From contig CAKZNT010000052.1 of NCBI GenBank assembly GCA_937132065.1, positions 1 to 64,000 of the forward strand: a DNA stretch of 64,000 nucleotides. Direction: 5' to 3'. Origin of the DNA: an uncultured Loktanella sp. (GTDB lineage Bacteria > Pseudomonadota > Alphaproteobacteria > Rhodobacterales > Rhodobacteraceae). The number at the start of each line of letters is the position of its first letter. Position 1 is the first letter of the stretch. The position numbers and the translations under genes are program-made. Below are positions 1 through 64,000 of the stretch, in pieces. Under the pieces are notes generated by a model. That model made no database searches, had not been told where the DNA came from, and was given only the letters and a program-made list of their open reading frames with translations.

Positions 1-384
1 TTCGATACGTTGGGCCTCGCCAAGCGCGGTATCAGCACGGGGCTCGCGACCGACACAGGAGGCGGGTCCAGCTTCTCCATGTTGCACACAATGGCTGCGG
101 CCTATGAAATCGGACAATTGCGCGGGGTAGCCTTGCACCCTGCCCACCTGATGTGGCTTGCCACCGAAGGATCAGCGCAAGCGCTTCATATGTCAGGACA
201 AATCGGCCACTTGGGTGTTGGGGCTGCGGCTGACATCACCGTGCTCGACCTCGCCTCCACACCCGCCATCGCACAGCGACACGCGCGGGCGACTGATATC
301 TGGGACGCCCTTTTTCCGACCATCATGATGGGCGACGACAGGGCGATTGCAGACGTTTGGGTCGCAGGTAAGCGGGTCGCCTAG
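1..384 (+). CDS. guaD: Guanine deaminase, C-terminal fragment (5' end outside window)
   Basis: This is the last 127 codons of an amidohydrolase that enters from the left edge. The motif GLATDTGGGSSFSML, followed by MAAAYEIG, is the metal-ligand Asp loop of guanine deaminase, where the Asp is followed by three glycines. The tail LGVGAAADITVLDL is the usual C-terminal beta-sandwich return of the amidohydrolase fold. The enzyme would convert guanine to xanthine in the cytoplasm for purine salvage or catabolism. Its stop codon overlaps the stop of the convergent CAP gene within CTAG. The neighbouring predicted 8-oxoguanine deaminase supports a purine role. The N-terminal HxH motif lies outside the window and could not be checked. 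Confidence 0.8.
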   Translation, partial: FDTLGLAKRGISTGLATDTGGGSSFSMLHTMAAAYEIGQLRGVALHPAHLMWLATEGSAQALHMSGQIGHLGVGAAADITVLDLASTPAIAQRHARATDIWDALFPTIMMGDDRAIADVWVAGKRVA

Positions 385-845
385 CAGCTGCGATATGCCA
401 CCATCACCCAGTGAACCCCATCGCGCCCCAGCCCATAAGATTGCATCGTCGGGTTGAGCATATTGGCGCGGTGCGGGGCCGATCCTCGCCATGCTTCAAA
501 CGCGGCCTGCGTGGTTTTTTGGCCCTGCGCAATGTTCTCGGCGATGCCACACCCCGTGACACCCGCGCCAACCGCGCGCGCCATCGGACCAACGCCCTCA
601 GGGGTCGTATGGGAAAAAAATCTACGCGCGGTCATGTCCGCCGCATGGGCTTTGGCGATCTGTGATAGCTGGGCATTATGGCGTAATGGACCTAGCCCCG
701 CCTGCTGGCGAAGCGCCGTCAACAATTGATCAAATTCAACATTTGCCGCGTGTTGGATCGCAAGCGGGCGGCTCGACGGCTGGTTCCCAGACGGCACAGG
801 GACGCAGGCCGCCAAGGCGACCGCCATCACAGCAGCCCTAAACAC
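381..845 (-). CDS. CAP (SCP/PR1) domain lipoprotein
   Basis: Predicted 154-residue exported lipoprotein. I chose the GTG at 843-845 because it gives a compact signal peptide ending in the lipobox VALAAC; an ATG at 825-827 would cut the hydrophobic segment short. The GTG start overlaps the stop of the upstream deaminase gene by 8 bases, suggesting translational coupling. The CAP domain covers roughly residues 40-154, with FFSHTTPEG, AENIAQG, an AW..S.PHRANML segment and a C-terminal VMVAYRSC strand. Bacterial CAP proteins of this short type are common in Rhodobacteraceae, but their biochemical role is not established. Confidence 0.8.
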   Translation of the reverse strand: MFRAAVMAVALAACVPVPSGNQPSSRPLAIQHAANVEFDQLLTALRQQAGLGPLRHNAQLSQIAKAHAADMTARRFFSHTTPEGVGPMARAVGAGVTGCGIAENIAQGQKTTQAAFEAWRGSAPHRANMLNPTMQSYGLGRDGVHWVMVAYRSC

Positions 846-2184
846 TCTCGGCCAAGCGGCGCGCCAGCATATTCTGCTTGGCGATAACCGCGCCCAAATC
901 AATCGAAACCATCTGGCCAGAGGCAACAACACGGCGGCCCTCGACAAACAGGTCACGCACCTTTGATGGCCCCGCAAGCACGAGCGCCGCAGGGTCCCAG
1001 CTCCCCGCGCTTTCAATACTTTGCGCATCCCAAACGGCAATGTCCGCGCGTTGGCCAACCGCGATCTGCCCGCAATCATCACGGCCCAGAACCTGCGCGC
1101 CGCCGCGTGTGGCAATGAAAAGCGCCTCGTCGGCACTCATCGCATCCGCACCATTCTGGACGCGCTGCAACAGCATTGTCTGGCGGGCTTCGCTCATCAG
1201 GTTGCCCGTGTCATTGCTGGCCGATCCGTCAACGCCCAGCCCCACCTTGACGCCCGCATCACGCATCTGGCGCACAGGGGCGATCCCCGACCCCAAGCGA
1301 CAGTTCGAACAAGGGCAATGCGCCACGCCAGTTCTGGATTTGGCAAAAAGATCAATCTCTTGCCCGTCGAGCTTCACGCAGTGGGCATGCCAGACATCAT
1401 CGCCCGTCCAGCCCAGATCTTCGGCATATTGCCCCGGGCGGCAGCCGAACTTCTCAAGCGAATAGGCAATATCCTCGTCGTTTTCGGCCAAATGGGTGTG
1501 CATCATCACGCCCTTGTCGCGGGCTAGAATTGCCGCGTCGCGCATCAGGTCACGGCTGACGGAAAACGGGGAACACGGGGCAACACCCACGCGCACCATC
1601 GCCCCCTGCTTCGGATCATGGAAGGCGTCGATCACACGGATACTATCCTCAAGGATCGCGGCCTCTTTCTCGACCAGACTGTCAGGCGGCAGCCCGCCGT
1701 CACTTTCGCCAATGCTCATCGCGCCGCGCGTCGGATGAAACCGCATCCCCACGTCAGCAGCCGCGGCAATCGTGTCATCAAGACGGGCGCCATTCGGATA
1801 TAGATAAAGGTGATCAGACGTGAGCGTGCAGCCCGACAGCGCAAGTTCAGCAAGGCCAACCTGTGCCGAGATATACATCTCTTCAGGACCAAACTTTGCC
1901 CAGATCGGATAGAGGGTCTGCAACCAGCCGAACAGCAAGGCATCCTGCCCGCCCGGAACGGCCTTTGTCAGCGACTGATAAAGGTGGTGATGGGTGTTCA
2001 CCAATCCCGGAGTCACGATACAGCCCGCAACATTGACGATCTCGGCATCAGGGGCCGACAAATCCGGACCGATTGCGGCAATCACGCCATCAACGATATG
2101 AATATCAACGCCAGTCATGCGGGAACGGGCATCGTCCATCGTCAAAACAACATCAGCATTCTTCAAAAGGGTATTAGCCATCAA
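838..2184 (-). CDS. 8-oxoguanine deaminase (amidohydrolase family)
   Basis: A 448-residue amidohydrolase of the cytosine deaminase/TrzN/8-oxoguanine deaminase group. Visible metal-site motifs are NTHHHLYQSLT near residue 64, HTHLAEND near 233, HAHCVKLD near 268 and LGVDGSASND near 316. The segment HPTRGAMSIGESDGGLPPDS is characteristic of the 8-oxoguanine deaminase branch. These enzymes deaminate oxidised guanine to urate during purine catabolism. The gene overlaps the end of hisN upstream by 11 bases and the CAP gene downstream by 8, so the three may share a transcript. A related substrate such as isocytosine or a triazine cannot be excluded from sequence alone. Confidence 0.78.
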   Translation of the reverse strand: MMANTLLKNADVVLTMDDARSRMTGVDIHIVDGVIAAIGPDLSAPDAEIVNVAGCIVTPGLVNTHHHLYQSLTKAVPGGQDALLFGWLQTLYPIWAKFGPEEMYISAQVGLAELALSGCTLTSDHLYLYPNGARLDDTIAAAADVGMRFHPTRGAMSIGESDGGLPPDSLVEKEAAILEDSIRVIDAFHDPKQGAMVRVGVAPCSPFSVSRDLMRDAAILARDKGVMMHTHLAENDEDIAYSLEKFGCRPGQYAEDLGWTGDDVWHAHCVKLDGQEIDLFAKSRTGVAHCPCSNCRLGSGIAPVRQMRDAGVKVGLGVDGSASNDTGNLMSEARQTMLLQRVQNGADAMSADEALFIATRGGAQVLGRDDCGQIAVGQRADIAVWDAQSIESAGSWDPAALVLAGPSKVRDLFVEGRRVVASGQMVSIDLGAVIAKQNMLARRLAESV

Positions 2185-2989
2185 TGACGTCCTGTAAGAC
2201 GGCCAGAGCTACCGCATGGATATCAGGGTTTGCTGCTGCAATGACGCGGCCCCCGTGGTGCGCCGCGCCTCCCTGCCAGTTTGAAACAACGCCACCCGCG
2301 GCCTTGATCAAGGCAATCGGCGCGTGGATGTCATAGGGCTGAAGCCCCGCTTCGATCACAAGGTCAACCTGCCCCGCCGCCAACAAGGCATAGCCGTAAC
2401 AGTCCATCCCGTAGCGGGTTAACTTGACGGCCTTTGACACCGCCTCAAATGCGCGGCGCTCTAGGTTTGTGCCCACTTCGGGGAAGGTCGTCAAAAGGGT
2501 CGCGGCGTCAAAACTCGTGCGCTTGCGCGTGGCCAATGGCGATGTCCCAAGCGGCCCCGTGACCTCTGCCACGCCGAAACCGCCCACAAACCGTTCACCG
2601 ATATAGGGCTGGTCAATCACGCCAAGGATCGGGCCAGTCGCGTTGGAAACCGCGATCAGGACACCCCACGTCGGCGTGCCACTGATATAGCCGCGCGTGC
2701 CGTCAATCGGATCAAGCACCCAAGTTAACCCCGACGTGCCAGCCGTCGTGCCAAACTCCTCGCCCAAAATCCCGTCATCAGGGCGCTCGACAGCCAAAAT
2801 CGCGCGCATCGCCTTTTCGGCGGCGCGATCTGCCTCGGTCACTGGGTCAAAAATGGCATCGGGGGCGGATTTATCATCCGCAACAAGGCCTTGCACACGA
2901 AACAATCTGAGCGTTTCGACGCGGGCCGCGTCAGCAAGCAAATGCGCAACTCTGATCAGGTCTGATTGCATTGCAGCATCTGCTTGCAT
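2174..2989 (-). CDS. hisN: Histidinol-phosphatase, inositol monophosphatase type
   Basis: A 271-residue member of the Mg2+-dependent inositol monophosphatase fold. Metal-binding motifs are GEEFG at residues 76-80, DPIDGTRGYISG at 93-104 and YDIHAP in the C-terminal part. The GTRGYISGTPTWG segment is typical of the HisN branch, which hydrolyses histidinol phosphate in histidine biosynthesis, rather than the SuhB branch (GTTNFLHG) found near 58 kb. It has an ATG start and precedes, with an 11-base overlap, the 8-oxoguanine deaminase gene. No other his genes lie in the window, so the substrate rests on motif similarity only. Confidence 0.8.
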   Translation of the reverse strand: MQADAAMQSDLIRVAHLLADAARVETLRLFRVQGLVADDKSAPDAIFDPVTEADRAAEKAMRAILAVERPDDGILGEEFGTTAGTSGLTWVLDPIDGTRGYISGTPTWGVLIAVSNATGPILGVIDQPYIGERFVGGFGVAEVTGPLGTSPLATRKRTSFDAATLLTTFPEVGTNLERRAFEAVSKAVKLTRYGMDCYGYALLAAGQVDLVIEAGLQPYDIHAPIALIKAAGGVVSNWQGGAAHHGGRVIAAANPDIHAVALAVLQDVIDG

Positions 2990-3056
2990 GGCGTCACCTC
3001 GGAAATATCTGTTATTTCTTAATCGGTAACGCGGCGCAGGTCACTTGGTCAAGGTA

Positions 3057-3428
3057 TTAGGCCGCTTCGCTCAATACCCGTGCCAGATCGAATAGGCGGC
3101 GCCGCTGGTTCTCGGGGATCGCGTAATACGACCGCAACAATTCAAGCGCCTCTTTGTCCGTGAGAACATCCGCAGGCACGTCGCCTTGCGCAGTCTCGGT
3201 GGCCTCGTCTGTGTCGAGACCCTCAAAGAAGAATGAGACAGGGACAGACAATACATGTGCGATGTCCCACAGGCGAGACGCGCTAACGCGGTTCATCCCT
3301 GTTTCGTATTTTTGGATTTGTTGAAACTTGATGCCAACGGCTTCGGCCAGCTGTTGCTGGGTCGTGCCATTCATCCAACGCCGCTGGCGGATACGCTTTC
3401 CAACATGGACGTCTACTAGATGCTTCAT
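3057..3428 (-). CDS. XRE-family helix-turn-helix regulator
   Basis: A 123-residue cytoplasmic DNA-binding protein. Residues 9-66 form a Cro/C1-type helix-turn-helix (GKRIRQRRWMNGTTQQQLAE, then GIKFQQIQKYETGMNRV). The remainder is a short acidic linker and a helical tail (LTDKEALELLRSYYAIPENQ) like that of many small alphaproteobacterial XRE regulators with SinR-like domains. It stands alone between hisN and the divergent quinone oxidoreductase gene. Its targets are unknown; a 254-base intergenic region separates it from the divergent gene, and I found no clear operator there. Confidence 0.8.
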   Translation of the reverse strand: MKHLVDVHVGKRIRQRRWMNGTTQQQLAEAVGIKFQQIQKYETGMNRVSASRLWDIAHVLSVPVSFFFEGLDTDEATETAQGDVPADVLTDKEALELLRSYYAIPENQRRRLFDLARVLSEAA

Positions 3429-3682
3429 CGGCTATCCTAACTTTGAATTCTTCACTTCGGATATGCTTCCCGCATGCGTTAACACTTGGGCTGGCGATAA
3501 CCTTGCACGTCTTTGGCAGACACGCACCAAGACACGCAACGGTTGCAGCCCCGGACCTGCCCTTAAAGACAGGTCACCACGCTAAAAACTTAAGGTTAAC
3601 GGCGCATTTCAGGTGCATTACCGCGCAATGCCGCCTAGGAATCACCAAAGCACACGACACGACCCCACAGAGGAGACCCGCC

Positions 3683-4642
3683 ATGCGCGCATTTCAAGTC
3701 ACTGGTTTTGATCGCAAACCTTCAATCGCAGAAATCGAGCGGCCCGCGCCCGCGCAGGGACAGGTCTTGTTACAGATCCATGCCTGTGGCTTGAACTTTG
3801 CCGATTTGCTCATGGCAAAAGGAACCTACCAAGATACGCCAAAACCGCCCTTTTCTCTGGGCATGGAGGTCTGCGGAACCGTCGTCGCATTAGGCGAAGG
3901 CGTGACTTCACCCGCCATTGGCGCGCGGGTTGCCGTGTTTGGCGGCGATGGAGGCTTGGCCGATTACGGCGTATTCCCTGCTGCCAACTGCCTTGTTGTG
4001 CCAGATAGCATGTCCTCTGAAATCGCGGCGGGGTTCTATGTGGCTTACGGCACGTCCCACCTCGCGCTGACGGATCGGGCGCGCCTGCAAGCGGGCGAAA
4101 CGCTGCTTGTGCTCGGGGCGGCTGGCGGTGTCGGGCTCACGGCTGTCGAAATCGGCAAGGCGCTCGGCGCCACCGTGATCGCGGTTGCGCGCGGCGCAGA
4201 CAAGCTCGCCGTGGCAAAGGCGGCGGGCGCAGATCACCTGATCGACAGTGAAACCACCGATATCACCGAAGCCGTCAAGGCACTTGGCGGCGCGGACGTT
4301 GTCTATGATCCCGTGGGCGGGGCGGGCTTCAAGGCGGCGATGCGCGCGACCAATCCCAAAGGGCGGATCATCGTCATAGGGTTTGCCAGCGGTGACGTGC
4401 CCCCCGTCCCTGCCAACATCATCCTTGTGAAGAATATCGACGTGCTCGGGTTCTATTGGGGGGGCTACCTCAAATTTCGCCCCGATCTGGTCATGGAAAG
4501 CATTCGGGCGCTCATGGCCATGCATGCGGCGGGCAACCTGCACCCGCATATTAGCAACGTCCTGCCGCTTGATCAGGCCGACAAGGCGCTTGAGCTACTG
4601 GCATCGCGCAAATCCACAGGCAAGGTCGTCGTCACGCCATAA
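3683..4642 (+). CDS. NADPH:quinone oxidoreductase family protein (zinc-free MDR)
   Basis: A 319-residue medium-chain dehydrogenase/reductase. The start is the ATG at 3683, preceded by AGGAG at 3671-3675; the frame stays open further upstream but lacks conserved sequence there. The N-terminal GroES-like domain (CGLNFADLLMAKGTYQ, LGMEVCGTV) lacks the zinc-binding Cys/His set. The Rossmann domain has LVLGAAGGVGLTAVEIGKALGA near residue 145. Such enzymes reduce quinones or enones with NADPH. The gene converges on the LysR regulator gene with an 11-base overlap. The physiological substrate is not predictable. Confidence 0.82.
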   Translation: MRAFQVTGFDRKPSIAEIERPAPAQGQVLLQIHACGLNFADLLMAKGTYQDTPKPPFSLGMEVCGTVVALGEGVTSPAIGARVAVFGGDGGLADYGVFPAANCLVVPDSMSSEIAAGFYVAYGTSHLALTDRARLQAGETLLVLGAAGGVGLTAVEIGKALGATVIAVARGADKLAVAKAAGADHLIDSETTDITEAVKALGGADVVYDPVGGAGFKAAMRATNPKGRIIVIGFASGDVPPVPANIILVKNIDVLGFYWGGYLKFRPDLVMESIRALMAMHAAGNLHPHISNVLPLDQADKALELLASRKSTGKVVVTP

Positions 4643-5504
4643 CCGTGCGGGGCGCCTTGCGATACGCATCGCGGATCATCGCAATCAGGTCAGGCAATGC
4701 GGGGCCAACCGACTGCGCGGATGTGTAAAGATTGACGTTCATCGCCAACAGGCTCGGCAATGCGCCACCATGGTCAATCTGCTCGAAATGGGGCGGCTCT
4801 GTGCCCTCAAGCATCGTGTGAACCGCCAGATCGGCGCTGACAGTGGCCTCGATCGCACGCGAACTCTCCGACACAACCGCCATCTCCCAAGCAATCCCCT
4901 CTTCGTCCAGCCGACGTTGTGCGAACTGGCGGAACATGCATTGGTTTTCGTGGGCGAGGCGCAGGGGGCGCTGCTTCCACGCTGTGCCATTTGGCGCGCC
5001 GACCCACAACAATGGCACTTTGTCCAAGACCTCACCGCCCTTTTGCACACCATCCTCGGTCGTCAAAATCGCGTCCATTTCACCACGCGAAAATGCGTCC
5101 AGCAGGGTCGATGTAAACGACGACACAAGATTGATCTTGTAGCGGGGATAGGCGGCGGCAAAGCGCTGCAATACGCTCGGGATCACAGGGTAGATAATGT
5201 CATGCGGGACACCAAGGGTGATCTCGCCCTCGAACTCGGTGGCCGTCAACTTGCCAAGCACCTCGTCATTGAGGGCCAGCATACGGCGGGCATATGACAA
5301 CAATTGCTCGCCCGCAGAGGTCAACCCGATCGTGCGTGCAGAGCGATCAAGCAAGGCCACATCAATCGAGTCCTCGAGGCGCTTGAGCTGCATGGACACC
5401 GCCGATTGGGTCAGGTTCAAAAAACCCGCCGCTTTGGTGACACCCCCTGTATCCGCGACCGCCATAAACGACCGCAGCGCCGTTAAATCCAAATTGCGCG
5501 CCAT
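4632..5504 (-). CDS. LysR-type transcriptional regulator
   Basis: A 290-residue LysR regulator beginning at the ATG 5502-5504, which is preceded by an AAGGA Shine-Dalgarno; a longer frame with an upstream ATG lacks such a site. The winged HTH is at residues 1-60 (LDLTALRSFMAVADTGGVTK, then LTQSAVSMQLKRLE). The effector domain starts near residue 90 (GEITLGVPHDIIYPVIP). It is divergent from the DUF1127 gene at 5619, with 114 bases of shared promoter region. A LysR gene next to a DUF1127 gene recurs in Rhodobacteraceae, so regulation of that gene is a reasonable inference. Confidence 0.85.
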   Translation of the reverse strand: MARNLDLTALRSFMAVADTGGVTKAAGFLNLTQSAVSMQLKRLEDSIDVALLDRSARTIGLTSAGEQLLSYARRMLALNDEVLGKLTATEFEGEITLGVPHDIIYPVIPSVLQRFAAAYPRYKINLVSSFTSTLLDAFSRGEMDAILTTEDGVQKGGEVLDKVPLLWVGAPNGTAWKQRPLRLAHENQCMFRQFAQRRLDEEGIAWEMAVVSESSRAIEATVSADLAVHTMLEGTEPPHFEQIDHGGALPSLLAMNVNLYTSAQSVGPALPDLIAMIRDAYRKAPRTVMA

Positions 5505-5618
5505 ATCACCATCCTTGATGTATTCTTTCATAAATATTGATTTTCATTATGACACATGGCGTGGCACATATCAACAAATAGAATATTAACACCGCAACAC
5601 ATCACAAGGACGCTGATA

Positions 5619-5840
5619 ATGACATATGCACACACAAACTGCATCGACTGCACACCGCAACGGCCAGCGCGACAATTCTCCCTCAAGCATCTGGCGCTCT
5701 GGGCAGGGTTGGCGCGGCAACGGCGTGCGCTTGCGAACCTGACGGCTGCGCAACGCGACGACATTGGCGTGACCGCCCAAGAGGCCGCACAAGAGGCGCA
5801 GCGCCCGATCTGGGACGTGCCACAGCAATGGCGGCAATAA
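5619..5840 (+). CDS. DUF1127 domain protein (small, YjiS-like)
   Basis: A 73-residue protein starting at ATG 5619, eight bases after an AAGGA ribosome binding site. The C-terminal half, with RQRRALANLTAAQRDDIGVT followed by EAQRPIWDVP, is the DUF1127 module: an arginine-rich helix, then a DIG(V/L)T helix. DUF1127 proteins are small basic proteins; some have been linked in other alphaproteobacteria to RNA turnover and nutrient stress, but the role here is unknown. The N-terminal part is short and contains a CIDC pair. It is divergent from a LysR gene that probably controls it. Confidence 0.8.
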   Translation: MTYAHTNCIDCTPQRPARQFSLKHLALWAGLARQRRALANLTAAQRDDIGVTAQEAAQEAQRPIWDVPQQWRQ

Positions 5841-5964
5841 ATAGGCAAGTAACAGCAAATTCAGGCCTCTAATCCGATTACCAGCCTTGAAAAAACACAA
5901 GGTTGTGCCAATATCGTAAGCAAGGCTGCTACTTATGGCACCATGACGCTTTTGGAGGTCTGAA

Positions 5965-6684
5965 ATGGCTCAATACGATACAATTCGCACATCTGGTGCC
6001 GTGCGCACCGCAGAAATTGACGAAGGGCTTCGCGCCCACATGAACAAGGTCTACGGCACAATGTCCGTGGGCTTGCTTTTGACGTTTGCCGCGGCTTGGG
6101 CCGTTGGGAACAACGCGGCGATGATGCAAACACTCTTCACGGGGTTCACCCGCTATATCGTGATGTTTGCACCGCTGATTATGGTTTTCGCATTTGGCGC
6201 GATGATCAACAAACTGTCCGCCGCTGGCGCGCAGCTGTTCTTCTACGCCTTCTCCGCCGTGATGGGCGTGTCGATCTCCTATATCTTCGCGTTCTATACA
6301 GGCGTGTCTGTCGCTCAGACGTTCCTCGTGACATCCATCGCCTTCGCAGGGCTGTCGCTCTACGGCTATACCACCAAGAAAGACATCTCCGGCTGGGGCG
6401 CGTTCCTCATCATGGGCGTGATCGGCCTGATCGTGGCAAGCATCGTAAACATCTGGCTGCAATCCCCTGCGCTTTACTTCGCAGTGTCCGCAATCGGTGT
6501 GCTGATCTTCGCAGGCCTCACCGCCTACGACACACAGAAAATCAAGAACGACTACATCGCACATGCTTCGCATGGTGACAGCGAATGGTTGGGCAAGGCG
6601 GCTATCATGGGCGCGCTGAACCTCTACCTCGACTTCATCAACATGTTCATGTTCTTGCTGTCATTCATGGGTAACCGCGAATAA
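5965..6684 (+). CDS. Bax inhibitor-1 (BI-1/YccA/YbhL) family membrane protein
   Basis: A 239-residue integral inner-membrane protein with about seven hydrophobic segments from residue 30 onward. Family signatures include MNKVYGTMSVGLLLTFAAAW near the N-terminus, YGYTTKKDISGWGAFLIMG in the middle, and TAYDTQKIKNDY with ALNLYLDFINMFMFLLSFMG at the C-terminus. Bacterial BI-1 proteins are linked to pH-dependent calcium leak and membrane protein quality control. The ATG follows a GGAGG-type site at 5954-5959. A strong hairpin terminator follows at 6712, so the gene is probably monocistronic. Confidence 0.9.
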   Translation: MAQYDTIRTSGAVRTAEIDEGLRAHMNKVYGTMSVGLLLTFAAAWAVGNNAAMMQTLFTGFTRYIVMFAPLIMVFAFGAMINKLSAAGAQLFFYAFSAVMGVSISYIFAFYTGVSVAQTFLVTSIAFAGLSLYGYTTKKDISGWGAFLIMGVIGLIVASIVNIWLQSPALYFAVSAIGVLIFAGLTAYDTQKIKNDYIAHASHGDSEWLGKAAIMGALNLYLDFINMFMFLLSFMGNRE

Positions 6685-6711
6685 CACATCGCTGAAATAT
6701 CTGATAGAACG

Positions 6712-6738
6712 GGGCCAGTGGAAACACTGGCCCTTATT
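6712..6738 (+). terminator. Rho-independent terminator after BI-1 gene
   Basis: A perfect 9-base stem, GGGCCAGTG at 6712-6720 and CACTGGCCC at 6725-6733, encloses a GAAA tetraloop and is followed by TTATTC. It lies 28 bases after the BI-1 stop codon and before the cupin gene. Confidence 0.85.
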
Positions 6739-6755
6739 CGTTTCAGGAGAGACCC

Positions 6756-7232
6756 ATGCCGATCTTTACCCCCGACACCGTGAAAACAGATAACCACAAC
6801 GATCCTGATGATCCTTGCGGCCCAACAACCGCCCAGCTGTTCAGCGATGCAGGTGGCTTAACCCAATTCGGCGCGTTCATCGAAATCCTCCCGCCCGGCT
6901 CTGCATCGTCGATCAAGCACTGGCATGCGGGCGAAGACGAGATGATCTATATGATCTCAGGCGAGGCCATTCTTTACGAAGGTGACACCGCGACCCCGCT
7001 ACTGGCTGGGCAAGGCGCCACGTTCAAAGCCGGCGACCCACAGGGCCATTGCCTACGGAACGAAAGCGCCTCGGAAGTGCGCTATATGGTGATTGGAACC
7101 CGCTCAGCCGGCGATGTCGTAACCTACCCTGATCATGACAGGGTTCTTTATTGGGAACGGGCAACCAAAACCCGCCGCTACACAACTCTGGATGGCGCAC
7201 CCGCTGGCACTCCCTACACAAAAAAGGGCTAG
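6756..7232 (+). CDS. Cupin-domain protein
   Basis: A 158-residue single-domain cupin. Motif 1 is HWHAGEDEMIYMISGEA near residues 50-66, with the metal-ligand pattern HxHxxxxE. Motif 2 is AGDPQGHCLRN near residues 92-102. The fold binds a metal in a beta-barrel, and members range from dioxygenases to sugar-binding proteins, so no reaction can be assigned. It has an ATG start preceded by AGGAGAG. It follows the BI-1 terminator and converges on a GNAT gene with a shared hairpin between them. Confidence 0.85.
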   Translation: MPIFTPDTVKTDNHNDPDDPCGPTTAQLFSDAGGLTQFGAFIEILPPGSASSIKHWHAGEDEMIYMISGEAILYEGDTATPLLAGQGATFKAGDPQGHCLRNESASEVRYMVIGTRSAGDVVTYPDHDRVLYWERATKTRRYTTLDGAPAGTPYTKKG

Positions 7233-7237
7233 CAGAA

Positions 7238-7271
7238 TTGTAGGCGGGTAAGACATGTCACCTGCCTACAA
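7238..7271. terminator. Bidirectional terminator between cupin and GNAT genes
   Basis: A 12-pair stem (left arm from TTGTAGGC at 7238-7245, right arm ending GCCTACAA at 7265-7272) with one G-U pair and a 10-base loop. It lies between convergent genes and overlaps the last codons of the GNAT gene. T or A runs are short, so efficiency is uncertain. Confidence 0.6.
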
Positions 7272-7736
7272 ATCCCGCACCATTGTTGCCGCATCAAAAG
7301 ACGTGCCCGCAAGGCCCGTGTCGATCTCGATCCTACCCGTCTGCGTATAGCCAAGTGCTGCGTAAAACGGCACCGCATTGAGGCTTGCCGATGTGCGGAT
7401 CCTCTCATGGCCCGCCGCATTGGCAGAGCTGTGCACATGCCCCAGCAAACGGCGGGCGATGCCTTTGCGCAAATGATCAGGATGCACCGCCAGCTTGCGG
7501 ACCTCGGCACCTTGCGGCCCATCAGTCCATCCACAGGCTCCAACGATAACCTCATCCTCTACGGCCACAAAATATGTCCCGCATTTGGCCAAGCCTTCGG
7601 GCACATGGGCCATATGCGGCAACGCAACCTTAATTGTCTCAGCCGCGTAATGGCTGGACAGCAACGTGCCATAGCAAGCACGCGCCATCTCGCTGATGGC
7701 GGTTGTATCTTGGATGGTGGAGGGGCGAATAAACAT
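7266..7736 (-). CDS. GNAT family N-acetyltransferase
   Basis: A 156-residue acetyltransferase starting at ATG 7734-7736 (MFIRPSTIQDTTAI). The acetyl-CoA motif A is VRKLAVHPDHLRKGIARRLL around residue 80, and the C-terminal NAVPFYAALGYTQTG is the usual motif B segment. The substrate is unknown. The start lies just downstream of the rpmG terminator, so the gene probably has its own promoter or depends on read-through. Confidence 0.85.
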   Translation of the reverse strand: MFIRPSTIQDTTAISEMARACYGTLLSSHYAAETIKVALPHMAHVPEGLAKCGTYFVAVEDEVIVGACGWTDGPQGAEVRKLAVHPDHLRKGIARRLLGHVHSSANAAGHERIRTSASLNAVPFYAALGYTQTGRIEIDTGLAGTSFDAATMVRDL

Positions 7737-7753
7737 GAGCAGGGGTCCAAAAC

Positions 7754-7783
7754 AAAAAAGGGCCGCGCATCTCTGCACGACCC
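7754..7783 (-). terminator. Rho-independent terminator after rpmG
   Basis: Read on the minus strand, a 10-pair stem (two G-U pairs) with a GAGA tetraloop is followed by six T residues. On the plus strand the arms are 7760-7769 and 7774-7783 and the A run is 7754-7759. It lies 24 bases after the rpmG stop. Confidence 0.85.
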
Positions 7784-7807
7784 TCTAAACTTCCAAGTGG
7801 CAATCAA

Positions 7808-7975
7808 TTACTTGATTTTGCCTTCCTTGTATTCCACGTGCTTGCGCACAACTGGGTCATACTTGTTGACTGTCATCTTCTCAGTCATCGTGCGTGCGTT
7901 CTTTTTAGTAACGTAAAAGTGGCCAGTACCCGCAGTGGAGTTCAGGCGGATTTTGATTGTGGTTGGCTTCGCCAT
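7808..7975 (-). CDS. rpmG: 50S ribosomal protein L33
   Basis: A 55-residue protein that matches the normal L33 length when started at ATG 7973-7975 ([20 protein letters not shown]). The family signature [15 protein letters not shown] and the lysine-rich C-terminus are present. It lacks the paired CxxC zinc motifs, so it is the zinc-independent form. A GGAG site precedes the start. A candidate promoter lies at 8039-8066 and a strong terminator follows. Confidence 0.97.
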
Positions 7976-8038
7976 ATCTCTAATCTCCTGGAGTGCGGGC
8001 CAACATTGGCACAACGCATAGATTCATATTCAAGCTGC

Positions 8039-8066
8039 CTTTTACCGCCGCCACCGTGCGAGTCAA
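8039..8066 (-). promoter_or_regulatory. Candidate sigma-70 promoter for rpmG
   Basis: On the minus strand TTGACT (8066-8061) and TAAAAG (8044-8039) are separated by 16 bases, about 64 bases upstream of the rpmG start. The -10 matches the consensus at four of six positions. Confidence 0.4.
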
Positions 8067-8091
8067 CCGCAAAGCGTGAATACAGGCCGCT

Positions 8092-8475
8092 ATTTGCGCG
8101 GGTGGCCTGTAAGCCGGATTCTGTCTAGGGCGCGAACGCCCCGAGATGATCATTCATCTGGACCAGCTGTTACCAACTGGCCTCTAGCTGCCAACCCGGG
8201 CTTCTCGGGTTCAAGCGTCCCTGTGGTTACCCACACAAAGCCCCTATTTGGCATTGCTCCCGGTGGGGCTTGCCGTGCCGTCTGTGTTGCCACATCCGCG
8301 GTGGGCTCTTACCCCACCGTTTCACCCTTACCTCCATATAGAAGGCGGTCTGTTCTCTGTGGCGCTATCCCTAGGGTTACCCCCGCTGGCCGTTAACCAG
8401 CACCGTGCTTTTCATGGAGTCCGGACTTTCCTCGAAGCGTTGCCGCCCCGCGATCATCCAACCACCCGCGCAAAT
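8092..8475 (-). ncRNA. rnpB: RNase P RNA (type A)
   Basis: The catalytic RNA of RNase P, read on the minus strand. The 14-base arms of helix P1 are visible at both ends (plus-strand 8092-8105 and 8462-8475, perfectly complementary). Universal elements are present on the minus strand: GAGGAAAGTCCGGACTCC near the 5' end, AACGGCCAGCGGGGGTAACC, GGGTAAGAGCCCACC, and ACAGAATCCGGCTTACAG near the 3' end. The length of about 384 fits type A RNA. It lies between ampD (same strand, 5 bases upstream) and rpmG. Confidence 0.96.
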
Positions 8476-8480
8476 CTCGC

Positions 8481-9164
8481 CTAAGCGAGGGGCGCAAGTT
8501 GGTCAACGGGGAATCGTTGCGCAAGATCGGCAATCATGGCCACATCCTGCACATCAAGCGGGCCAATCGCATGGGGGCGAAACCTGCGACGAAAGCAATC
8601 AAGCAGCAAATCAGCGTCATCCGTGGCGGTATACCCAAAGCGGGCCATGAGCGTTGGGAACTGATCCAGCGGCGCGCCCTGCCCCGCCTGCGGCCAAACA
8701 CTCGCGCCCTCCAGCGCAAGACGCGCCCAATCAAACCGCACGCCTGGGTCGATCTTGCGGCCAGGCGACATATCCGAATGACCAATCACGCGATGGGCAG
8801 GGATGTCCCAGTGATCCATAATCCCACGGATCAGATCAACCAACCTGTCCATCAGCGGGGCCGCAAACGGCGAATACCCGTCATTTGCCAACTCGATCCC
8901 GATCGAACGAGAATTTACGTCCGTAACATCGCCCCAACGGCCCGCGCCACCATGCCAAGCGCGCTGATCCTCAGCGACCATCGACATGATCTCACCTGTC
9001 TCGGCGATCAGATAATGGGCCGAAACCTCATTAGCGGGATTACAAAGGGTGCGACAGGCGGCCTTGGCCGACGTCATCGCCGTGTAATGCACAACGATCA
9101 TATCAGGGGTCACGCCCCCCTTTCGCGGCCCATAGTTGGGCGACGGATGGGTCAGCTCGATCAG
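8481..9164 (-). CDS. ampD: N-acetylmuramoyl-L-alanine amidase, AmpD type
   Basis: A 227-residue zinc amidase that cleaves the lactyl-Ala bond of (anhydro)muropeptides in cell wall recycling. The domain begins HPSPNYGPRKGG and carries the zinc ligands in VVHYTAM, SAHYLI and HSDMSPGRKIDPG, plus the WHGG segment. The start is uncertain: I placed it at CTG 9162-9164, whose CTGA overlaps the upstream stop and which puts the conserved domain at the N-terminus; a TTG at 9198-9200 would add 12 unconserved residues. A C-terminal extension of about 60 residues (GYTATDDADLLLDCFRRRFR) resembles a peptidoglycan-binding helix set. Confidence 0.88.
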   Translation of the reverse strand: MIELTHPSPNYGPRKGGVTPDMIVVHYTAMTSAKAACRTLCNPANEVSAHYLIAETGEIMSMVAEDQRAWHGGAGRWGDVTDVNSRSIGIELANDGYSPFAAPLMDRLVDLIRGIMDHWDIPAHRVIGHSDMSPGRKIDPGVRFDWARLALEGASVWPQAGQGAPLDQFPTLMARFGYTATDDADLLLDCFRRRFRPHAIGPLDVQDVAMIADLAQRFPVDQLAPLA

Positions 9165-9901
9165 TTGCCCGCAACCATTTTGAACGGCGCAGGGTCCCAA
9201 CCACAGGCAAATCCGTCACCATCAGGGTCGATCCCCTTACGGTCACGCTCCGGGCCACCACTGGCAAGGAAATCCCGCTGGGCGGCGTCAGGTGATCCAT
9301 ATTTTGCGCAATTGCGCTGGAAGCGGCTTTGTCCCGATAGGACCGAGCGGGAATACCACTCCTGACCCTTACTATTTGGGGCTGTCAGTGCGTATTGCAC
9401 AATATTGGGGCCGGTGTTGGCAGGGCGCGTTGGCACGGCGGTCGGCATAATTTGCTCGCGGGCGGCAGCTTGGGCCGCGCGACGCTGGGCATCGGATTCA
9501 ATTGATTCACGCGAAGCGACCGCATCAAAATCCTGTTCGTCAGAAATCCCGACATTGCCTTGCGGTGTCTGATCAGTCGCAGGCGCTGGCGAGGGACTCG
9601 GCACGGTTTCGCCCGTTCCCATCGCTGACATTGGCGCACCGATTGGGGCAGCCCCTTGCTGGCCGATACCCGCCGCCGCCAGATCGGAGGATCCGATAGC
9701 GCCACTTTGAACGGGTGCTGGCGCGGGAAATGCTGTGCTGCCCGAACCGGAAAGCGCGGCCTCGCGGCGGGCACGTTCCAATTCGTATTCGGCATAATCG
9801 TTGAACCCCGGCCCCGCATTGCTCGCGGGGACAGGCGGCGTGCACGCCGACATCAACATCATTCCAACAATCGCGAAACCAGCAGTTTTCAAGTCAATCA
9901 T
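9161..9901 (-). CDS. Lipoprotein with C-terminal Excalibur-like calcium-binding motif
   Basis: A predicted outer-layer lipoprotein: the signal sequence MIDLKTAGFAIVGMMLMSAC ends in a lipobox Cys. A long proline/alanine/serine-rich, low-complexity middle follows. The C-terminal 70 residues hold RFQRNCAKYGSPDAAQRDFL and then DRKGIDPDGDGFACGWDPA, which matches the Excalibur pattern DxDxDGxACE except that the final acidic residue is replaced by Gly. An alternative ATG lies 12 bases upstream at 9913. It sits between gatA and ampD on the same strand. Function unknown; a cell-surface calcium-binding role is inferred. Confidence 0.75.
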   Translation of the reverse strand: MIDLKTAGFAIVGMMLMSACTPPVPASNAGPGFNDYAEYELERARREAALSGSGSTAFPAPAPVQSGAIGSSDLAAAGIGQQGAAPIGAPMSAMGTGETVPSPSPAPATDQTPQGNVGISDEQDFDAVASRESIESDAQRRAAQAAAREQIMPTAVPTRPANTGPNIVQYALTAPNSKGQEWYSRSVLSGQSRFQRNCAKYGSPDAAQRDFLASGGPERDRKGIDPDGDGFACGWDPAPFKMVAGN

Positions 9902-9928
9902 CCAACAAATCATAAGACCCGAAGGGAC

Positions 9929-11410
9929 TTACCACCACTTTTGCGGTTTGGCTACAAATCCAGCCGACTGCTCGAGCGAATAGGCGACGTTCAGCAAATC
10001 GCCCTCTTCCCATGGGCGGCCAATCAACTGCAAACCAAGCGGTAAGCCATTGGAATCTAATCCAGTTGGAACAGAAATACCCGGCAGACCAGCGAGGTTG
10101 ACCGTGACCGTAAACACATCATTGAGATACATTTGAATAGGATCGGCATCCGCCATTTCACCAAGGCCAAAGGCCGCAGTCGGCGTCGCTGGGGTCAGAA
10201 TCGCATCGACGCCAGCGGCAAACACCTGATCAAAGTCGCGCTTGATCAACGCGCGGACTTTGCGTGCGCGGTTATAATACGCGTCATAAAAACCAGCCGA
10301 AAGCACGTAGGTTCCGACCATCACGCGGCGCTGCACCTCTGCGCCAAAGCCCTCGGCGCGGGTCTTTTCATACATCTCGGTGATACCATCACCTGCGGCC
10401 AGTTTCGCACGGTGGCCAAAGCGCACGCCATCATAGCGCGCAAGGTTGGAAGACGCCTCGGCGGGCGCGATCACATAATATGCAGGCAACGCGTATTTGG
10501 TGTGCGGCAGGCTAATATCGCGGATTTCAGCGCCCGCAGCCTTGAGCATCGCGGTCCCGTCATCCCAGAGCTTTTCGATCTCGGCAGGCATCCCGTCCAT
10601 GCGATATTCTTTTGGAATACCAATGACTTTGCCCTTGATATCGCCCGTTAGCATCGCCTCGAAATTCGGCACAGCAAGGTCGGCGCTCGTGCTATCCTTG
10701 GGGTCGTGACCGCACATGGCTTCCAGCATGATCGCCGCATCGCGCACATCTTTGGTCATCGGACCCGCTTGATCCAAAGACGATGCAAAGGCCACAACGC
10801 CCCAACGGGACACACGGCCATATGTCGGCTTAATGCCCGTAATACCTGTAAAAGCAGCGGGTTGGCGGATCGAACCACCTGTATCCGTGCCTGTCGCGCC
10901 AAGGCACAAATCAGCCGCAACCGCCGCCGCAGAGCCACCAGACGACCCACCAGGTGTGAGATTGCGATCATCAACCTTCCACGGGTTCACAACATCGCCG
11001 TAAACCGATGTCTCGTTGCTTGATCCCATGGCGAACTCGTCCATGTTCAGCTTGCCCAGCATCACAGAACCCGCATCAAACAACTGGCTTGTGACGGTGC
11101 TTTCGTATTCAGGCTTGAAGCCGTCAAGAATGCCGGACGCCGCTTGGGACGCCACACCCTTTGTGCAAAACAAGTCTTTGATGCCCACGGGAATACCGCA
11201 CATATCAGGCGCATCGCCTGCCTTGATGCGCACATCCGCCGCCTCGGCTTGCACTTTTGCAATCTCGGGCGTGTTGTGGACATAGGCGTTCAATGTCGTC
11301 GCGTCATCAATCGCGGACAGATAGGCATTGGTCAACTCGACAGACGACACGTCGCCTTTGCGCAGCGCATCGCGCGCCGTGGCAATCGTAAGCTTGGACA
11401 GATCAGTCAT
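9929..11410 (-). CDS. gatA: Aspartyl/glutamyl-tRNA amidotransferase subunit A
   Basis: A 493-residue amidase-signature enzyme. GatA releases ammonia from glutamine so that the GatCAB complex can convert Glu-tRNA(Gln), and in many bacteria Asp-tRNA(Asn), to the correct form. The Ser-Ser-Lys triad region is visible: Lys in [14 protein letters not shown] near residue 77, and the glycine/serine-rich [20 protein letters not shown] followed by [14 protein letters not shown] with both catalytic serines. Its start overlaps the gatC stop by one base (TAATG), so the two are translationally coupled. gatB is not in the window. Confidence 0.97.
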
Positions 11411-11697
11411 TATTCAACCACCTTTGGCACAGCGAAAAAGCCTTCACGGGCATCGGGTGCATTCTTGAGAACAGCGGCCTGCTGGCCACCATCATTCACA
11501 ATATCCTCGCGGCGCTTCAATCGCTGCGGCGTGACAGAGGTCATCGGCTCGATGCCCTCAACGTCCACTTCATTCAATTGCTCGATGAACCCCAAAATCG
11601 CAGAAAACTCCTGCGCGAGCGCGGGCAACGCGTCTTCTTCAACCTTGATGCGAGCCAACTTGGCCACGCGGCGGGCGGTTTCGGTGTCAATCGACAT
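11410..11697 (-). CDS. gatC: Aspartyl/glutamyl-tRNA amidotransferase subunit C
   Basis: A 95-residue protein starting at ATG 11695-11697 ([20 protein letters not shown]), the normal length of GatC. It stabilises GatA within GatCAB. Conserved features are the [20 protein letters not shown] helix, [12 protein letters not shown], and the C-terminal [16 protein letters not shown] tail. It is the first gene of gatC-gatA. A 9-base inverted repeat lies about 20 bases upstream of its start, in the expected leader. Confidence 0.95.
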
Positions 11698-11718
11698 GCT
11701 TGGGCCTCCAGCATACGG

Positions 11719-11747
11719 GGGGTAAACTTTGGGGTTTCGTTTACCCC
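11719..11747 (-). repeat. Inverted repeat (leader hairpin) upstream of gatC
   Basis: GGGGTAAAC at 11719-11727 and its perfect complement GTTTACCCC at 11739-11747 flank an 11-base loop. The element ends about 20 bases before the gatC start, so it would form a strong hairpin in the 5' leader or act as a protein-binding palindrome. No T run follows on the minus strand. Confidence 0.6.
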
Positions 11748-11918
11748 TGCCGTCCCTGCCCTGCAAGAGCGTGCAGCCCACAATCCCCCCTTTCAGCGAC
11801 CACCATGACGCAAAAAATGCGGAATTCCCCGCATGATCCACTGGCAATCCGCGCCGTTCGGGGTAACACTCTGGCGCAATCGGCGAAGACCGCCGTGTGA
11901 AACTGGAAGGATACGACC

Positions 11919-12344
11919 ATGGGGCTTTGGAGCTTTGTTAAGGACGCTGGCAAGAAATTGATCGGCAAGGACGACACACCAGAGGAAGCAATCAACAAAG
12001 AGCTGGCCGATTTGGGCCTCGACGCAAAAGACGTCGATATCACTGTTGAAGGCGGCAAAGTTGTGATGAAGGGCAAGGCTCTTGATCAGGAAACACGCGA
12101 AAAGATCATTCTTGCGGCTGGCAACGTCGACGGCATCGAAGAAGTTGAAGACGCAATGGACGGCGCCTCCGAGGGCACTGTTTTCCACACTGTTGAAAAG
12201 GGCGACACGCTCTCCGCAGTTGCGCTCAAGACAATGGGCAGCGCCAACAAATACCATGCGATCTTTGAGGCCAACAAGCCGATGCTGACGCACCCTGACA
12301 AGATCTACCCGGGTCAGGTTCTGCGCATCCCAACAGAGGCTTAA
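11919..12344 (+). CDS. BON-LysM protein, Kbp/YgaU-like
   Basis: A 141-residue protein with no signal peptide. Residues about 20-75 form a BON domain (KELADLGLDAKDVDITVEGG, VVMKGKAL, AGNVDGIEEVED). Residues about 88-140 form a LysM domain (HTVEKGDTLSAVALKTMGSA, then NKPMLTHPDKIYPGQVLRIP). This arrangement matches the E. coli potassium-binding protein Kbp (YgaU). The protein is probably cytoplasmic and potassium-responsive, although that activity is inferred from the family. It has an AAGGA site and a following terminator, so it is probably monocistronic. Confidence 0.9.
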   Translation: MGLWSFVKDAGKKLIGKDDTPEEAINKELADLGLDAKDVDITVEGGKVVMKGKALDQETREKIILAAGNVDGIEEVEDAMDGASEGTVFHTVEKGDTLSAVALKTMGSANKYHAIFEANKPMLTHPDKIYPGQVLRIPTEA

Positions 12345-12366
12345 GCCACTGTTATCACACAAGATC

Positions 12367-12392
12367 GGGCAGCCTCGCGCTGCCCTTTTTTG
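12367..12392 (+). terminator. Rho-independent terminator after the BON-LysM gene
   Basis: Stem GGGCAGC (12367-12373) and GCTGCCC (12379-12385) with a five-base loop, followed by six T residues. It starts 22 bases after the stop codon. Confidence 0.88.
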
Positions 12393-12471
12393 TGCGCGCT
12401 GCCTTGATTTACATCATTGCACTCAGGCAGGTTTTTGGATCAACTACCGCAAAGTTCGGGGAGGAACGCAG

Positions 12472-13239
12472 ATGCACGACAGACCAATCGGGCCACCAAA
12501 AATACGGCCAATCACACCGCGCGACATTACGCAAAGCCTGCGAGCGGGCCTGCAAGACTTTATCATTGCGCCTGTCCCCGGTTTGTTTTTCGCCAACTTT
12601 TACGTGCTCGGCGGGTTGATCATGACATGGATCACCTACATCACAGGGTCTACCTTCTGGCTGGTGCTGGCCGTCATGGGGTTCCCGCTTGTGGGGGCAT
12701 TAGCCGCGCTTGGATTGTACGAAACCAGCCGCAGGCGCGCGCAGGGCGAGCCGATCAACCTGCGCGAGATCGCGGGGCTGGTGTGGTCACATAAAGCGGG
12801 GCAATTACCGTGGCTTGCGGTCATCCTCGTCATTCTGTTCTTGTTCTGGTTTTTCCTTGGCCACATGATCTTTGCACTGTTTTTGGGCCTCTCGCCCATG
12901 ACAAACGTGCATACATCAACCGAAGTCTACTTCTCCTCCAACGGGCTCAAAATGTTCGGTTTTGGCACGTTGGTCGGGGCAGGCTTCGCAAGCGTGACCT
13001 TCGCGCTCTCGGTGCTTGGCATGCCGATGTTTCTTGATCGTGACGTTGATTTCGTGACCGCCATGATCACATCCTTCAAGGCCGTTTCAGATCAACCGAT
13101 CCTGTATTTGGGCTGGGGACTGCTGATCAGCATCGTGACTTTCGCCGCGATGATCCCCGCCTTCCTTGGACTGTTCATCGTGCTGCCGATCCTCGGGCAT
13201 AGCACATGGCATCTTTATAAGGCCGCATCGTCGGCCTAA
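12472..13239 (+). CDS. DUF2189 family integral membrane protein
   Basis: A 255-residue inner-membrane protein with about six hydrophobic segments. The N-terminal PRDITQSLRAGLQDFIIAPV, the early P-x-P loop and the closing PILGHSTWHLYKA are signatures of DUF2189. The family is often annotated near cytochrome oxidase genes, but none is present here and its function is unknown. The ATG follows GGGGAGGAA. The gene converges on the exported duplicated-domain protein gene with a 4-base overlap of the ends. Confidence 0.85.
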   Translation: MHDRPIGPPKIRPITPRDITQSLRAGLQDFIIAPVPGLFFANFYVLGGLIMTWITYITGSTFWLVLAVMGFPLVGALAALGLYETSRRRAQGEPINLREIAGLVWSHKAGQLPWLAVILVILFLFWFFLGHMIFALFLGLSPMTNVHTSTEVYFSSNGLKMFGFGTLVGAGFASVTFALSVLGMPMFLDRDVDFVTAMITSFKAVSDQPILYLGWGLLISIVTFAAMIPAFLGLFIVLPILGHSTWHLYKAASSA

Positions 13240-13811
13240 TGGTCGCGCGCCATCATTGCCTCATGGGCAGATTGCATGCCACGCGCGGCCAGATCGCTGA
13301 CTTCAGCCGCGTGGGTTTGCAATGCCGCGACGACCTCGGGGTCATCGGATGTTTGCACAATTGCGATCCCCGTTGGGGTATAATCCATCTCTGTTGTGAT
13401 TAACTCGGACTTTTCGAACAACACATCCAGCGTGAGGCTCTGGATCGGGATTTCAGGGTCGCGCTTTTCATCCACGCGCAGCACCATGCTCATGATGTGG
13501 CTGGATAACGCATCGCGCAGATCCGGATCGTCGGTTTCGGTGACCGTGCGGATGCCATTTGGCAGGTTTTCGACGGTGCGGGTCAGCGCGCTGTGGTTTT
13601 CAAAAAGCGCGCGCAATTCCGCCACCTCGTAATCTTCTGTATCGCGGCCCTCAAGCATCGGCGTGCCGATGACATTGTGCATCATCTTCTCGCCGATCAG
13701 GCCCGACATCATCGTATGCACACCGCCCATTTGATGCATGCCCGCGAAAACGCCGCCCGCTAGAACAACAACCGCGCCCACTGCAACAAGTCCGATAATG
13801 CGTCGTTTCAT
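13236..13811 (-). CDS. Exported protein with two copies of a DDP-x-H module
   Basis: A 191-residue protein with an N-terminal signal or anchor (MKRRIIGLVAVGAVVVLAGG). Two similar halves are visible. Half one (about residues 55-115) has LFENHSALTR, GIRTVTETDDPDLRDALSSH and a trailing methionine-rich helix. Half two (about 128-190) has LFEKSELI, GIAIVQTSDDPEVVAALQTH and HEAMMARDH. The shared pattern is GI-x2-V-x-(E/T)-T-x-DDP with a final His. The His/Met-rich ends suggest metal binding, which is inference. Function is not established. An upstream cluster of phased GTGCAC sites lies at 13888-13915. Confidence 0.7.
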   Translation of the reverse strand: MKRRIIGLVAVGAVVVLAGGVFAGMHQMGGVHTMMSGLIGEKMMHNVIGTPMLEGRDTEDYEVAELRALFENHSALTRTVENLPNGIRTVTETDDPDLRDALSSHIMSMVLRVDEKRDPEIPIQSLTLDVLFEKSELITTEMDYTPTGIAIVQTSDDPEVVAALQTHAAEVSDLAARGMQSAHEAMMARDH

Positions 13812-13887
13812 GTCAAATTTACCTCAAATACATTTCACAACATGAATGTGTATTACTTTTGGCTACGGCACAAGCTGCGGATTTGCG

Positions 13888-13915
13888 GTGCACGCGTGGT
13901 GCACGCGCAGTGCAC
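13888..13915. repeat. Three GTGCAC palindromes in 11-base phase
   Basis: GTGCAC occurs at 13888-13893, 13899-13904 and 13910-13915, exactly 11 bases apart, in a GGTGCACGCG-type direct repeat. It lies between the tadA stop and the exported protein gene, 77 bases or more upstream of the latter, so it could be an operator with sites on one face of the helix. Confidence 0.6.
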
Positions 13916-13929
13916 GGATAAAACAGCCC

Positions 13930-14379
13930 CTACGCGCGCCGCTTTGCAAAGAAATCACGCAACAAGGTCTCTGACGCCTCTGCACCGATTCCGTCATAGA
14001 CTTCGGGCTTATGATGGCATTGTGGGTGGGAAAAAACCCGTGGACCTTGCGCAACGCCGCCCGATTTCGGGTCCGCCGCACCGTAATAAACCCGCCCGAT
14101 CCGCGCATGCGAAATCGCCGCTGCACACATCGGGCAAGGCTCTAACGTCACGTAGAGATCAAGCCCTGTCAGGCGTTCCTGCCCCAGCACAGCACAGGCG
14201 CCACGGATCGCCAAAACCTCGGCGTGGGCCGTTGGATCGTTTAACTCTCGCGTGCGATTTCCCGCTTTAAATACAATGCCTTGCGGGCCAACAATCACCG
14301 CACCCACAGGAACTTCACCGCGCTTTGCAGCTGCCGTGGCCTCGCGCAGGGCCGCATCCATATGGCTGGTAAATGTCAT
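13930..14379 (-). CDS. tadA: tRNA-specific adenosine-34 deaminase
   Basis: A 149-residue zinc deaminase that makes inosine-34 in tRNA-Arg(ACG). The start is ATG 14377-14379 (MTFTSHMDAALREATAAAKR); the frame continues upstream without conservation and overlaps the divergent methyltransferase gene. Zinc motifs are PTAHAEVLAIR (H and catalytic E) and LEPCPMCAAAI (two Cys). GEVPVGAVIV and the C-terminal EASETLLRDFFAKRR are also typical. It is divergent from the methyltransferase gene with 63 bases between starts. Confidence 0.95.
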   Translation of the reverse strand: MTFTSHMDAALREATAAAKRGEVPVGAVIVGPQGIVFKAGNRTRELNDPTAHAEVLAIRGACAVLGQERLTGLDLYVTLEPCPMCAAAISHARIGRVYYGAADPKSGGVAQGPRVFSHPQCHHKPEVYDGIGAEASETLLRDFFAKRRA

Positions 14380-14442
14380 GCGTTTTGATGCCGCACCGCA
14401 TATCAAACTTGCAACCCCCAATTTGCCAGCCCAAGGTAAGAC

Positions 14443-15225
14443 ATGGCACAAGACATCTATGATCCGGCCTTTGTTGCCACTCTCTTTGACCGTTGCTCGC
14501 AACGGTATCGCCGCTGGAGCGCGATTTCCTCTTTCGGGTTCGTCTGGCTCTGGCGCAAGCAATGCGTTGACCGCCTGATCGGCCAAACCAGCATCGCCCG
14601 CATTCAAAATGGCAAGGTCACCCCAAAACAACCCAAAGTCTTGCAAGTCGTTGATCTTATGGCAGGAACTGGCGAAATTTGGCCGCATATTCTAGCAGAG
14701 TTTCCGCGTGCGAAGATCACTGCCATCGATATTTCGCCCGCTATGCACGCCGAGGCCATGATCAAGCTGCACGGCGCTCGCGCCAACCAGATCACCCATT
14801 TTGCCGCCAATGCCCTGACCAATGATCTGCCCGAAAACACGGCCGACATGCTTGTCGCGACTTTCGGGCTAAAAACCTTTAACCATGACCAACAAACCAT
14901 CCTCGCCCGGCAAATCGCGCGCATCCTTGTGCCCGGCGGACAATTTTCGCTCATTGAGGCCTCTGACCCTCAAGGCTGGATATTTCGCCCGCTTTACCGT
15001 TTCTATCTGGCGGGGGTGCTGCCACTGATTGAACGGGTATTTTTGCAAGGCGCACAAGACTTTAGCATGATCGCCACCTACACCGCCAACTTCCAGAACT
15101 GCGCCCACATGGAAAAGGCATTGCGCGCGGCGGGCTTAAAGGTCAGCATGAAACGCCACTTTTTCGGCTGCGCCACCTCGGTCGCGGGCACAAAGCCGAT
15201 TGCGCCAGACGCGCCCACGCCGTAA
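14443..15225 (+). CDS. Class I SAM-dependent methyltransferase (UbiE/Coq5-like)
   Basis: A 260-residue methyltransferase. The SAM-binding loop is VVDLMAGTGEIWPHI near residues 68-82, the acidic post-II residue is in ITAIDISPAMHAEA, and LPENTADMLVATFGLKTF matches the UbiE motif region. The later RFYLAGVLPLIER-type segment also resembles ubiquinone/menaquinone methyltransferases. The usual UbiE is shorter and better conserved, so this may be a paralogue acting on another substrate. It is followed 9 bases later by the rluB-like gene. Confidence 0.8.
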   Translation: MAQDIYDPAFVATLFDRCSQRYRRWSAISSFGFVWLWRKQCVDRLIGQTSIARIQNGKVTPKQPKVLQVVDLMAGTGEIWPHILAEFPRAKITAIDISPAMHAEAMIKLHGARANQITHFAANALTNDLPENTADMLVATFGLKTFNHDQQTILARQIARILVPGGQFSLIEASDPQGWIFRPLYRFYLAGVLPLIERVFLQGAQDFSMIATYTANFQNCAHMEKALRAAGLKVSMKRHFFGCATSVAGTKPIAPDAPTP

Positions 15226-15234
15226 GGCAATCCT

Positions 15235-16047
15235 ATGAGCAATGATACACCCGCAGGCGACCGCATCGCCAAAGTCCTGTCCCGCGCTGGCATCGCGTCG
15301 CGCCGTGAATCCGAACGCATGATCGAAGAAGGTCGCGTGTCGGTAAATGGCAAAACGATCACCAGCCCCGCCCTCAATATCACGTCCGCTGACAAAGTGG
15401 TCGTTGACGGCAAACGTGTGGGCGAACCCGACCCCGCGCGGATATGGCTTTACAACAAACCTGCGGGCCTTGTGACGTCCGAGCGCGACGAGCGTGATCG
15501 CCCGACTGTATTTGGCGCATTGCCCGAAAACATGCCGCGCGTGATGTCCGTGGGGCGTCTTGATATCAACTCCGAGGGTCTTCTGCTTCTTACAAACGAC
15601 GGAGAAGTAAAGAGAAAACTGGAATTGCCATCAACGGGCTGGCTGCGCCGTTACCGTGTGCGCATCAACGGATCAGTGTCGGAAGCGCGCCTTGACGAGC
15701 TGCGCGCGGGCATCACCGTCGATGGCGTGCACTACCAGCCGATGATTGTAACATTTGACCGCCAGCAAGGCGCGAATGCGTGGTTAACTGTCTCGATCCG
15801 CGAGGGCAAAAACCGCGAAATCCGCCGCACAATGGAGGCCATCGGCGTGATCGTAAACCGCCTGATCCGCGTCAGCTACGGCCCCTTCCAGATTGGCAAT
15901 CTGGCGCAAGGTGAGGTCGAAGAACTCAAGAGCCGTGTCGTGCGCGACCAACTTGGCCTCGAGGCACGCCCGACACCGCAACGCACCCGCAAAACCGCGC
16001 CGCGGCCCAAAAATGGTGCACCTACGGGGAAAAACCGCTCACGTTGA
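15235..16047 (+). CDS. rluB: Pseudouridine synthase, RluB/RsuA type
   Basis: A 270-residue rRNA pseudouridine synthase. An S4 RNA-binding domain occupies residues 8-60 (DRIAKVLSRAGIASRRESER). The catalytic domain has WLYNKPAGLVTSERD and the active-site block VGRLDINSEGLLLLTNDG with the nucleophilic Asp near residue 105, and NREIRRTMEAIG near the C-terminus. RluB modifies 23S rRNA helix 80. A basic tail of about 30 residues (PQRTRKTAPRPKNG) is likely an RNA-binding extension. RluE or RsuA specificity cannot be fully excluded, but the S4 domain and the length fit RluB. Confidence 0.88.
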   Translation: MSNDTPAGDRIAKVLSRAGIASRRESERMIEEGRVSVNGKTITSPALNITSADKVVVDGKRVGEPDPARIWLYNKPAGLVTSERDERDRPTVFGALPENMPRVMSVGRLDINSEGLLLLTNDGEVKRKLELPSTGWLRRYRVRINGSVSEARLDELRAGITVDGVHYQPMIVTFDRQQGANAWLTVSIREGKNREIRRTMEAIGVIVNRLIRVSYGPFQIGNLAQGEVEELKSRVVRDQLGLEARPTPQRTRKTAPRPKNGAPTGKNRSR

Positions 16048-16108
16048 ACCTTGTCGCCTTTGCATTGTTGTGTTTCTTAGAGACTGACGAAAATTGGGGA
16101 AATGACAC

Positions 16109-16930
16109 GTGGCTGACTTATTAACACTCGAAAACGCAACGAACCTGATCATGCTTTGCTTTTTGCAAGCGGTCTTGGGCTTTGACAACCTGCTCTACAT
16201 CTCGATCGAGAGCCAGCGCGCACCCGTCGCGCACCAGAAATCTGTGCGCACTTGGGGCATCATCATTGCCGTGGCTTTGCGGGTTGTGCTGCTGTTTGTG
16301 ATGATCAAACTGATCGCTGTGATGTCGACGCCGTTCTATATATTCGACTGGCCCGGCGTGCTTGAGGGCGGCGTAAACTTTGCCACCTGCGTATTTATTA
16401 TCGGCGGTGTTTTCATCATGTATACGGCCGTGAAAGAGATCGGGCACATGCTTTCGATCGAAGAGCTGGGCCATGGCGTTGAGGCAAAATCACCGAAATC
16501 TGCCATGCACGTTGTGGTGTTGATCGTGATTATGAACCTGATCTTCTCTTTCGATTCAGTGCTTTCCGCACTGGCCATTACCGATGTATTCCCCGTGCTT
16601 GCGATTGCGATTATCCTGTCAGGGCTTGCGATGCTTTTGCTTGCTGACGGCGTGACACGGTTCTTGGAAAAGAACCGGATGTATGAGGTGCTCGGCCTGT
16701 TCATCCTGCTGATTGTTGGCGTTGTCTTGCTTGGTGAGGCTGGTCATGCAGCGGGTGCTGCGGTCGACGACAAGTCGCTTTACCTCAAGGTATTTGGCAA
16801 AGAAATCACGCCGATGTCCAAAGCAACATTCTACTTCTCTGTGGTCGTGTTGTTCGCGGTGGAGATCTTGCAGACCCGCTATAGCCGCAAATTGAACGCG
16901 GAACGCAAGGCGCTACAGAAGCACTCGTAA
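16109..16930 (+). CDS. TerC family integral membrane protein
   Basis: A 273-residue membrane protein starting at GTG 16109, preceded by GGGGAA. It has about eight hydrophobic segments with the conserved charged intramembrane motifs FLQAVLGFDNLLYISIES near residue 20 and NLIFSFDSVLSALAITDVFP near residue 145. TerC proteins are associated with tellurite and other stress resistance and with metal loading of exported proteins (manganese export in some). It lies upstream of the XpaC/TelA operon, separated by an inverted repeat, so it may be transcribed separately but act in the same process. Confidence 0.9.
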   Translation: MADLLTLENATNLIMLCFLQAVLGFDNLLYISIESQRAPVAHQKSVRTWGIIIAVALRVVLLFVMIKLIAVMSTPFYIFDWPGVLEGGVNFATCVFIIGGVFIMYTAVKEIGHMLSIEELGHGVEAKSPKSAMHVVVLIVIMNLIFSFDSVLSALAITDVFPVLAIAIILSGLAMLLLADGVTRFLEKNRMYEVLGLFILLIVGVVLLGEAGHAAGAAVDDKSLYLKVFGKEITPMSKATFYFSVVVLFAVEILQTRYSRKLNAERKALQKHS

Positions 16931-16939
16931 AACGAACCC

Positions 16940-16965
16940 GAGCACCCTATTATATAGGGGTGCTC
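16940..16965. repeat. Inverted repeat between terC and the XpaC operon
   Basis: GAGCACCC at 16940-16947 pairs with GGGTGCTC at 16958-16965 around an A/T-rich loop. It lies 10 bases after the terC stop. A T run is lacking, so it may be a weak terminator or a processing hairpin. Confidence 0.5.
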
Positions 16966-16990
16966 ATACGACCAATCCAAAGGGGGCGGT

Positions 16991-17077
16991 ATGCCTAAAT
17001 CATTTCAACGCGGCGCTTATGTCGTCCTGATTGTGCTGCTTTTCGGCGTCACCTCCGGCTGGCTGGGGGCACTCTGA
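16991..17077 (+). CDS. 28-residue single-pass membrane peptide
   Basis: A very short gene: MPKSFQRGAY, then a hydrophobic stretch VVLIVLLFGVTSGWLGAL, then TGA. It has a basic N-terminus and one predicted membrane helix of about 18 residues. A GGGGGCGG ribosome binding site lies directly upstream, and its stop overlaps the xpaC start in TGATG, a classic translational coupling arrangement. This context makes it credible as a real gene despite its size. No family is recognised. It may be a membrane partner or leader peptide of the XpaC/TelA operon. Confidence 0.6.
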   Translation: MPKSFQRGAYVVLIVLLFGVTSGWLGAL

Positions 17078-17955
17078 TGGCCAAGCAGTTTGGCGGAAAA
17101 TATAGCCCCAACGGAACGGCAGGCACAGGCCCACGCGAGATCGTTGACGACCGGCAGGTTGACGCGGCTGGCGGGCGCTCCAACGTCCTGTTCACCCCCG
17201 CGATTGTCCTTGTTGCGACGACTTTCAGGGATGGACCGGTGTCGCTGATCGCGGGTCTTGTTGGCGCAGGGGCGCTTACTTTGGCGGCAATGTCACTGCG
17301 CGAGGGGCTACGGGCCGAGGCGGCTTATGACTTGCGCAAGGTTGCGCGTCGCCCCGCGTTTCCGCGAAAAATGCTGGCCTCGGCGTTAACGGGGATCGGC
17401 GTTGCGCTTGCCTCGTTCGCCCATGACGCCAGCGCGCTGTCCGCACTGCTTTACGGGGTCGCTGGTTTGGCCGTGCATGTCGCCGCATTTGGCATTGACC
17501 CCCTGCGCGACAAGCGCATGGAAGGGATCGACACCTTTCAACAAGATCGCGTGGCACGCGTGGTTGATGAGGCCGAGGCCTACCTTTCGGTGATGAAGGC
17601 GCAGATCGAGGGGCTCAATGATCGCCGGCTTTTAATCCGCGTGAACACGTTTCAGGCGGCTGCTCGCAAAATGATCCGCACCGTCGAACAAGATCCGCGT
17701 GACCTGACGGGCGCGCGCAAGTTCTTGGGCGTTTATCTGATGGGCGCAAAGGACGCGACCCTGAAGTTCGTAGACCTTTATGGCCGCGCCAAAGACGAGG
17801 GCGCACGCCAGAACTACGAAGCATTGCTTGGCGATCTCGAAGAAAACTTCGCCGCCCGCACCGACAAAATGTTGCTCGATGACCGCAGTGACATGGATAT
17901 TGAAATCAAAGTGCTGCGCGATCGTTTGCAGCGCGAAGGCGTAGGCCAGAAATAA
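17077..17955 (+). CDS. xpaC: XpaC family protein (5-bromo-4-chloroindolyl phosphate hydrolysis family)
   Basis: A 292-residue protein of the XpaC family. The N-terminal 40 residues are polar; hydrophobic segments lie at about 37-72 and 95-130 (NVLFTPAIVLVATTF, LLYGVAGLAVHVAAFGIDPL). The C-terminal half is helical and charged (DEAEAYLSVMKAQIEGLNDR, then LGVYLMGAKDATLKFVDLYG). In Bacillus subtilis xpaC lies next to yaaN, a TelA homologue, as here. The family name reflects an old hydrolysis phenotype; the molecular activity is unknown. It is coupled to the peptide gene before it and followed 15 bases later by telA. Confidence 0.85.
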   Translation: MAKQFGGKYSPNGTAGTGPREIVDDRQVDAAGGRSNVLFTPAIVLVATTFRDGPVSLIAGLVGAGALTLAAMSLREGLRAEAAYDLRKVARRPAFPRKMLASALTGIGVALASFAHDASALSALLYGVAGLAVHVAAFGIDPLRDKRMEGIDTFQQDRVARVVDEAEAYLSVMKAQIEGLNDRRLLIRVNTFQAAARKMIRTVEQDPRDLTGARKFLGVYLMGAKDATLKFVDLYGRAKDEGARQNYEALLGDLEENFAARTDKMLLDDRSDMDIEIKVLRDRLQREGVGQK

Positions 17956-17970
17956 CAAGGGAGACATTTT

Positions 17971-19161
17971 ATGTCCGACACAGTCCGTCAAAAAGCAGAG
18001 GCCACATTGGCCGATGTTGAAAAAGTAACAGCAGTCGTGCTTGCCGAACCAACGGGCGAGCTAGTCACAATGGCCGAGGCCGACAAGCCGACTACGGCTG
18101 AAATCAAGCGTCGAATGGCAGAAATCGACATGACCGACACCCAGTCAATCGTATCGTTTGGCTCGGGCGCGCAAGCCGAGTTACAGGTCATCAGCCAGTC
18201 CATGCTTGCTGGCGTGCGCAACAAGGACGTTGGCCCGGCGGGCGACAGCCTGCGCAACATCGTGAGCACAATCCGTGGCTTCTCGATCTCTGAACTCGAC
18301 GTGCGTCGCAAGCGGTCTTGGTGGGAGCGCCTCTTGGGTCGCGCCGCCCCGATGGCAAAATTTGTTGCACGTTTTGAAGATGTTCAGGGCCAGATCGACA
18401 TGATCACCGATGATCTGTTGAAGCACGAGCATGTGTTGTTGAAGGATATCGAAAGCCTCGATGTCCTTTATGACAAGACCTTGCAATTCTACGACGAACT
18501 CGCGCTTTATATTGCCGCAGGCGAGGCCAAGATTGCCGAACTGGACACGAAAGTGATCCCTAAAAAGGAACTACAGGTTTCCAAGGCGCCCGAAGGCAAG
18601 GCCGTGATGATGGCGCAGGAATTGCGCGACATCCGCTCTGCGCGCGATGACCTTGAGCGCCGTGTTCACGACCTGAAGCTGACCCGTCAGGTCACCATGC
18701 AGTCACTGCCCTCGATCCGCCTTGTGCAAGAAAATGACAAGTCGCTCGTCACCAAGATCAACTCGACATTGGTCAACACCGTCCCACTTTGGGAAACCCA
18801 ATTGGCGCAAGCCGTCACGATCCAACGCTCCGCTGAGGCCGCAGAAGCGGTGCGCGGCGCCAATGACTTGACCAACGACTTGCTGACAGCCAACGCCAAG
18901 AACCTGCGTGACGCCAACAAGGTGATCCGCGAGGAAATGGAACGCGGCGTGTTTGATATCAACGCTGTCAAAGAGGCAAATGCCAACTTGATCGCAACGA
19001 TCAACGAGAGCCTCGAAATTGCCGACGAAGGCAAGCGCAAGCGCGCCGAAGCCGAAGTCGAGCTTAAGCAGATGGAAGAAGAGCTCAAGAACACGCTCGC
19101 TTCTGCAAAGGCGCGCAAAACCGGCACTGGCGACGTTGTTGGCACGGCAACAGGTCAATAA
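17971..19161 (+). CDS. telA: Toxic anion resistance protein, TelA/YaaN family
   Basis: A 396-residue cytoplasmic, largely coiled-coil protein. Family signatures are VSFGSGAQAELQVISQSMLA, NKDVGPAGDSLRNIVSTIRG, and the central LLKHEHVLLKDIESLDVLYD region. The C-terminal 150 residues form long helices ending in EVELKQMEEELKNTLASAKA. TelA proteins are linked to tellurite and other toxic anion resistance in some plasmids, and chromosomal copies with XpaC are thought to act in envelope stress. The stop is followed directly by the DUF2927 gene, with no spacer. Confidence 0.9.
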   Translation: MSDTVRQKAEATLADVEKVTAVVLAEPTGELVTMAEADKPTTAEIKRRMAEIDMTDTQSIVSFGSGAQAELQVISQSMLAGVRNKDVGPAGDSLRNIVSTIRGFSISELDVRRKRSWWERLLGRAAPMAKFVARFEDVQGQIDMITDDLLKHEHVLLKDIESLDVLYDKTLQFYDELALYIAAGEAKIAELDTKVIPKKELQVSKAPEGKAVMMAQELRDIRSARDDLERRVHDLKLTRQVTMQSLPSIRLVQENDKSLVTKINSTLVNTVPLWETQLAQAVTIQRSAEAAEAVRGANDLTNDLLTANAKNLRDANKVIREEMERGVFDINAVKEANANLIATINESLEIADEGKRKRAEAEVELKQMEEELKNTLASAKARKTGTGDVVGTATGQ

Positions 19162-20133
19162 ATGATGCAGTGGGGCGTGAAAAAAGTGGTAGGTGGATTG
19201 GGTCTTTTGGCCCTGTCCGCCTGTGCACCAACAATCGCGCCCCAAGCGACCACCCCTTCGGCGCAACGCCCGCAAACACGTGTGGCCCCTCCTCCACCTG
19301 CGGTGATTGTCGCGCCAAAATCCGACAGCGAAGTTGACGCGCTGCGGCTCTATTACCAGCGGCTGCAAAATGATCTCAATACGCGTGGCCTTTTGCGCCT
19401 CGACGGTGGCGGGCCCGACACCCCGTTTACCGACACCCAGCTTGCGCGCAACTTTGTGCGGATCGCCCTGTTTGACGAATATGTCTCCGATGGCCTTGAT
19501 CTGCGCGCCAGCCCGACCGCCTCTAACCTGCGCCGCTGGGAAAAACCGGTGCGCATGTCTGTCGAGTTCGGAGATCAAGTGCCCGCAACGCAACGCGCCA
19601 AAGATCGCGCCGAAGTTGACGCCTATGCCAAGCGGCTAAGTCGTGTGACAGGCCTGCCTATCACCATGACGGACAACGCCCCCAACTACCATGTGCTGTT
19701 TATGGGCGAAAACGATCGACGTGCCTCCGAGGCGCGCTTGCGTGAAATCGTGCCGGGTATCGCGCCAAGCTCGCTACGCGCGATCATCAATTTGCCGCGT
19801 GACCAGCTTTGTATCGTTGTGGCCTTTTCCGAGCCTGGAAAATCCGAATACGTGAAGGCCGTGGCAGTGATCCGCGACGAACATCCCGATCTTTTGCGCA
19901 AATCCTGCATCCACGAGGAACTCGCGCAAGGGCTTGGCCTAGCCAATGACAGCCCTGCCGCGCGCCCGTCGATCTTCAACGACGACGAAGAGTTCGGCCT
20001 CTTGACCACACACGACGAATTGCTACTCAAGATGCTTTATGACCGCCGCTTGCAGTCGGGAATGACCCCCGAGCAAGCCGCCCCTATCGCGCAAATCATC
20101 GCAACTGAAATGACAGGCGGCGGCGCAAGCTAG
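19162..20133 (+). CDS. DUF2927 lipoprotein
   Basis: A 323-residue predicted lipoprotein: the signal sequence ends GLGLLALSAC at residue 21. A proline-rich linker (about 22-52) precedes the DUF2927 domain (about 75-310). The domain contains CIHEELAQGLGLANDSPAAR and then SIFNDDEEFGLLTTHDELLL. The HEELAQGLGL segment resembles a zincin helix with Gln in place of the second His, so a metalloprotease origin is possible but unproved. The start immediately follows the telA stop. The location suggests a periplasmic part of the same system. Confidence 0.85.
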   Translation: MMQWGVKKVVGGLGLLALSACAPTIAPQATTPSAQRPQTRVAPPPPAVIVAPKSDSEVDALRLYYQRLQNDLNTRGLLRLDGGGPDTPFTDTQLARNFVRIALFDEYVSDGLDLRASPTASNLRRWEKPVRMSVEFGDQVPATQRAKDRAEVDAYAKRLSRVTGLPITMTDNAPNYHVLFMGENDRRASEARLREIVPGIAPSSLRAIINLPRDQLCIVVAFSEPGKSEYVKAVAVIRDEHPDLLRKSCIHEELAQGLGLANDSPAARPSIFNDDEEFGLLTTHDELLLKMLYDRRLQSGMTPEQAAPIAQIIATEMTGGGAS

Positions 20134-20158
20134 CCCCATAGCCAAAGGAGCCTCCATC

Positions 20159-21262
20159 ATGGGCATTTTCGACTTTTTAAGCGGCGAGTTCATCGACGTC
20201 ATTCACTGGACAGATGACACACGCGACACAATGGTGTGGCGTTTCGAACGTGAGGCCCATGAGATCAAATACGGAGCAAAGCTTACGGTCCGCGAGGGGC
20301 AAGCCGCTGTTTTCGTTCATGAAGGTCAGCTTGCTGATGTGTTCACCCCCGGGCTTTATATGCTCGAAACCAACAATATGCCGATCCTGACGACACTGAA
20401 CCACTGGGATCACGGATTTAAAAGCCCGTTCAAATCCGAGATTTACTACGTCAATACAACGCGGTTTTCCGACCTCAAATGGGGCACGAAAAATCCGATA
20501 ATGCTGCGTGATCCCGAGTTCGGCCCAACCCGCCTGCGCGCCTTTGGAACCTACACCGTCAAGGTCACCGACCCTGCCGTATTCCTGCGCGAAATCGTCG
20601 GGACGGACGGCGAATTTACGATGGACGAGATCAGCTACCAAATCCGCAATATCATTGTGCAGGAATTTAGCCGCGTAATCGCGTCCTCTGGCATTCCCGT
20701 GCTTGATATGGCCGCCAACACCGCCGATCTGGGCAAGCTGATCGCCACGGCGATCTCTGAAACAATGACCCAATACGGCCTGACTATCCCCGAATTGTAT
20801 ATCGAAAACATCAGCTTGCCGCCCGCAGTCGAGGCTGCCTTGGACAAGCGCACGTCAATGGGCATCGCTGGCGACCTTGGCACGTTTACGCAGTATTCTG
20901 CCGCCGAAGCCATGACCGCCGCAGCCGCAAACCCGAATGGTGGCGGAGGCATGGGCGCAGGCCTTGGCATGGGGATGGGCATGGCAATGGCCAACCAGAT
21001 GCAAGCCGGTCCGTGGGGCGCAGTTGTGACCGCGCCACCACCACCTGCCCCCCCCGTCGAACACGTCTGGCATATCGCTGTTGCGGGCAAGGTGACGGGA
21101 CCGTTCTCAAGGGCCGCGATGGGGCGCATGGTGACCGACGGAACCTTGAGTCGCGACAGTCAGGTGTGGACCCAAGGGCAGGATGGCTGGAAATCAGCAG
21201 ATGTCGTGACCGAACTTGCGCAATTGTTCACCGTAATGCCGCCCCCACCGCCGGGCGCGTAA
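20159..21262 (+). CDS. SPFH-domain protein with C-terminal GYF_2 domain (YdjI-like)
   Basis: A 367-residue protein. Residues about 20-255 match the virion-core/YdjI type of SPFH protein (FDFLSGEFIDVIHWTDDTRD, GQAAVFVHEGQLADVFTPG, LETNNMPILTTL, RAFGTYTVKVTDP). A glycine/methionine-rich linker (GGGGMGAGLGMGMGMAMANQ) leads to a proline stretch. The C-terminal 60 residues (HVWHIAVAGKVTGPFSRAAM, MVTDGTLSRDSQVWTQGQDG) form a GYF_2 domain, a likely protein-protein interaction module. No signal peptide is seen. In Bacillus, YdjI works with YdjG/YdjH in a Psp-type membrane stress response. Confidence 0.85.
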   Translation: MGIFDFLSGEFIDVIHWTDDTRDTMVWRFEREAHEIKYGAKLTVREGQAAVFVHEGQLADVFTPGLYMLETNNMPILTTLNHWDHGFKSPFKSEIYYVNTTRFSDLKWGTKNPIMLRDPEFGPTRLRAFGTYTVKVTDPAVFLREIVGTDGEFTMDEISYQIRNIIVQEFSRVIASSGIPVLDMAANTADLGKLIATAISETMTQYGLTIPELYIENISLPPAVEAALDKRTSMGIAGDLGTFTQYSAAEAMTAAAANPNGGGGMGAGLGMGMGMAMANQMQAGPWGAVVTAPPPPAPPVEHVWHIAVAGKVTGPFSRAAMGRMVTDGTLSRDSQVWTQGQDGWKSADVVTELAQLFTVMPPPPPGA

Positions 21263-21289
21263 TTCAGCAGCCAAGTTGGATTTGTTCAA

Positions 21290-22384
21290 ATGACCGACGC
21301 CCAAACCGAGCATCGCTTTCCTTGTGATACCTGCGGGTCAGACCTTCGGTTTGACCCTGCATCCCATCAGCTTGTCTGCGATCACTGCGGCAACGAACAA
21401 ACCATTGGCGGCTCTCGTCCCTCCTCCGGGAGCATAAAAGAGCAAGATTTTCGCAGTGCTGTCGCCAACAGATTGCCCGACGAGGAAATCGAAGAGACCC
21501 GCGTGATCCTGTGCCCGAACTGCGGGGCAAGCACCGAGTTTGACAGCGACACCCACGCCGCGGAATGTCCGTTTTGTGCAACTCCGGTTGTGACAGACAC
21601 AGGCATTCACCGCCATATCAAGCCGCGCGGCCTCTTGCCTTTCGCGCTTGATGAACCATCGGCGCGCTATGCCCTCACGGGGTGGCTCGGAAGTCTGTGG
21701 TTCGCCCCGAATGGCCTGATGGAATATGCCCGTAAGGGCCGTCAGATGAACGGCATCTACGTGCCCTACTGGACATTTGATGCCGACACCAAGAGCGCCT
21801 ATCAAGGGCAACGCGGCAAACACTATTACGAAACCAAAACTGTGATGCGCGACGGCAAGCGCCAGCAGGTCCGCGTGCGCAAAACACGCTGGACCCGTGC
21901 GTCAGGGCGCGTTGCCCGTTTCTTTGACGATGTGCTCGTTTTGGCATCAAACAGCCTGCCCAAGCGTTACACTGACGGGCTGGAGCCGTGGGATCTCTCC
22001 GCGCTCGAACCCTACAAACCGGAGTATCTGGCTGGCTTTCGCGCCGAAGGGTATCAAGTCGAAATCGGTGACGGCTTTTCCGAGGCGCGGCAATATATGG
22101 ACCGCATGATTCTACGCGATGTGCGCTATGATATCGGTGGCGACGAGCAGCGCGTGAGTGATGTGCAAACCCAGATCACTGACGTGACCTTCAAACACAT
22201 CCTGCTGCCTGTCTGGCTTGCCGCCTATAAATATCGCGGGCGCACATTCCGGTTTGTCGTGAACGGGCGCACAGGGCGGGTGCAAGGTGAGCGCCCCTAT
22301 TCAGCTTGGAAAATCACATTCGCAGTTATCATCGGCCTGATTGTTGCGCTTATCGCAGGATATGTTATCGCTAACAGTCAGTAA
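21290..22384 (+). CDS. Zinc-ribbon membrane protein (TFIIB-type zinc ribbons, YdjG-like)
   Basis: A 364-residue protein. Two zinc ribbons lie at the N-terminus: CDTCGSDL with CDHCGNEQ (residues about 12-36), and CPNCGAST with CPFCATPV (about 75-100). A large central domain with YVPYWTFDADTKSAYQG and DVTFKHILLPVWLAAYKYRG follows, and the last 25 residues form one membrane helix (ITFAVIIGLIVALIAGYVI). Members are often misannotated as primosomal protein or helicase. The combination matches YdjG-like tail-anchored proteins. It is the last of the stress-type genes in the operon; the PfkB kinase gene follows 15 bases later. Confidence 0.82.
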   Translation: MTDAQTEHRFPCDTCGSDLRFDPASHQLVCDHCGNEQTIGGSRPSSGSIKEQDFRSAVANRLPDEEIEETRVILCPNCGASTEFDSDTHAAECPFCATPVVTDTGIHRHIKPRGLLPFALDEPSARYALTGWLGSLWFAPNGLMEYARKGRQMNGIYVPYWTFDADTKSAYQGQRGKHYYETKTVMRDGKRQQVRVRKTRWTRASGRVARFFDDVLVLASNSLPKRYTDGLEPWDLSALEPYKPEYLAGFRAEGYQVEIGDGFSEARQYMDRMILRDVRYDIGGDEQRVSDVQTQITDVTFKHILLPVWLAAYKYRGRTFRFVVNGRTGRVQGERPYSAWKITFAVIIGLIVALIAGYVIANSQ

Positions 22385-22399
22385 ATCCGGAGGTTGAAA

Positions 22400-23305
22400 A
22401 TGATCCTATGTGCGGGCGAAGCCCTGATTGATATGTTGCCCCGCCAAACTGTCGAAGGTGGGTCCGCATTTGCACCCCACGCTGGAGGGTCTGTTTTTAA
22501 CACGGCGATTGCGCTAGGGCGGCTGGACAGACCTGTGCAGTTCTTTTCGGGCCTGTCGACTGATCTTTTTGGAGAGATCCTGCGCGCCGAGCTTGTGGCG
22601 TCAAAGGTTGATCACACACCTGCAAACTTGACTGACAGACCAACAACGCTGGCCTTTGTAACCCTAACAGACGGGCACGCCAGCTATGCATTTTACGACG
22701 AAAATACCGCGGGCCGCATGATCACCCCGCAAGACCTGCCCCCCGTTGCGGCAGATGCGATTTTCTTTGGCGGCATCAGCCTTGTCGTTGAACCCTGCGC
22801 AGCCGCCTATCAGGCCTTGATGCTGCGAGAAGCGCCTACATCCGTGACGATGATCGACCCGAATATCCGCCCCGGATTTATCACCGACGAGCCTGCATAT
22901 CGCGCCCGTCTGGCCGCGATGTTTGCAGTTGCCGACATCATTAAAACCTCCGACGAAGACCTCGCGTGGATCACGGGCGGCACGGACGCCAATGCCCTGT
23001 TTGAGGGCACTTCCGTTCAGGTCATTTTGCTCACAAAGGGCGCTGAGGGCGTTACAGTATTGACCCGCGACGGCGCAGTCGATGTGCCTGCGGTGCGTGC
23101 AAAAGTTGTCGACACCGTTGGCGCGGGCGATACGTTTAGCGCTGGATTCTTGGCGGAATTGGACGCGCAAGGATTACTGAATAAGGCGACATTTGACAGC
23201 GCAACACTAGAGAACCTAAGCCAAGCGGCGGCCTTTGGTGCGAAGGTCGCGGCAATCACCGTATCACGCGCAGGTGCAAATCCGCCTTGGGCCTCAGAGC
23301 TATGA
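22400..23305 (+). CDS. PfkB-family carbohydrate kinase (fructokinase-like)
   Basis: A 301-residue ribokinase-fold sugar kinase starting at ATG 22400, six bases after GGAGG; a TTG two codons earlier is less likely. The N-terminal signature [20 protein letters not shown] and the C-terminal PfkB block [18 protein letters not shown], with catalytic Asp in GAGDTF, are intact. Fructose is the likely substrate by resemblance to fructokinases (GEALIDMLP start), but this is not certain. Its end overlaps the dtd start by four bases (ATGA). Confidence 0.85.
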
Positions 23306-23739
23306 GAGCGCTCATCCAACGCACGACCCAAGCCAGCGTGACTGTGGGTGGTGAGGTCGTTGGGCAAATCGGCGCGGGGCTGGTCATCTTCTTTTGTGCA
23401 ATGCAAGGCGATGCACCTGAAAAGACCGCGCAACTTGCGGCCAAAATATCAAAATTGCGCATATTTTCAGATAACGCAGGCAAGATGAACCTTTCCTTGC
23501 GTGATACGGGCGGCGCTGCCTTGATCGTGAGCCAGTTTACATTGGCTGCCGATGTTTCGCGCGGCAATCGCCCCGGATTTTCGGCGGCTGCCACGCCTGC
23601 CGAGGGTCGCGCGCTTTATGAGGCATTTATCGCAGATATTGCCGCACTCGGGATTGAAACCGCTACGGGTGAATTTGGCGCGGAAATGGACGTCGCCCTT
23701 GTGAACAATGGCCCCAACACGATTTGGATCGACATCTAA
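23302..23739 (+). CDS. dtd: D-aminoacyl-tRNA deacylase
   Basis: A 145-residue protein of standard DTD length. It starts at ATG 23302, overlapping the kinase stop. Signatures are [20 protein letters not shown], the active-site [18 protein letters not shown] with the SQxT motif, and the C-terminal [11 protein letters not shown] containing the NxGP cross-subunit motif. It hydrolyses D-amino acids, and glycine on tRNA-Ala, to protect translation. It converges on znuB with a 4-base overlap. Confidence 0.96.
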
Positions 23740-24530
23740 AGCCCTTGGCGCAGCCTGCCCACGAGTGCAGAAATAGCGAACAACCCTGCGGCAAGGCAGA
23801 TGATTGACGGGCCAACAGGTGTATCATAAATCACCGAAAGCCGCACACCACCCAGCCCCGCAACCGCACCAATTACACAGGCGAAAACGACCATTTGCTC
23901 TGGTGTTCGCGCAAAACTTCGCGCCGCCGCTGCGGGAATGATCAGCATTGCGGTGATCAAAAGAGCACCTACCACCTTCATCGCAACCGCGACCACCCCA
24001 GCGAGCAAAAGCGTCAGCACAAGTTGCTCGTGGCGGGGGTTAATGCCAGCCGCATATGCGAGATCAGGGCTAAGCGTGGAAGTCAGCAATGCCGCCCAGT
24101 GGCGCCACAACAGCAGGCCAACAACCACCGCGCCAGTCCAGATTATGCCAACATCCGCGCGAGTAACCGTCAACACATCCCCAAAGAGATAGGCGTCCAG
24201 ATTGATCCGCTGACCCGGAATAAGAGTGACCATCACGAGGCCCAGCGCCAGCGATCCATGCGCCAAAACGCCTAGGATCGTGTCCACAGAGCGCCCCTGC
24301 GCCGTCAAGGAAAAGATGAGAACAGCCATCAAAAATGCAATGAAACCAACACCTAAGAAGATCGACGTGCCAGAAATAAGGGCGAGTGCGACGCCTAGGA
24401 TGGCGGCGTGGGCGGTGGCGTCGCCGAAATAGGCCATGCGCCGCCAGACCACGAAGCACCCAAGCGCCCCTGCCGAAAGAGCCACGCCGATCGCCGCTAA
24501 GGTGGCGCGCATTATGAAGTCATCGAGCAT
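23736..24530 (-). CDS. znuB: Zinc ABC transporter permease
   Basis: A 264-residue membrane protein of the ABC-3 (ZnuB/MntB) family with about eight helices. Recognisable segments are [40 protein letters not shown], and [20 protein letters not shown]. It forms the channel of the zinc importer with ZnuC and ZnuA. The start overlaps the znuC stop by one base, giving the operon zur-znuC-znuB. Metal specificity for zinc over manganese is supported by the Zur regulator and the His-rich ZnuA. Confidence 0.95.
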
Positions 24531-25261
24531 TATTCGCCCCCGTCGTGATGATGGTGGTGGTGGTCGTGCTCGTGGCGATAAAGCGCAAGTGCGCCCCCCG
24601 TGCCCGTCCCAAAGAGTTCACGGTAGGCGGGCGCGGCAGACACAACATCTGGTGTCCCCTCGCAGCAAACGTGCCCATTTAGACAAATCACCCGATCTGA
24701 CGCGCTCATGACGACGTGTAATTCATGGCTCACCATCAACACAGCGCAATTCAATTCGCGCCGCACAGCGTCGATTTGCTGATAGAAACGCGCCGATCCG
24801 GGCTGGTCGAGACCCTGCGTTGCCTCATCAAGCATCAGCACGTCCGGCCGCCCCAAAATAGCCCGCGCAAGCAGCACCCGTTGGAACTGCCCACCCGACA
24901 AAGAGGCCATTTGTTGCTCTGTCACATCGCGTGCACCAGCCGTGCACAGCGCGTGCACCGCGTCCGCATCCTTCACACGCACGGGCAAATCGAGAAATCG
25001 CCGCACCGTCATCGGCATTGTCGGGTCGATATGCAGTTTTTGCGGCACATAGCCGATCCGCAGCCCGTCCTTGCGCGTCACTTTTCCGTGGGTCGGTTTC
25101 AGCGCGCCGATCAGAACCCGCAAGAGCGTGGATTTGCCCGAGCCGTTTGGCCCCACAATCGTGACAATCTCACCCGCAGCCAAAGACAGGTCGACATTGT
25201 GCAACACTGTATTGCGCCCGTGGCGCGCGGTGATCCCTTGCGCGCAGAGCAGCGCGGTCAT
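24530..25261 (-). CDS. znuC: Zinc ABC transporter ATP-binding protein
   Basis: A 243-residue ATPase starting at ATG 25259-25261, which overlaps the zur stop (ATGA). Walker A is GPNGSGKST near residue 34, the signature LSGGQFQRVLLARAI lies near residue 121, and Walker B VLMLDEAT follows. The C-terminus ends in a histidine-rich tail (RHEHDHHHHHHDGGE) that may bind zinc, a feature of ZnuC proteins. Confidence 0.96.
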   Translation of the reverse strand: MTALLCAQGITARHGRNTVLHNVDLSLAAGEIVTIVGPNGSGKSTLLRVLIGALKPTHGKVTRKDGLRIGYVPQKLHIDPTMPMTVRRFLDLPVRVKDADAVHALCTAGARDVTEQQMASLSGGQFQRVLLARAILGRPDVLMLDEATQGLDQPGSARFYQQIDAVRRELNCAVLMVSHELHVVMSASDRVICLNGHVCCEGTPDVVSAAPAYRELFGTGTGGALALYRHEHDHHHHHHDGGE

Positions 25262-25740
25262 GTCCCCGCTCCTGTCTGGCAGGTCGGGCATAGCCCTTCG
25301 GCCTCGATCACGGTCTGCTCGATCTGGAACCCGCTTTGGCTGGCAGATGCCTTGAGGCCAACGCTCGCTGTTTCAGCTTCGGCGACAGTGCCGCAAGCGC
25401 GACAGATCATAAAGGCAGGATCGTGGTCTGCGCCCGGCCGCGCGCAGGCGATGAAGGCATTCAGCCGTTCGATGCGATGCACAAACCCCTGCTCGACCAG
25501 AAAGGCCAGTGCGCGGTAAGCGACAGGCGGCTTGGACCCAAGCCCCTCTGCGTTCAGGCGGGCAAGCACATCATACGCCCCCAAGGCCGCATGAGATTCG
25601 AGCAAAATCTCAAGCGTGCGTTGACGCACCTTGGTGAATTGCACGCCACGCGCAGCACAGGCCTCCTGCGCGGCTTTCATCGCAGAGCGCATGCAGCTGG
25701 CGTGATCATGGGCGCAAAACCCGAGCGGGTCGTTTGACAT
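25258..25740 (-). CDS. zur: Zinc uptake regulator, Fur family
   Basis: A 160-residue Fur-family repressor. The winged helix holds VRQRTLEILLESHAALGAYD and KPPVAYRALAFLVEQGFVHR. The C-terminal domain has CRACGTVAEAE and CPTCQ, which make the structural zinc site. The N-terminal CAHDHASC is His/Cys-rich and typical of Zur. The gene lies first in zur-znuC-znuB and divergent to znuA, with a perfect 14-base palindrome in the shared promoter region, so autoregulation is likely. Confidence 0.95.
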   Translation of the reverse strand: MSNDPLGFCAHDHASCMRSAMKAAQEACAARGVQFTKVRQRTLEILLESHAALGAYDVLARLNAEGLGSKPPVAYRALAFLVEQGFVHRIERLNAFIACARPGADHDPAFMICRACGTVAEAETASVGLKASASQSGFQIEQTVIEAEGLCPTCQTGAGT

Positions 25741-25754
25741 CTTGTCTATCCTGT

Positions 25755-25768
25755 TATGTTATAACATA
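25755..25768. promoter_or_regulatory. Zur operator between zur and znuA
   Basis: The perfect 14-base palindrome TATGTTATAACATA lies 14 bases upstream of the zur start and 37 bases before the znuA start. It matches the A/T-rich GTTATAAC-type core of alphaproteobacterial Zur sites, so it probably controls both operons. Confidence 0.8.
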
Positions 25769-25805
25769 CTTTCAAAAATCACACCTCACCACAAGAGATA
25801 AAACA

Positions 25806-26684
25806 ATGCGCCTGACTGCTTCCTTTTTGGCCCTCTTCTGTGCGTCACCCGCACTTGCCGCCCCAAATGTCCTTACGGATATTGCCCCCATTCATGGGCT
25901 TGTCACCGAGGTGATGGGCGATCTTGGCACGCCACAGTTGTTGCTGCCCCCCGAGGCCGATGCCCACCACTATGCGCTGCGCCCTTCTGATGCGCGCGCC
26001 TTGTCCCAAAGCGATCTGGTGATCTGGGTCGGCGCGGGGCTAACCCCTTGGCTTACCGAGCCACTGGCCACGCTTTCCCCTGACGCGCAGGTTCTTGCCC
26101 TGCTGGGAACCGACGGCTGGGAGAAACGTGAGCTGCACCACGGCGAAGACGACCACGGCGCCCATGATCATGGTGACATTGACCCCCATGCATGGCTCTC
26201 CCCCGCTGTCGCGACTGTCTGGCTTGCCAATATTGCGCAATCATTAGCAGAGGCTGATCCGGAAAATGCCCGAACCTATGCCCAGAATGCAGAGGCCGCG
26301 GCGGCCCGATTTGCAACGCTTGATGTGGAAATCAAGGCGGTGCTGGCAGATGTCCCTGATCAGACGCTGATCTGGCCCCATGATGCCTATGGCTATTTTG
26401 CCGATAGTTACGGGCTGGCCTCGGTTGGTGCGATTGCCGAAGGTGACGCCAGCGACCCCGGCCCCGCCCATATTGCAGAGCTGCGCGAAATGGTGACGGA
26501 TGGGCAGGTCACCTGTGTATTGCTGGACCCCGAGATCAACGAGAAATGGGCGCAGGTGTTGATTGAGGGCACGCCGGTTCATACGGCAGCGATTGATCCG
26601 ATCGGCGCAGGCATTCCGCAGGGCCGTGGATTTTATCGCTCTTTGATGCTGCAAATGGCCCATGCGCTTGCCAGCTGTCGCTAA
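25806..26684 (+). CDS. znuA: Zinc ABC transporter periplasmic binding protein
   Basis: A 292-residue protein starting at ATG 25806 with the signal peptide MRLTASFLALFCASPALA. Ligand histidines are in LPPEADAHHYALRPSD near residue 60 and in DIDPHAWLSP after the charged loop. The loop HHGEDDHGAHDHG near residues 105-118 is the typical zinc-specific His-rich insertion. It captures zinc in the periplasm for ZnuBC. It is shorter than many ZnuA proteins but complete. A strong hairpin follows its stop. Confidence 0.95.
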   Translation: MRLTASFLALFCASPALAAPNVLTDIAPIHGLVTEVMGDLGTPQLLLPPEADAHHYALRPSDARALSQSDLVIWVGAGLTPWLTEPLATLSPDAQVLALLGTDGWEKRELHHGEDDHGAHDHGDIDPHAWLSPAVATVWLANIAQSLAEADPENARTYAQNAEAAAARFATLDVEIKAVLADVPDQTLIWPHDAYGYFADSYGLASVGAIAEGDASDPGPAHIAELREMVTDGQVTCVLLDPEINEKWAQVLIEGTPVHTAAIDPIGAGIPQGRGFYRSLMLQMAHALASCR

Positions 26685-26691
26685 AACAGAT

Positions 26692-26724
26692 TGCGCCCAC
26701 GAACCGGAGTGGCTCGTGGGCGCA
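26692..26724. terminator. Bidirectional terminator between znuA and the fasciclin gene
   Basis: An 11-base perfect stem, TGCGCCCACGA at 26692-26702 and TCGTGGGCGCA at 26714-26724, with an 11-base loop between convergent genes. On the minus strand it is followed by ATCTGTTTTAG. Confidence 0.75.
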
Positions 26725-26756
26725 GCTGCTTGCTAAATACCTGGGAGGGCGTCGAA

Positions 26757-27329
26757 TTATTCAGCAGGCAACATAACAGTGTCGATCACGTGGATCACGC
26801 CGTTTGATTGCTTAACGTCTGCGATGGTGATGTTTGCAACCTGACCACGTTCGTCGGTCAATGTGATCATGTCGCCGTTGTATTTCGCCATCAAAGTGCA
26901 GCCGCCAAGTGTAGGCACTGGGTGCTCGCCGCCGTCATCGTTGATCATGCCGCCAAGAGCATCAGACATCACACCTTTACCAACAACGTGGCAGGTCAGG
27001 ATTTCAGTCAATGCGGCTTTGCTTTCCGGCTTGAGAAGCTCTGCAACCTGCGCTTGGTCCAGCTTTGCAAACGCGCTATTTGTTGGTGCGAATACGGTGA
27101 ACGGACCTTCGCCAGCAAGCGTATCAACGAGGCCAGCAGCCGTCACAGCCGCAACCAGTGTTGTGTGATCAGCAGAGTTAACAGCGTTCTCAACGATGTT
27201 TTTGTCTGCGAACATTTCTGCGCCGCCGACCATCGGATTTGCCGCAGCGTGGCTTTCAGCGAATGCCGCCCCAGCAGAGATTGAAAGAACAGCAGCAGTT
27301 ACAGCGGAGATAAATGTAGATTTTGTCAT
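26757..27329 (-). CDS. Fasciclin (FAS1) domain exported protein
   Basis: A 190-residue protein starting at ATG 27327-27329 with signal peptide MTKSTFISAVTAAVLSISAG, cleaved near AFAE. One FAS1 domain covers about residues 45-190: TLVAAVTAAGLVDTLAGEGP, FTVFAPTNSAFAKLDQ (the H1 motif), and VIHVIDTVMLP at the end (H2 motif). FAS1 proteins act in adhesion or surface interactions. The domain is single and there is no anchor, so the product is probably periplasmic or secreted. Confidence 0.93.
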   Translation of the reverse strand: MTKSTFISAVTAAVLSISAGAAFAESHAAANPMVGGAEMFADKNIVENAVNSADHTTLVAAVTAAGLVDTLAGEGPFTVFAPTNSAFAKLDQAQVAELLKPESKAALTEILTCHVVGKGVMSDALGGMINDDGGEHPVPTLGGCTLMAKYNGDMITLTDERGQVANITIADVKQSNGVIHVIDTVMLPAE

Positions 27330-27398
27330 TGTATTGGTTTCCCGTTTTTTGTTCGCCGCAAGGCCCTTTGCCCTGCGTTCTCCTAAACCACGGGATGC

Positions 27399-27440
27399 CC
27401 GCAAAAAGAGTTTCATCTTTTTTGCATTTTCTTTTTGCGG
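27399..27440. repeat. Long inverted repeat after the MttB-family gene
   Basis: CCGCAAAAAGA at 27399-27409 and TCTTTTTGCGG at 27430-27440 form an 11-base perfect stem with a 20-base loop, directly after the methyltransferase stop (27442) and upstream of the fasciclin promoter region. It may be a terminator, although no T run follows on the minus strand. Confidence 0.6.
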
Positions 27441-27441
27441 C

Positions 27442-28995
27442 TTAGAAATCGGTGGGTGCGCCTCCTTCTTCTTTGCGTTTTGCAACGAATGTTTGCAGTT
27501 CCTCGCGCCGTCCTTCGTCAAATGCGGGTGGCTCGAAGTTACCGATAATGTCCTTGAAGGTTTTATGTGCCCGTTCTGCCGTCCAGTCCCCTCCGGCCAC
27601 TTCCCATGCCTCGAAGTTGCGCCAGTCCGACACGATGGGCGCGTAGAACGCTTTCTCGTAGCGCTCTTGCGTGTGTTCGATCCCGAAGAAGTGTCCGTTT
27701 GGTCCGACCTCTTTCACCGCCGCGATGGCGATGTCGTCGATCCCAGTCGCGACCACTTCGGGTTCCATGTAGCGCTGGATCATTTGCAGCACTTCGCAGT
27801 CCATGACGAATTTCTCGGGGCTTGCGATCAGCCCCCCTTCGAGCCAACCCGCCGCGTGATAGACCACGTTTGTGCCTGATTGCACGGCAGACCAGAGCGA
27901 ATTGGAGGTTTCCCACATCGCTTGCCCGTCAGGCACATTGGCCGCGCAAACCCCCGAGGCCCGCATCGGTAGCCCGTAGAACCGTGCCATTTGCCCTGTC
28001 ATCTGGGTGGCCCGCATATATTCAGGTGTGCCGAACGCGGGTGCGCCTGATTTCATATCGACGTTGGAGGTGAATGTGCCGATGACACAAGGCGCGCCGG
28101 GGCGCACATATTGGAACAAGGCGATGGCCGCGATGGCTTCTGCGATAGAAAGCGTCACGGCCCCCGACATTGTCACAGGTGCCATGGCCCCTGCGAGCGT
28201 AAACGGCGTCACAATCACCGCTTGGCCGCGCCGCACGCAGCGCAGGCAGCCGTCGATCATCGGCACATCGTGCTTGAGCGGGGATGTCGAGTTGATGTTG
28301 GTATACATGTGCGGTTTGGCGCAGAACTCTTCCTCGGTCAGCCCGCCCGCGATCTTGACCATCTCCATCACATCTTCGACCCGCTCTTTGCCCAAGGAAT
28401 AGGCGTGTGCGACTTTGTCCGTCAGGGTCATCTTGTCATAGACAACATCAAGGTGGCGGATCGAAGCGTGCACATCACACGGCTCCACGGGATAGCCGCC
28501 CGCAAAGTGGATGCAGTTAAAGTATTGTGTCAGCCGCAAAAGATCAGCGCATTGCGCCCGCGTGCCCGATACCTTTTTACCGATTTCCAGATCAAAGTAA
28601 TTGGGCGGCGAAGAGACGTTCCCGAACAGGATATGGTTTGCGCCAATGGTAATCTTGCGTTCGGGATTGCGCGGGGTGATGTCGAACTGGGCGGGCGCGT
28701 GCCCGATCATCTCCATGACCCAATCGCGCCCCATGCGCACATTCGTCCCGTTCACGGTGCATCCTGCCTGCTTGAAAAGCGCCAGCGCCTCTTCGTTCAG
28801 GAACTCGATCCCGATATCTTCGAGGATCGTCATTGCCCCATTGTGAATGGCCGCAACCCCTTCGGGGCCAAGCGGTTCGGTCGGCTTGTCGATATTAACA
28901 GGGATGCGCCAAGGCATCTGGTCGATGACCTCGTGGCCGCGTCTGGTTGCATTGCCCGCCCGTCCGCCGCCGCGTCGTCTTGGTGCATTTGCCAT
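27442..28995 (-). CDS. MttB-family (COG5598) methyltransferase, non-pyrrolysine
   Basis: A 517-residue TIM-barrel protein of the trimethylamine/glycine betaine methyltransferase family. Family segments include NGAMTILEDIGIEFLNEEAL, FGNVSSPPNYFDLEIGKKVS, and TLSIAEAIAAIALFQYVRPG. The reading frame has no in-frame TAG, so it is a non-pyrrolysine member, a group that includes glycine betaine methyltransferase MtgB. Such enzymes move a methyl group to a corrinoid protein. No corrinoid-binding partner or RACo-type activator is in the window. It follows the HAD gene on the same strand (92 bases) and so probably shares a transcript with it. Confidence 0.85.
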   Translation of the reverse strand: MANAPRRRGGGRAGNATRRGHEVIDQMPWRIPVNIDKPTEPLGPEGVAAIHNGAMTILEDIGIEFLNEEALALFKQAGCTVNGTNVRMGRDWVMEMIGHAPAQFDITPRNPERKITIGANHILFGNVSSPPNYFDLEIGKKVSGTRAQCADLLRLTQYFNCIHFAGGYPVEPCDVHASIRHLDVVYDKMTLTDKVAHAYSLGKERVEDVMEMVKIAGGLTEEEFCAKPHMYTNINSTSPLKHDVPMIDGCLRCVRRGQAVIVTPFTLAGAMAPVTMSGAVTLSIAEAIAAIALFQYVRPGAPCVIGTFTSNVDMKSGAPAFGTPEYMRATQMTGQMARFYGLPMRASGVCAANVPDGQAMWETSNSLWSAVQSGTNVVYHAAGWLEGGLIASPEKFVMDCEVLQMIQRYMEPEVVATGIDDIAIAAVKEVGPNGHFFGIEHTQERYEKAFYAPIVSDWRNFEAWEVAGGDWTAERAHKTFKDIIGNFEPPAFDEGRREELQTFVAKRKEEGGAPTDF

Positions 28996-29087
28996 GTCTG
29001 ATCTCCCGCTTGTGCAGGGTCAGTTTGGCAGGCTTGCGCCGTTCCCCTTGCGCGAACGCGACAAGAAGTGTCGTTTTCCCGATCGGT

Positions 29088-29783
29088 TTACGCGTTTTGC
29101 CCCGCGATCCAGTCGGGCAAATCGGCAATTGAGTGCAGCACAACATCCGCAAGCGGGCGCAATTCGCCTGCCTCTGCTGGTCCCGTCAAAACCCCGACTG
29201 TGCCCATGCCCGCCGCGATCCCCGCATCAAGGTCATGGGTGCTATCCCCCACCATAATGCAATCTTGTGGCGCAAGCCCTGTCGCGGCACAAAAGCCCAG
29301 CAGCTGCCCCGGTTCGGGTTTACCACCAAAGCCACTGTCGTAGCCCGCCACGAAATCAAACAGATCAAGCACATCTGCCCGCGACAGATGCGCCCGCGCG
29401 GGGTCTTCGGCGTCATTGGTCGCAACGCCCAGCACGATCCCCATGTCCTTGAGTGCGCGCAAGAGCGGCAACAGCGGTGCGGCCTGCACTTGCGGCACTT
29501 TGGCCGAGGCGGTCCGCATCCGCGCGATCAGCTCCGGCTTTGAGGCATCCGGCAAAAGCGACATCATCGCATCTGCCACAACATCAACGGTTTCCGCGAT
29601 CACGATACTGCCCGGCCAGAACACGCCCCCTTCGAGGTTATACCCCAAAAGGGCGGCCATTTCGTCCATCCGCCCCGCGTCTGTGCCGACCTCGGAGGCG
29701 ATCATTTCGCGGGTCCAGGTCCCCCATGTCGCGTTAAAGTCGAACAATGTGCCGTCCTTGTCGAAGATAATGCCTTTGATCAT
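29088..29783 (-). CDS. HAD-superfamily hydrolase (phosphoglycolate phosphatase-like)
   Basis: A 231-residue HAD phosphatase starting at ATG 29781-29783. Motif I is IFDKDGTLFDF (nucleophile and acid Asp), motif II is in LGVATND, motif III is the Lys of GGKPEPGQL, and motif IV is MVGDSTHDLDAG. A helical cap lies between motifs I and II. These enzymes dephosphorylate small metabolites such as phosphoglycolate; despite the superfamily name, nothing here indicates dehalogenation. It precedes the MttB-family gene and is divergent from the reductive dehalogenase gene. Confidence 0.85.
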   Translation of the reverse strand: MIKGIIFDKDGTLFDFNATWGTWTREMIASEVGTDAGRMDEMAALLGYNLEGGVFWPGSIVIAETVDVVADAMMSLLPDASKPELIARMRTASAKVPQVQAAPLLPLLRALKDMGIVLGVATNDAEDPARAHLSRADVLDLFDFVAGYDSGFGGKPEPGQLLGFCAATGLAPQDCIMVGDSTHDLDAGIAAGMGTVGVLTGPAEAGELRPLADVVLHSIADLPDWIAGQNA

Positions 29784-29808
29784 TTCCAGCCCTTCCTGAT
29801 TGCCTGTC

Positions 29809-29842
29809 TTGACACTCGACCCTGCCCCCGTGACGGTGTCAA
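29809..29842. promoter_or_regulatory. TTGACAC/GTGTCAA inverted repeat before the reductive dehalogenase gene
   Basis: TTGACAC at 29809-29815 and GTGTCAA at 29836-29842 are 20 bases apart in the divergent region between the HAD gene (start 29783) and the dehalogenase gene (start 29848). It could be an operator; TTGACA may also serve as a -35 box. Confidence 0.45.
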
Positions 29843-29847
29843 CCAAC

Positions 29848-32800
29848 ATGCTTAAATTACGCTCATACCGCTCTCGCCCCATGCACGCTGGCGCCTTTCC
29901 GATGGAAAAGTTGACCCGCATGGCATCTGTTGATCTGACGGCTGTGCCGCCCATGCAGCCTGTCTCGTTTCGCCGCCCCGATGACCCCAAAAGCATTGTG
30001 AATGCGATGCAGGATTATCAGGCGATGCTGGATGCGACCCGCAGCGGCATGATCAAGAAAGAGATCGCCGAGATCCCTGATGATCACACCGAGCGCGCCA
30101 ACCATTTAAAATCGTTCGCTTATTTCTGCGATGCCAGCATTGTTGGCACTTGTGCAATTCGGCCCGATCACTGGCTCCCCGCCCCGTTTGTGAACCCTGA
30201 CGTGGATCGGCTGGCTGAAAAGTTGCGCGTTATGCAGCCAAAGACGCTTGCTGCGGGCATCGACGTGATCATGGCGGGCCTGCGCGAGAGCATGTCGCTT
30301 CCCCCGTCTGATTGCCGTGATCATTCCCATGCGCTTGTGTTTCTTTACGACCACCCGCGTGCCCCCCGCGCGACCGAGGCTGGCACGGCATGGATCACTG
30401 ACGCCCTGCCCCAGCGCGCCTGTCTGCGCGGCATGGAAACCGCCGTGACCCTTGCCAGCTATATCCGCACCCTTGGCTATGACGCCCGCGCCCATTCGAT
30501 GGCAGCCAGTGACATTGATCTCGGGGCTTTGGCCGTGTCTGCGGGGCTGGTTGCCCTTGAGGACGGCGTGCTAGTGAACCCGTTTACAGGTGATCGCTAT
30601 GGTTTGGCGGCTGTCACAACGACCCTTGATATGGCCGTCGATTTGCCGATCGCGCCGCGCCAAGAGGCGCCGATGTCTTATACCCTTGGCCTTGGCGCAC
30701 ATGCGAAATCCGCCCGCACCCGTGACCCCTTTGCCAAGCGTGATTTTGCCAAGGGTCCGCACCCGTTTGAAACCCTCAAGCGTGTTTCCGAACCGACCAC
30801 TTATATCGACGCCCCGAATGTTGCCCGTGTCCCCAAGCGCGCCAATCTGTTCGCCCGCGCCCTGTTCGGCGATATGGGCAAGCAGGTCCAAGAGGCGACC
30901 AAGAACGGCAACTACGTGCGCAAGTCTGCTGCCGCCTTTGCCTTTCGCCCGTCCCTTGGAGCATTTGTTCTGCTTCAGGATGGCGAGGCCGCTGATATTC
31001 ATCATAGCACATTAAATCCCGACGAAAATGCCCAAAATATCAAAGCCGCATTGTATTTTCTAGGTGTTGATGCCGTTGGCCTGAGCGCCTGCCCCGACTG
31101 GACCTACTATAGCCACGATGTCGCGGGCCAGCCGATCACCCCATATCATAGCAATGCGATTTCGATGATTATCGACCAGGGTCACGAGACAATGGAAGGT
31201 GCTTCGGGGGATGACTGGATTGCCTGCGCCCAGTCGATGCGCGCTTATCTGCGGTTCTCTCTTTTGGGCGGTGTGCTTGCGGAACATATCCGCAATCTTG
31301 GCTATACCGCTCGCGTGCATTCGGTGATGGACGACGAGGTGCTGCAACCTCCGCTGTTGCTATTGTCAGGTCTTGGCGAAGTGAGCCGCATTGGCGAGGT
31401 GATCCTTAACCCGTTCCTTGGCCCCCGCCTAAAATCCGGTGTTGTGACCACCAATATGCCGATGACCCACGACAAGCCCATTGATTTTGGCCTGCAATCG
31501 TTTTGCGAGGCCTGCAACAAATGTGCCCGCGAGTGCCCGTCAGGCGCGATTACCGCTGGCCCCAAGTTGATGTTCAACGGCTACGAAATCTGGAAGTCCG
31601 ACAGCCAGAAGTGCACGACCTACCGCGTCAGCCAGAAGAATGGTGCGATGTGTGGCCGCTGCATGAAGACCTGTCCGTGGAACCTTGAGGGTCTGTTTGC
31701 GGAGGCTCCGTTTCGCAAGCTGGCAATGGCTGCACCGAAGTCCGCAAAGGTTTTGGCCGCGCTGGATGACAAGCTGGGCAACGGGTCGATCAATACCGCT
31801 AAAAAGTGGTGGTGGGATCTGGAGATGGAGGATGACGGCGCCTATCGCCCTGCCCGCGCGCCTGCAAATGTGCGCAGCCTGTCGCGCGACCTGAAGCTGG
31901 CTTATGCTGACCAGACCTTAGCGGTTTACCCCGCCCCGCTTGCGCCGCCGCCCTATCCTTGGCCGTTTCCGATGGACCGCGAGGCGGGTATTGCGGCCTA
32001 CGCGGCTATGATTAGCGCCGATGAGCATAAGGCACGCCGCGCGAAGGGTGCGCCGCCAGAACATGTCTACACCGCAAGCACGCTGGATGCCCCGATCCTG
32101 AGCCTTGTGGTGACCCGCGCCGAGCCCTTAACGGATTCGGTCACGCTCTACGAGCTATCGGACCCGACGGGCGCGGACTTGCCGCCGTTCACCGCAGGCG
32201 CACATATTGATGTCGTGGTCGCGCCCGAGTTTTTCCGACAGTATTCGCTTTCTGGTGATCCAGCGCATAGAAAATCCTATCAGATCGCAGTGCTGCGCGA
32301 GGACGCGGGCCGCGGTGGTTCCAAGCTGATGCATCGCATTTTCACGCTTGGTCGCCGTGTCTTTGTCTCCAAGCCGATCAACCACTTTCCGCTGATCGAG
32401 GATGCGCCCCACAGTCTATTGATGGGGGGCGGGATCGGTGTGACCCCGATGATCGCGATGGCCCATCGCCTCCACGCGCTAGGCCGCCCGTTTGACCTAT
32501 ACTATAGCGTCAAAACCCGTGCGAATGCCGGATTTATCGACCTGTTGATGGCGCAACCTTGGGCCGCCAATGTGCATCCCAACATTTCTGACGAAGGCAC
32601 GCGCGCCGACTTGGCTAAGGTTATGCAGTATCAAGAGGGCGCGCATGCTTATACGTGCGGCCCCGATGTCTATATGGCCTCTGTCATGGAGGCCGCGCAA
32701 GCGAACGGGTTCCCCGAAGACGCCCGACATCTGGAGTATTTCGCGGTTCCAGATGCCCCTGACTATGTGAACCACCCGTTCCGGCTCCGTCTTAAGGACG

Positions 32801-33036
32801 GGCGCGTTTTGGAGGTGGGAGCGGATGAACCTGCCACGGACGCCCTCTTGCGGGCGGGTGTTCATGTGGATGTGAAATGCGCCGACGGGCTATGTGGCGT
32901 CTGCAAATGTGGCGTGCAAAGCGGAGATGTCGAGCATCGCGACTATGTGCTGTCCAAGGCGCAGCGGGCCACAGAAATCATCTTGTGCCGAAGCCGCGCG
33001 GCCAAGCCTGACGGTGAAATCGTGATTGACCTTTAG
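29848..33036 (+). CDS. Self-sufficient reductive dehalogenase fusion (corrinoid, 4Fe-4S, flavin reductase, 2Fe-2S)
   Basis: A 1062-residue single-chain protein. Residues about 60-300 form a degenerate dehalogenase-like domain; about 330-620 a second, better conserved one with SACPDWTYYSHD and YLRFSLLGGVLAEHIRNLGY. Two 4Fe-4S motifs follow: C553/C556/C559/C563 and C589/C602/C605/C609. Next is a phthalate dioxygenase reductase-type module: flavin-binding FRQYSLSGDP (about 795), nucleotide-binding GGGIGVTPM (about 859) and a 2Fe-2S ferredoxin with C1011, C1016, C1019 and C1047. This is the layout of NAD(P)H-dependent reductive dehalogenases such as BhbA. There is no Tat signal, so it is cytoplasmic. 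The start ATG 29848 lacks a clear ribosome binding site. The halogenated substrate is unknown. Confidence 0.82.
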   Translation: MLKLRSYRSRPMHAGAFPMEKLTRMASVDLTAVPPMQPVSFRRPDDPKSIVNAMQDYQAMLDATRSGMIKKEIAEIPDDHTERANHLKSFAYFCDASIVGTCAIRPDHWLPAPFVNPDVDRLAEKLRVMQPKTLAAGIDVIMAGLRESMSLPPSDCRDHSHALVFLYDHPRAPRATEAGTAWITDALPQRACLRGMETAVTLASYIRTLGYDARAHSMAASDIDLGALAVSAGLVALEDGVLVNPFTGDRYGLAAVTTTLDMAVDLPIAPRQEAPMSYTLGLGAHAKSARTRDPFAKRDFAKGPHPFETLKRVSEPTTYIDAPNVARVPKRANLFARALFGDMGKQVQEATKNGNYVRKSAAAFAFRPSLGAFVLLQDGEAADIHHSTLNPDENAQNIKAALYFLGVDAVGLSACPDWTYYSHDVAGQPITPYHSNAISMIIDQGHETMEGASGDDWIACAQSMRAYLRFSLLGGVLAEHIRNLGYTARVHSVMDDEVLQPPLLLLSGLGEVSRIGEVILNPFLGPRLKSGVVTTNMPMTHDKPIDFGLQSFCEACNKCARECPSGAITAGPKLMFNGYEIWKSDSQKCTTYRVSQKNGAMCGRCMKTCPWNLEGLFAEAPFRKLAMAAPKSAKVLAALDDKLGNGSINTAKKWWWDLEMEDDGAYRPARAPANVRSLSRDLKLAYADQTLAVYPAPLAPPPYPWPFPMDREAGIAAYAAMISADEHKARRAKGAPPEHVYTASTLDAPILSLVVTRAEPLTDSVTLYELSDPTGADLPPFTAGAHIDVVVAPEFFRQYSLSGDPAHRKSYQIAVLREDAGRGGSKLMHRIFTLGRRVFVSKPINHFPLIEDAPHSLLMGGGIGVTPMIAMAHRLHALGRPFDLYYSVKTRANAGFIDLLMAQPWAANVHPNISDEGTRADLAKVMQYQEGAHAYTCGPDVYMASVMEAAQANGFPEDARHLEYFAVPDAPDYVNHPFRLRLKDGRVLEVGADEPATDALLRAGVHVDVKCADGLCGVCKCGVQSGDVEHRDYVLSKAQRATEIILCRSRAAKPDGEIVIDL

Positions 33037-33311
33037 GTCCAGTGCACGTTCTCGGCCCCAGGCATCGCGTAGCGTGCGCGCAGTGGCATGTCGTATTTCA
33101 GGTCATGCGCATCGCAAAATGCAGTGACCCAAGCATCGTCCATTGTCAGGAATTCAAGCACCGAGGATTGAAACGCCGGATCGGTGGCTTGTGCGCGCAA
33201 ATCGTCAACCGAACAGCCGCTTGCCCCCAGAAATATCGGGCAAAGTTCGTCGTTTCCTGCCAACCAGCCAAGCGCCTGTAGCGCGATTGTTTGGGCTTGT
33301 TCGGGGCTCAT
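33033..33311 (-). CDS. DUF3572 protein
   Basis: A 92-residue protein of DUF3572: QTIALQALGWLAGNDELCPI, FLGASGCSVDDLRAQATDPA, and VLEFLTMDDAWVTAFCDAHD. It is small, acidic and probably cytoplasmic, with unknown function. It lies divergent from the pleD-like gene, an arrangement that recurs in Rhodobacteraceae. Its 3' end overlaps the end of the dehalogenase gene by four bases. Confidence 0.85.
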   Translation of the reverse strand: MSPEQAQTIALQALGWLAGNDELCPIFLGASGCSVDDLRAQATDPAFQSSVLEFLTMDDAWVTAFCDAHDLKYDMPLRARYAMPGAENVHWT

Positions 33312-33402
33312 GTCGGGTCCCTTTCTTTCGGCAACCGTTTTTTAACTATTCAAAGCTAGCTTGTCCTTGTCGCAGTGGTGAAACCACGAAAGGATCATAG
33401 AT

Positions 33403-34797
33403 ATGACGGGTCGTATTTTGATTGTCGATACTTTACCGACAAACAGAATTGTGCTGAAGGTCAAAATGTTGGCCGCTCAGTTCAAAGTAGATGCATGTGG
33501 CTCTCGGCTGGAGGCTGAGGCGATAATCGCCCGTGATCGTCCTGATCTGATCTTGATTAACCTTTCTGATCAAGCGGAAGACAGGCATGGATTTTGCCGC
33601 GAATTGAAGGAGTCGTCCGACACGGCCGCGATTGCGATTATTTCTGTTGGTATTGCTGATACGGCACGGGCACGGTTTGCCGCACTGGATGCAGGCGCAG
33701 ACGATGTTTTACCCCGCCCGATCAACGATGCCTTATTGCTTGCACGCATTCGCTCGCTTTTGCGTGTTCGCCATGCGCGTCAGGAATTGATGTTGCGTGA
33801 CGGCACAAGCCGTGCCCTTGGGTTCGAGGAAACAAGGAGCGGATTTGGCGCGGCGGCACGTGTGGCCCTGCTCTCTCATTCTGCTCTATCGGGGCGACAA
33901 CTGGCTGAAAAGCTTGATAGCGGGCTGACACTCCCTGTTCTACGCCTTGAGACGGATCGCATTTTGTCGACCTCTTCTGTTACGCCTGTGCCTGACCTGT
34001 TTGTCATTGATGGCACACGGTGCACGGATGGAGGGCGCGGTTTGTTCCGCTTGGTGTCGGATCTTCGGTCCCGCTCGGAGACGCGCACATCCTCCATCAT
34101 GGTTGTTTTGCCAGATGACGAGCCTGAAATCGCCGCCCTGATACTCGACCTGGGTGCAGATGATGTCGTGTCCAAAAGCGTCTCCAAGGGAGAACTTGTT
34201 TTGCGCGCGAAGGCGTTGGTTCACCAGAAATTGCTGCATGACCGTTTGCGCAATACCGTGCGCGATGGCTTGCAGGCAGCTGTGACCGATCCCCTAACGG
34301 GTCTGTATAACCGCCGCTATGTAGAGCCACATCTGGCGCGCATTGCCGAACAGGCGCAGGCCACACAGCGGGAATTTGCGGTGATGATGCTGGACATCGA
34401 CCACTTCAAATCCATCAATGACCGTTATGGTCATGCTGCTGGTGACAAGGTTCTTATCGAGATCGCCCATCGTTTGCGCGATAATCTGCGCGCGATTGAC
34501 CTTGTGGCGCGCATCGGCGGCGAAGAGTTCATGATTGCAATGCCGCGCACGAGTGGCGAGCAAGCCCATGCCGCCGCTGATCGGGTGCGCCAACTGATAT
34601 CGGCGCAGCCATTCTCGCTTGGGGTCGATCATCCCATGATTACGGTAACGGTCTCTGTCGGCGTCACGACTGGCGGGTTGTCGCGGCTTGATCGTGGCCA
34701 GATCAACGGCATGTGTGGCCAAGCTGATGCCGCGCTTTATGCGGCTAAGTCGGCAGGGCGCGACACAGTTGCAATGAGTAACTTCGCCACCGCTTAA
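33403..34797 (+). CDS. pleD: PleD-like diguanylate cyclase with degenerate receiver domains
   Basis: A 464-residue protein with receiver-receiver-GGDEF order. The cyclase domain (about 295-460) has DPLTGLYNRRY, DIDHFKSINDRYGHAAGDKV, and GGEEF at residue 372, with the inhibitory RxxD site (RAID) five residues before it, so activity and c-di-GMP feedback should be intact. Receiver one is abnormal: VVDD of PleD is IVDT, and the phosphoacceptor Asp position reads Asn in DLILINLSDQ. Receiver two is degenerate, as is usual. Activity is therefore probably not governed by phosphorylation of receiver one. The gene converges end to end with the metal-sensor gene. Confidence 0.88.
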   Translation: MTGRILIVDTLPTNRIVLKVKMLAAQFKVDACGSRLEAEAIIARDRPDLILINLSDQAEDRHGFCRELKESSDTAAIAIISVGIADTARARFAALDAGADDVLPRPINDALLLARIRSLLRVRHARQELMLRDGTSRALGFEETRSGFGAAARVALLSHSALSGRQLAEKLDSGLTLPVLRLETDRILSTSSVTPVPDLFVIDGTRCTDGGRGLFRLVSDLRSRSETRTSSIMVVLPDDEPEIAALILDLGADDVVSKSVSKGELVLRAKALVHQKLLHDRLRNTVRDGLQAAVTDPLTGLYNRRYVEPHLARIAEQAQATQREFAVMMLDIDHFKSINDRYGHAAGDKVLIEIAHRLRDNLRAIDLVARIGGEEFMIAMPRTSGEQAHAAADRVRQLISAQPFSLGVDHPMITVTVSVGVTTGGLSRLDRGQINGMCGQADAALYAAKSAGRDTVAMSNFATA

Positions 34798-35253
34798 CTA
34801 ACGGCGGCTCCGCTTTTCCAGCTTGTCGGCCAATGCGGTTCGATCACCTTGCGACATCTCGGCGAGGTGCGACAGGAACGCCGTTTGAGCCTGTTCTTGT
34901 ACGCGTTCGCTCCGGCTTCTGAACCCGCCCAACAGGTCAGACACAAGTGCCTGATCAAACGGATCGCTGCGCAACGCGTCTGCGAGCGCGCTAACTTTAC
35001 TCCGCATCTCGGCCCGTCCGATCGGTTCGGCGCCACCCCGTCGCAGGCTATTGGTAATGGCGCGCCGGTCTGATGGTTCAAGCACACGCCCGAGCGGGCC
35101 AAACTCGAAGGCGATCCGCTGCGGTGGTCCGTCGTGCGCGCGCCCCGAAAGGACAAGCCCCGCGACCGCGCCAATCACCGCAACATTAAGCGCCAGCGAC
35201 AAAACAAACACGACACGCCAAATGCGACGAGGTTGTGGGCTCGCGTTATCCAT
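34798..35253 (-). CDS. Periplasmic heavy-metal sensor (CnrX/ZraP-like)
   Basis: A 151-residue protein starting at ATG 35251-35253 after a GGAGGT site. One membrane anchor is at residues about 12-35 (RVVFVLSLALNVAVIGAVAG), and a periplasmic helical domain follows (RRAITNSLRRGGAEPIGRAE, FDQALVSDLLGGFRSRSERV). This is the layout of the metal-sensing CnrX/NccX/ZraP-type family. It has few His or Met residues in the predicted periplasmic part, so the metal, if any, is unclear. It is the last gene of the ECF sigma operon and overlaps the preceding gene by eight bases. Confidence 0.75.
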   Translation of the reverse strand: MDNASPQPRRIWRVVFVLSLALNVAVIGAVAGLVLSGRAHDGPPQRIAFEFGPLGRVLEPSDRRAITNSLRRGGAEPIGRAEMRSKVSALADALRSDPFDQALVSDLLGGFRSRSERVQEQAQTAFLSHLAEMSQGDRTALADKLEKRSRR

Positions 35254-35599
35254 CAATTGATACCTCCGAAAAATAGGTGCTTGAGTCATCAAGCAGGTCA
35301 ACAGTCACGGTCGTCCCTATCAGATCCGCAGCCAAGGTTGTGACACTGGCAGGCGGCGCAATTCCGAACCAGACGCCGGTGACACCAGCCATTGCAAGCC
35401 CGCCGACTGCGGTCCATCCGCCGATCATGTCAAAGAAGCCCGTCCAAACGGAGCCGCGTGGTGTCGCGGGTTTAATCCTCGCGGTCCGCGCATCATTCTG
35501 GATACGGGCCAAAAGCGCCTCAGAGGGCACTGGTGATTGCGCCTTTCCTAAGGAAAATAGGTCATCAAGCATGTCTTCGTCTGATTTACTCATCTTCAT
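35246..35599 (-). CDS. Small membrane protein, probable anti-sigma partner
   Basis: A 117-residue protein starting at ATG 35597-35599 (a second ATG lies two codons on); the start overlaps the sigma factor stop. The N-terminal 45 residues are charged (DEDMLDDLFSLGKAQSPVPS, ARIQNDARTARIKPATP), one membrane segment lies at about 57-85 (GWTAVGGLAMAGVTGVWFGI), and the C-terminus is short and acidic. Size, topology and position between an ECF sigma gene and a periplasmic sensor resemble the CnrY-type anti-sigma factor. No family motif is recognised, so the role rests on context. Confidence 0.6.
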   Translation of the reverse strand: MKMSKSDEDMLDDLFSLGKAQSPVPSEALLARIQNDARTARIKPATPRGSVWTGFFDMIGGWTAVGGLAMAGVTGVWFGIAPPASVTTLAADLIGTTVTVDLLDDSSTYFSEVSIDG

Positions 35600-36170
35600 A
35601 TCCCAGTTCTGCACGGCGGCCCGCAAGCAATTCGGTTAACGCTTTTTTTCCGCGCGCCGTCAGACTTTCGACGGAACGCAGGCTGATGTCCATAATCTCG
35701 GCAATCTGAGGGTTGGACAGCCCCTCAAGGTGGCGCAAAGAAACGGCCTGTGCCTGCCTGTCTGGCAATTGAGCAAGTGCGTTTGCCAAGGCCGACAAGC
35801 GCGCCGTTTCTTGTAACCTTGCCGCCGCACTCATTTGCGTGTCAGCGGGTTCGGCGATCTGATCAAGCGAAACACCGCGCCGCTTGCGCAGTCGATCGGT
35901 GCAAAGGTTCGCCACAACGCGGTAAAGCCATGTCGAAACCTGTGCTTCACCCTGCCGCCAGTCAGGCGCGATTTTCCACAGCCGCATCATCGCCTCTTGT
36001 GCAACATCCTCGGCTTCGGCCTGATCCGCGAGCAAACGCGTCGCCTGCGCAAGAACACGCGGAACCAACCGTTGCGCCAAAAGGCGCGCGGCATCGTCGT
36101 CGCCTTGTGCATAGGCAACCAAGACCGCATCGTCGGGCGCCTCGTGCAATGATCCTAGAGGGGCATTCAT
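35586..36170 (-). CDS. ECF-type RNA polymerase sigma factor
   Basis: A 194-residue sigma-70 family factor starting at ATG 36168-36170. Region 2 is at residues about 25-100 (ATRLLADQAEAEDVAQEAMM, then RLWKIAPDWRQGEAQVSTWL, YRVVANLCTDRLRKR). Region 4 covers about 125-180 (LPDRQAQAVSLRHLEGLSNP, IAEIMDISLRSVESLTARGK). It lacks regions 1 and 3, as expected for ECF factors. It lies between the EF-hand gene upstream and its probable membrane partner, and likely drives its own operon. The promoter motif it recognises could not be identified. Confidence 0.88.
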   Translation of the reverse strand: MNAPLGSLHEAPDDAVLVAYAQGDDDAARLLAQRLVPRVLAQATRLLADQAEAEDVAQEAMMRLWKIAPDWRQGEAQVSTWLYRVVANLCTDRLRKRRGVSLDQIAEPADTQMSAAARLQETARLSALANALAQLPDRQAQAVSLRHLEGLSNPQIAEIMDISLRSVESLTARGKKALTELLAGRRAELGYEDE

Positions 36171-36208
36171 GTCTCGAATTGGTATCCGCATCTCGCCTTT
36201 TCAGCAAC

Positions 36209-36236
36209 AAGAGAGGCCCCGCATGGCGCCTCTCTT
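36209..36236 (-). terminator. Hairpin after the EF-hand gene
   Basis: Arms AAGAGAGGC (36209-36217) and GCCTCTCTT (36228-36236) are perfectly complementary with a 10-base loop, just after the EF-hand stop on the minus strand. T residues after it are sparse, so it may only attenuate reading into the sigma gene. Confidence 0.55.
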
Positions 36237-36243
36237 GGGTTTG

Positions 36244-36708
36244 TTAGCCGCGTCCACGGTGACCTTTACCACCACGACCGCCCCGCTTTTCGGCTGCGGC
36301 CTCGAACTCCTCGGCGCTAATCTCGCCGTTCTCGTCCGCGTCAACGCGCTCGAACATACGCTCGGCACGATCGCCGCCGCGATGCTTCATTTCGTCGGCC
36401 TGAAGTTCGCCATCGTCGTTTTCATCAAGATGCGCGATCATCTTTTCGGCGCGCTCGGCCATCCGACCTTGCTGGGCTGCAACCATTTCAGCGGCAGAGA
36501 TAGACCCGTTGCCGTCTGTGTCCATCGCGGCAAAGCGCACGGCCCCCGCATCCTGGATTTCTTCAAGGCTCAGGCTACCGCTTTGATCAACATCAAGTGT
36601 TGCGAAGTCGGGCATCTGTTGCGGACCGCCGCGCCCTGCGGCACTGGCGTCAAACGCCAACAATGTGAAGCCTGCTGCAATTCCTGCGATCAATACTGTC
36701 GATTTCAT
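36244..36708 (-). CDS. Exported EF-hand protein
   Basis: A 154-residue protein with signal peptide MKSTVLIAGIAAGFTLLAFD and cleavage near ASA. Four EF-hand loops can be read at residues 39-50 (DVDQSGSLSLEE), 63-74 (DTDGNGSISAAE), 95-106 (DENDDGELQADE) and 123-134 (DADENGEISAEE). Each has Asp at positions 1, 3 and 5 or a close match, with Glu at 12. The C-terminus is basic and glycine-rich (KRGGRGGKGHRGRG). It lies upstream of the ECF sigma gene, in the same direction, suggesting a periplasmic calcium or metal-binding role in that system. Confidence 0.88.
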   Translation of the reverse strand: MKSTVLIAGIAAGFTLLAFDASAAGRGGPQQMPDFATLDVDQSGSLSLEEIQDAGAVRFAAMDTDGNGSISAAEMVAAQQGRMAERAEKMIAHLDENDDGELQADEMKHRGGDRAERMFERVDADENGEISAEEFEAAAEKRGGRGGKGHRGRG

Positions 36709-36906
36709 TGTCTTTCCTTTGCTTTACGATCAAGGGCTGTTTGCGCCGTTGACCCCTCTTCAACGCATCTCGAAAACCTTTCCGTCGAATTCTTCGCAAG
36801 TTTTTTCGCCGCACCTTGCGGCATCGGGCCGCAATCGGGCGTGCTTCCCCTTTTCAACCGGCAAAAAACCACGCATGTCTGTGTGTATAGTTTTCGGAGT
36901 GCCCAA

Positions 36907-37290
36907 ATGCCTGAACAAGTCGTCGACGACCGCCCCACCAAGCCAGCAATTATGCGTGGCTTTCGCCGCCGTTGCCCGAATTGCGGCGAAGGGCATCTTT
37001 TTGACGGTTATCTCAAGGTCGCGGATCAATGCGATGTCTGCCAAGAGCCGTTTCACCACCACCGCGCAGACGATGGCCCTGCTTATCTGACGATCCTTGT
37101 TGTCGGCCACCTGCTTGCGGTTTTGATCCACTTCACATGGGCATGGTTTCGCCCCGAGCCAATTGTGATGGTCGTCATTTTCACGATTTTCTGTGTCAGT
37201 CTGTCCCTCTACCTTTTGCCGCGCCTCAAGGGGTTTGTGGTTGCGATCCAATGGTCGCGCCGCATGCACGGCTTTGGCCAAGCTGCCTAA
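36907..37290 (+). CDS. DUF983 membrane protein
   Basis: A 127-residue protein starting at ATG 36907 after GGAG. The N-terminus is cytoplasmic with two CxxC pairs (RRRCPNCGEGHLFDGYLK and ADQCDVCQEPFHHHRAD), then two membrane segments (AYLTILVVGHLLAVLIHFTW, IVMVVIFTIFCVSLSLYLLP). This is the DUF983 arrangement. Function is unknown. It ends directly before the Nudix gene, whose ATG follows the TAA with no spacer. Confidence 0.88.
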   Translation: MPEQVVDDRPTKPAIMRGFRRRCPNCGEGHLFDGYLKVADQCDVCQEPFHHHRADDGPAYLTILVVGHLLAVLIHFTWAWFRPEPIVMVVIFTIFCVSLSLYLLPRLKGFVVAIQWSRRMHGFGQAA

Positions 37291-37971
37291 ATGACGGACG
37301 CGCCTCCAATCCGCGATGCCGCGACAATGATCGTGCTTCGCAACCGCGACACCACCCCGTCAGTCCTGATGGGACAACGTGGCGCGAAGGCGGCGTTTAT
37401 GCCTGGAAAGTTCGTGTTTCCGGGTGGTGCGATTGACGCAAACGATGGCTTGGTTCCCGCAACCCCGATTGCGCCGCAGTGCAATTCCCGCCTTATGGAT
37501 CGCTCTTCGCTTAGCCCGACAACAATTGCTGCCGCCGCAATTCGCGAGCTATGGGAAGAGACCGGCCAGATTTTGGGACATCCGCAGGTTTGGAAAGACC
37601 CGCCACAGGGCTGGCGCGGGTTTGCGGCAACGGGGCATGTGCCTCATGCCGGGGCCGTCTCGTTTTTCTTTCGCGCGGTGACACCTACGGGCGCGCCCCG
37701 CCGCTTTGATGCGCGGTTTTTACTTGCGGATGCGGAGTGTCTTGTCACTGATCCTGATGACTTTAGCGGCGCCGAGGACGAGCTTTCTCATCTGCAATGG
37801 GTCCCGCTGTCCCATGCGCGCGACTATGATTTGCCGTTTATCACGCAGGTTGTTCTGGCCGAGCTGGTTGCCCATATCGCGCGCGGTGGTCCGCCGCAAA
37901 CTGTCCCGTTTTTTGCCAATGACGACGAGCGCCTTCTCGTGCACAGGCTAGGTGGGAAAAGCCCGCTTTAG
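37291..37971 (+). CDS. Nudix hydrolase
   Basis: A 226-residue Nudix-family protein. The core pyrophosphatase motif reads AAAIRELWEETGQILG near residue 80, with REL-x-EETG intact. The N-terminal segment AATMIVLRNRDTTPSVLMGQ and FMPGKFVFPGGAID with the conserved PGG lead into it. The length and the RFDARFLLADAECL region resemble the alphaproteobacterial CoA-diphosphatase-like group, but the substrate is not certain. It starts immediately after DUF983 and converges on the DMT gene with a 4-base overlap. Confidence 0.88.
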   Translation: MTDAPPIRDAATMIVLRNRDTTPSVLMGQRGAKAAFMPGKFVFPGGAIDANDGLVPATPIAPQCNSRLMDRSSLSPTTIAAAAIRELWEETGQILGHPQVWKDPPQGWRGFAATGHVPHAGAVSFFFRAVTPTGAPRRFDARFLLADAECLVTDPDDFSGAEDELSHLQWVPLSHARDYDLPFITQVVLAELVAHIARGGPPQTVPFFANDDERLLVHRLGGKSPL

Positions 37972-38870
37972 GCGACAAGCACCAATAAAACGATGCTCCC
38001 CGTCAAAAGCAAAAGACCCTGCCATTCCCGTTTGCTGACGTTCTCGCCAAAGACAAACGCCCCGACCATCAGCGAAAACAACAGCTCTATTTGACCAAGC
38101 GCGTTGACGTAAGCCACTGTTTGCAAAGTGAAAGCAGTGAACCAGCAGATCGACCCTGCCATCGAGCTTAACCCGACAAGCGATGCGACCCGCCACGCGC
38201 CGAGCACACGACTGATTTCTCCGCGTTCCCGCCAAACCAGCCAGATCGCCATGATCGCCGTTTGAAATGCCGTGACCACAGCAAGCGTCACGATCGCGCG
38301 GTAAAAGACATCACCCGCCCCCAGCGAAAGCGATGCCCCCCGATATCCGTTCCCCGAGAACCCGAATGCCAACCCCGACGCCAGCCCAAGGGCCGTGCCC
38401 CTGTTCCAAATCCGCTGGTAGAATCGCCCCCCCATTGCAGGCACATCCGACAGCAAAAGCACGCCAAACAGCCCGAGCAGGATCGCAAACAAGGCGGCCC
38501 CCGAGATCAGGTCACCAAGGATGACAAAGCCGATAAGCGCGCTCAGGAGCACCTCGGTTTTCTTGAATGTGATCCCAACGGCAAAGTTGCGATGCGCAAA
38601 CAATGCAACGACACATGCCGTGCCAATAATCTGGGACGTGCCGCCAAGGATCGCGTAGCCCCAGAACGCATTCGGGATATCAGGCGCGCCCTGCCCGCTT
38701 GTTGTGGCGTAGATAATCGCGCCGATGGCGACCAATGGCGCGGAGTAAATAAACCGTGCAAATGTCGCCCCCGCCGTCGAAAGCTTGGTTGATTTCAGCT
38801 GTTTTTGCAGCATGAAGCGGACGGTCTGCGCCAGTGCCGCGCCAATCGTGATCGGTATCCATAAATCCAT
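37968..38870 (-). CDS. EamA/DMT family permease
   Basis: A 300-residue inner-membrane protein with about ten hydrophobic segments arranged as two EamA halves. Recognisable parts are the YAILGGTSQIIGTACVVALF segment and the second-half SMAGSICWFTAFTLQTVAYV with GQIELLFSLMVGAFVFGENV. It probably exports or imports a small metabolite; the substrate is not predictable. It has a GGAG site before the ATG. The desaturase gene lies 20 bases upstream on the same strand, so the two may be co-transcribed. Confidence 0.82.
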   Translation of the reverse strand: MDLWIPITIGAALAQTVRFMLQKQLKSTKLSTAGATFARFIYSAPLVAIGAIIYATTSGQGAPDIPNAFWGYAILGGTSQIIGTACVVALFAHRNFAVGITFKKTEVLLSALIGFVILGDLISGAALFAILLGLFGVLLLSDVPAMGGRFYQRIWNRGTALGLASGLAFGFSGNGYRGASLSLGAGDVFYRAIVTLAVVTAFQTAIMAIWLVWRERGEISRVLGAWRVASLVGLSSMAGSICWFTAFTLQTVAYVNALGQIELLFSLMVGAFVFGENVSKREWQGLLLLTGSIVLLVLVA

Positions 38871-38890
38871 GCTCCGTCTATGGCTGGGCT

Positions 38891-39760
38891 TTACCGCTTT
38901 TGCCAGAGGGGATGCGCGACGGGGTCTTTGCAGCGAAAGGCATATTTACGCAGGATTGCGCCGTATGAGGGGTAAAAATACCCAGCATTGCGTGCAAGGT
39001 AGCCTGCCCGATTTGCACGGTAGAGCGCAGGAAGCTGATGCCACGAAACCCGTGGATGTTTATGGTGCACCACATGCAGGTTATTGTTTAAAAACAGAAA
39101 TCCAAACAGGCCCGCACTTTCGACAATGGCGGTGCGCCCTGTGCATCGCTCTGCTGCTTGGTGCTCGAGGAAGGTGCGAAGCTTGAGTAACGACAACCCG
39201 AAATAGGCCGAAATCCCGTAGGCCCAGAGCGGCATCGGCGATACAACAACGAATGAAAGGATGCCCGCAACAACGCACAGGTGACCGCACCATTGCAGGC
39301 CCGTTTTTGCAGTGCCCGAGCGCAGTTCGGTTCGAAAAAACATAATCGTGCCGATGAATGGCCCCAGAACCAGCCGCCCGACAAGCGTGTTGTTGGCCCG
39401 CAGCACAGCGCGCAATATCCACGGCAATCTGCGCCAAACATCCGGGTCCAGGTAATTGCTCTCGGGGTCGTCATACGGATCGGTGAGCCGCGCGTCATGA
39501 TGGTGGGCAAGATGCGTGTCGCGAAAGCGGGCGTATGGAATAACGATATTCAGGCTGGGCAATGCCAGCGCCGCGTTCAGGCGTTGGTTCGTGAAGGGAT
39601 GACCATGCAGCACCTCATGTTGCAGCGACGATTGCAGCGCGATGACAAAGGGCAATAGCACAAGGTTCAGGGCCAATGGCGCCATGAATATGAGTGCCAG
39701 CCACGTGCCGTAACAGCCGATGATCAGGGCCAAGGTAGGCCAATCCGTTTTTCTAGTCAT
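38891..39760 (-). CDS. Membrane fatty acid desaturase
   Basis: A 289-residue membrane di-iron desaturase. The three histidine boxes are visible: HEVLHGH near residue 48, HLAHHHD near residue 83, and NNLHVVHHKHPRVSWHQLP near residue 227. Four to five hydrophobic segments surround them. Such enzymes introduce a double bond into an acyl chain or a related lipid. It is divergent from an XRE regulator, with palindromic sequences in between, so repression by that regulator is plausible. Confidence 0.88.
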   Translation of the reverse strand: MTRKTDWPTLALIIGCYGTWLALIFMAPLALNLVLLPFVIALQSSLQHEVLHGHPFTNQRLNAALALPSLNIVIPYARFRDTHLAHHHDARLTDPYDDPESNYLDPDVWRRLPWILRAVLRANNTLVGRLVLGPFIGTIMFFRTELRSGTAKTGLQWCGHLCVVAGILSFVVVSPMPLWAYGISAYFGLSLLKLRTFLEHQAAERCTGRTAIVESAGLFGFLFLNNNLHVVHHKHPRVSWHQLPALYRANRAGYLARNAGYFYPSYGAILRKYAFRCKDPVAHPLWQKR

Positions 39761-39790
39761 GATCTGTTTGTGGGGGCCAAGCTGTTGCTA

Positions 39791-39828
39791 AACCATTCTG
39801 ATAGTGGTTCACATTTTGACCAAATGGT
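39791..39828. promoter_or_regulatory. Candidate operators for the XRE regulator
   Basis: AACCA-N9-TGGTT at 39791-39809 and ACCAAATGGT at 39819-39828 are two palindromes with the same ACCA/TGGT half-sites, in the 82-base region between the desaturase and XRE starts. Confidence 0.5.
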
Positions 39829-39842
39829 GATAAAAATCCCCT

Positions 39843-40703
39843 ATGGGATTAAATATCGACAAAAGAGATCGGGCAGCATTGTTTCGCGAGCGTTTAACGC
39901 AAGCGATGGCTTTGGCTGGCTCCAACCAGAGCAAGCTGGCGCGCGATGCAGGCGTTGATCGCTCGACGTTATCCCAATTGCTCAAGGACAAGGGCGCGCG
40001 GCTTCCCAATGCCCAACTTGTTGCAACTTGCGCGACCTCTTTGGGGGTAAGCGCGGACTGGCTTTTGGGGCTTTCCGACCTGCCAGAGCAGGCCGCCGAC
40101 CTTATCGCCGCGGCACTATCGATGACCCAAGCGCCGCGCGCCTTGGTGGATGAGCAGATCTTTGCGTGGCATCAGGAAGCTGCGGGTTACAAGATACGCC
40201 ACGTCCCTGCTGGCCTACCAGATATGTTAAAAACCGACGCGATGTTGCGGTGGGAGTATCAGCCGTCACTGGGTAAAACCATTGATCAGGCGGTCGGGGC
40301 GAGCCGCGACAAACTCGCTTGGATGCGCGGCGCGAGGTCCGACTACGAGATCGCGTTTCCCCTGTGCGAGTTGACCAGTTTTGCCCGCGCAGAGGGCTAT
40401 TATGCCGACCTTCCGCCTGACGTGCGCCGCGCCCAGCTCGCCTATATGGCGGATTTGCACAGGCAGCTCTACCCGAGCCTGCGCGTCCATCTTTTTGACC
40501 AACGGCAATTGTTTTCGGCGCCAATCACCATCTTTGGCCCGCTGCTTGCCGTGATCTATCTGGGCAGCAACTATTTGGTGTTCCGTGATCGCGAGCGCGT
40601 CACAGCCCTGACGGCCCATTTCGACGGATTGGTCCGTGCCGCAACAGTTGCGACACGGGATGTGCCCGCCATTCTGGATCAGCTGCTCGCCGATATCACC
40701 TAG
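39843..40703 (+). CDS. XRE-family regulator with C-terminal sensor-like domain
   Basis: A 286-residue regulator. The HTH is at residues about 15-75 (QAMALAGSNQSKLARDAGVD, STLSQLLKDKGARLPNAQLV). The larger C-terminal part (about 100-286) has LRWEYQPSLGKTIDQAVGAS and SDYEIAFPLCELTSFARAEG, then HLFDQRQLFSAPITIFGPLL, and probably senses a ligand. It is divergent from the fatty acid desaturase gene and converges with the carnitine dehydrogenase gene with only 3 bases between ends. Regulation of the desaturase is inferred from gene order. Confidence 0.82.
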   Translation: MGLNIDKRDRAALFRERLTQAMALAGSNQSKLARDAGVDRSTLSQLLKDKGARLPNAQLVATCATSLGVSADWLLGLSDLPEQAADLIAAALSMTQAPRALVDEQIFAWHQEAAGYKIRHVPAGLPDMLKTDAMLRWEYQPSLGKTIDQAVGASRDKLAWMRGARSDYEIAFPLCELTSFARAEGYYADLPPDVRRAQLAYMADLHRQLYPSLRVHLFDQRQLFSAPITIFGPLLAVIYLGSNYLVFRDRERVTALTAHFDGLVRAATVATRDVPAILDQLLADIT

Positions 40704-40706
40704 CGA

Positions 40707-42164
40707 TCACCGCGTGCCGATCGCTTTTCCAACGCCATCAGGACGGGGCAAAGACGCATGGCCGTCGGCAAGCGCGCCAAGTGCGGTAGCGATATGTGGC
40801 GCGGGTTCAGAGGCCTTGCGGGTCTCGAGGCTGACATGAATGAGCATGTGCTCGCCCGTGGCCAGCACCCGCTCACCTGCAAGCATTGTGTGGAAAAGGT
40901 GCATTTTCTTGCCTTTACCCTCCAAAACATGTGTTTCGATGTGAATTTTCGCGCCAGCATGCACCTCGTCGAGGTGGCGAATATGGGTTTCTGCGGTAAA
41001 GTAGCTACCGCCACTTGCAATATAGTCTGCGTCACAGCCGATGATTTCCATCAATTTGTCAGTCGCATCACCAAAGGCCTGCAAATAGCGCGCCTCGTTC
41101 ATGTGACCATTGTAATCGGTCCAGTCCAGCGGGATCGCGCGGCGAATTGTTGTTACGCGCTTGCTAAGGTCGGCGGGCATTTCGGCAGGTGCGCCGATGC
41201 GCTTGTCCTGCGCATTCAGCAACGCACCCGCGCCAAAGTCTTGTGCCTTGAGGCCGCGCAAAATGGTCACGAGGTTGTTGTCGCGCGCGCGCTCCAACTC
41301 GCGAATGCTCATGTGCCCCGATTGCGCGTCCGATTGATCGGCAACCTTATCGATTAGGTCATCCGTTAGGTCGGGGACGTCCATCAGCTTGGTCCAAGGC
41401 CACGACAGGCAAGGGCCGAACTGCTCGATAAAGTGGCGCATTCCCGCCTCGCCACCCGCAATGCGGTAGGTTTCAAATAGCCCCATTTGCGCCCAGCGCA
41501 GCCCGAATCCATAGCGGATCGCGTTGTCGATTTCCTCGGTTGTCGCGATTCCGTCTTTGATCAGCCAGAGCGCCTCGCGCCATACCGCCTCGAGGAACCG
41601 GTCCGCGATATGTGCGTCGATTTCGGCCCGCACATGGAGCGGAAACATCCCGATTTCGGTCAGGATACCTTTGGCTGCCTCGACCATTTCAGGCGCATTC
41701 TTGTCCGTTGGCACGAGCTCGATCAGCGGCAGAAGGTAGACGGGATTAAACGGATGGGTCACGACAATTTGCTCGGGGCGTGTGGCGCAGCCTTGCAATT
41801 CGGACGGTTTAAACCCGCTTGTTGACGACCCGATAATCGCGCCCCTAGGGCAATGCGCTTGCAGGGTCTGGTAAACCTTACGCTTCAACTCAAGCCGTTC
41901 TGGCACGCTTTCCTGAATCCACGCCACGCCTGCAACCGCGTCTGACATCTCGCTGTGAAATGTCAGCGTGCCCTCATCGGGGAGAGCAACATCAGAAAGC
42001 CCTGGCAAAGAACGACGTGCGTTATCAATGACTTCGCCGATTTTGCGCTGCGCCTCTGGGTCAGGGTCAAACACCCGCACATCCCATCCCATCAAGAGGA
42101 ACCGCGCGGCCCAGCCACCACCAATCACCCCACCGCCGATTATCGCCGCAGATTTCGTCATCAT
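40707..42164 (-). CDS. lcdH: Carnitine 3-dehydrogenase fused to betainyl-CoA thioesterase
   Basis: A 485-residue fusion. The N-terminal NAD-binding domain (AAIIGGGVIGGGWAARFLLM) and 3-hydroxyacyl-CoA dehydrogenase-type core (IIGSSTSGFKPSELQG, VTHPFNPVYLLPLIELVP) fill about residues 1-325. A hot-dog thioesterase domain occupies about 345-470 (AIPLDWTDYNGHMNEARYLQ). L-carnitine is oxidised to 3-dehydrocarnitine; after cleavage by the neighbouring BKACE enzyme the thioesterase would release glycine betaine from betainyl-CoA. The fusion is known from rhizobial carnitine degradation. It is the last gene of the operon starting at 43929. Confidence 0.88.
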   Translation of the reverse strand: MMTKSAAIIGGGVIGGGWAARFLLMGWDVRVFDPDPEAQRKIGEVIDNARRSLPGLSDVALPDEGTLTFHSEMSDAVAGVAWIQESVPERLELKRKVYQTLQAHCPRGAIIGSSTSGFKPSELQGCATRPEQIVVTHPFNPVYLLPLIELVPTDKNAPEMVEAAKGILTEIGMFPLHVRAEIDAHIADRFLEAVWREALWLIKDGIATTEEIDNAIRYGFGLRWAQMGLFETYRIAGGEAGMRHFIEQFGPCLSWPWTKLMDVPDLTDDLIDKVADQSDAQSGHMSIRELERARDNNLVTILRGLKAQDFGAGALLNAQDKRIGAPAEMPADLSKRVTTIRRAIPLDWTDYNGHMNEARYLQAFGDATDKLMEIIGCDADYIASGGSYFTAETHIRHLDEVHAGAKIHIETHVLEGKGKKMHLFHTMLAGERVLATGEHMLIHVSLETRKASEPAPHIATALGALADGHASLPRPDGVGKAIGTR

Positions 42165-42185
42165 ATTTTCCAGTATTATGTAGCG

Positions 42186-42476
42186 CTAAGCGTCAGACGC
42201 AGCTTGTTGATGTGCGGGGTTGTCAAACTCGTCCGCAGGCACGGGCGCGCGGATCACGTTGGGATCACACGCCGTCATCGGGCTTCCTGCATCGCGGATG
42301 ATCAGCCCCCCTTTTGCGCGGCATTGCTCGAACGACATCGATGATCCGATCACGAGGAATTCACGGAAAGCTCCGCCACCGCCAGAGGGGGCAGAAGACC
42401 CGCCGCCTTGCATCGCGACTTCATCACACGCGGCCAAACCCAGGGCCATTACACATCCAAAAACGACTCGCTTCAT
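42186..42476 (-). CDS. Small lipoprotein in the carnitine operon
   Basis: A 96-residue predicted lipoprotein. The signal sequence MKRVVFGCVMALGLAAC ends in a lipobox Cys at residue 17. A glycine/serine-rich linker precedes FREFLVIGSSMSFEQCRAKG, where the two later Cys residues could form a disulfide. No family is recognised. Its start overlaps the lipocalin stop (ATGA) and the dehydrogenase gene begins 21 bases later, so it is co-transcribed with carnitine catabolism genes. Confidence 0.75.
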   Translation of the reverse strand: MKRVVFGCVMALGLAACDEVAMQGGGSSAPSGGGGAFREFLVIGSSMSFEQCRAKGGLIIRDAGSPMTACDPNVIRAPVPADEFDNPAHQQAASDA

Positions 42477-43018
42477 TGCGGAACCTCCATCAATCTCGTC
42501 ACATCATACCCGTTGAAGTCCAAAACTTCACGTGCTGCATTCAATCTATCTGCGGGAATCTGCTTTTCTCTGTTCAAGACCCACCCCGAGCGCCCGTTTG
42601 GCGCGCCCACGACCGCCGTTCTGTAGCCCTCATCAACCCAAAGCACCCAGTAATCGGACGCACCAAACGGCACGGAGGGAAAGCTCACCTTGAGCCGCCC
42701 CGGACCGACGATTTTAGCGGTCCCCATGATCGTGGATTTCACCGACCCATCGGGGTTGCGACAGGTGTTGCGCACGGAAATGTCGCCGTCGTCCTGCATC
42801 CCGTAGGTCGCGGTGACGCCAACGCACCCAGCCTCGAAGGGCACAGGAAAACGGGCGACTTCATACCATGTGCCAAGGTAGCGCGCGGGGTCGAATACCG
42901 CCTTTGACGCGATGGGCACGGTTGTGTCGCGGTAGACCTCGAACAGGCTGCCGACTTTCTCGTTGGGTAAAGATGACGCACAGGCCGCGAGAAATCCCAG
43001 AGCGAGCAGATATCTCAT
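42473..43018 (-). CDS. Lipocalin-family outer-membrane lipoprotein (Blc-like)
   Basis: A 181-residue lipoprotein with lipobox LAAC at residue 13. The lipocalin signature ARYLGTWYEVARFPVPFEAG is near residue 45; SDYWVLWVDEGYRTAVVGAP and GRSGWVLNREKQIP complete the barrel. Bacterial lipocalins of this type bind fatty acids or lysophospholipids at the outer membrane. The start overlaps the BKACE stop by four bases (ATGA), which places it inside the carnitine operon, an unexpected partner for a cytoplasmic pathway. Confidence 0.9.
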   Translation of the reverse strand: MRYLLALGFLAACASSLPNEKVGSLFEVYRDTTVPIASKAVFDPARYLGTWYEVARFPVPFEAGCVGVTATYGMQDDGDISVRNTCRNPDGSVKSTIMGTAKIVGPGRLKVSFPSVPFGASDYWVLWVDEGYRTAVVGAPNGRSGWVLNREKQIPADRLNAAREVLDFNGYDVTRLMEVPQ

Positions 43019-43929
43019 TTTGCGACAGGTGCGCGTTTGGTCAGGCCCAGCTTCTCGCGCACTTCGGCGGGAGTAATGATCCGCGCGCCAAGGTTTTCTA
43101 CAATATTGGCTGCCTTTTCAACGAGTTGCGCATTGGTCGCCAAGACACCGCGATCCAGCATGAGGTTATCCTCCAAACCTACCCGCACGTTGCCCCCTGC
43201 CAAAACGGACGCGGCTGCCATCGGCATTTGCGACCGCCCCAAGCCAAAGGCGCTAAAGGTCCAGTCATCAGGCACGTTGTTCACCATCGCCATGAAAGTG
43301 TTGAGATCATCAGGCGCGCCCCAAGGCACACCCATGCAAAGCTGCACCAATGCGCCCGGCGCAAGCACGCCGTCTTTGACCAGTTGCTTGGCATACCAAA
43401 GGTGGCCCGTGTCAAAGGCCTCGATCTCGGGCTTGACGCCGAGGTCGGTCATCATCCGCCCCATCGCCGTCAACATGCCGGGCGTGTTGGTCATCACATA
43501 GTCGGCCTCGGCAAAGTTCATTGTGCCGCAATCAAGGGTGCAAATTTCTGGCAAGCACTCGGCCACATGAGCGACCCGCTCAGTTGCGCCGATCATGTCA
43601 GTGCCAGCCGCCGTGGGGAATGGCGCCTCTGTCGAGCCAAAGACGATATCACCGCCCATGCCCGCCGTCAGGTTTAGAACCACATCGACCTCGGATGCGC
43701 GAATACGGTCGGTCAGCTCGCGGTAAAGCGCAAGATCGCGCGACGGCGTGCCCGTTTCAGGATCACGCACATGACAATGCACAATCGCGGCCCCTGCTTT
43801 TGCGGCATCAATCGCGCTTTGCGCGATTTGCGCGGGCGAACGAGGCACATGGGGGCTGCGATCTTGTGTGCTACCAGACCCTGTGACAGCCGCAGTGATA
43901 AAGACTTCGCGGTTCATTTCTAATGGCAT
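43015..43929 (-). CDS. 3-keto acid cleavage enzyme (BKACE), probably dehydrocarnitine-specific
   Basis: A 304-residue TIM-barrel enzyme of the 3-keto-5-aminohexanoate cleavage (BKACE, DUF849) family. Zinc-binding HCHVRDPETG near residue 51 and later EAFDTGHLWYAKQLVKDG and VGLEDNLMLDRG are typical. In the carnitine pathway it reacts 3-dehydrocarnitine with acetyl-CoA to yield betainyl-CoA and acetoacetate. Specificity for dehydrocarnitine is inferred from the carnitine dehydrogenase-thioesterase gene in the same operon. It is the first gene; ATG follows a G-rich site at 43935. Confidence 0.88.
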   Translation of the reverse strand: MPLEMNREVFITAAVTGSGSTQDRSPHVPRSPAQIAQSAIDAAKAGAAIVHCHVRDPETGTPSRDLALYRELTDRIRASEVDVVLNLTAGMGGDIVFGSTEAPFPTAAGTDMIGATERVAHVAECLPEICTLDCGTMNFAEADYVMTNTPGMLTAMGRMMTDLGVKPEIEAFDTGHLWYAKQLVKDGVLAPGALVQLCMGVPWGAPDDLNTFMAMVNNVPDDWTFSAFGLGRSQMPMAAASVLAGGNVRVGLEDNLMLDRGVLATNAQLVEKAANIVENLGARIITPAEVREKLGLTKRAPVAK

Positions 43930-44042
43930 TGTGGCCCCCTTTTATTGCAAGGACGTTGTGCGATTCCCGCCCGCGTGGCAAGAACGACCAGCGACATTTT
44001 TCGCATTAGATCTGCGCAACCCTGCGCGCATTCGAGGATAAG

Positions 44043-44489
44043 ATGAAGATTTCGCAAGCAACCCCACAAGATTTGCCGCAAATTCATGCAATGATTGGCG
44101 CGCTGAGCGCCTTTCACGGTGATACCGCCACGATCACATTGGCCCAGCTTGAAACGGCGCTTTTCCAGTCAGAGCTTTCGATGGCCTTGGTGGCGCGCGA
44201 AGGCGATATTCTTGTTGGATATGCAGGGCTGAATTTTACGATTACCTTGCACACAGGCGCGCCGCGCATCGACATTCATCACCTTTATGTCGCGCAAGAC
44301 CACCGCGCGAAAGGTGTCGGGCGCGCCCTGATCGCTGCGGCCAAAACCGTGGCCCAAGCGAAGGGCGCGCGCGGCCTGACCATCGGCACAGACCCCGACA
44401 ACGCAGTCTCTCAGGCGGCTTACCGCGCGATGGGATTAGAAGAAATCACCGACGCAGGGCCAAGATTTTGGATAGCTGCCAGCGATTAA
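44043..44489 (+). CDS. GNAT family N-acetyltransferase
   Basis: A 148-residue acetyltransferase. The start is ATG 44043 after GAGG. Motif A is HHLYVAQDHRAKGVGRALIA around residues 80-100, with the (R/Q)xxGxG pyrophosphate loop as RAKGVGR; motif B is NAVSQAAYRAMGLEEI. The acceptor is unknown. It is divergent from the carnitine operon and converges on the aldo/keto reductase gene with a 4-base overlap. Confidence 0.88.
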   Translation: MKISQATPQDLPQIHAMIGALSAFHGDTATITLAQLETALFQSELSMALVAREGDILVGYAGLNFTITLHTGAPRIDIHHLYVAQDHRAKGVGRALIAAAKTVAQAKGARGLTIGTDPDNAVSQAAYRAMGLEEITDAGPRFWIAASD

Positions 44490-45529
44490 TAAGGCATCGG
44501 ATTGGCGCGGTGCGCGGCTTCAATGTCATTCAGGACAGAGTCCGACAGTTTCAGGTCTTTCCCCTTTAGCAAGTGCGCAAGCTGATCGGTCGTGGTTGCC
44601 CCGAAGATCGCGGAAATCGGAAATGGCCGCGTGTCTTGCCAAGCAAGCGCCATGTGGGCGGGGTCAAGCCCGTGCTTGTCGGCGATATCAAGGTAGACTT
44701 GCGTGACAGGCAATGTGCGCGGTGTCATCCGCCCGCCAAGCTCGGGCCCGATAGACCGACGACTGCCTGCGGGGATTACGTCATTTTGGTATTTTCCCGT
44801 CAAAAGCCCGCAAGCCAGCGGAGAGAACGACAGTAGTGTGATATCTTCGTTCACCGCCATTTCGGCCATGTCGGTGTCATAAAGGCGGCACAACAAGGAG
44901 TATTCGTTTTGCACAGACGCCATGCGCGGCAGGCCCGCCGCCTCTGCGGTATCGACCCATTTGGTCATGCCCCAAGCGCTTTCGTTGGACATCCCGATGG
45001 CGCGGATTTTCCCAGCCTTGACCGCCTTGTCCAGCGCTTCGAGCACGTCAACCATGTGATCCATGGTTTCCTGACGGTTCTGCCCCGATGGATCAAAGCC
45101 CCAGTTCTGACGGAACATATACGAGCCACGCATCGGCCAGTGCATCTGGTAAAGGTCGATATAATCGGTTTTCAACCGTGAAAGTGAAGTCTCGATCGCA
45201 TCGGTGATCACCTGCCCGTTGTAGCCCGCCCCGTCGCGCACCCAGCCCGGATTATCGCCCGACACCTTGGTCGCGATGGTGATCTCGGACCTACGGCCCG
45301 ACGCCGCAAGCCAGTTGCCAATCACGCGCTCCGAGTTGCCCACGGTCTCGGCCGCAATCGGATTGACCGGATACATCTCGGCGGTGTCGATGAAATTGAT
45401 CCCTGCTTCAAGCGCCATATCAATCTGACGATGCGCGTCATCTTGGGGCGTTTGGTTGCCGTAGGTCATCGAGCCCAAGCACCAGTTGCTTACTTGAATA
45501 TCAGTGCGGCCCAGCGGAATCATTTTCAT
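44486..45529 (-). CDS. Aldo/keto reductase (Tas-like)
   Basis: A 347-residue NADPH-dependent TIM-barrel reductase. Catalytic tetrad residues are visible: Asp and Tyr in FIDTAEMYPVNP near residue 50, Lys in ITIATKVSGDNPG, and His in YQMHWPMRGSYMF. The Tas-type insert ETVGNSERVIGNWLAASGRR is present. Family members reduce aldehydes and ketones. The ATG start follows GAGG. It is divergent from the MFS gene, with 105 bases between starts. Confidence 0.9.
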   Translation of the reverse strand: MKMIPLGRTDIQVSNWCLGSMTYGNQTPQDDAHRQIDMALEAGINFIDTAEMYPVNPIAAETVGNSERVIGNWLAASGRRSEITIATKVSGDNPGWVRDGAGYNGQVITDAIETSLSRLKTDYIDLYQMHWPMRGSYMFRQNWGFDPSGQNRQETMDHMVDVLEALDKAVKAGKIRAIGMSNESAWGMTKWVDTAEAAGLPRMASVQNEYSLLCRLYDTDMAEMAVNEDITLLSFSPLACGLLTGKYQNDVIPAGSRRSIGPELGGRMTPRTLPVTQVYLDIADKHGLDPAHMALAWQDTRPFPISAIFGATTTDQLAHLLKGKDLKLSDSVLNDIEAAHRANPMPY

Positions 45530-45634
45530 CAGTCATACCTCTTCATGTTTGGGGCAAACTAACGTGGTCACCGCGCGGGGCAAGCCTTGCGATTTTGCGT
45601 TGCAAGGTCGCAGGCTTAGGCGCAGGGTAATTCC

Positions 45635-46870
45635 ATGCAGATGCTTATTACCTTCGGCGCATTGTTCATGTCAGTCGCCTTGCTTCAATTATCGTCGGGG
45701 GGCGTTGGCCCGCTTGATGCGCTCACAGGGCTTGCAGAAGGGTTTAGCCGCAGCGAAGTCGGGTTCCTCGGCTCGGCCCATTTCTTTGGCTTTTTCATCG
45801 GATGTTGGTGGGCGCCCCGCCTTATGGGCAGTGTCGGCCACAGCCGCGCCTATGCATCATTTACGGCAATGGGCGCGATTGGACTGGCCGCGCATGTGAC
45901 CGTGACGGACCCGATCATGTGGGCGATTTTCCGTATCGCTTCAGGGATTTGCGTGGCGGGGTGCTATACCGTAATCGAGGCATGGCTACAGGCCAAGGTC
46001 ACAAACGAGACACGCGGGCGCGCGATGGGCACCTACCGGATCGTCGATATGAGCGCCTCGTTTGTTGCGCAATTCATGATCGGCGCGCTGGCAAATGTTG
46101 AAACATATATTGCCTATAATGCGCTCACGATCCTTTGTATCGCCGCGATTTTTCCGCTGACACTGACCAAAGCCGAACAGCCAATGACCGCGGCCACAAC
46201 CCGGTTGCGCCCCTCGCTTGCGTGGCGCGCGTCTCCGCTCGCGGTTGCGGGCGTTTTGGTTGCCGCGCAGTCAAGTGCCGCTTTCAGGATGGTCGGGCCA
46301 ATCTACGGGCAAGAGGTCGGCCTCGCCGCCAGTCAAATCGGCTATTTCCTTGCGGCATTCGTAGCGGGTGGCGCGATTGCGCAATACCCCGCAGGCTGGC
46401 TGGCAGATAAATACGACCGCCGCTGGGTGCTCATCGGATTGTCGATCGCCGCAATCATCGCTTGCATGATCACGGTAGCCTCGGCCTCGCTTGGAACGGG
46501 GGCCGTCATGGCCTCTGCGGCCTTCTTCGGGCTCACGACATTCCCTGTTTATTCGGTCGCCACAGCGCATGCCCACGACTTTGCGACCAGCGCGGAACGC
46601 GTCGAACTCTCGGCGGCATTGATGTTTTTCTATGCAGTCGGGGCGATTGCCGCGCCCTATGCCTCGTCTACGTTAATCGCGTGGTTTGGCGCTGGCGCGC
46701 TCTTCACGTTCATCTCGGTCGGGCATTTGCTCTTGGTTGTCTTCGGGCTGCAACGGATGCAAGTGCGGCGCGCCCCAGAAGAGCGCACCCGCTATATTTA
46801 CGCACCGCGCACCAGTTTCGGGATCGGGCGGCTATTGAAACGAAGCCGCGACAAATCTCAGAACGAATAG
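45635..46870 (+). CDS. MFS transporter (YcaD-like)
   Basis: A 411-residue major facilitator permease with about twelve helices. Early FSRSEVGFLGSAHFFGFFIG, the YTVIEAWLQAKVTNETRGRA loop and the second-half GGAIAQYPAGWLADKYDRRW motif A fit the YcaD/MFS_1 group. Substrate unknown. The last 13 bases overlap the 3' end of the convergent outer-membrane barrel gene. Confidence 0.87.
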   Translation: MQMLITFGALFMSVALLQLSSGGVGPLDALTGLAEGFSRSEVGFLGSAHFFGFFIGCWWAPRLMGSVGHSRAYASFTAMGAIGLAAHVTVTDPIMWAIFRIASGICVAGCYTVIEAWLQAKVTNETRGRAMGTYRIVDMSASFVAQFMIGALANVETYIAYNALTILCIAAIFPLTLTKAEQPMTAATTRLRPSLAWRASPLAVAGVLVAAQSSAAFRMVGPIYGQEVGLAASQIGYFLAAFVAGGAIAQYPAGWLADKYDRRWVLIGLSIAAIIACMITVASASLGTGAVMASAAFFGLTTFPVYSVATAHAHDFATSAERVELSAALMFFYAVGAIAAPYASSTLIAWFGAGALFTFISVGHLLLVVFGLQRMQVRRAPEERTRYIYAPRTSFGIGRLLKRSRDKSQNE

Positions 46871-47319
46871 ATCGCTGCAAGCCGGGTCGTTGTGGCGTTT
46901 GTGCCGCCGTCTTTCATGATGTCGCGGATGACTTCACCGCGCAAATCAAGGGCGTTTGTGACGGGCATTTGCACGCCAAGGCCAAAGTTATAACCGGTAT
47001 ATGCAATTGCGCCCTCGTCAAATCGCGTGCCGCCGATGGACGCCAGCGCGGTTGCCGTGCCAAACTCATAGCCCCCGATCATCCGCAAGCGCGTGGTGTC
47101 ATAGTCGCCGCCCAATGTCGCAGCGGCGCCGTATTCGACCTCTGCGCCCATGGACAATGTGCCCACGTCAAACGTCGCGCCTGCAACGAGCGATGCTGCG
47201 GTCTGGCTTTCGCCCGTTTGCGCCTGACCATAGTCAAACGAAACACCTGCATAGACGTCTTGCGCTTGTGCTGCGCCAGCCGTCAGCCCCATAGCAGCCG
47301 CCAAAATCAATAGTTTCAT
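46858..47319 (-). CDS. Small outer-membrane beta-barrel protein
   Basis: A 153-residue protein starting at ATG 47317-47319 with signal peptide MKLLILAAAMGLTAGAAQA. The mature part alternates polar and hydrophobic residues in about eight short strands (LVAGATFDVGTLSMGAEVEY, RLRMIGGYEFGTATALASIG) and ends in IYSF, the C-terminal aromatic signature of outer-membrane proteins. It resembles the opacity/OmpA-like small barrels of Rhodobacteraceae. Function unknown. Confidence 0.85.
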   Translation of the reverse strand: MKLLILAAAMGLTAGAAQAQDVYAGVSFDYGQAQTGESQTAASLVAGATFDVGTLSMGAEVEYGAAATLGGDYDTTRLRMIGGYEFGTATALASIGGTRFDEGAIAYTGYNFGLGVQMPVTNALDLRGEVIRDIMKDGGTNATTTRLAAIYSF

Positions 47320-47459
47320 AGTGTGCCTCATGTATTTTTGCTCGATTTTGTCAGGATTCTACGCTGCAATGCTGTGTTTTTCCAGCCGCTACGCCGCCTA
47401 CATCTGGCAACCAGCGGAATCCCCCGCTAGAACAGCGGGAACTCGCAAAGGAACGCACC

Positions 47460-49172
47460 ATGGCCCGCCACCTCATCACCTCTGCCATTCCCTACATTAA
47501 CGGGATCAAGCACCTCGGCAATCTGGTCGGGAGCCAGCTACCTGCGGACCTGTTTGCGCGCTATATGCGGGCACGTGGCAACGAGGTTTTGTTTCTATGT
47601 GCAACCGATGAACATGGCACACCCGCCGAACTTGCCGCTGCAAAGGCAGGCAAGCCCGTGGCCGACTACTGCGCCGAAATGCATCACGTGCAAGCGGAAA
47701 TCGCCAAAGGTTTCAACCTTTCGTTCGATCACTTCGGACGCTCTTCCAGCCCGCAGAACCATGCTTTAACCCAAGCCTTTGCAGGGCGGCTGGCCGATAT
47801 GGGTCTGATCCGCGAAGTCGTTGAAGAGCAGGTCTATTCCAATGCGGATGGGCGGTTTTTACCTGATCGCTACATTGAGGGCACATGTCCGAATTGCGGA
47901 TTTGATAGCGCGCGCGGCGACCAATGTGACAATTGCACCAAGCAACTCGATCCAACCGACCTCATTGATGCCCGCTCGACGATCTCGGGGTCAACCGACC
48001 TCGAAGTCCGGGAAACCAAGCACCTTTACCTGCGCCAATCCGAGCTAAAAGACGACATCGCAACATGGATCGGGTCCAAGCACGACTGGCCCCTGCTCAC
48101 GACCTCTATTGCCAAGAAATGGCTGACGGACGGTGACGGGCTTCAAGACCGTGGCATCACTCGCGACCTCGACTGGGGTATCCCTGTCAAGAAGGGCGCA
48201 GATGATTGGCCAGGCATGGAAGGCAAAGTGTTCTACGTCTGGTTCGACGCCCCGATCGAATACATTGCCAGCGCCCAAGAATGGGTTGATGCGGGCAAAG
48301 GCACGGATTGGGAACGCTGGTGGCGCACTGACAAAGGCGCAGATGACGTCACCTACACGCAATTCATGGGCAAAGATAACGTGCCTTTCCATACACTTAG
48401 CTTTCCCGCCACGATTTTGGGCAGTCAAGAACCGTGGAAGCTTGTCGATTACATCAAGTCATTTAACTACCTGAATTATGACGGCGGGCAATTTAGCACA
48501 TCGCGCGGGCGCGGCGTGTTTATGGATCAGGCGCTTGACATTCTGCCCAGCGATTATTGGCGCTGGTGGCTGTTGTCGCATGCCCCTGAAAGCTCGGATG
48601 CCGAGTTTACTTGGGAAAACTTCCAGACTGATGTGAACAAGGATCTGGCTGATGTGCTTGGCAATTTTGTCAGTCGTATCACGAAATTCTGCCGCTCGAA
48701 GTTCTCGGAAGCCGTGCCAGAAGGGCCAGACTACGGCCCCGCAGAAGACGCGCTGATTGCGGATCTAACAACAAAACTCGCGGAGTATGAAACCCATATG
48801 GCTGCGATGGAAGTGCGTAAATCTGCCGCCGATCTGCGCGCGATCTGGGTGCTTGGGAACGAATATCTGCAATCCGTTGCGCCTTGGACGACCTTTAAAA
48901 CCGACCCCGATCAAGCGGCGATGCAGGTGCGCATGGGTCTTAACCTTTGCCGTCTGTATGGCGTGCTTTCGTCGCCGTTCATCCCCGATGCAAGCGCCGA
49001 AATTCTGGCGGCGATGGGGGCGAGCGATGCGACTTGGCCCGATGATATTGCGTCTGCCGTCACCGTTTTACAGGCAGGTCATGCCTTCACTGTGCCAGAA
49101 ATCACATTCCGCAAAATCACTGACGACGAGCGCACGCAATGGGCAGAAAAATTCGCCGGCACGCGGGACTAA
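47460..49172 (+). CDS. metG: Methionine-tRNA ligase
   Basis: A 570-residue class I synthetase, of the length seen in alphaproteobacteria without the C-terminal tRNA-binding domain. The HIGH-like motif is KHLGN near residue 17, and the KMSKS-equivalent loop is FSTSRGRG near residue 345, an accepted variant. Four zinc-ligand cysteines are in [18 protein letters not shown]. The anticodon-binding helical domain follows (about 400-560). The ATG has an AAAGGA site upstream. Confidence 0.97.
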
Positions 49173-49247
49173 GGAAACGGTTATTGGATAACCCCGCCAT
49201 CGTGCTACAGTGCCTTGGATTGATATTCATGAGGAACGAGTAGACCA

Positions 49248-50045
49248 ATGCGCATTACATTTATCGCCGCCGCAATTTCGGCAATTGCACTTTCCGGGGC
49301 CGCTCAGGCGGCAACTTGCGGAAACGACTCCAGCGGATTCAACACTTGGAAGCAGCAATTTGCCGCCGAAGCCGCCAGCGCAGGTGTTGGCCAACGCGGA
49401 CTGCAAGCCCTTGCGAACACGTCATACGCGTCGCGCACAATCGCGGCAGATCGGAACCAAAAATCGTTCCGTTATGAGTTGGCAGATTTCATGCGCATCC
49501 GAGGCGCGGATACGATTGTGGCTCAGGGGAAGCGCAAAATCTCTGGAAACCCAACATTTTACGCGTCATTGGAGGCCGCGTATGGTGTTCCCGCGGCTGT
49601 GATCGTTGCAATTCACGGCATGGAGACCGGATTTGGCAATTTCATGGGTGACGCAAATGTTTTGTCGGCCATTTCCACACTTGCCTATGATTGCCGCCGC
49701 TCCGACTTTTTCAGCGGTCATGCGATGGCGGCTTTGAAACTTGTCGATCGTGGCAGCCTTTCCCCTAACACTGTGGGTGCAATGCATGGCGAAGTTGGAC
49801 ATACACAGTTTCTGCCTGGAAATGTTCTTCAATACGGCGTCGACGGAGATGGGAACGGCGTCGTTGACCTGACGAATCTCACTGATAGCCTTGCCTCAAC
49901 CGCGAATTTCTTGCGCCAGAAAGGCTGGCGGCCCGGTGCAGGTTATCAAGAAGGGCAGCCCAATTTTCGCGTAATTCAAGAGTGGAATGCTGCCGGTGTC
50001 TATCAAAAGGCGATTGCGATTATGGCAGGTCGCATCGAAGGATAA
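49248..50045 (+). CDS. Lytic murein transglycosylase, MltB-type
   Basis: A 265-residue exported protein with signal peptide MRITFIAAAISAIALSGAAQ, cut near AQA. The SLT_2/MltB domain includes IVAIHGMETGFGNFMGDANV with the catalytic Glu (the usual Trp before GxET is His here), STLAYDCRRSDFFSGHAMAA, GHTQFLPGNVLQYGVDGDGN and TANFLRQKGW. It cleaves glycan strands of peptidoglycan. It is soluble, lacking a lipobox. A terminator follows. Confidence 0.9.
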   Translation: MRITFIAAAISAIALSGAAQAATCGNDSSGFNTWKQQFAAEAASAGVGQRGLQALANTSYASRTIAADRNQKSFRYELADFMRIRGADTIVAQGKRKISGNPTFYASLEAAYGVPAAVIVAIHGMETGFGNFMGDANVLSAISTLAYDCRRSDFFSGHAMAALKLVDRGSLSPNTVGAMHGEVGHTQFLPGNVLQYGVDGDGNGVVDLTNLTDSLASTANFLRQKGWRPGAGYQEGQPNFRVIQEWNAAGVYQKAIAIMAGRIEG

Positions 50046-50054
50046 TGGCCTCGT

Positions 50055-50072
50055 GCAGGTGGCAACACCTGC
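50055..50072 (+). terminator. Terminator after the MltB-type gene
   Basis: GCAGGTG (50055-50061), loop GCAA, CACCTGC (50066-50072), followed within ten bases by CATTTTT. It lies 9 bases after the stop and may also serve the convergent CHASE gene. Confidence 0.65.
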
Positions 50073-50087
50073 GCGCTTCCCATTTTT

Positions 50088-52445
50088 CTAGGCCGCGCGC
50101 CGCTTTATCATGCGGCGCAAATCTGCGATACTGACCGGCTTGCTAAAGTAGTAGCCTTGCAAGGTATCCACCCCGATTTCGCAAAGGATCGCGGCATGTG
50201 CGCGGGTTTCAACGCCCTCTGCCGTTACGCCTATCGAGAGTGATTTTCCCATTTCCACGACGGATTTGAGAAGTTCTTTTTGCGCAGGGCGATCCAGCAA
50301 GGGCATAACCAAAGCCCGATCTATCTTGAGGCGGCTGGGCTCAAGCTGCGTGAGGCCCAAAATCGAGGCGCGCCCGCTGCCAAAGTCATCGATTTCAATC
50401 GATATCCCCAAGTCAGTCAGTTTGCGCAAAAGCGCCCTCATACCAGTGTCGAGTTCATCAATAAAAACAGTCTCAAGCACTTCAAATGTCAATGCGGCCC
50501 GCATCTTTGGCAAGCAGTCGATCGTATAGAGAAGCTCAGGGTCGCGAAGTCGCTCAAGGCTAACATTCACACTTAGCTTAGGGACGTGTATGCCCTCCGC
50601 CTCTAGGCTGACGATGGCATCAACCGATTTTCGCAACGCAATTGAATCAATTTCACACAGAATCCCGATGCTCTCCGCGACATCAAGAAATACCGCTGGC
50701 GGCAATATCCCATGGGTCGGATGATCCCATCGGATCAGACACTCGACTCCCGTTATATCAAACCCGTTCGCGGCATGTTGTGTCTGGAAAAACGGCACAA
50801 ATTCATCGTCTTCAAGCGCGCGCCTTAATTCATCGGCCAATTGCTTGGTTGCGAGGGTCTGCGCCTTCATCTCTGCATCATAAACGAAAAACTGCCCTCT
50901 TCCCGCCGATTTTGCCGCGGACAACGAAATATTGGCTGAAGCAACAAGTGATGCGAGGTCATCGCGCCCTACCTGTCCAACGGCGATCCCGATACTTGCA
51001 CCAAACCGGATCTCCTTGCCGGCGACTGTTTGCGGCTGATTTGCCCAGTTTACGATTTCATTCGCGAGATGGCGGGCCGCTGTTTCGTCTACATGTGCCA
51101 AAACGATAAACTCGTCGCCCCCAAATCGCGCAACCTGATCACGCGGTGACACCAAGCGGCGCAAAAAATTCGCAACAAATACAATGAGCTTATCACCGGT
51201 TTCATACCCGCTCGTGTCATTGATTTCCTTGAAACGATCCAGATCAATACTGAGAATAGCAAAGGCGTCACCATCGTTTAGCCCCCCCTCTTGCTGCTCC
51301 ATTTTCCGGGACAAACCACGTTGATTGACCAAGCCCGTCAAAGCATCATGTGATGCGACCTCTTGGGCCAATTGCCGCTCTTGCTCTAACCGTGCGGCCG
51401 CGACCCGCAGGCTTTTGGTGCGCTTGGCGACCAAAACCTGAAGTAAATCGGAATGCTTGCTCATTCTATACAAAAGCACGCTCGCAAGGAGGGAAATTGC
51501 CAGCGCCATCACAAGCTCTAGGTCAGCCGACCATACGTCTAGAAGGGCCGCCTGCGGAGTTACCGATACCAGCCATGTCCGCCCGCCGACATGGATCGTT
51601 CTTTCCATAATATGGGTCGGTGCTTCCTCACCGTTCCAATTTGGCCCACGACGGGAAGCGAGCGATGTTTTTGCGCTTTGCGGGCCGATTTCATCCGTGA
51701 CGGCGTCGATATCATATAGATCGATATTGACCCCCAGCGGAGCCAATTCTTCTTCAAGACCAGCCAGAAACCGATCCACCTCGAATACGGTTGCCACCGC
51801 GCCCGCCGCGTTTTTTCCGTCAAAAGAGAACGACGAAAACATCGCAATCGCTTGCGCCTCATGCCTGATCGCAAATGGCACTGTGAGCCGCATCGCCCCT
51901 GTCTCGATCGCCGTTAGGTATGCATCGCGGCGGTCGCGCGACAAAATATCTGTTCCCAACTCTTCTCGCATCGTATCGGTCAGCGGTTCAAACATCGCAA
52001 TGAGCGCATGCGCGGGATAGTTGGACAACAGCTTTGGCAAAAAGGAGGGGTAACCCAGCGCAAGCCGTTCTTTATCGGCATTCAAGTCGGTCACATATGT
52101 TTCGAGTGCCTCTTGCGGCACATTCCCGATAACGGCAACACCTCGTAAGATATTGAGATCCTCGAAGAAATGGCCGTTTTGCACATAGTCATGAAACGCG
52201 CCAGTTGTAGACGCCCCTGTCGCGTGCGCGCGCGACAAAACCAGCGCAACGTCACCCAATTGTTCCGCCATATGCCTGACATTGCTCTCGATCACCCGCG
52301 CTGCGCGATCCGCCGCAACCTCGTGGCCTTGCACCTCGACGCTGAGCGCCCTTTGCTTAGCAGCAACATTCAATGCCTGCATAACGACAAAAATCGCTAG
52401 CGCAGGTAAAATGAGTGTGAATTTCATGTGCCTTTGGGCAGCCAT
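50088..52445 (-). CDS. CHASE-GGDEF-EAL membrane c-di-GMP protein
   Basis: A 785-residue protein starting at ATG 52443-52445 (another ATG at 52427 is possible). The first membrane segment is near residues 13-28, the periplasmic CHASE domain about 85-225 (RGVAVIGNVPQEALETYV, SYPAHALIAMFEPL-like segment), and the second membrane segment about 315-335. The GGDEF domain has RFGGDEF but no RxxD inhibitory site; the EAL domain reads ECLIRWDH in place of EAL, with NVSLERL, FEVLETVF, DDFGSG and AEGVET kept. Both synthesis and hydrolysis of c-di-GMP are possible. The ligand sensed is unknown. Confidence 0.88.
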   Translation of the reverse strand: MAAQRHMKFTLILPALAIFVVMQALNVAAKQRALSVEVQGHEVAADRAARVIESNVRHMAEQLGDVALVLSRAHATGASTTGAFHDYVQNGHFFEDLNILRGVAVIGNVPQEALETYVTDLNADKERLALGYPSFLPKLLSNYPAHALIAMFEPLTDTMREELGTDILSRDRRDAYLTAIETGAMRLTVPFAIRHEAQAIAMFSSFSFDGKNAAGAVATVFEVDRFLAGLEEELAPLGVNIDLYDIDAVTDEIGPQSAKTSLASRRGPNWNGEEAPTHIMERTIHVGGRTWLVSVTPQAALLDVWSADLELVMALAISLLASVLLYRMSKHSDLLQVLVAKRTKSLRVAAARLEQERQLAQEVASHDALTGLVNQRGLSRKMEQQEGGLNDGDAFAILSIDLDRFKEINDTSGYETGDKLIVFVANFLRRLVSPRDQVARFGGDEFIVLAHVDETAARHLANEIVNWANQPQTVAGKEIRFGASIGIAVGQVGRDDLASLVASANISLSAAKSAGRGQFFVYDAEMKAQTLATKQLADELRRALEDDEFVPFFQTQHAANGFDITGVECLIRWDHPTHGILPPAVFLDVAESIGILCEIDSIALRKSVDAIVSLEAEGIHVPKLSVNVSLERLRDPELLYTIDCLPKMRAALTFEVLETVFIDELDTGMRALLRKLTDLGISIEIDDFGSGRASILGLTQLEPSRLKIDRALVMPLLDRPAQKELLKSVVEMGKSLSIGVTAEGVETRAHAAILCEIGVDTLQGYYFSKPVSIADLRRMIKRRAA

Positions 52446-52550
52446 TTGCGGGTCCAACGAGAAAGATTACCGCATCTGACCATCAACCCACTAATAAACA
52501 ATTTACGCCAGCAGGTTTCCCCGACAAAAGCGATCACGCTCTGGAAAAGG

Positions 52551-52636
52551 TGGTGCGGGCGGTGGGACTCGAACCCACACGGGCATTCGCCCAACAGATT
52601 TTAAGTCTGGTATGTCTACCATTCCATCACGCCCGC
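52551..52636 (-). tRNA. tRNA-Leu (anticodon UAA)
   Basis: An 86-base class II tRNA with encoded CCA. The acceptor stem is GCGGGCG with CGCCCGC and discriminator A. The anticodon loop CTTAAAA carries TAA, the variable arm is long (GGGCGAATGCCC), and the T arm is GTGGGTTCGAGTCCCAC. It lies between the CHASE-GGDEF-EAL gene and putR, on the same strand as both. Confidence 0.96.
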
Positions 52637-52689
52637 AGCAGCTACTTCCTAGTCGGGGCGGCGCAGCGGTGCAATAGGACAAAACCAGA

Positions 52690-53181
52690 TTAGAGGCCAA
52701 CGCTCGGCGCCACGGGTGTTAGCCCCTCTTCTTTGACGGCTTGCATCGCAACATATGTCGACGTGTTCGCCACATGCGGCAGTGTCGAGATTTTGTCCGC
52801 GAGCACGGCGCGATATCCCGTCATGCCAGCCGTGCGCACCTTAAGCAGGTAGTCAAATGCGCCAGCAATCAAATGGCATTGCTCGATCTCCGCAATCTTC
52901 ATCACCGCAAGGTTAAAGGCTGCAAGCGCGCTTTCGCGGGTATCCGTCAGCTTGACCTCGACAAATGCGACATGATCGCGATTTAGGCGGATCGGATCAT
53001 AGATCGCGCGGTAACCGCGAATGACGCCTCTATCTTCCAGTCGCTTCAGGCGGGCTTGGGTCGGAGATTTCGACAGCCCGATGCGGCGCGCAAGCTCTGT
53101 CACCGAAATGCGGCCATCAACGGCCAACACATCCAGAATTTTCCGGTCAAAGCGGTCTATCTCGTTGGTTTGTTCAGACAT
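52690..53181 (-). CDS. putR: Lrp/AsnC-family regulator of proline utilisation
   Basis: A 163-residue Lrp-type regulator starting at ATG 53179-53181. The HTH is at about residues 10-60 (FDRKILDVLAVDGRISVTEL, RIGLSKSPTQARLKRLED), and the ligand-binding RAM domain follows (VAFVEVKLTDTRESALAAFN, HLIAGAFDYLLKVRTAGMTG). It is divergent from putA, the standard arrangement of PutR, which activates putA in response to proline in alphaproteobacteria. An ATTCG/CGAAT repeat in the intergenic region may be a binding site. Confidence 0.9.
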   Translation of the reverse strand: MSEQTNEIDRFDRKILDVLAVDGRISVTELARRIGLSKSPTQARLKRLEDRGVIRGYRAIYDPIRLNRDHVAFVEVKLTDTRESALAAFNLAVMKIAEIEQCHLIAGAFDYLLKVRTAGMTGYRAVLADKISTLPHVANTSTYVAMQAVKEEGLTPVAPSVGL

Positions 53182-53291
53182 GATTCCATCCAAAATATAG
53201 GCCAACAGGCCTGCACATTCGTAAATAGAGGTCGAATAGACTTCTGACAACAGGGTATCATAGGCCATTCCCACCCCATAGGAGAGCTGCC

Positions 53292-56200
53292 ATGACCGCC
53301 CAGACCACAACCGACCTGCGCGCGAAAATCGACGCAAAGATGTATGCACCCGAAGTAGACGTTGTAAACAGCTTGCGCGATGCTGCGGCTCTATCTGCTG
53401 ATGATCGCGCCCGCATCGCAGCAAAGGGCGCCGACCTTGTGCGCAAGATCAGGGACAATGCCGAACCGGGGCTAATGGAAGTGTTCTTGGCAGAATACGG
53501 GCTGTCGACCGATGAGGGGATCGCGCTGATGTGCTTGGCCGAGGCGCTATTGCGCGTGCCCGACGCCGAGACCATCGACGCGTTGATCGAAGACAAGATC
53601 GCACCCTCCGATTGGGGCAAGCACCTTGGGCATTCGGCCTCCTCGCTGGTGAACGCGTCAACTTGGGCGCTGATGTTAACTGGTCGTGTTCTGGACGACG
53701 AAAAGCCGGGAATCACACGGCATTTGCGCGGCGCGGTAAAGCGGCTGGGCGAGCCGGTGATCCGCACCGCAGTCGGGCGCGCCATGCGTGAAATGGGCCG
53801 CCAGTTTGTGCTTGGCGAGAATATCGACAAGGCCATGAAACGGGCCGAAGGAATGCAGGCGATCGGCTTCACCTATTCATATGATATGCTTGGCGAAGCG
53901 GCGCGCACCGATGCAGATGCCCGCGCCTATCACTTGTCCTATAGCCGCGCGATTTCCAACATTGCCCAGCATTGCACCCACGACAGCGTTGCCGAAAACC
54001 CGGGAATCTCGGTAAAGCTCTCGGCGCTTCACCCGCGCTACGAAGTGGCCCAAGAGGCCCGCGTGATGGAAGAGCTCGTGCCGCGGGTGCGCGCGCTTGC
54101 GATGTTGGCGAAATCGGCGGGGATGGGGTTCAACATCGACGCCGAAGAAGCGGACCGGCTTGCGCTGTCACTCGACGTGATCGAGGCGGTCTTGGCAGAG
54201 CCGGCATTGCGCGGCTGGGAGGGCTTTGGCGTTGTTGTGCAGGCTTACGGGCAGCGTGCCTCACTTGTCATCGATAGCCTCTATGACATCGCGACCCGCC
54301 TCGACCGCAAGATCATGGTGCGATTGGTCAAAGGCGCCTATTGGGATGCAGAGATCAAAAGAGCACAGGTTATGGGGATGCAGGGTTTCCCTGTCTTCAC
54401 CCATAAAATCCACACCGACATCAGCTACATCAGCAATGCGCGCAAGTTGCTGGGCATGTCTGATCGCATTTACCCGCAATTCGCGACCCATAACGCGCAC
54501 ACCGTGGCCGCCGTTCTTGATCTTGCCGAACAGATGGGGCGCACGGGGGCTGATTACGAATTCCAACGCCTTCATGGCATGGGCGAGGCCTTGCATAAGA
54601 TCGTGCTCAAGGCCCAAGGCACGCGCTGCCGCATTTATGCGCCTGTTGGCGCGCACGAGGACTTGCTGGCTTACCTTGTCCGCCGCCTGCTCGAAAACGG
54701 GGCGAACTCCAGCTTTGTGAACCAGATTGTCGATGAGGACGTGACCCCCGAAGAGGTCGCATCCGATCCGTTTGGCGCTGCGATGGGCTCGCTTGACATC
54801 CCACAGGGACCAGCAATTTTCGAACCCGAGCGCAAGAATTCCAAGGGATTTGACCTGACTTATGCCCCTGACATTGCGCAAATCGAACAAGGACGGGCAA
54901 AGTTTGCAACTCACACCTTCCTTGCGCACCCCATCCTGAGCACCGACAAGAAATACACCAAGTCAAAGACCGCAGAACCCGTGACAAACCCTGCAAAGCT
55001 AGGCGCGGTGGTTGGCCATGTCGTGCCTGCAACGGACGCCGATATTGCGCGAGCAATCGAGACCGCAACACCGTGGGATGCGCAGTGCGACACCCGCGCA
55101 GCCGCCCTGAATGCCGCCGCCGATGCCTACGAGGCAAACGCACCAGAACTCTTTGCCATCCTCGCGCGCGAAGCAGGAAAAGGCATCCCTGATGCCCTTG
55201 CAGAACTGCGTGAAGCCGTTGATTTCTTGCGGTATTATGCAGCGCAAGCCCAAGAAGGCACGACCCCGCGCGGCCTCTGGACATGCATCAGCCCTTGGAA
55301 CTTCCCGCTTGCGATCTTTACGGGACAAATCGCAGCGGCACTCGCAGCAGGCAACGCCGTGCTTGCCAAACCAGCCGAGCAGACCCCGATTATCGCGACA
55401 CGCGCTGTGCAAATGCTGCATGCGGCGGGCGTGCCACGCAGCGCGCTACAATTGCTACCGGGTGGTGGCGCGGTTGGGGCGGCCCTCACATCAGATGCCC
55501 GCATCAACGGCGTGGCCTTCACAGGCTCCACGGCCACGGCTCTCAAGATCCGCAAGACAATGGCGGCCCATTGCGCCGCGGGCACGCCACTTATCGCGGA
55601 AACGGGTGGCCTGAATGCAATGATCGTCGATAGCACCGCCCTGCCCGAACATGCCGTGCGCGACATCGTGAATGGCGCATTTCGGTCTGCGGGGCAGCGC
55701 TGCTCGGCGTTGCGCTGTCTTTACGTGCAAGAGGATATTGCCGAGAACCTGCTCAAGATGTTGCGCGGCGCGATGAACGAACTTGTGGTCGATGATCCGT
55801 GGCACTTGTCCACCGATGTTGGCCCCGTGATTGACGCTCTCGCGCATAAAACCATCGCAGACCACATCGCCCAAGCGGATGCGGACGGGCGGTTGATCCA
55901 TACCCTTCAGGCGCCAACACAAGGCACATTTATCGCCCCCGCCATTATCCGGGTTGGCGGCATTGCCGAGATGACCCGCGAAATCTTTGGGCCTGTTCTG
56001 CATGTGGCAACCTTTAAGGCGCATGAGCTCGACAAGGTGATTGATGACATCAACGCCACGGGCTACGGCCTCACATTCGGGCTTCACACGCGCATTGATG
56101 ACCGTGTGCAAACGATTGTTGAAAAGGTTGAGGCTGGCAATATCTATGTGAACCGCGACCAGATTGGCGCGGTTGTCGGCAGCCAACCCTTTGGGGGCGA

Positions 56201-56750
56201 AGGTCTTTCTGGAACAGGGCCAAAGGCGGGCGGGCCTCATTACCTGCCCCGCTTTAGCGCACCTGTTGCGGCTAAAATGGCTGACGATTGGACCGTCAAT
56301 GCTGATATGGCGGCGCTGACCAAGGCGTTTAATGCAACTTCACACGCCACGCCAAATGCGCCAACCGACCTGCCCGGCCCAACTGGCGAGAGCAACCGGC
56401 ATAGCACCCGCGCACGTGGTCCGATCCTGTGCATGGGGCCAAGTGCGGCGGCAACGGCGCTACAGGTTGAAGCGGTGAGCAAACTTGGCGGCTCGCCCGT
56501 CGCGGCCAATGGGAAAATCGCGCCTGCGGCACTCGTTGAGCTGCCCAACCTTGCGGGCGTCCTTTGGTGGGGCGACGCGGACACGGGGCGCGCAATCGAG
56601 CACGCCTTGTCAGAGCGCACAGGGCCGATCACCGCCCTTGTCACCGCCTACCCCGACCCCGCGCATGTGCTGCACGAACGCCACGTCTGCATCGACACAA
56701 CGGCCGCAGGCGGCAACGCGGCCCTGCTCGCAGAAGTCGCTGACGCATAA
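53292..56750 (+). CDS. putA: Bifunctional proline dehydrogenase / L-glutamate-gamma-semialdehyde dehydrogenase
   Basis: A 1152-residue protein. The FAD-dependent proline dehydrogenase barrel lies at about residues 160-480 (MVRLVKGAYWDAEIKRAQVM, FPVFTHKIHTDISYI, YPQFATHNAHT). The NAD-dependent aldehyde dehydrogenase part spans about 560-1000 with ISPWNFPLAIFTGQIAAALA, AFTGSTATA, and catalytic Cys804 in SAGQRCSALR. It oxidises proline to glutamate. There is no N-terminal ribbon-helix-helix domain, so regulation falls to the divergent putR. The C-terminal 100 residues resemble the channel-sealing extension of long PutA proteins. Confidence 0.97.
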   Translation: MTAQTTTDLRAKIDAKMYAPEVDVVNSLRDAAALSADDRARIAAKGADLVRKIRDNAEPGLMEVFLAEYGLSTDEGIALMCLAEALLRVPDAETIDALIEDKIAPSDWGKHLGHSASSLVNASTWALMLTGRVLDDEKPGITRHLRGAVKRLGEPVIRTAVGRAMREMGRQFVLGENIDKAMKRAEGMQAIGFTYSYDMLGEAARTDADARAYHLSYSRAISNIAQHCTHDSVAENPGISVKLSALHPRYEVAQEARVMEELVPRVRALAMLAKSAGMGFNIDAEEADRLALSLDVIEAVLAEPALRGWEGFGVVVQAYGQRASLVIDSLYDIATRLDRKIMVRLVKGAYWDAEIKRAQVMGMQGFPVFTHKIHTDISYISNARKLLGMSDRIYPQFATHNAHTVAAVLDLAEQMGRTGADYEFQRLHGMGEALHKIVLKAQGTRCRIYAPVGAHEDLLAYLVRRLLENGANSSFVNQIVDEDVTPEEVASDPFGAAMGSLDIPQGPAIFEPERKNSKGFDLTYAPDIAQIEQGRAKFATHTFLAHPILSTDKKYTKSKTAEPVTNPAKLGAVVGHVVPATDADIARAIETATPWDAQCDTRAAALNAAADAYEANAPELFAILAREAGKGIPDALAELREAVDFLRYYAAQAQEGTTPRGLWTCISPWNFPLAIFTGQIAAALAAGNAVLAKPAEQTPIIATRAVQMLHAAGVPRSALQLLPGGGAVGAALTSDARINGVAFTGSTATALKIRKTMAAHCAAGTPLIAETGGLNAMIVDSTALPEHAVRDIVNGAFRSAGQRCSALRCLYVQEDIAENLLKMLRGAMNELVVDDPWHLSTDVGPVIDALAHKTIADHIAQADADGRLIHTLQAPTQGTFIAPAIIRVGGIAEMTREIFGPVLHVATFKAHELDKVIDDINATGYGLTFGLHTRIDDRVQTIVEKVEAGNIYVNRDQIGAVVGSQPFGGEGLSGTGPKAGGPHYLPRFSAPVAAKMADDWTVNADMAALTKAFNATSHATPNAPTDLPGPTGESNRHSTRARGPILCMGPSAAATALQVEAVSKLGGSPVAANGKIAPAALVELPNLAGVLWWGDADTGRAIEHALSERTGPITALVTAYPDPAHVLHERHVCIDTTAAGGNAALLAEVADA

Positions 56751-56758
56751 GTAAATCC

Positions 56759-56781
56759 AAGGTGGGCTACCGGCCCACCTT
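56759..56781 (+). terminator. Terminator after putA
   Basis: Arms AAGGTGGGC (56759-56767) and GCCCACCTT (56773-56781) form a perfect 9-base stem, 9 bases after the putA stop. The T tract is short. Confidence 0.7.
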
Positions 56782-56814
56782 GACGGCTGGCCAGCAATCG
56801 CACAACGTCTTGGC

Positions 56815-57549
56815 ATGATACCAATTCGCGACCACAACCCGTCCGAGCGCATCCCGTATGTGACCTACGCCCTCATTGCGATCAATATCGCGGTTTATCT
56901 CTACGGGGTCGCATTCGTGACCACCGATCAGGCGCTGTCGCAATTCTATTACGACTACGCGATGATCCCTGCGCGGATCACGGGCGGCGAGAATTATGTG
57001 TCGCTGATAACCTCGATGTTCTTGCATGCGGGCTTCTTGCATCTTGCAGGTAACATGCTGTTTTTATGGATATTTGGCGACAATCTGGAAGACATCCTCG
57101 GGCATGTCCCGTTTCTGGCGTTCTATATCGTCAGCGGGGTCGCGGCCGACCTGTCACAATTTGCACTTGATGCCTATTCGGCTGTGCCGCTTGTGGGGGC
57201 ATCGGGCGCGATTGCGGGGATCATGGGTGGGTATCTCTTGCTTTTCCCCAAGGCCAAAGTGGATATTTTTATCTTCCTCGTCGTGTTCATCCGCATCTTT
57301 CCTGTGCCCGCGTGGGTCATGCTTGGCATCTGGTTCGGGCTACAACTGATCAACGGGGTATCGGCGGATATGAGCGCGGGCGGCGTCGCCTATTGGGCCC
57401 ATGCGGGCGGGTTCATCATTGGTTTTGTCCTGATGATACCGGTCTGGCTCAAACTGGGGGCGCGCAATTGGTGGCAGACAACCGACTTTCACCCGCCCCA
57501 TCCAGAGGCAGAGTATCCATCGCGCATTCCCGTTGTTAAGCGGCGTTAA
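56815..57549 (+). CDS. Rhomboid-family intramembrane serine protease
   Basis: A 244-residue protein with about six membrane helices. The catalytic serine is in VGASGAIAGIMG near residue 127 and the histidine in YWAHAGGFIIGF near residue 195. The conserved MFLHAGFLHLAGNMLFLWIF segment and the NLEDILGHVPFLAFYI loop identify the Rhomboid family. It cleaves membrane substrates within the bilayer; natural targets are unknown. It converges on the SuhB gene with a 4-base overlap. Confidence 0.92.
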   Translation: MIPIRDHNPSERIPYVTYALIAINIAVYLYGVAFVTTDQALSQFYYDYAMIPARITGGENYVSLITSMFLHAGFLHLAGNMLFLWIFGDNLEDILGHVPFLAFYIVSGVAADLSQFALDAYSAVPLVGASGAIAGIMGGYLLLFPKAKVDIFIFLVVFIRIFPVPAWVMLGIWFGLQLINGVSADMSAGGVAYWAHAGGFIIGFVLMIPVWLKLGARNWWQTTDFHPPHPEAEYPSRIPVVKRR

Positions 57550-58334
57550 GCCTTGCGGATCACTTTTGCGAAGGCGTCGAAAATCGGCTCGTTGGAGCAG
57601 ATGACTTCGCCGTCGTCAAAGATATCGCCGCCTGCGGTCAGTGGCTCGACGATCGCGCCCGCTTCACGTGCGATGATCAGACCAGCGGCCATGTCCCACG
57701 TCTTGAGGTTGCGTTCCCAGAAGCCCTCGTAGCGACCCGCGGCCACATAGGCCAAGTCGAGCGAGGCAGCCCCAAAGCGGCGCACACCCGCACAGGCGGG
57801 CATCAGGCGCGCAAGGTCTTGCAGCGTTACCGGCAAATCGGCGCGCCCCGCAAACGGGATACCCGTTGCAAAGATGCTTTCGATCAAACGGTGACGGCTC
57901 GACACACGCATGCGGCTTTCGTTTAGCCAAGCACCGCCACCTTTTTCAGCCCAGAACATTTCGTCTTTCACGGGGTCATAAACCACACCCGCAACGACTT
58001 GTCCCTTGTGCTCCAGAGCAATCGAAACCGCCCAATGCGGCAGGCCGTGCAGAAAGTTCGTTGTGCCGTCAAGCGGATCAACGATCCAGCGGCGGGTCGG
58101 GTCATCGCCCTCGACCTCCTTGCCTTCCTCGCCCAAGAAACCATAGGTCGGGCGGGCATAAAGCAGGTCTTCCTTGATCGTGGCTTCCGCCTGTTTGTCG
58201 GCGCGGCTCACAAAGTCGCCCGGACCTTTGGTAGACACCTGAAGGTTCTCGACTTCGGTAAAGTCCTTGAGCAATGCGCGGCCCGCTTTACGCGCCGTTT
58301 TCATCATCACATTGAGATTTGCACTGCCTGCCAT
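57546..58334 (-). CDS. suhB: Inositol monophosphatase (SuhB type)
   Basis: A 262-residue Mg2+-dependent phosphatase starting at ATG 58332-58334 after GGAG. Motifs are FLGEEGKEV near residue 66, VDPLDGTTNFLHGLPHWAVS near 83, and WDMAAGLIIAREAGA near 216. The GTTNFLHG form identifies the inositol monophosphatase/SuhB branch. In E. coli SuhB also assists rRNA transcription; here only the enzymatic fold can be claimed. Confidence 0.92.
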   Translation of the reverse strand: MAGSANLNVMMKTARKAGRALLKDFTEVENLQVSTKGPGDFVSRADKQAEATIKEDLLYARPTYGFLGEEGKEVEGDDPTRRWIVDPLDGTTNFLHGLPHWAVSIALEHKGQVVAGVVYDPVKDEMFWAEKGGGAWLNESRMRVSSRHRLIESIFATGIPFAGRADLPVTLQDLARLMPACAGVRRFGAASLDLAYVAAGRYEGFWERNLKTWDMAAGLIIAREAGAIVEPLTAGGDIFDDGEVICSNEPIFDAFAKVIRKA

Positions 58335-58498
58335 TTTGAGCTCCGAAATTCCATGATCAAGCGGGGCGTATAGGCCCATGCGGCGGCGCAAACAAGGGGG
58401 AAGCCGCCTTCGCGCGGCGTTAATTCATGACGGCCGTTAACTCTTTATTACCGATTGGGCGCGATAGTCCGCGCAGAGCCTTCATTTCAGGACAGCAA

Positions 58499-60445
58499 AT
58501 GCGTCACAACTGGTTAGATCAATTTTTGTACCAGACGCGTATTTCGATGCATATTTCGGAGCGTGACACGACCAAACGACTCGCGACAACCGCGATGATG
58601 GTTGGCGTCGGCATTTGGGCAGGCAATACGCGGACGTCGCTTTTGATCGGCTGCACGATTGTTTTCTTTGAAATCATCGGTCTGGCGCTGATGCGCCTGA
58701 TGCCGCGGCGTGATTTTCAATCTATGGCTTTGGTGTCCGTCGCCTTCTGGTGCGTAAACTTTCTTTCGGTCATGCCCTATTTGGCATTTTCGGTCCTTTT
58801 GGCCAGCCACAGCTCGATCGCCTTTGTGGTCGCGGCATATCTCTGGCTGTTTGGCATTTACGTGCATACCTCCAACAGCTTCTCGTTTTTGCCGATCTAT
58901 AACTGGAGCCTGATGACCCCCGCCTTTGGCGCGGCGTTTCTGTTGTTTTATGTGTCCGCGACCCATCCAATCGTTGAAGGAACCACTGCGCATTGGCTAT
59001 TGGCGGCGGCCATGATGGGCATCTACATCGTCAACACGATCGAAACGATGGAGAAACACAACGACACACAGGCCGCCCTTGCGCAGGCGCGCACCGATGC
59101 CATCACTAGGATGCACGAACTCGAACATCTCACGCGCCATGACAAACTCACGGGGCTCAAAAATCGGGTCGCTTTTGACGAGGAACTCGCCGAAGCACTC
59201 CAGAACAAGACGCGCCTCGCAGGGCTCGCGATCTTTCTCATCGACCTCGATGATTTCAAGCCGATCAACGACAGCTACAGCCATATGGCGGGTGACGCGG
59301 TGTTGGTCGCGGCGGCCAATAGCCTGATGCGGATTGCGGGGCCTGATGCCACGGTTGCGCGGCTTGGCGGCGATGAATTTGCCGCCGTGATCCCCAATAT
59401 TTCCTCCGATGAAGCCGCCTTGCGCCTTGGCGGCTATATCGTGCGTGCGCTCAACGCGCCTGTTCGTTTCAAGGAAAAACAACTGCAGGTCGGCGCGAGT
59501 GTTGGCATCGCGCGGGCATCGCCCTCAATGAACAAGGCGGCTGATCTTTGCGCGGGCGCGGATCAGGCCATGTATCGCGCCAAGGGGGACCTTGGCCAGA
59601 AAACCGTGCTCTTTGATCGCGACGCCTTCCCCGTGCGACCGACCCTTGAGGATAGAAACACGCTTTACAATGCGATTTGTGACAAACAGATCCGGCCCTA
59701 CTACCAACCCAAAATTTGCCTGAAAACGGGGCGCGTCGCAGGATTCGAAGCACTGGCAAGATGGGAGCACCCCACACGTGGCATGCTGCGCCCCAAAGAT
59801 TTTTTGCCAATGGTTTCCGATTTCGGTCTGCACGGCGATCTCCTGATGCATATGGCAAGGCAGGTGCTTGAGGACATCGACGAAATTCAGCGCAACAATC
59901 TGGATTGCGGGCAGATTTCCATCAACGTCCCCGAGGTCACGCTTGCCACATTGTCGGGCCGCTCCGAGTTGGCTGCGTTGATCGACGAGTTTCCCCATTT
60001 GCAAAGCCACGTCACATTTGAAATCACCGAAGACGTCTTTATCGCCCGTGCTGGCGATATGATCCAACGCTCCATCGCATTCTTTCGCAATGCGGGCATC
60101 CGCGTATCGCTCGATGATTTCGGGACGGGGTTCGCCTCGTTCCAACATTTGCGCGTGCTGGAATTTGACGAACTGAAGCTCGACACCGACTTTGTGCAAG
60201 GTCTTGGGGTGGACCCAGCCGCCGATGTGCTCGTCGACGGGTTTCTTGCGATCGGGCAAGGTTTAGGCGTGCAGGTTGTTGCCGAAGGCGTCGAAACCAC
60301 GGCCCAACTCAAGCAACTCCAGCAAATGGGGTGCGAGGTTGTGCAGGGCCATTTGTTTGGCTCCGCAATGTGTCTGACAGATGCTGTCGCGCTGCTTCAA
60401 AAGGGCAAAGTTGATCTTGGGTTTTTACCCGCTGACGCCGCTTAA
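58499..60445 (+). CDS. Membrane GGDEF-EAL c-di-GMP protein
   Basis: A 648-residue protein. I chose ATG 58499 because AGGA lies six bases upstream; an ATG at 58427 in the same frame lacks a ribosome site. About six membrane helices fill residues 30-180 (TSLLIGCTIVFFEIIGLALM, YLAFSVLLASHSSIAFVVAA), resembling a MASE-type sensor. The cyclase domain has RLGGDEF without the RxxD inhibitory site. The phosphodiesterase domain has FEALARWEHPTRG, FEITEDVF, DDFGTG and AEGVET, so it is probably active. The two output domains may balance each other. Confidence 0.88.
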   Translation: MRHNWLDQFLYQTRISMHISERDTTKRLATTAMMVGVGIWAGNTRTSLLIGCTIVFFEIIGLALMRLMPRRDFQSMALVSVAFWCVNFLSVMPYLAFSVLLASHSSIAFVVAAYLWLFGIYVHTSNSFSFLPIYNWSLMTPAFGAAFLLFYVSATHPIVEGTTAHWLLAAAMMGIYIVNTIETMEKHNDTQAALAQARTDAITRMHELEHLTRHDKLTGLKNRVAFDEELAEALQNKTRLAGLAIFLIDLDDFKPINDSYSHMAGDAVLVAAANSLMRIAGPDATVARLGGDEFAAVIPNISSDEAALRLGGYIVRALNAPVRFKEKQLQVGASVGIARASPSMNKAADLCAGADQAMYRAKGDLGQKTVLFDRDAFPVRPTLEDRNTLYNAICDKQIRPYYQPKICLKTGRVAGFEALARWEHPTRGMLRPKDFLPMVSDFGLHGDLLMHMARQVLEDIDEIQRNNLDCGQISINVPEVTLATLSGRSELAALIDEFPHLQSHVTFEITEDVFIARAGDMIQRSIAFFRNAGIRVSLDDFGTGFASFQHLRVLEFDELKLDTDFVQGLGVDPAADVLVDGFLAIGQGLGVQVVAEGVETTAQLKQLQQMGCEVVQGHLFGSAMCLTDAVALLQKGKVDLGFLPADAA

Positions 60446-61347
60446 CTGCGCTGCATGCGCACCGCTTCCTGGCGCGCGAGACGGATCAAATGGGCCACAA
60501 ACGGGCGCTGCGTATCCTCGACCCGCGTTGCGGCATATAACCTGCGCGTTTTTCCACTCTTGGTTAACGGGCGCGTCACATAATCCGCATTATACTTAAC
60601 CTGCTGCACAACCCAGTCGGGCAAAACGGCAACGCCACGATTTGATGCAACAAGCAAGAGGATCACAGCCGTCAATTCGACCTGCCTCACCGCAGCAGGT
60701 TCAACTTTCGCAGGCGTCAGCAATTGTGAGAACACATCAAGGCGGGCGCGATCGACGGGATAGGTAATCAAGGTCTGCCCGCGAAAATCCTCTGCCTCGA
60801 TCACGTCCTTTTGGGCGAGCGGATTGTTGGCGGAGGCAACAAAAACAGGTTCATAATCGAAAATCGGGGTAAAATCAGTTTCCGCCGAGGTTTCGGGATC
60901 GGACGACACAACCAGATCAACATCCTCGCGGCGCAACGCTGGCAAGGCGTCAAATGCCAGACCGGGACGGATATCAACATCCACGTCGGGCCAAGCCTTG
61001 CGAAACTTTTCAAGCACAGGAAACAGCCATTCAAAGCAGGCATGGCACTCGATTGCGATATGCATCCGCCCCGCATTCCCTTGCACCAATCCCGCGAATT
61101 CTGCTTCCAATGCATCGACTTGCGGCAAAATCGACTCTGCCGCTGCCAGTAGCTTTTGACCCGCAGCCGAAAGGCGCAGCGGCTTGGAACGACGCGCAAA
61201 CAATGCAACACCCGCCTGATCCTCGATCCCCTTGATCTGGTGACTCAGCGCCGATTGCGTGATGTGCAAGATCTCCGCCGCACGCGCCAAACCGCCAGTC
61301 TCATGGATCGCCTTGATCGTGCGCAGGTGTCGAAACTCGATCCGCAT
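60442..61347 (-). CDS. metR: LysR-type regulator MetR
   Basis: A 301-residue LysR regulator. The HTH is at residues 5-60 (LRTIKAIHETGGLARAAEIL, TQSALSHQIKGIEDQ) and the effector domain follows (MHIAIECHACFEWLFPVLEK). The C-SxxCFEWL-like segment and gene position identify MetR, which activates methionine genes with homocysteine as co-effector. It is divergent from metF, with a consensus MetR site between them. Its 3' end overlaps that of the GGDEF-EAL gene by four bases. Confidence 0.88.
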   Translation of the reverse strand: MRIEFRHLRTIKAIHETGGLARAAEILHITQSALSHQIKGIEDQAGVALFARRSKPLRLSAAGQKLLAAAESILPQVDALEAEFAGLVQGNAGRMHIAIECHACFEWLFPVLEKFRKAWPDVDVDIRPGLAFDALPALRREDVDLVVSSDPETSAETDFTPIFDYEPVFVASANNPLAQKDVIEAEDFRGQTLITYPVDRARLDVFSQLLTPAKVEPAAVRQVELTAVILLLVASNRGVAVLPDWVVQQVKYNADYVTRPLTKSGKTRRLYAATRVEDTQRPFVAHLIRLARQEAVRMQRS

Positions 61348-61349
61348 TA

Positions 61350-61393
61350 TGAATCTTCCTCATGACAATTCTGAGATTTATGAATTTGTTTCA
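61350..61393. promoter_or_regulatory. MetR binding sites between metR and metF
   Basis: TGAATTTGTTTCA at 61381-61393 matches the MetR consensus TGAA-N5-TTCA exactly. A second, one-mismatch copy, TGAATCTTCCTCA, lies at 61350-61362. The exact site is 50 bases before the metF start. Confidence 0.75.
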
Positions 61394-61442
61394 CATGCCG
61401 CAATGTGGGACAAGATGCAAACACCTCTTAAAGGATTACATC

Positions 61443-62309
61443 ATGTCCCGCCCTTCCCTGTCTTTTGAATTTTTCCCACCGAAAGATCTGGCTGGGTCGT
61501 TCCGCCTTTGGGACACTGTGCAAAGCCTCGCGCCGCTTGACCCTACATTCGTTTCCGTCACCTACGGCGCCGGCGGGACCACGCGCCAGCTGACGCATGA
61601 CGCCGTTGAAACATTGACAAAACAGTCGGGCTTGCGCGTTGCTGGCCACTTGACTTGCGTCGATGCCACGCGCGACGAAACTCTTGCAATTGCCGATAAC
61701 TACGCCGCAGCGGGCGTCAAGGATATCGTTGCTTTGCGCGGCGATGCTCCCAAAAACAGCGCAGGATTCAAAGCCAGCAAAGAAGGCTTCCAAGACTCGA
61801 TCCAACTTATCGAGGCGCTAAGCGACACGCAAAAATTCAACATCCACGTGGGCGCCTACCCCGAGAAACACCCCGAAGCCGTGAGCCAAGCCGCCGATGT
61901 CGCCTACCTCAAGCGCAAGTTCGACGCGGGCGCGACAGGTGCGATCACACAATTCTTCTTTGAGGCCGACACATTCTTCCGGTTCCGCGATGCATGCGCC
62001 GCGGCGGGGATCACCGCGCCCATTATCCCCGGTATCCTGCCGATCGAAAACTGGAACGGCGTGAAGCGGTTTGCAGAGCAATGCGGCACGCACATTCCGC
62101 AGGTAATCGCGGATGCCTTCAAGAATGCGCAACGCGATGGCACAGAATCGTTGCTTGCAACGGCGCTTGCCGCAGAGCTTTGCGACGATCTTTTGGGTGG
62201 CGGTGTCGAGCATCTGCACTTTTACACCCTGAACCGCGGCACGCTCACTCGCAACGTCTGCCACGCCCTTGGATTCACACCAGAGCGCGGCTTGCAAAAC
62301 GTGGCATAA
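61443..62309 (+). CDS. metF: Methylenetetrahydrofolate reductase
   Basis: A 288-residue FAD-dependent enzyme starting at ATG 61443 after AAAGGA. Signatures are SFEFFPPKD with the catalytic Glu, FVSVTYGAGGTTRQ, HLTCVDATRDE, and GAITQFFFEADTFFRF. It reduces 5,10-methylene-THF to 5-methyl-THF for methionine synthesis. A consensus MetR box precedes it. The thioesterase gene follows 17 bases later. Confidence 0.96.
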   Translation: MSRPSLSFEFFPPKDLAGSFRLWDTVQSLAPLDPTFVSVTYGAGGTTRQLTHDAVETLTKQSGLRVAGHLTCVDATRDETLAIADNYAAAGVKDIVALRGDAPKNSAGFKASKEGFQDSIQLIEALSDTQKFNIHVGAYPEKHPEAVSQAADVAYLKRKFDAGATGAITQFFFEADTFFRFRDACAAAGITAPIIPGILPIENWNGVKRFAEQCGTHIPQVIADAFKNAQRDGTESLLATALAAELCDDLLGGGVEHLHFYTLNRGTLTRNVCHALGFTPERGLQNVA

Positions 62310-62326
62310 CGCGACAGGCTGCGGCC

Positions 62327-62809
62327 ATGTTTACAGCAAAATCCCCCGATGAATTGCCCGACACCGCAACGATGCTTGCGATGTCGGGGCTTGAGTTCAT
62401 GCAAGCCGTTCTGCGCGGCGAATTCGCCCGCCCTCCGATTTCGGTCGCCCTGAACTACACACTCGATAGCGTGAAAGACGGTGAAGTCGCGTTTCGCGGC
62501 ACGCCCGACTTCTCGCACACAAACCCGATGGGTGGCACTCATGGCGGCTGGTATGGCACGTTGCTGGATAGCTGCATGGCCTGCGCCGTTATGACCAAAA
62601 TCCCGCGCGGGTCTTACTATACAACGCTGGAATACAAGGTAAATCTCGTGCGCGCTATTCCGTTAGGGACCGAGATTGTGGCTACCGGATATAGTGACCA
62701 TGCGGGCAGATCGACAGGCGTGGCACATGGCGAAATACGCGGCGCGCTTGACAAAAAGCTTTACGCCACAGGCTCCACCACATGTCTGATCATGACCGCC
62801 CGCTCTTAG
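62327..62809 (+). CDS. PaaI-family thioesterase
   Basis: A 160-residue hot-dog thioesterase starting at ATG 62327. The fold signature includes NPMGGTHGGWYGTLLDSCMA with the HGG motif near residue 70, then YYTTLEYKVNLVRAIPLGTE. Such enzymes hydrolyse acyl-CoA or aryl-CoA thioesters. No pathway is indicated by the neighbours, and linkage to metF is by spacing only. It converges on the DUF2235 gene with a 20-base overlap. Confidence 0.85.
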   Translation: MFTAKSPDELPDTATMLAMSGLEFMQAVLRGEFARPPISVALNYTLDSVKDGEVAFRGTPDFSHTNPMGGTHGGWYGTLLDSCMACAVMTKIPRGSYYTTLEYKVNLVRAIPLGTEIVATGYSDHAGRSTGVAHGEIRGALDKKLYATGSTTCLIMTARS

Positions 62810-63815
62810 CGGACGGATGTATGGTTTCGGTTGGATTGCTCAGAATAATCCGCTTGCGGCGCGATAAAAACAGCTTGCCCCAGCTGCCCCATGACCCGAC
62901 AGAGGGCGCGGACGGATCTTGGGGAAATCGCGCCTCCCATCCTGTCGGAAGCGCAAGACCACAGGCCTCCAGTTTCTCAAGCATCCAGACCAGCGGAATA
63001 TTCGCCAACCCCCGCGCCTCGGGTCGCAGGCCCACCTGCCCGCCAATATCGGCGTGACATCCGCGAAACCAGACTTGCTCCATGTGGCCATCCCAGCCCT
63101 CGGGCGCATACCACATCACGGGCGCATAGGCCTCGCGTGTTTCATCTAGGGCCAAAGCGTGAAATCCGTTGCGCACATGCGGACCAAGTCGATGGTTATG
63201 ATACGCATGCTGCGCCTGCGCCCAGCGCCAGACAATCGGCATCCGCAACCCAAGCGCCTTGACCGTGTCCCAAACTGCCACAGCTTCGATTTTCACATCG
63301 TCGTGACAATAGACCTCGCGAAACCGCTTGGCTGCGACCGACGATGCCCCCGTTTTATAGTGACGATAGGCTTGGCGCACTGCGCGCACCGTGGCCTGAT
63401 TGGCCCGCACAAGCCCGACAAAATCAACAACACCCGCAAGCGAACGCACCGCATATGCGCCCCGAGAATACCCGATAAGAATGATCTTGTCGCCAGGGCG
63501 ATACCGCGAGGCCAGCACACCATAAGCCCGCTCGATCTGCTTGTTGATACCCTTGCCCGTCATCACGCCCCAAGTGCCGGACCAATCCCGCCACTGGATG
63601 CCAGCCTCGTAATAGACCGTCAGATTGGCCTGCCGCCCCGCCTCCTGCAAAAGCCGGAACGTCAGCCCCGCATTTGTCTCGTTACCGCGCTCAAGCGATG
63701 ACATCGTGCCATCAAGGATGATCACATGGGTCGCCACGCCCCGCTTGCGTTGGCCAGAATCCTCCGAGCGGGAGCCGCGACCAAAAAGGGCAAATATCCG
63801 ATCAGTTAGCCGCAC
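62790..63815 (-). CDS. DUF2235 alpha/beta hydrolase (Tle1-like phospholipase fold)
   Basis: A 341-residue protein. I placed the start at GTG 63813-63815, six bases after GAAAGG; a TTG ten codons upstream is also possible. The N-terminal VIILDGTMSSLERGNETNAG and the nucleophile elbow IILIGYSRGAYAVRSLAG with GYSRG are DUF2235 signatures, as are VAVWDTVKALG and WFRGCHADIGG (the C-terminal acid and His). Some family members are type VI secretion phospholipase effectors, but none of the accessory genes for that system is in the window. Confidence 0.85.
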   Translation of the reverse strand: MRLTDRIFALFGRGSRSEDSGQRKRGVATHVIILDGTMSSLERGNETNAGLTFRLLQEAGRQANLTVYYEAGIQWRDWSGTWGVMTGKGINKQIERAYGVLASRYRPGDKIILIGYSRGAYAVRSLAGVVDFVGLVRANQATVRAVRQAYRHYKTGASSVAAKRFREVYCHDDVKIEAVAVWDTVKALGLRMPIVWRWAQAQHAYHNHRLGPHVRNGFHALALDETREAYAPVMWYAPEGWDGHMEQVWFRGCHADIGGQVGLRPEARGLANIPLVWMLEKLEACGLALPTGWEARFPQDPSAPSVGSWGSWGKLFLSRRKRIILSNPTETIHPSAKSGRS

Positions 63816-64000
63816 GGCAAACCTTTCGTCCGAAACAGGAAACAAGCCACGTCCTCGACCTTTTCACGCGCAAACTTAGCAATCCTGTCTCCATTAACTT
63901 CACCCACCCATGCCGTTAACCCTAAAGGGGTTTTTCCGACTGTCTACCGCTCACAGGTGATCCCCCTTGGACCTGACGCACCGTTCATGCTTAAATCCTC

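Follow-up and report, generated by a model that had tools for sequence, protein, structure and literature searches.

Introduction

The type of enzyme named "self-sufficient catabolic reductive dehalogenase" has, according to the accessible part of the article that describes it, a vestigial duplication and a fused reductase (PMC10463259). The same text reports that JtRdhA from Jhaorihella thermophila debrominates and deiodinates phenols using NADPH, with air present or absent, and that chlorinated analogues are only inhibitors of the enzyme. NpRdhA from Nitratireductor pacificus (structures 4RAS and 6ZXU) shares the vestigial domain and the active site but is described there as having no fused reductase. 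BhbA from Comamonas sp. 7D-2 is encoded on the conjugative plasmid pBHB (our locus L094), next to a protocatechuate 4,5-dioxygenase gene and one for a transporter of the tricarboxylate type. Putative bhbA homologues are spread widely through the Roseobacter clade, as stated in the available text of PMC13101508.

Here we analyzed a 64,000-nt stretch of DNA from an uncultured Loktanella sp. (contig CAKZNT010000052.1; hereafter, the window), which contains one rdhA gene. As far as JtRdhA is described in the part of PMC10463259 at hand, it resembles the window protein in having a vestigial and a working cobalamin domain, two 4Fe-4S clusters, a fused reductase module, and the same active-site residues, and neither protein has a TAT signal; JtRdhA comes from a different species. 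BhbA and the window protein share the full order of domains, and their identity is 48.6% across 100% of the query, whereas the window rdhA stands on its own within a core block of the chromosome. NpRdhA is the top match in both sequence and structure, with 56% identity over 260 core columns, and differs in its missing reductase. The enzyme class itself is already described, and rdhA adds another example; its regulatory history is the sole element for which we did not find a description in print. We consider it very likely that the whole locus is explained by a soluble, NAD(P)H-driven, single-chain catabolic reductive dehalogenase whose gene was inserted into its present site and whose marR was later lost.

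Domain architecture of the rdhA product

The open frame at 29800–33036 (+) has 1078 codons and begins with TTG. The ATG at 29848, codon 17 of this frame and the start given in the sequence-only reading, fits the N-terminus of NpRdhA, to which homology starts at about this position in a sequence search with the 1078-codon frame; the product from this ATG has 1062 aa, with the stop at 33036. Its features are as follows (ATG numbering for residues).

29848..33036, + strand: rdhA, self-sufficient catabolic reductive dehalogenase, 1062 aa (profile, structure-database, alignment, tree, and Foldseek matches)
30085..30717, + strand: vestigial cobalamin-binding domain, N-terminal copy, residues ~80–290, ends approximate (similarity to the second copy)
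30973..31503, + strand: working corrinoid/substrate domain, residues ~376–552, ends approximate, holding S463, M464, Y467, and K529 (alignment)
31504..31539, + strand: first 4Fe-4S motif, CEACNKCARECP, with C553, C556, C559, and C563 (Pfam, alignment)
31612..31674, + strand: second 4Fe-4S motif, with C589, C602, C605, and C609, and R593 inside (alignment)
32098..32772, + strand: FMN/NAD(P)H reductase module, residues ~751–975, ends approximate, with RQYSL and GGIGVTP (2PIA, 6KBH, 6LAA, Foldseek)
32800..33033, + strand: 2Fe-2S ferredoxin domain, with C1011, C1016, C1019, and C1047 (Pfam Fer2, 35.1 bits, cut-off 21)

This architecture was observed directly, as were the active-site residues, the family placement, and the host cobalamin genes described below. 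The reductive dehalogenase profile TIGR02486 matched the product in two stretches with 197.7 bits (cut-off 160.35), and Fer4_7, Fer4_16, and Fer2 exceeded their Pfam cut-offs. When the 1078-codon frame was searched against known structures, 4RAS/6ZXU matched with E of about 1e-164 (best stretch 171–746, second 18–124, in the numbering of that frame), and phthalate dioxygenase reductase 2PIA matched residues 767–1078 with E of 3e-52, so that the former similarity spans the first two thirds of the protein and the latter the last third. The homology is not due to chance. These matches bear out the sequence-only reading, which had placed a duplicated dehalogenase region, two 4Fe-4S motifs, a flavin- and NAD-binding reductase, and a 2Fe-2S ferredoxin on one polypeptide.

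None of the eight 4Fe-4S cysteines is missing. The reductase module is also matched by the reductases of self-sufficient P450s (6KBH, 6LAA), and we take RQYSL to be its flavin motif and GGIGVTP its nucleotide motif. The N-terminus, MLKLRSYRSRPMHAG, read by eye, contains no twin-arginine motif and hence no TAT signal. A pairwise alignment of residues 61–290 with residues 371–640 gave E of 2e-13, with 36% of 112 columns identical, and a weak second TIGR02486 match (30088–30651, 30.8 bits) falls within the vestigial copy. No 4Fe-4S motif was found on reading the sequence of the N-terminal copy. The earlier suggestion that the first copy is degenerate and perhaps structural agrees with these findings and with what the accessible text of PMC10463259 says of NpRdhA.

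The AlphaFold model was of moderate quality (mean pLDDT 73.8, pTM 0.68), with residues 563–580 and 582–600 below 50. In a Foldseek search with this model, NpRdhA filled ranks 1–14 (best E of 6e-50, ~40% identity; rmsd between model and NpRdhA 6.6–7.5 Å over ~745 columns), and rank 15 was 2PIA with E of 4e-29.

Active site and probable substrates

Six active-site residues of NpRdhA are listed in the available part of PMC10463259: F291, S422, M423, Y426, K488, and R552. They correspond to F335, S463, M464, Y467, K529, and R593 of the window protein, and all six are identical. The sequence-only reading had named missing corrinoid-pocket residues as an outcome that would speak against a dehalogenase; the residues compared here, these six of the substrate site, are in place. 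They are also invariant across 96 aligned rows including the window, except for one gap at F335, whereas the two PceA sequences have R at the position of K529 and W at that of R593.

From JtRdhA and NpRdhA we infer the cofactors, the electron path, the substrate class, and the ability to work in air. In this reading the rdhA product would be soluble and cytoplasmic. NAD(P)H would reduce FMN in the C-terminal module resembling phthalate dioxygenase reductase, and electrons would pass from FMN through the 2Fe-2S cluster and the two 4Fe-4S clusters to base-off cobalamin. There an ortho-bromo- or ortho-iodophenol would give up its halide, the proton being supplied via the Tyr467/Lys529 site, perhaps with Arg593, and the N-terminal dehalogenase copy would have a structural role. 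On the same grounds, the enzyme probably takes bromine or iodine off phenol-like compounds with NAD(P)H, and marine bromo- and iodophenols are plausible substrates. Because CobN and two BluB exceeded their cut-offs in the window's own genome, the host can probably make cobalamin with dimethylbenzimidazole.

As for the fate of the product, HmgA exceeded its cut-off in the same genome, on another contig. A route through PobA was set aside, since PobA was not over its cut-off in this 94%-complete assembly. Among the ten window proteins searched, none was a halophenol-pathway enzyme or transporter.

The same fold and cofactors might instead serve a physiological substrate other than a halophenol, for example a natural non-halogenated phenolic reduced by a B12 enzyme. 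Such a role would suit a gene that is common and that, in one lineage, is resident in a core chromosomal block and not beside a known pollutant pathway, and epoxyqueuosine reductases demonstrate that other chemistry exists within the superfamily. However, all six NpRdhA active-site residues are kept, two relatives, BhbA and the copy of Nitratireductor OM-1, have ring-cleavage genes next to them, and the catabolic RdhAs characterized until PMC10463259 were, according to the part of that article at hand, all specific for ortho-halogenated phenols. We therefore regard a non-halophenol substrate as unlikely and favor dehalogenation of halophenols.

Probable insertion of rdhA between the HAD and DUF3572 genes

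The rdhA gene is flanked by two genes of the core block that, from neighborhood comparison, probably lie outside the enzyme system.

29088..29780, − strand: HAD-like hydrolase gene, divergent neighbor
33033..33311, − strand: DUF3572 gene, on the opposite side of the insertion

Genes for mttB, HAD, DUF3572, and a GGDEF response regulator recur as neighbors of rdhA; by eye, mttB lies in the same neighborhood in many genomes. Among the matches listed, HAD and DUF3572 were directly adjacent (<1 kb, median gap 37 nt) in 103 of 123 genomes of the family, were separated by 3–6 kb in eight, were otherwise arranged in three, and lay on different contigs in nine; this count leaves out genome G136, where the two are not adjacent. 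The gap between them held rdhA in six of the 123, the window included, again among the matches listed. Since the two genes are mostly adjacent without rdhA, rdhA is most simply an insertion. From this comparison, rdhA, probably together with its marR, would have entered a core chromosomal block at the junction of HAD and DUF3572.

The HAD family is named after haloacid dehalogenases, and the divergent gene could be read as a functional partner of rdhA, the more so as 61 of 80 loci have a HAD gene on the opposite strand whose far end is at most 1.6 kb upstream of the rdhA gene. Against this, the 103 of 123 genomes with HAD and DUF3572 adjacent and no rdhA between them include, among the matches listed, 55 in which no near-full-length rdhA was found. 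The HAD–DUF3572 block is the insertion site, so adjacency of HAD is not evidence of partnership; we rejected the partner as an insertion-site effect and consider it very improbable.

Family placement and distribution

In a tree of the catalytic core, the window protein, NpRdhA, BhbA, and 23 relatives (26 rows) were separated from two PceA and the QueG of the same genome with support of 98/95.7, on very long outgroup branches, with the bootstrap unsettled and a long-branch warning at NpRdhA. In a tree that used a mistaken QueG row, the two PceA fell among the catabolic rows. The earlier reading had named a QueG-like placement as an outcome that would speak against a dehalogenase; the protein fell on the NpRdhA/BhbA side, apart from its own QueG, subject to those long outgroup branches. 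A respiratory enzyme of the PceA type (TAT-exported, with neither a vestigial domain nor a fused reductase) was also rejected, because the window protein differs on each feature; core identity to the two PceA pieces was 37% and 32%. In the host genome a single frame exceeded the TIGR02486 cut-off, and the sole further match was a QueG-like gene in a 345-codon frame. That rdhA encodes an epoxyqueuosine reductase is a negligible prospect and was ruled out: the two families have the class III cobalamin superfamily in common and TIGR00276 matches weakly, but this match (23.3 bits) is below the cut-off of 200, the separate QueG-like gene is distant in the tree, and the solved structure of an epoxyqueuosine reductase, 5D08, gives no better match than E of 0.005. 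Active-site residues, 4Fe-4S cysteines, and grouping with NpRdhA and BhbA thus uphold the identification of a self-sufficient reductive dehalogenase.

Ros_A3X954 of Roseobacter sp. MED193 is likewise a marine Roseobacter debrominase of the reductive dehalogenase (RDase) superfamily, as given in the accessible text of PMC13101508. Its 4Fe-4S positions there (283–294 and 337–345) suggest a short RDase without the domain order of the window protein, and for this reason we did not retain Ros_A3X954 as an orthologue of the window rdhA. A full-length relative with 64% identity to the window protein is also found in MED193 (L082).

Near-full-length rdhA was found in 84 of 199 one-per-genus genomes of the family, the window's included; the sequence-only reading had not mentioned that the type is already characterized and widespread in the family. 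The window's genus was represented by 55 genomes, of which 27 (window included) had a near-full-length copy with 75–100% identity, three further genomes had a broken or cut copy, and nine had only the type with 62–64% identity. Split rdhA genes (G199, G230, G090) were not accepted as natural gene fission; their frame shifts lie within coding stretches and resemble broken frames or sequencing errors. The window provides another chromosomal host, with cobalamin-making genes, of a self-sufficient debrominase, and the spread of this type in ordinary aerobic heterotrophs (84/199) bears on bromine cycling.

A predicted MarR-family regulator and its putative operator

Relatives 63–85% identical by tblastn were compared in 80 loci (L004–L083) kept from 254, some of them cut by contig ends. 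A MarR-family gene lies on the same strand at most 400 nt upstream of rdhA in 41 of the 80, and the upstream proteins checked (3/3) exceeded the Pfam cut-offs of MarR_2 and MarR. The palindrome TTGACA-N-TGTCAA closely precedes the marR start, exactly in 18 of the 41 loci and with at most one mismatch in 27. With gaps of 0–4 allowed in this comparison, none of the 40 rows without adjacent marR had the palindrome with at most one mismatch; their best was two mismatches, in seven including the window. The most frequent position of a −35-like TTGACA, with one mismatch allowed, is 21 nt ahead of the palindrome (10 of 33 marR-containing loci with a site).

The pattern was chosen from marR starts, so only two results count as tests, the search for exact copies elsewhere and the further loci. 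In 1.37 Mb there were 18 exact copies, every one at a marR start, where base composition predicts 0.03; the 18 are not independent because eight come from one Leisingera group. In 32 further loci (three of which, L085, L088, and L089, have a core identical to a first-set locus), the site with at most two mismatches was present in 6/6 with a same-strand marR, none of them exact, and in 0/26 others, two of which (L097, L099) have an opposite-strand MarR gene and no palindrome. Twenty loci of a more distant set of rdhA copies (63–66% identity) had neither marR nor the palindrome within 900 nt.

Judged by title and the start of the abstract, none of the listed literature matches, in which subscription journals are mostly uncovered, concerned a regulator of a self-sufficient RdhA. 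Closest in subject came BhbR2 from Pigmentiphaga kullae (PMC12016517), which the available text presents as a MarR-family protein of a bromophenolic acid operon with a TTGA...TCAA palindrome, as at the marR–rdhA loci. BhbR2 is an activator with the site TTGATT-N5-AATCAA, whereas the site predicted here is TTGACA-N-TGTCAA; unlike the BhbR2 system as described there, the clade of the window has no adjacent marR. The predicted regulator and operator allow one to test which natural compound the system senses.

Probable loss of marR in the Yoonia/Loktanella lineage

On the tree, the state of marR requires six changes, against a mean of 27 in shuffles, and such counts do not distinguish gain from loss. 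The window falls within 28 marR-less rows (support 81 at the fork, 100 at an inner fork of 22 rows). The host genome, as far as the 94%-complete assembly goes, yielded no orthologue of the regulator (best 28%). Comparison of loci points to the following remnant upstream of rdhA.

29809..29842, + strand: putative promoter remnant, with a −35-like TTGACA at 29809–29814 and a degenerate operator, GTGACGGTGTCAA, at 29830–29842

The old half-site is 5 nt from the rdhA ATG, and the same spacing to the first start codon is seen in 12 of 33 marR-containing loci. The start region of rdhA in 17 of the 28 marR-less loci has TTGACA, one base, 20 nt, and GTGTCAA shortly before the ATG, with TTGACA at the modal −21 offset of the marR-containing loci. 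The relic is not universal in the group, because 11 of the 28 have no right half-site. A simple promoter scan of 29500–33500 found two promoter-like sites where shuffles gave 1.6; neither lies ahead of the rdhA start.

We propose that marR was deleted in the Yoonia/Loktanella lineage, that the rdhA start would thereby have moved into the place of the marR start behind the same promoter, and that the left half of the operator may have decayed afterwards. The degenerate operator and the missing marR suggest deregulated expression, and in the lineage of the window rdhA is probably expressed without that regulator; loss of marR alone is no proof of constitutive expression. The fuller account, in which an inducible marR–rdhA cassette entered the core block, lost its regulator, and left rdhA behind the marR promoter as a housekeeping gene, with TTGACA-N-TGTCAA as a halophenol-sensing operator, has in our view an even chance of being correct. 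If true, the debrominase is a resident, regulator-free housekeeping function in the Yoonia/Loktanella lineage, and this marR-less lineage forms a natural contrast to the loci that have marR. A similar half-site was also seen in L068, which is outside the group of 28 rows.

Neighbouring and other genes of the window's genome

An MttB-family methyltransferase gene adjoins the HAD-like hydrolase gene in the window, and the same pairing was seen in many genomes of the family. Two BluB genes, both scoring over the cut-off, were found in the window's own genome (G000).

27442-28995 of the window, minus strand: MttB-family methyltransferase (Pfam, 729 bits)
G000:C1:117-716: BluB
G000:C59:45776-46378: BluB

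Variation among rdhA relatives

Within the window's genus, genome G206 carries three near-full-length rdhA copies with 57-64% identity to that of the window, one of which is interrupted by an in-frame stop. Five other genomes of the genus (G244, G240, G245, G247, and G227) harbor short RDase-like frames of 392-398 codons, which showed 29-35% identity to the core and are perhaps of the same kind as the Roseobacter debrominase Ros_A3X954.

In locus L068 (KLAP22 contig; rdhA at 8001), the synteny and the upstream region resemble those of the window's lineage, whereas its rdhA grouped with the Albidovulum-like copies. This gene may have been replaced in place via recombination.

The rdhA of loci L112 (genome G199), L113 (G230), and L114 (G090) is made up of two overlapping frames, and their relatives carry intact rdhA; the split copies represent either broken genes or sequencing errors.

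The rdhA relatives of loci L097, L098, and L099 are located on plasmids with MarR genes in the vicinity, and TRAP transporter genes lie near rdhA on the plasmid-borne loci of Aminobacter and Yoonia SS1-5.
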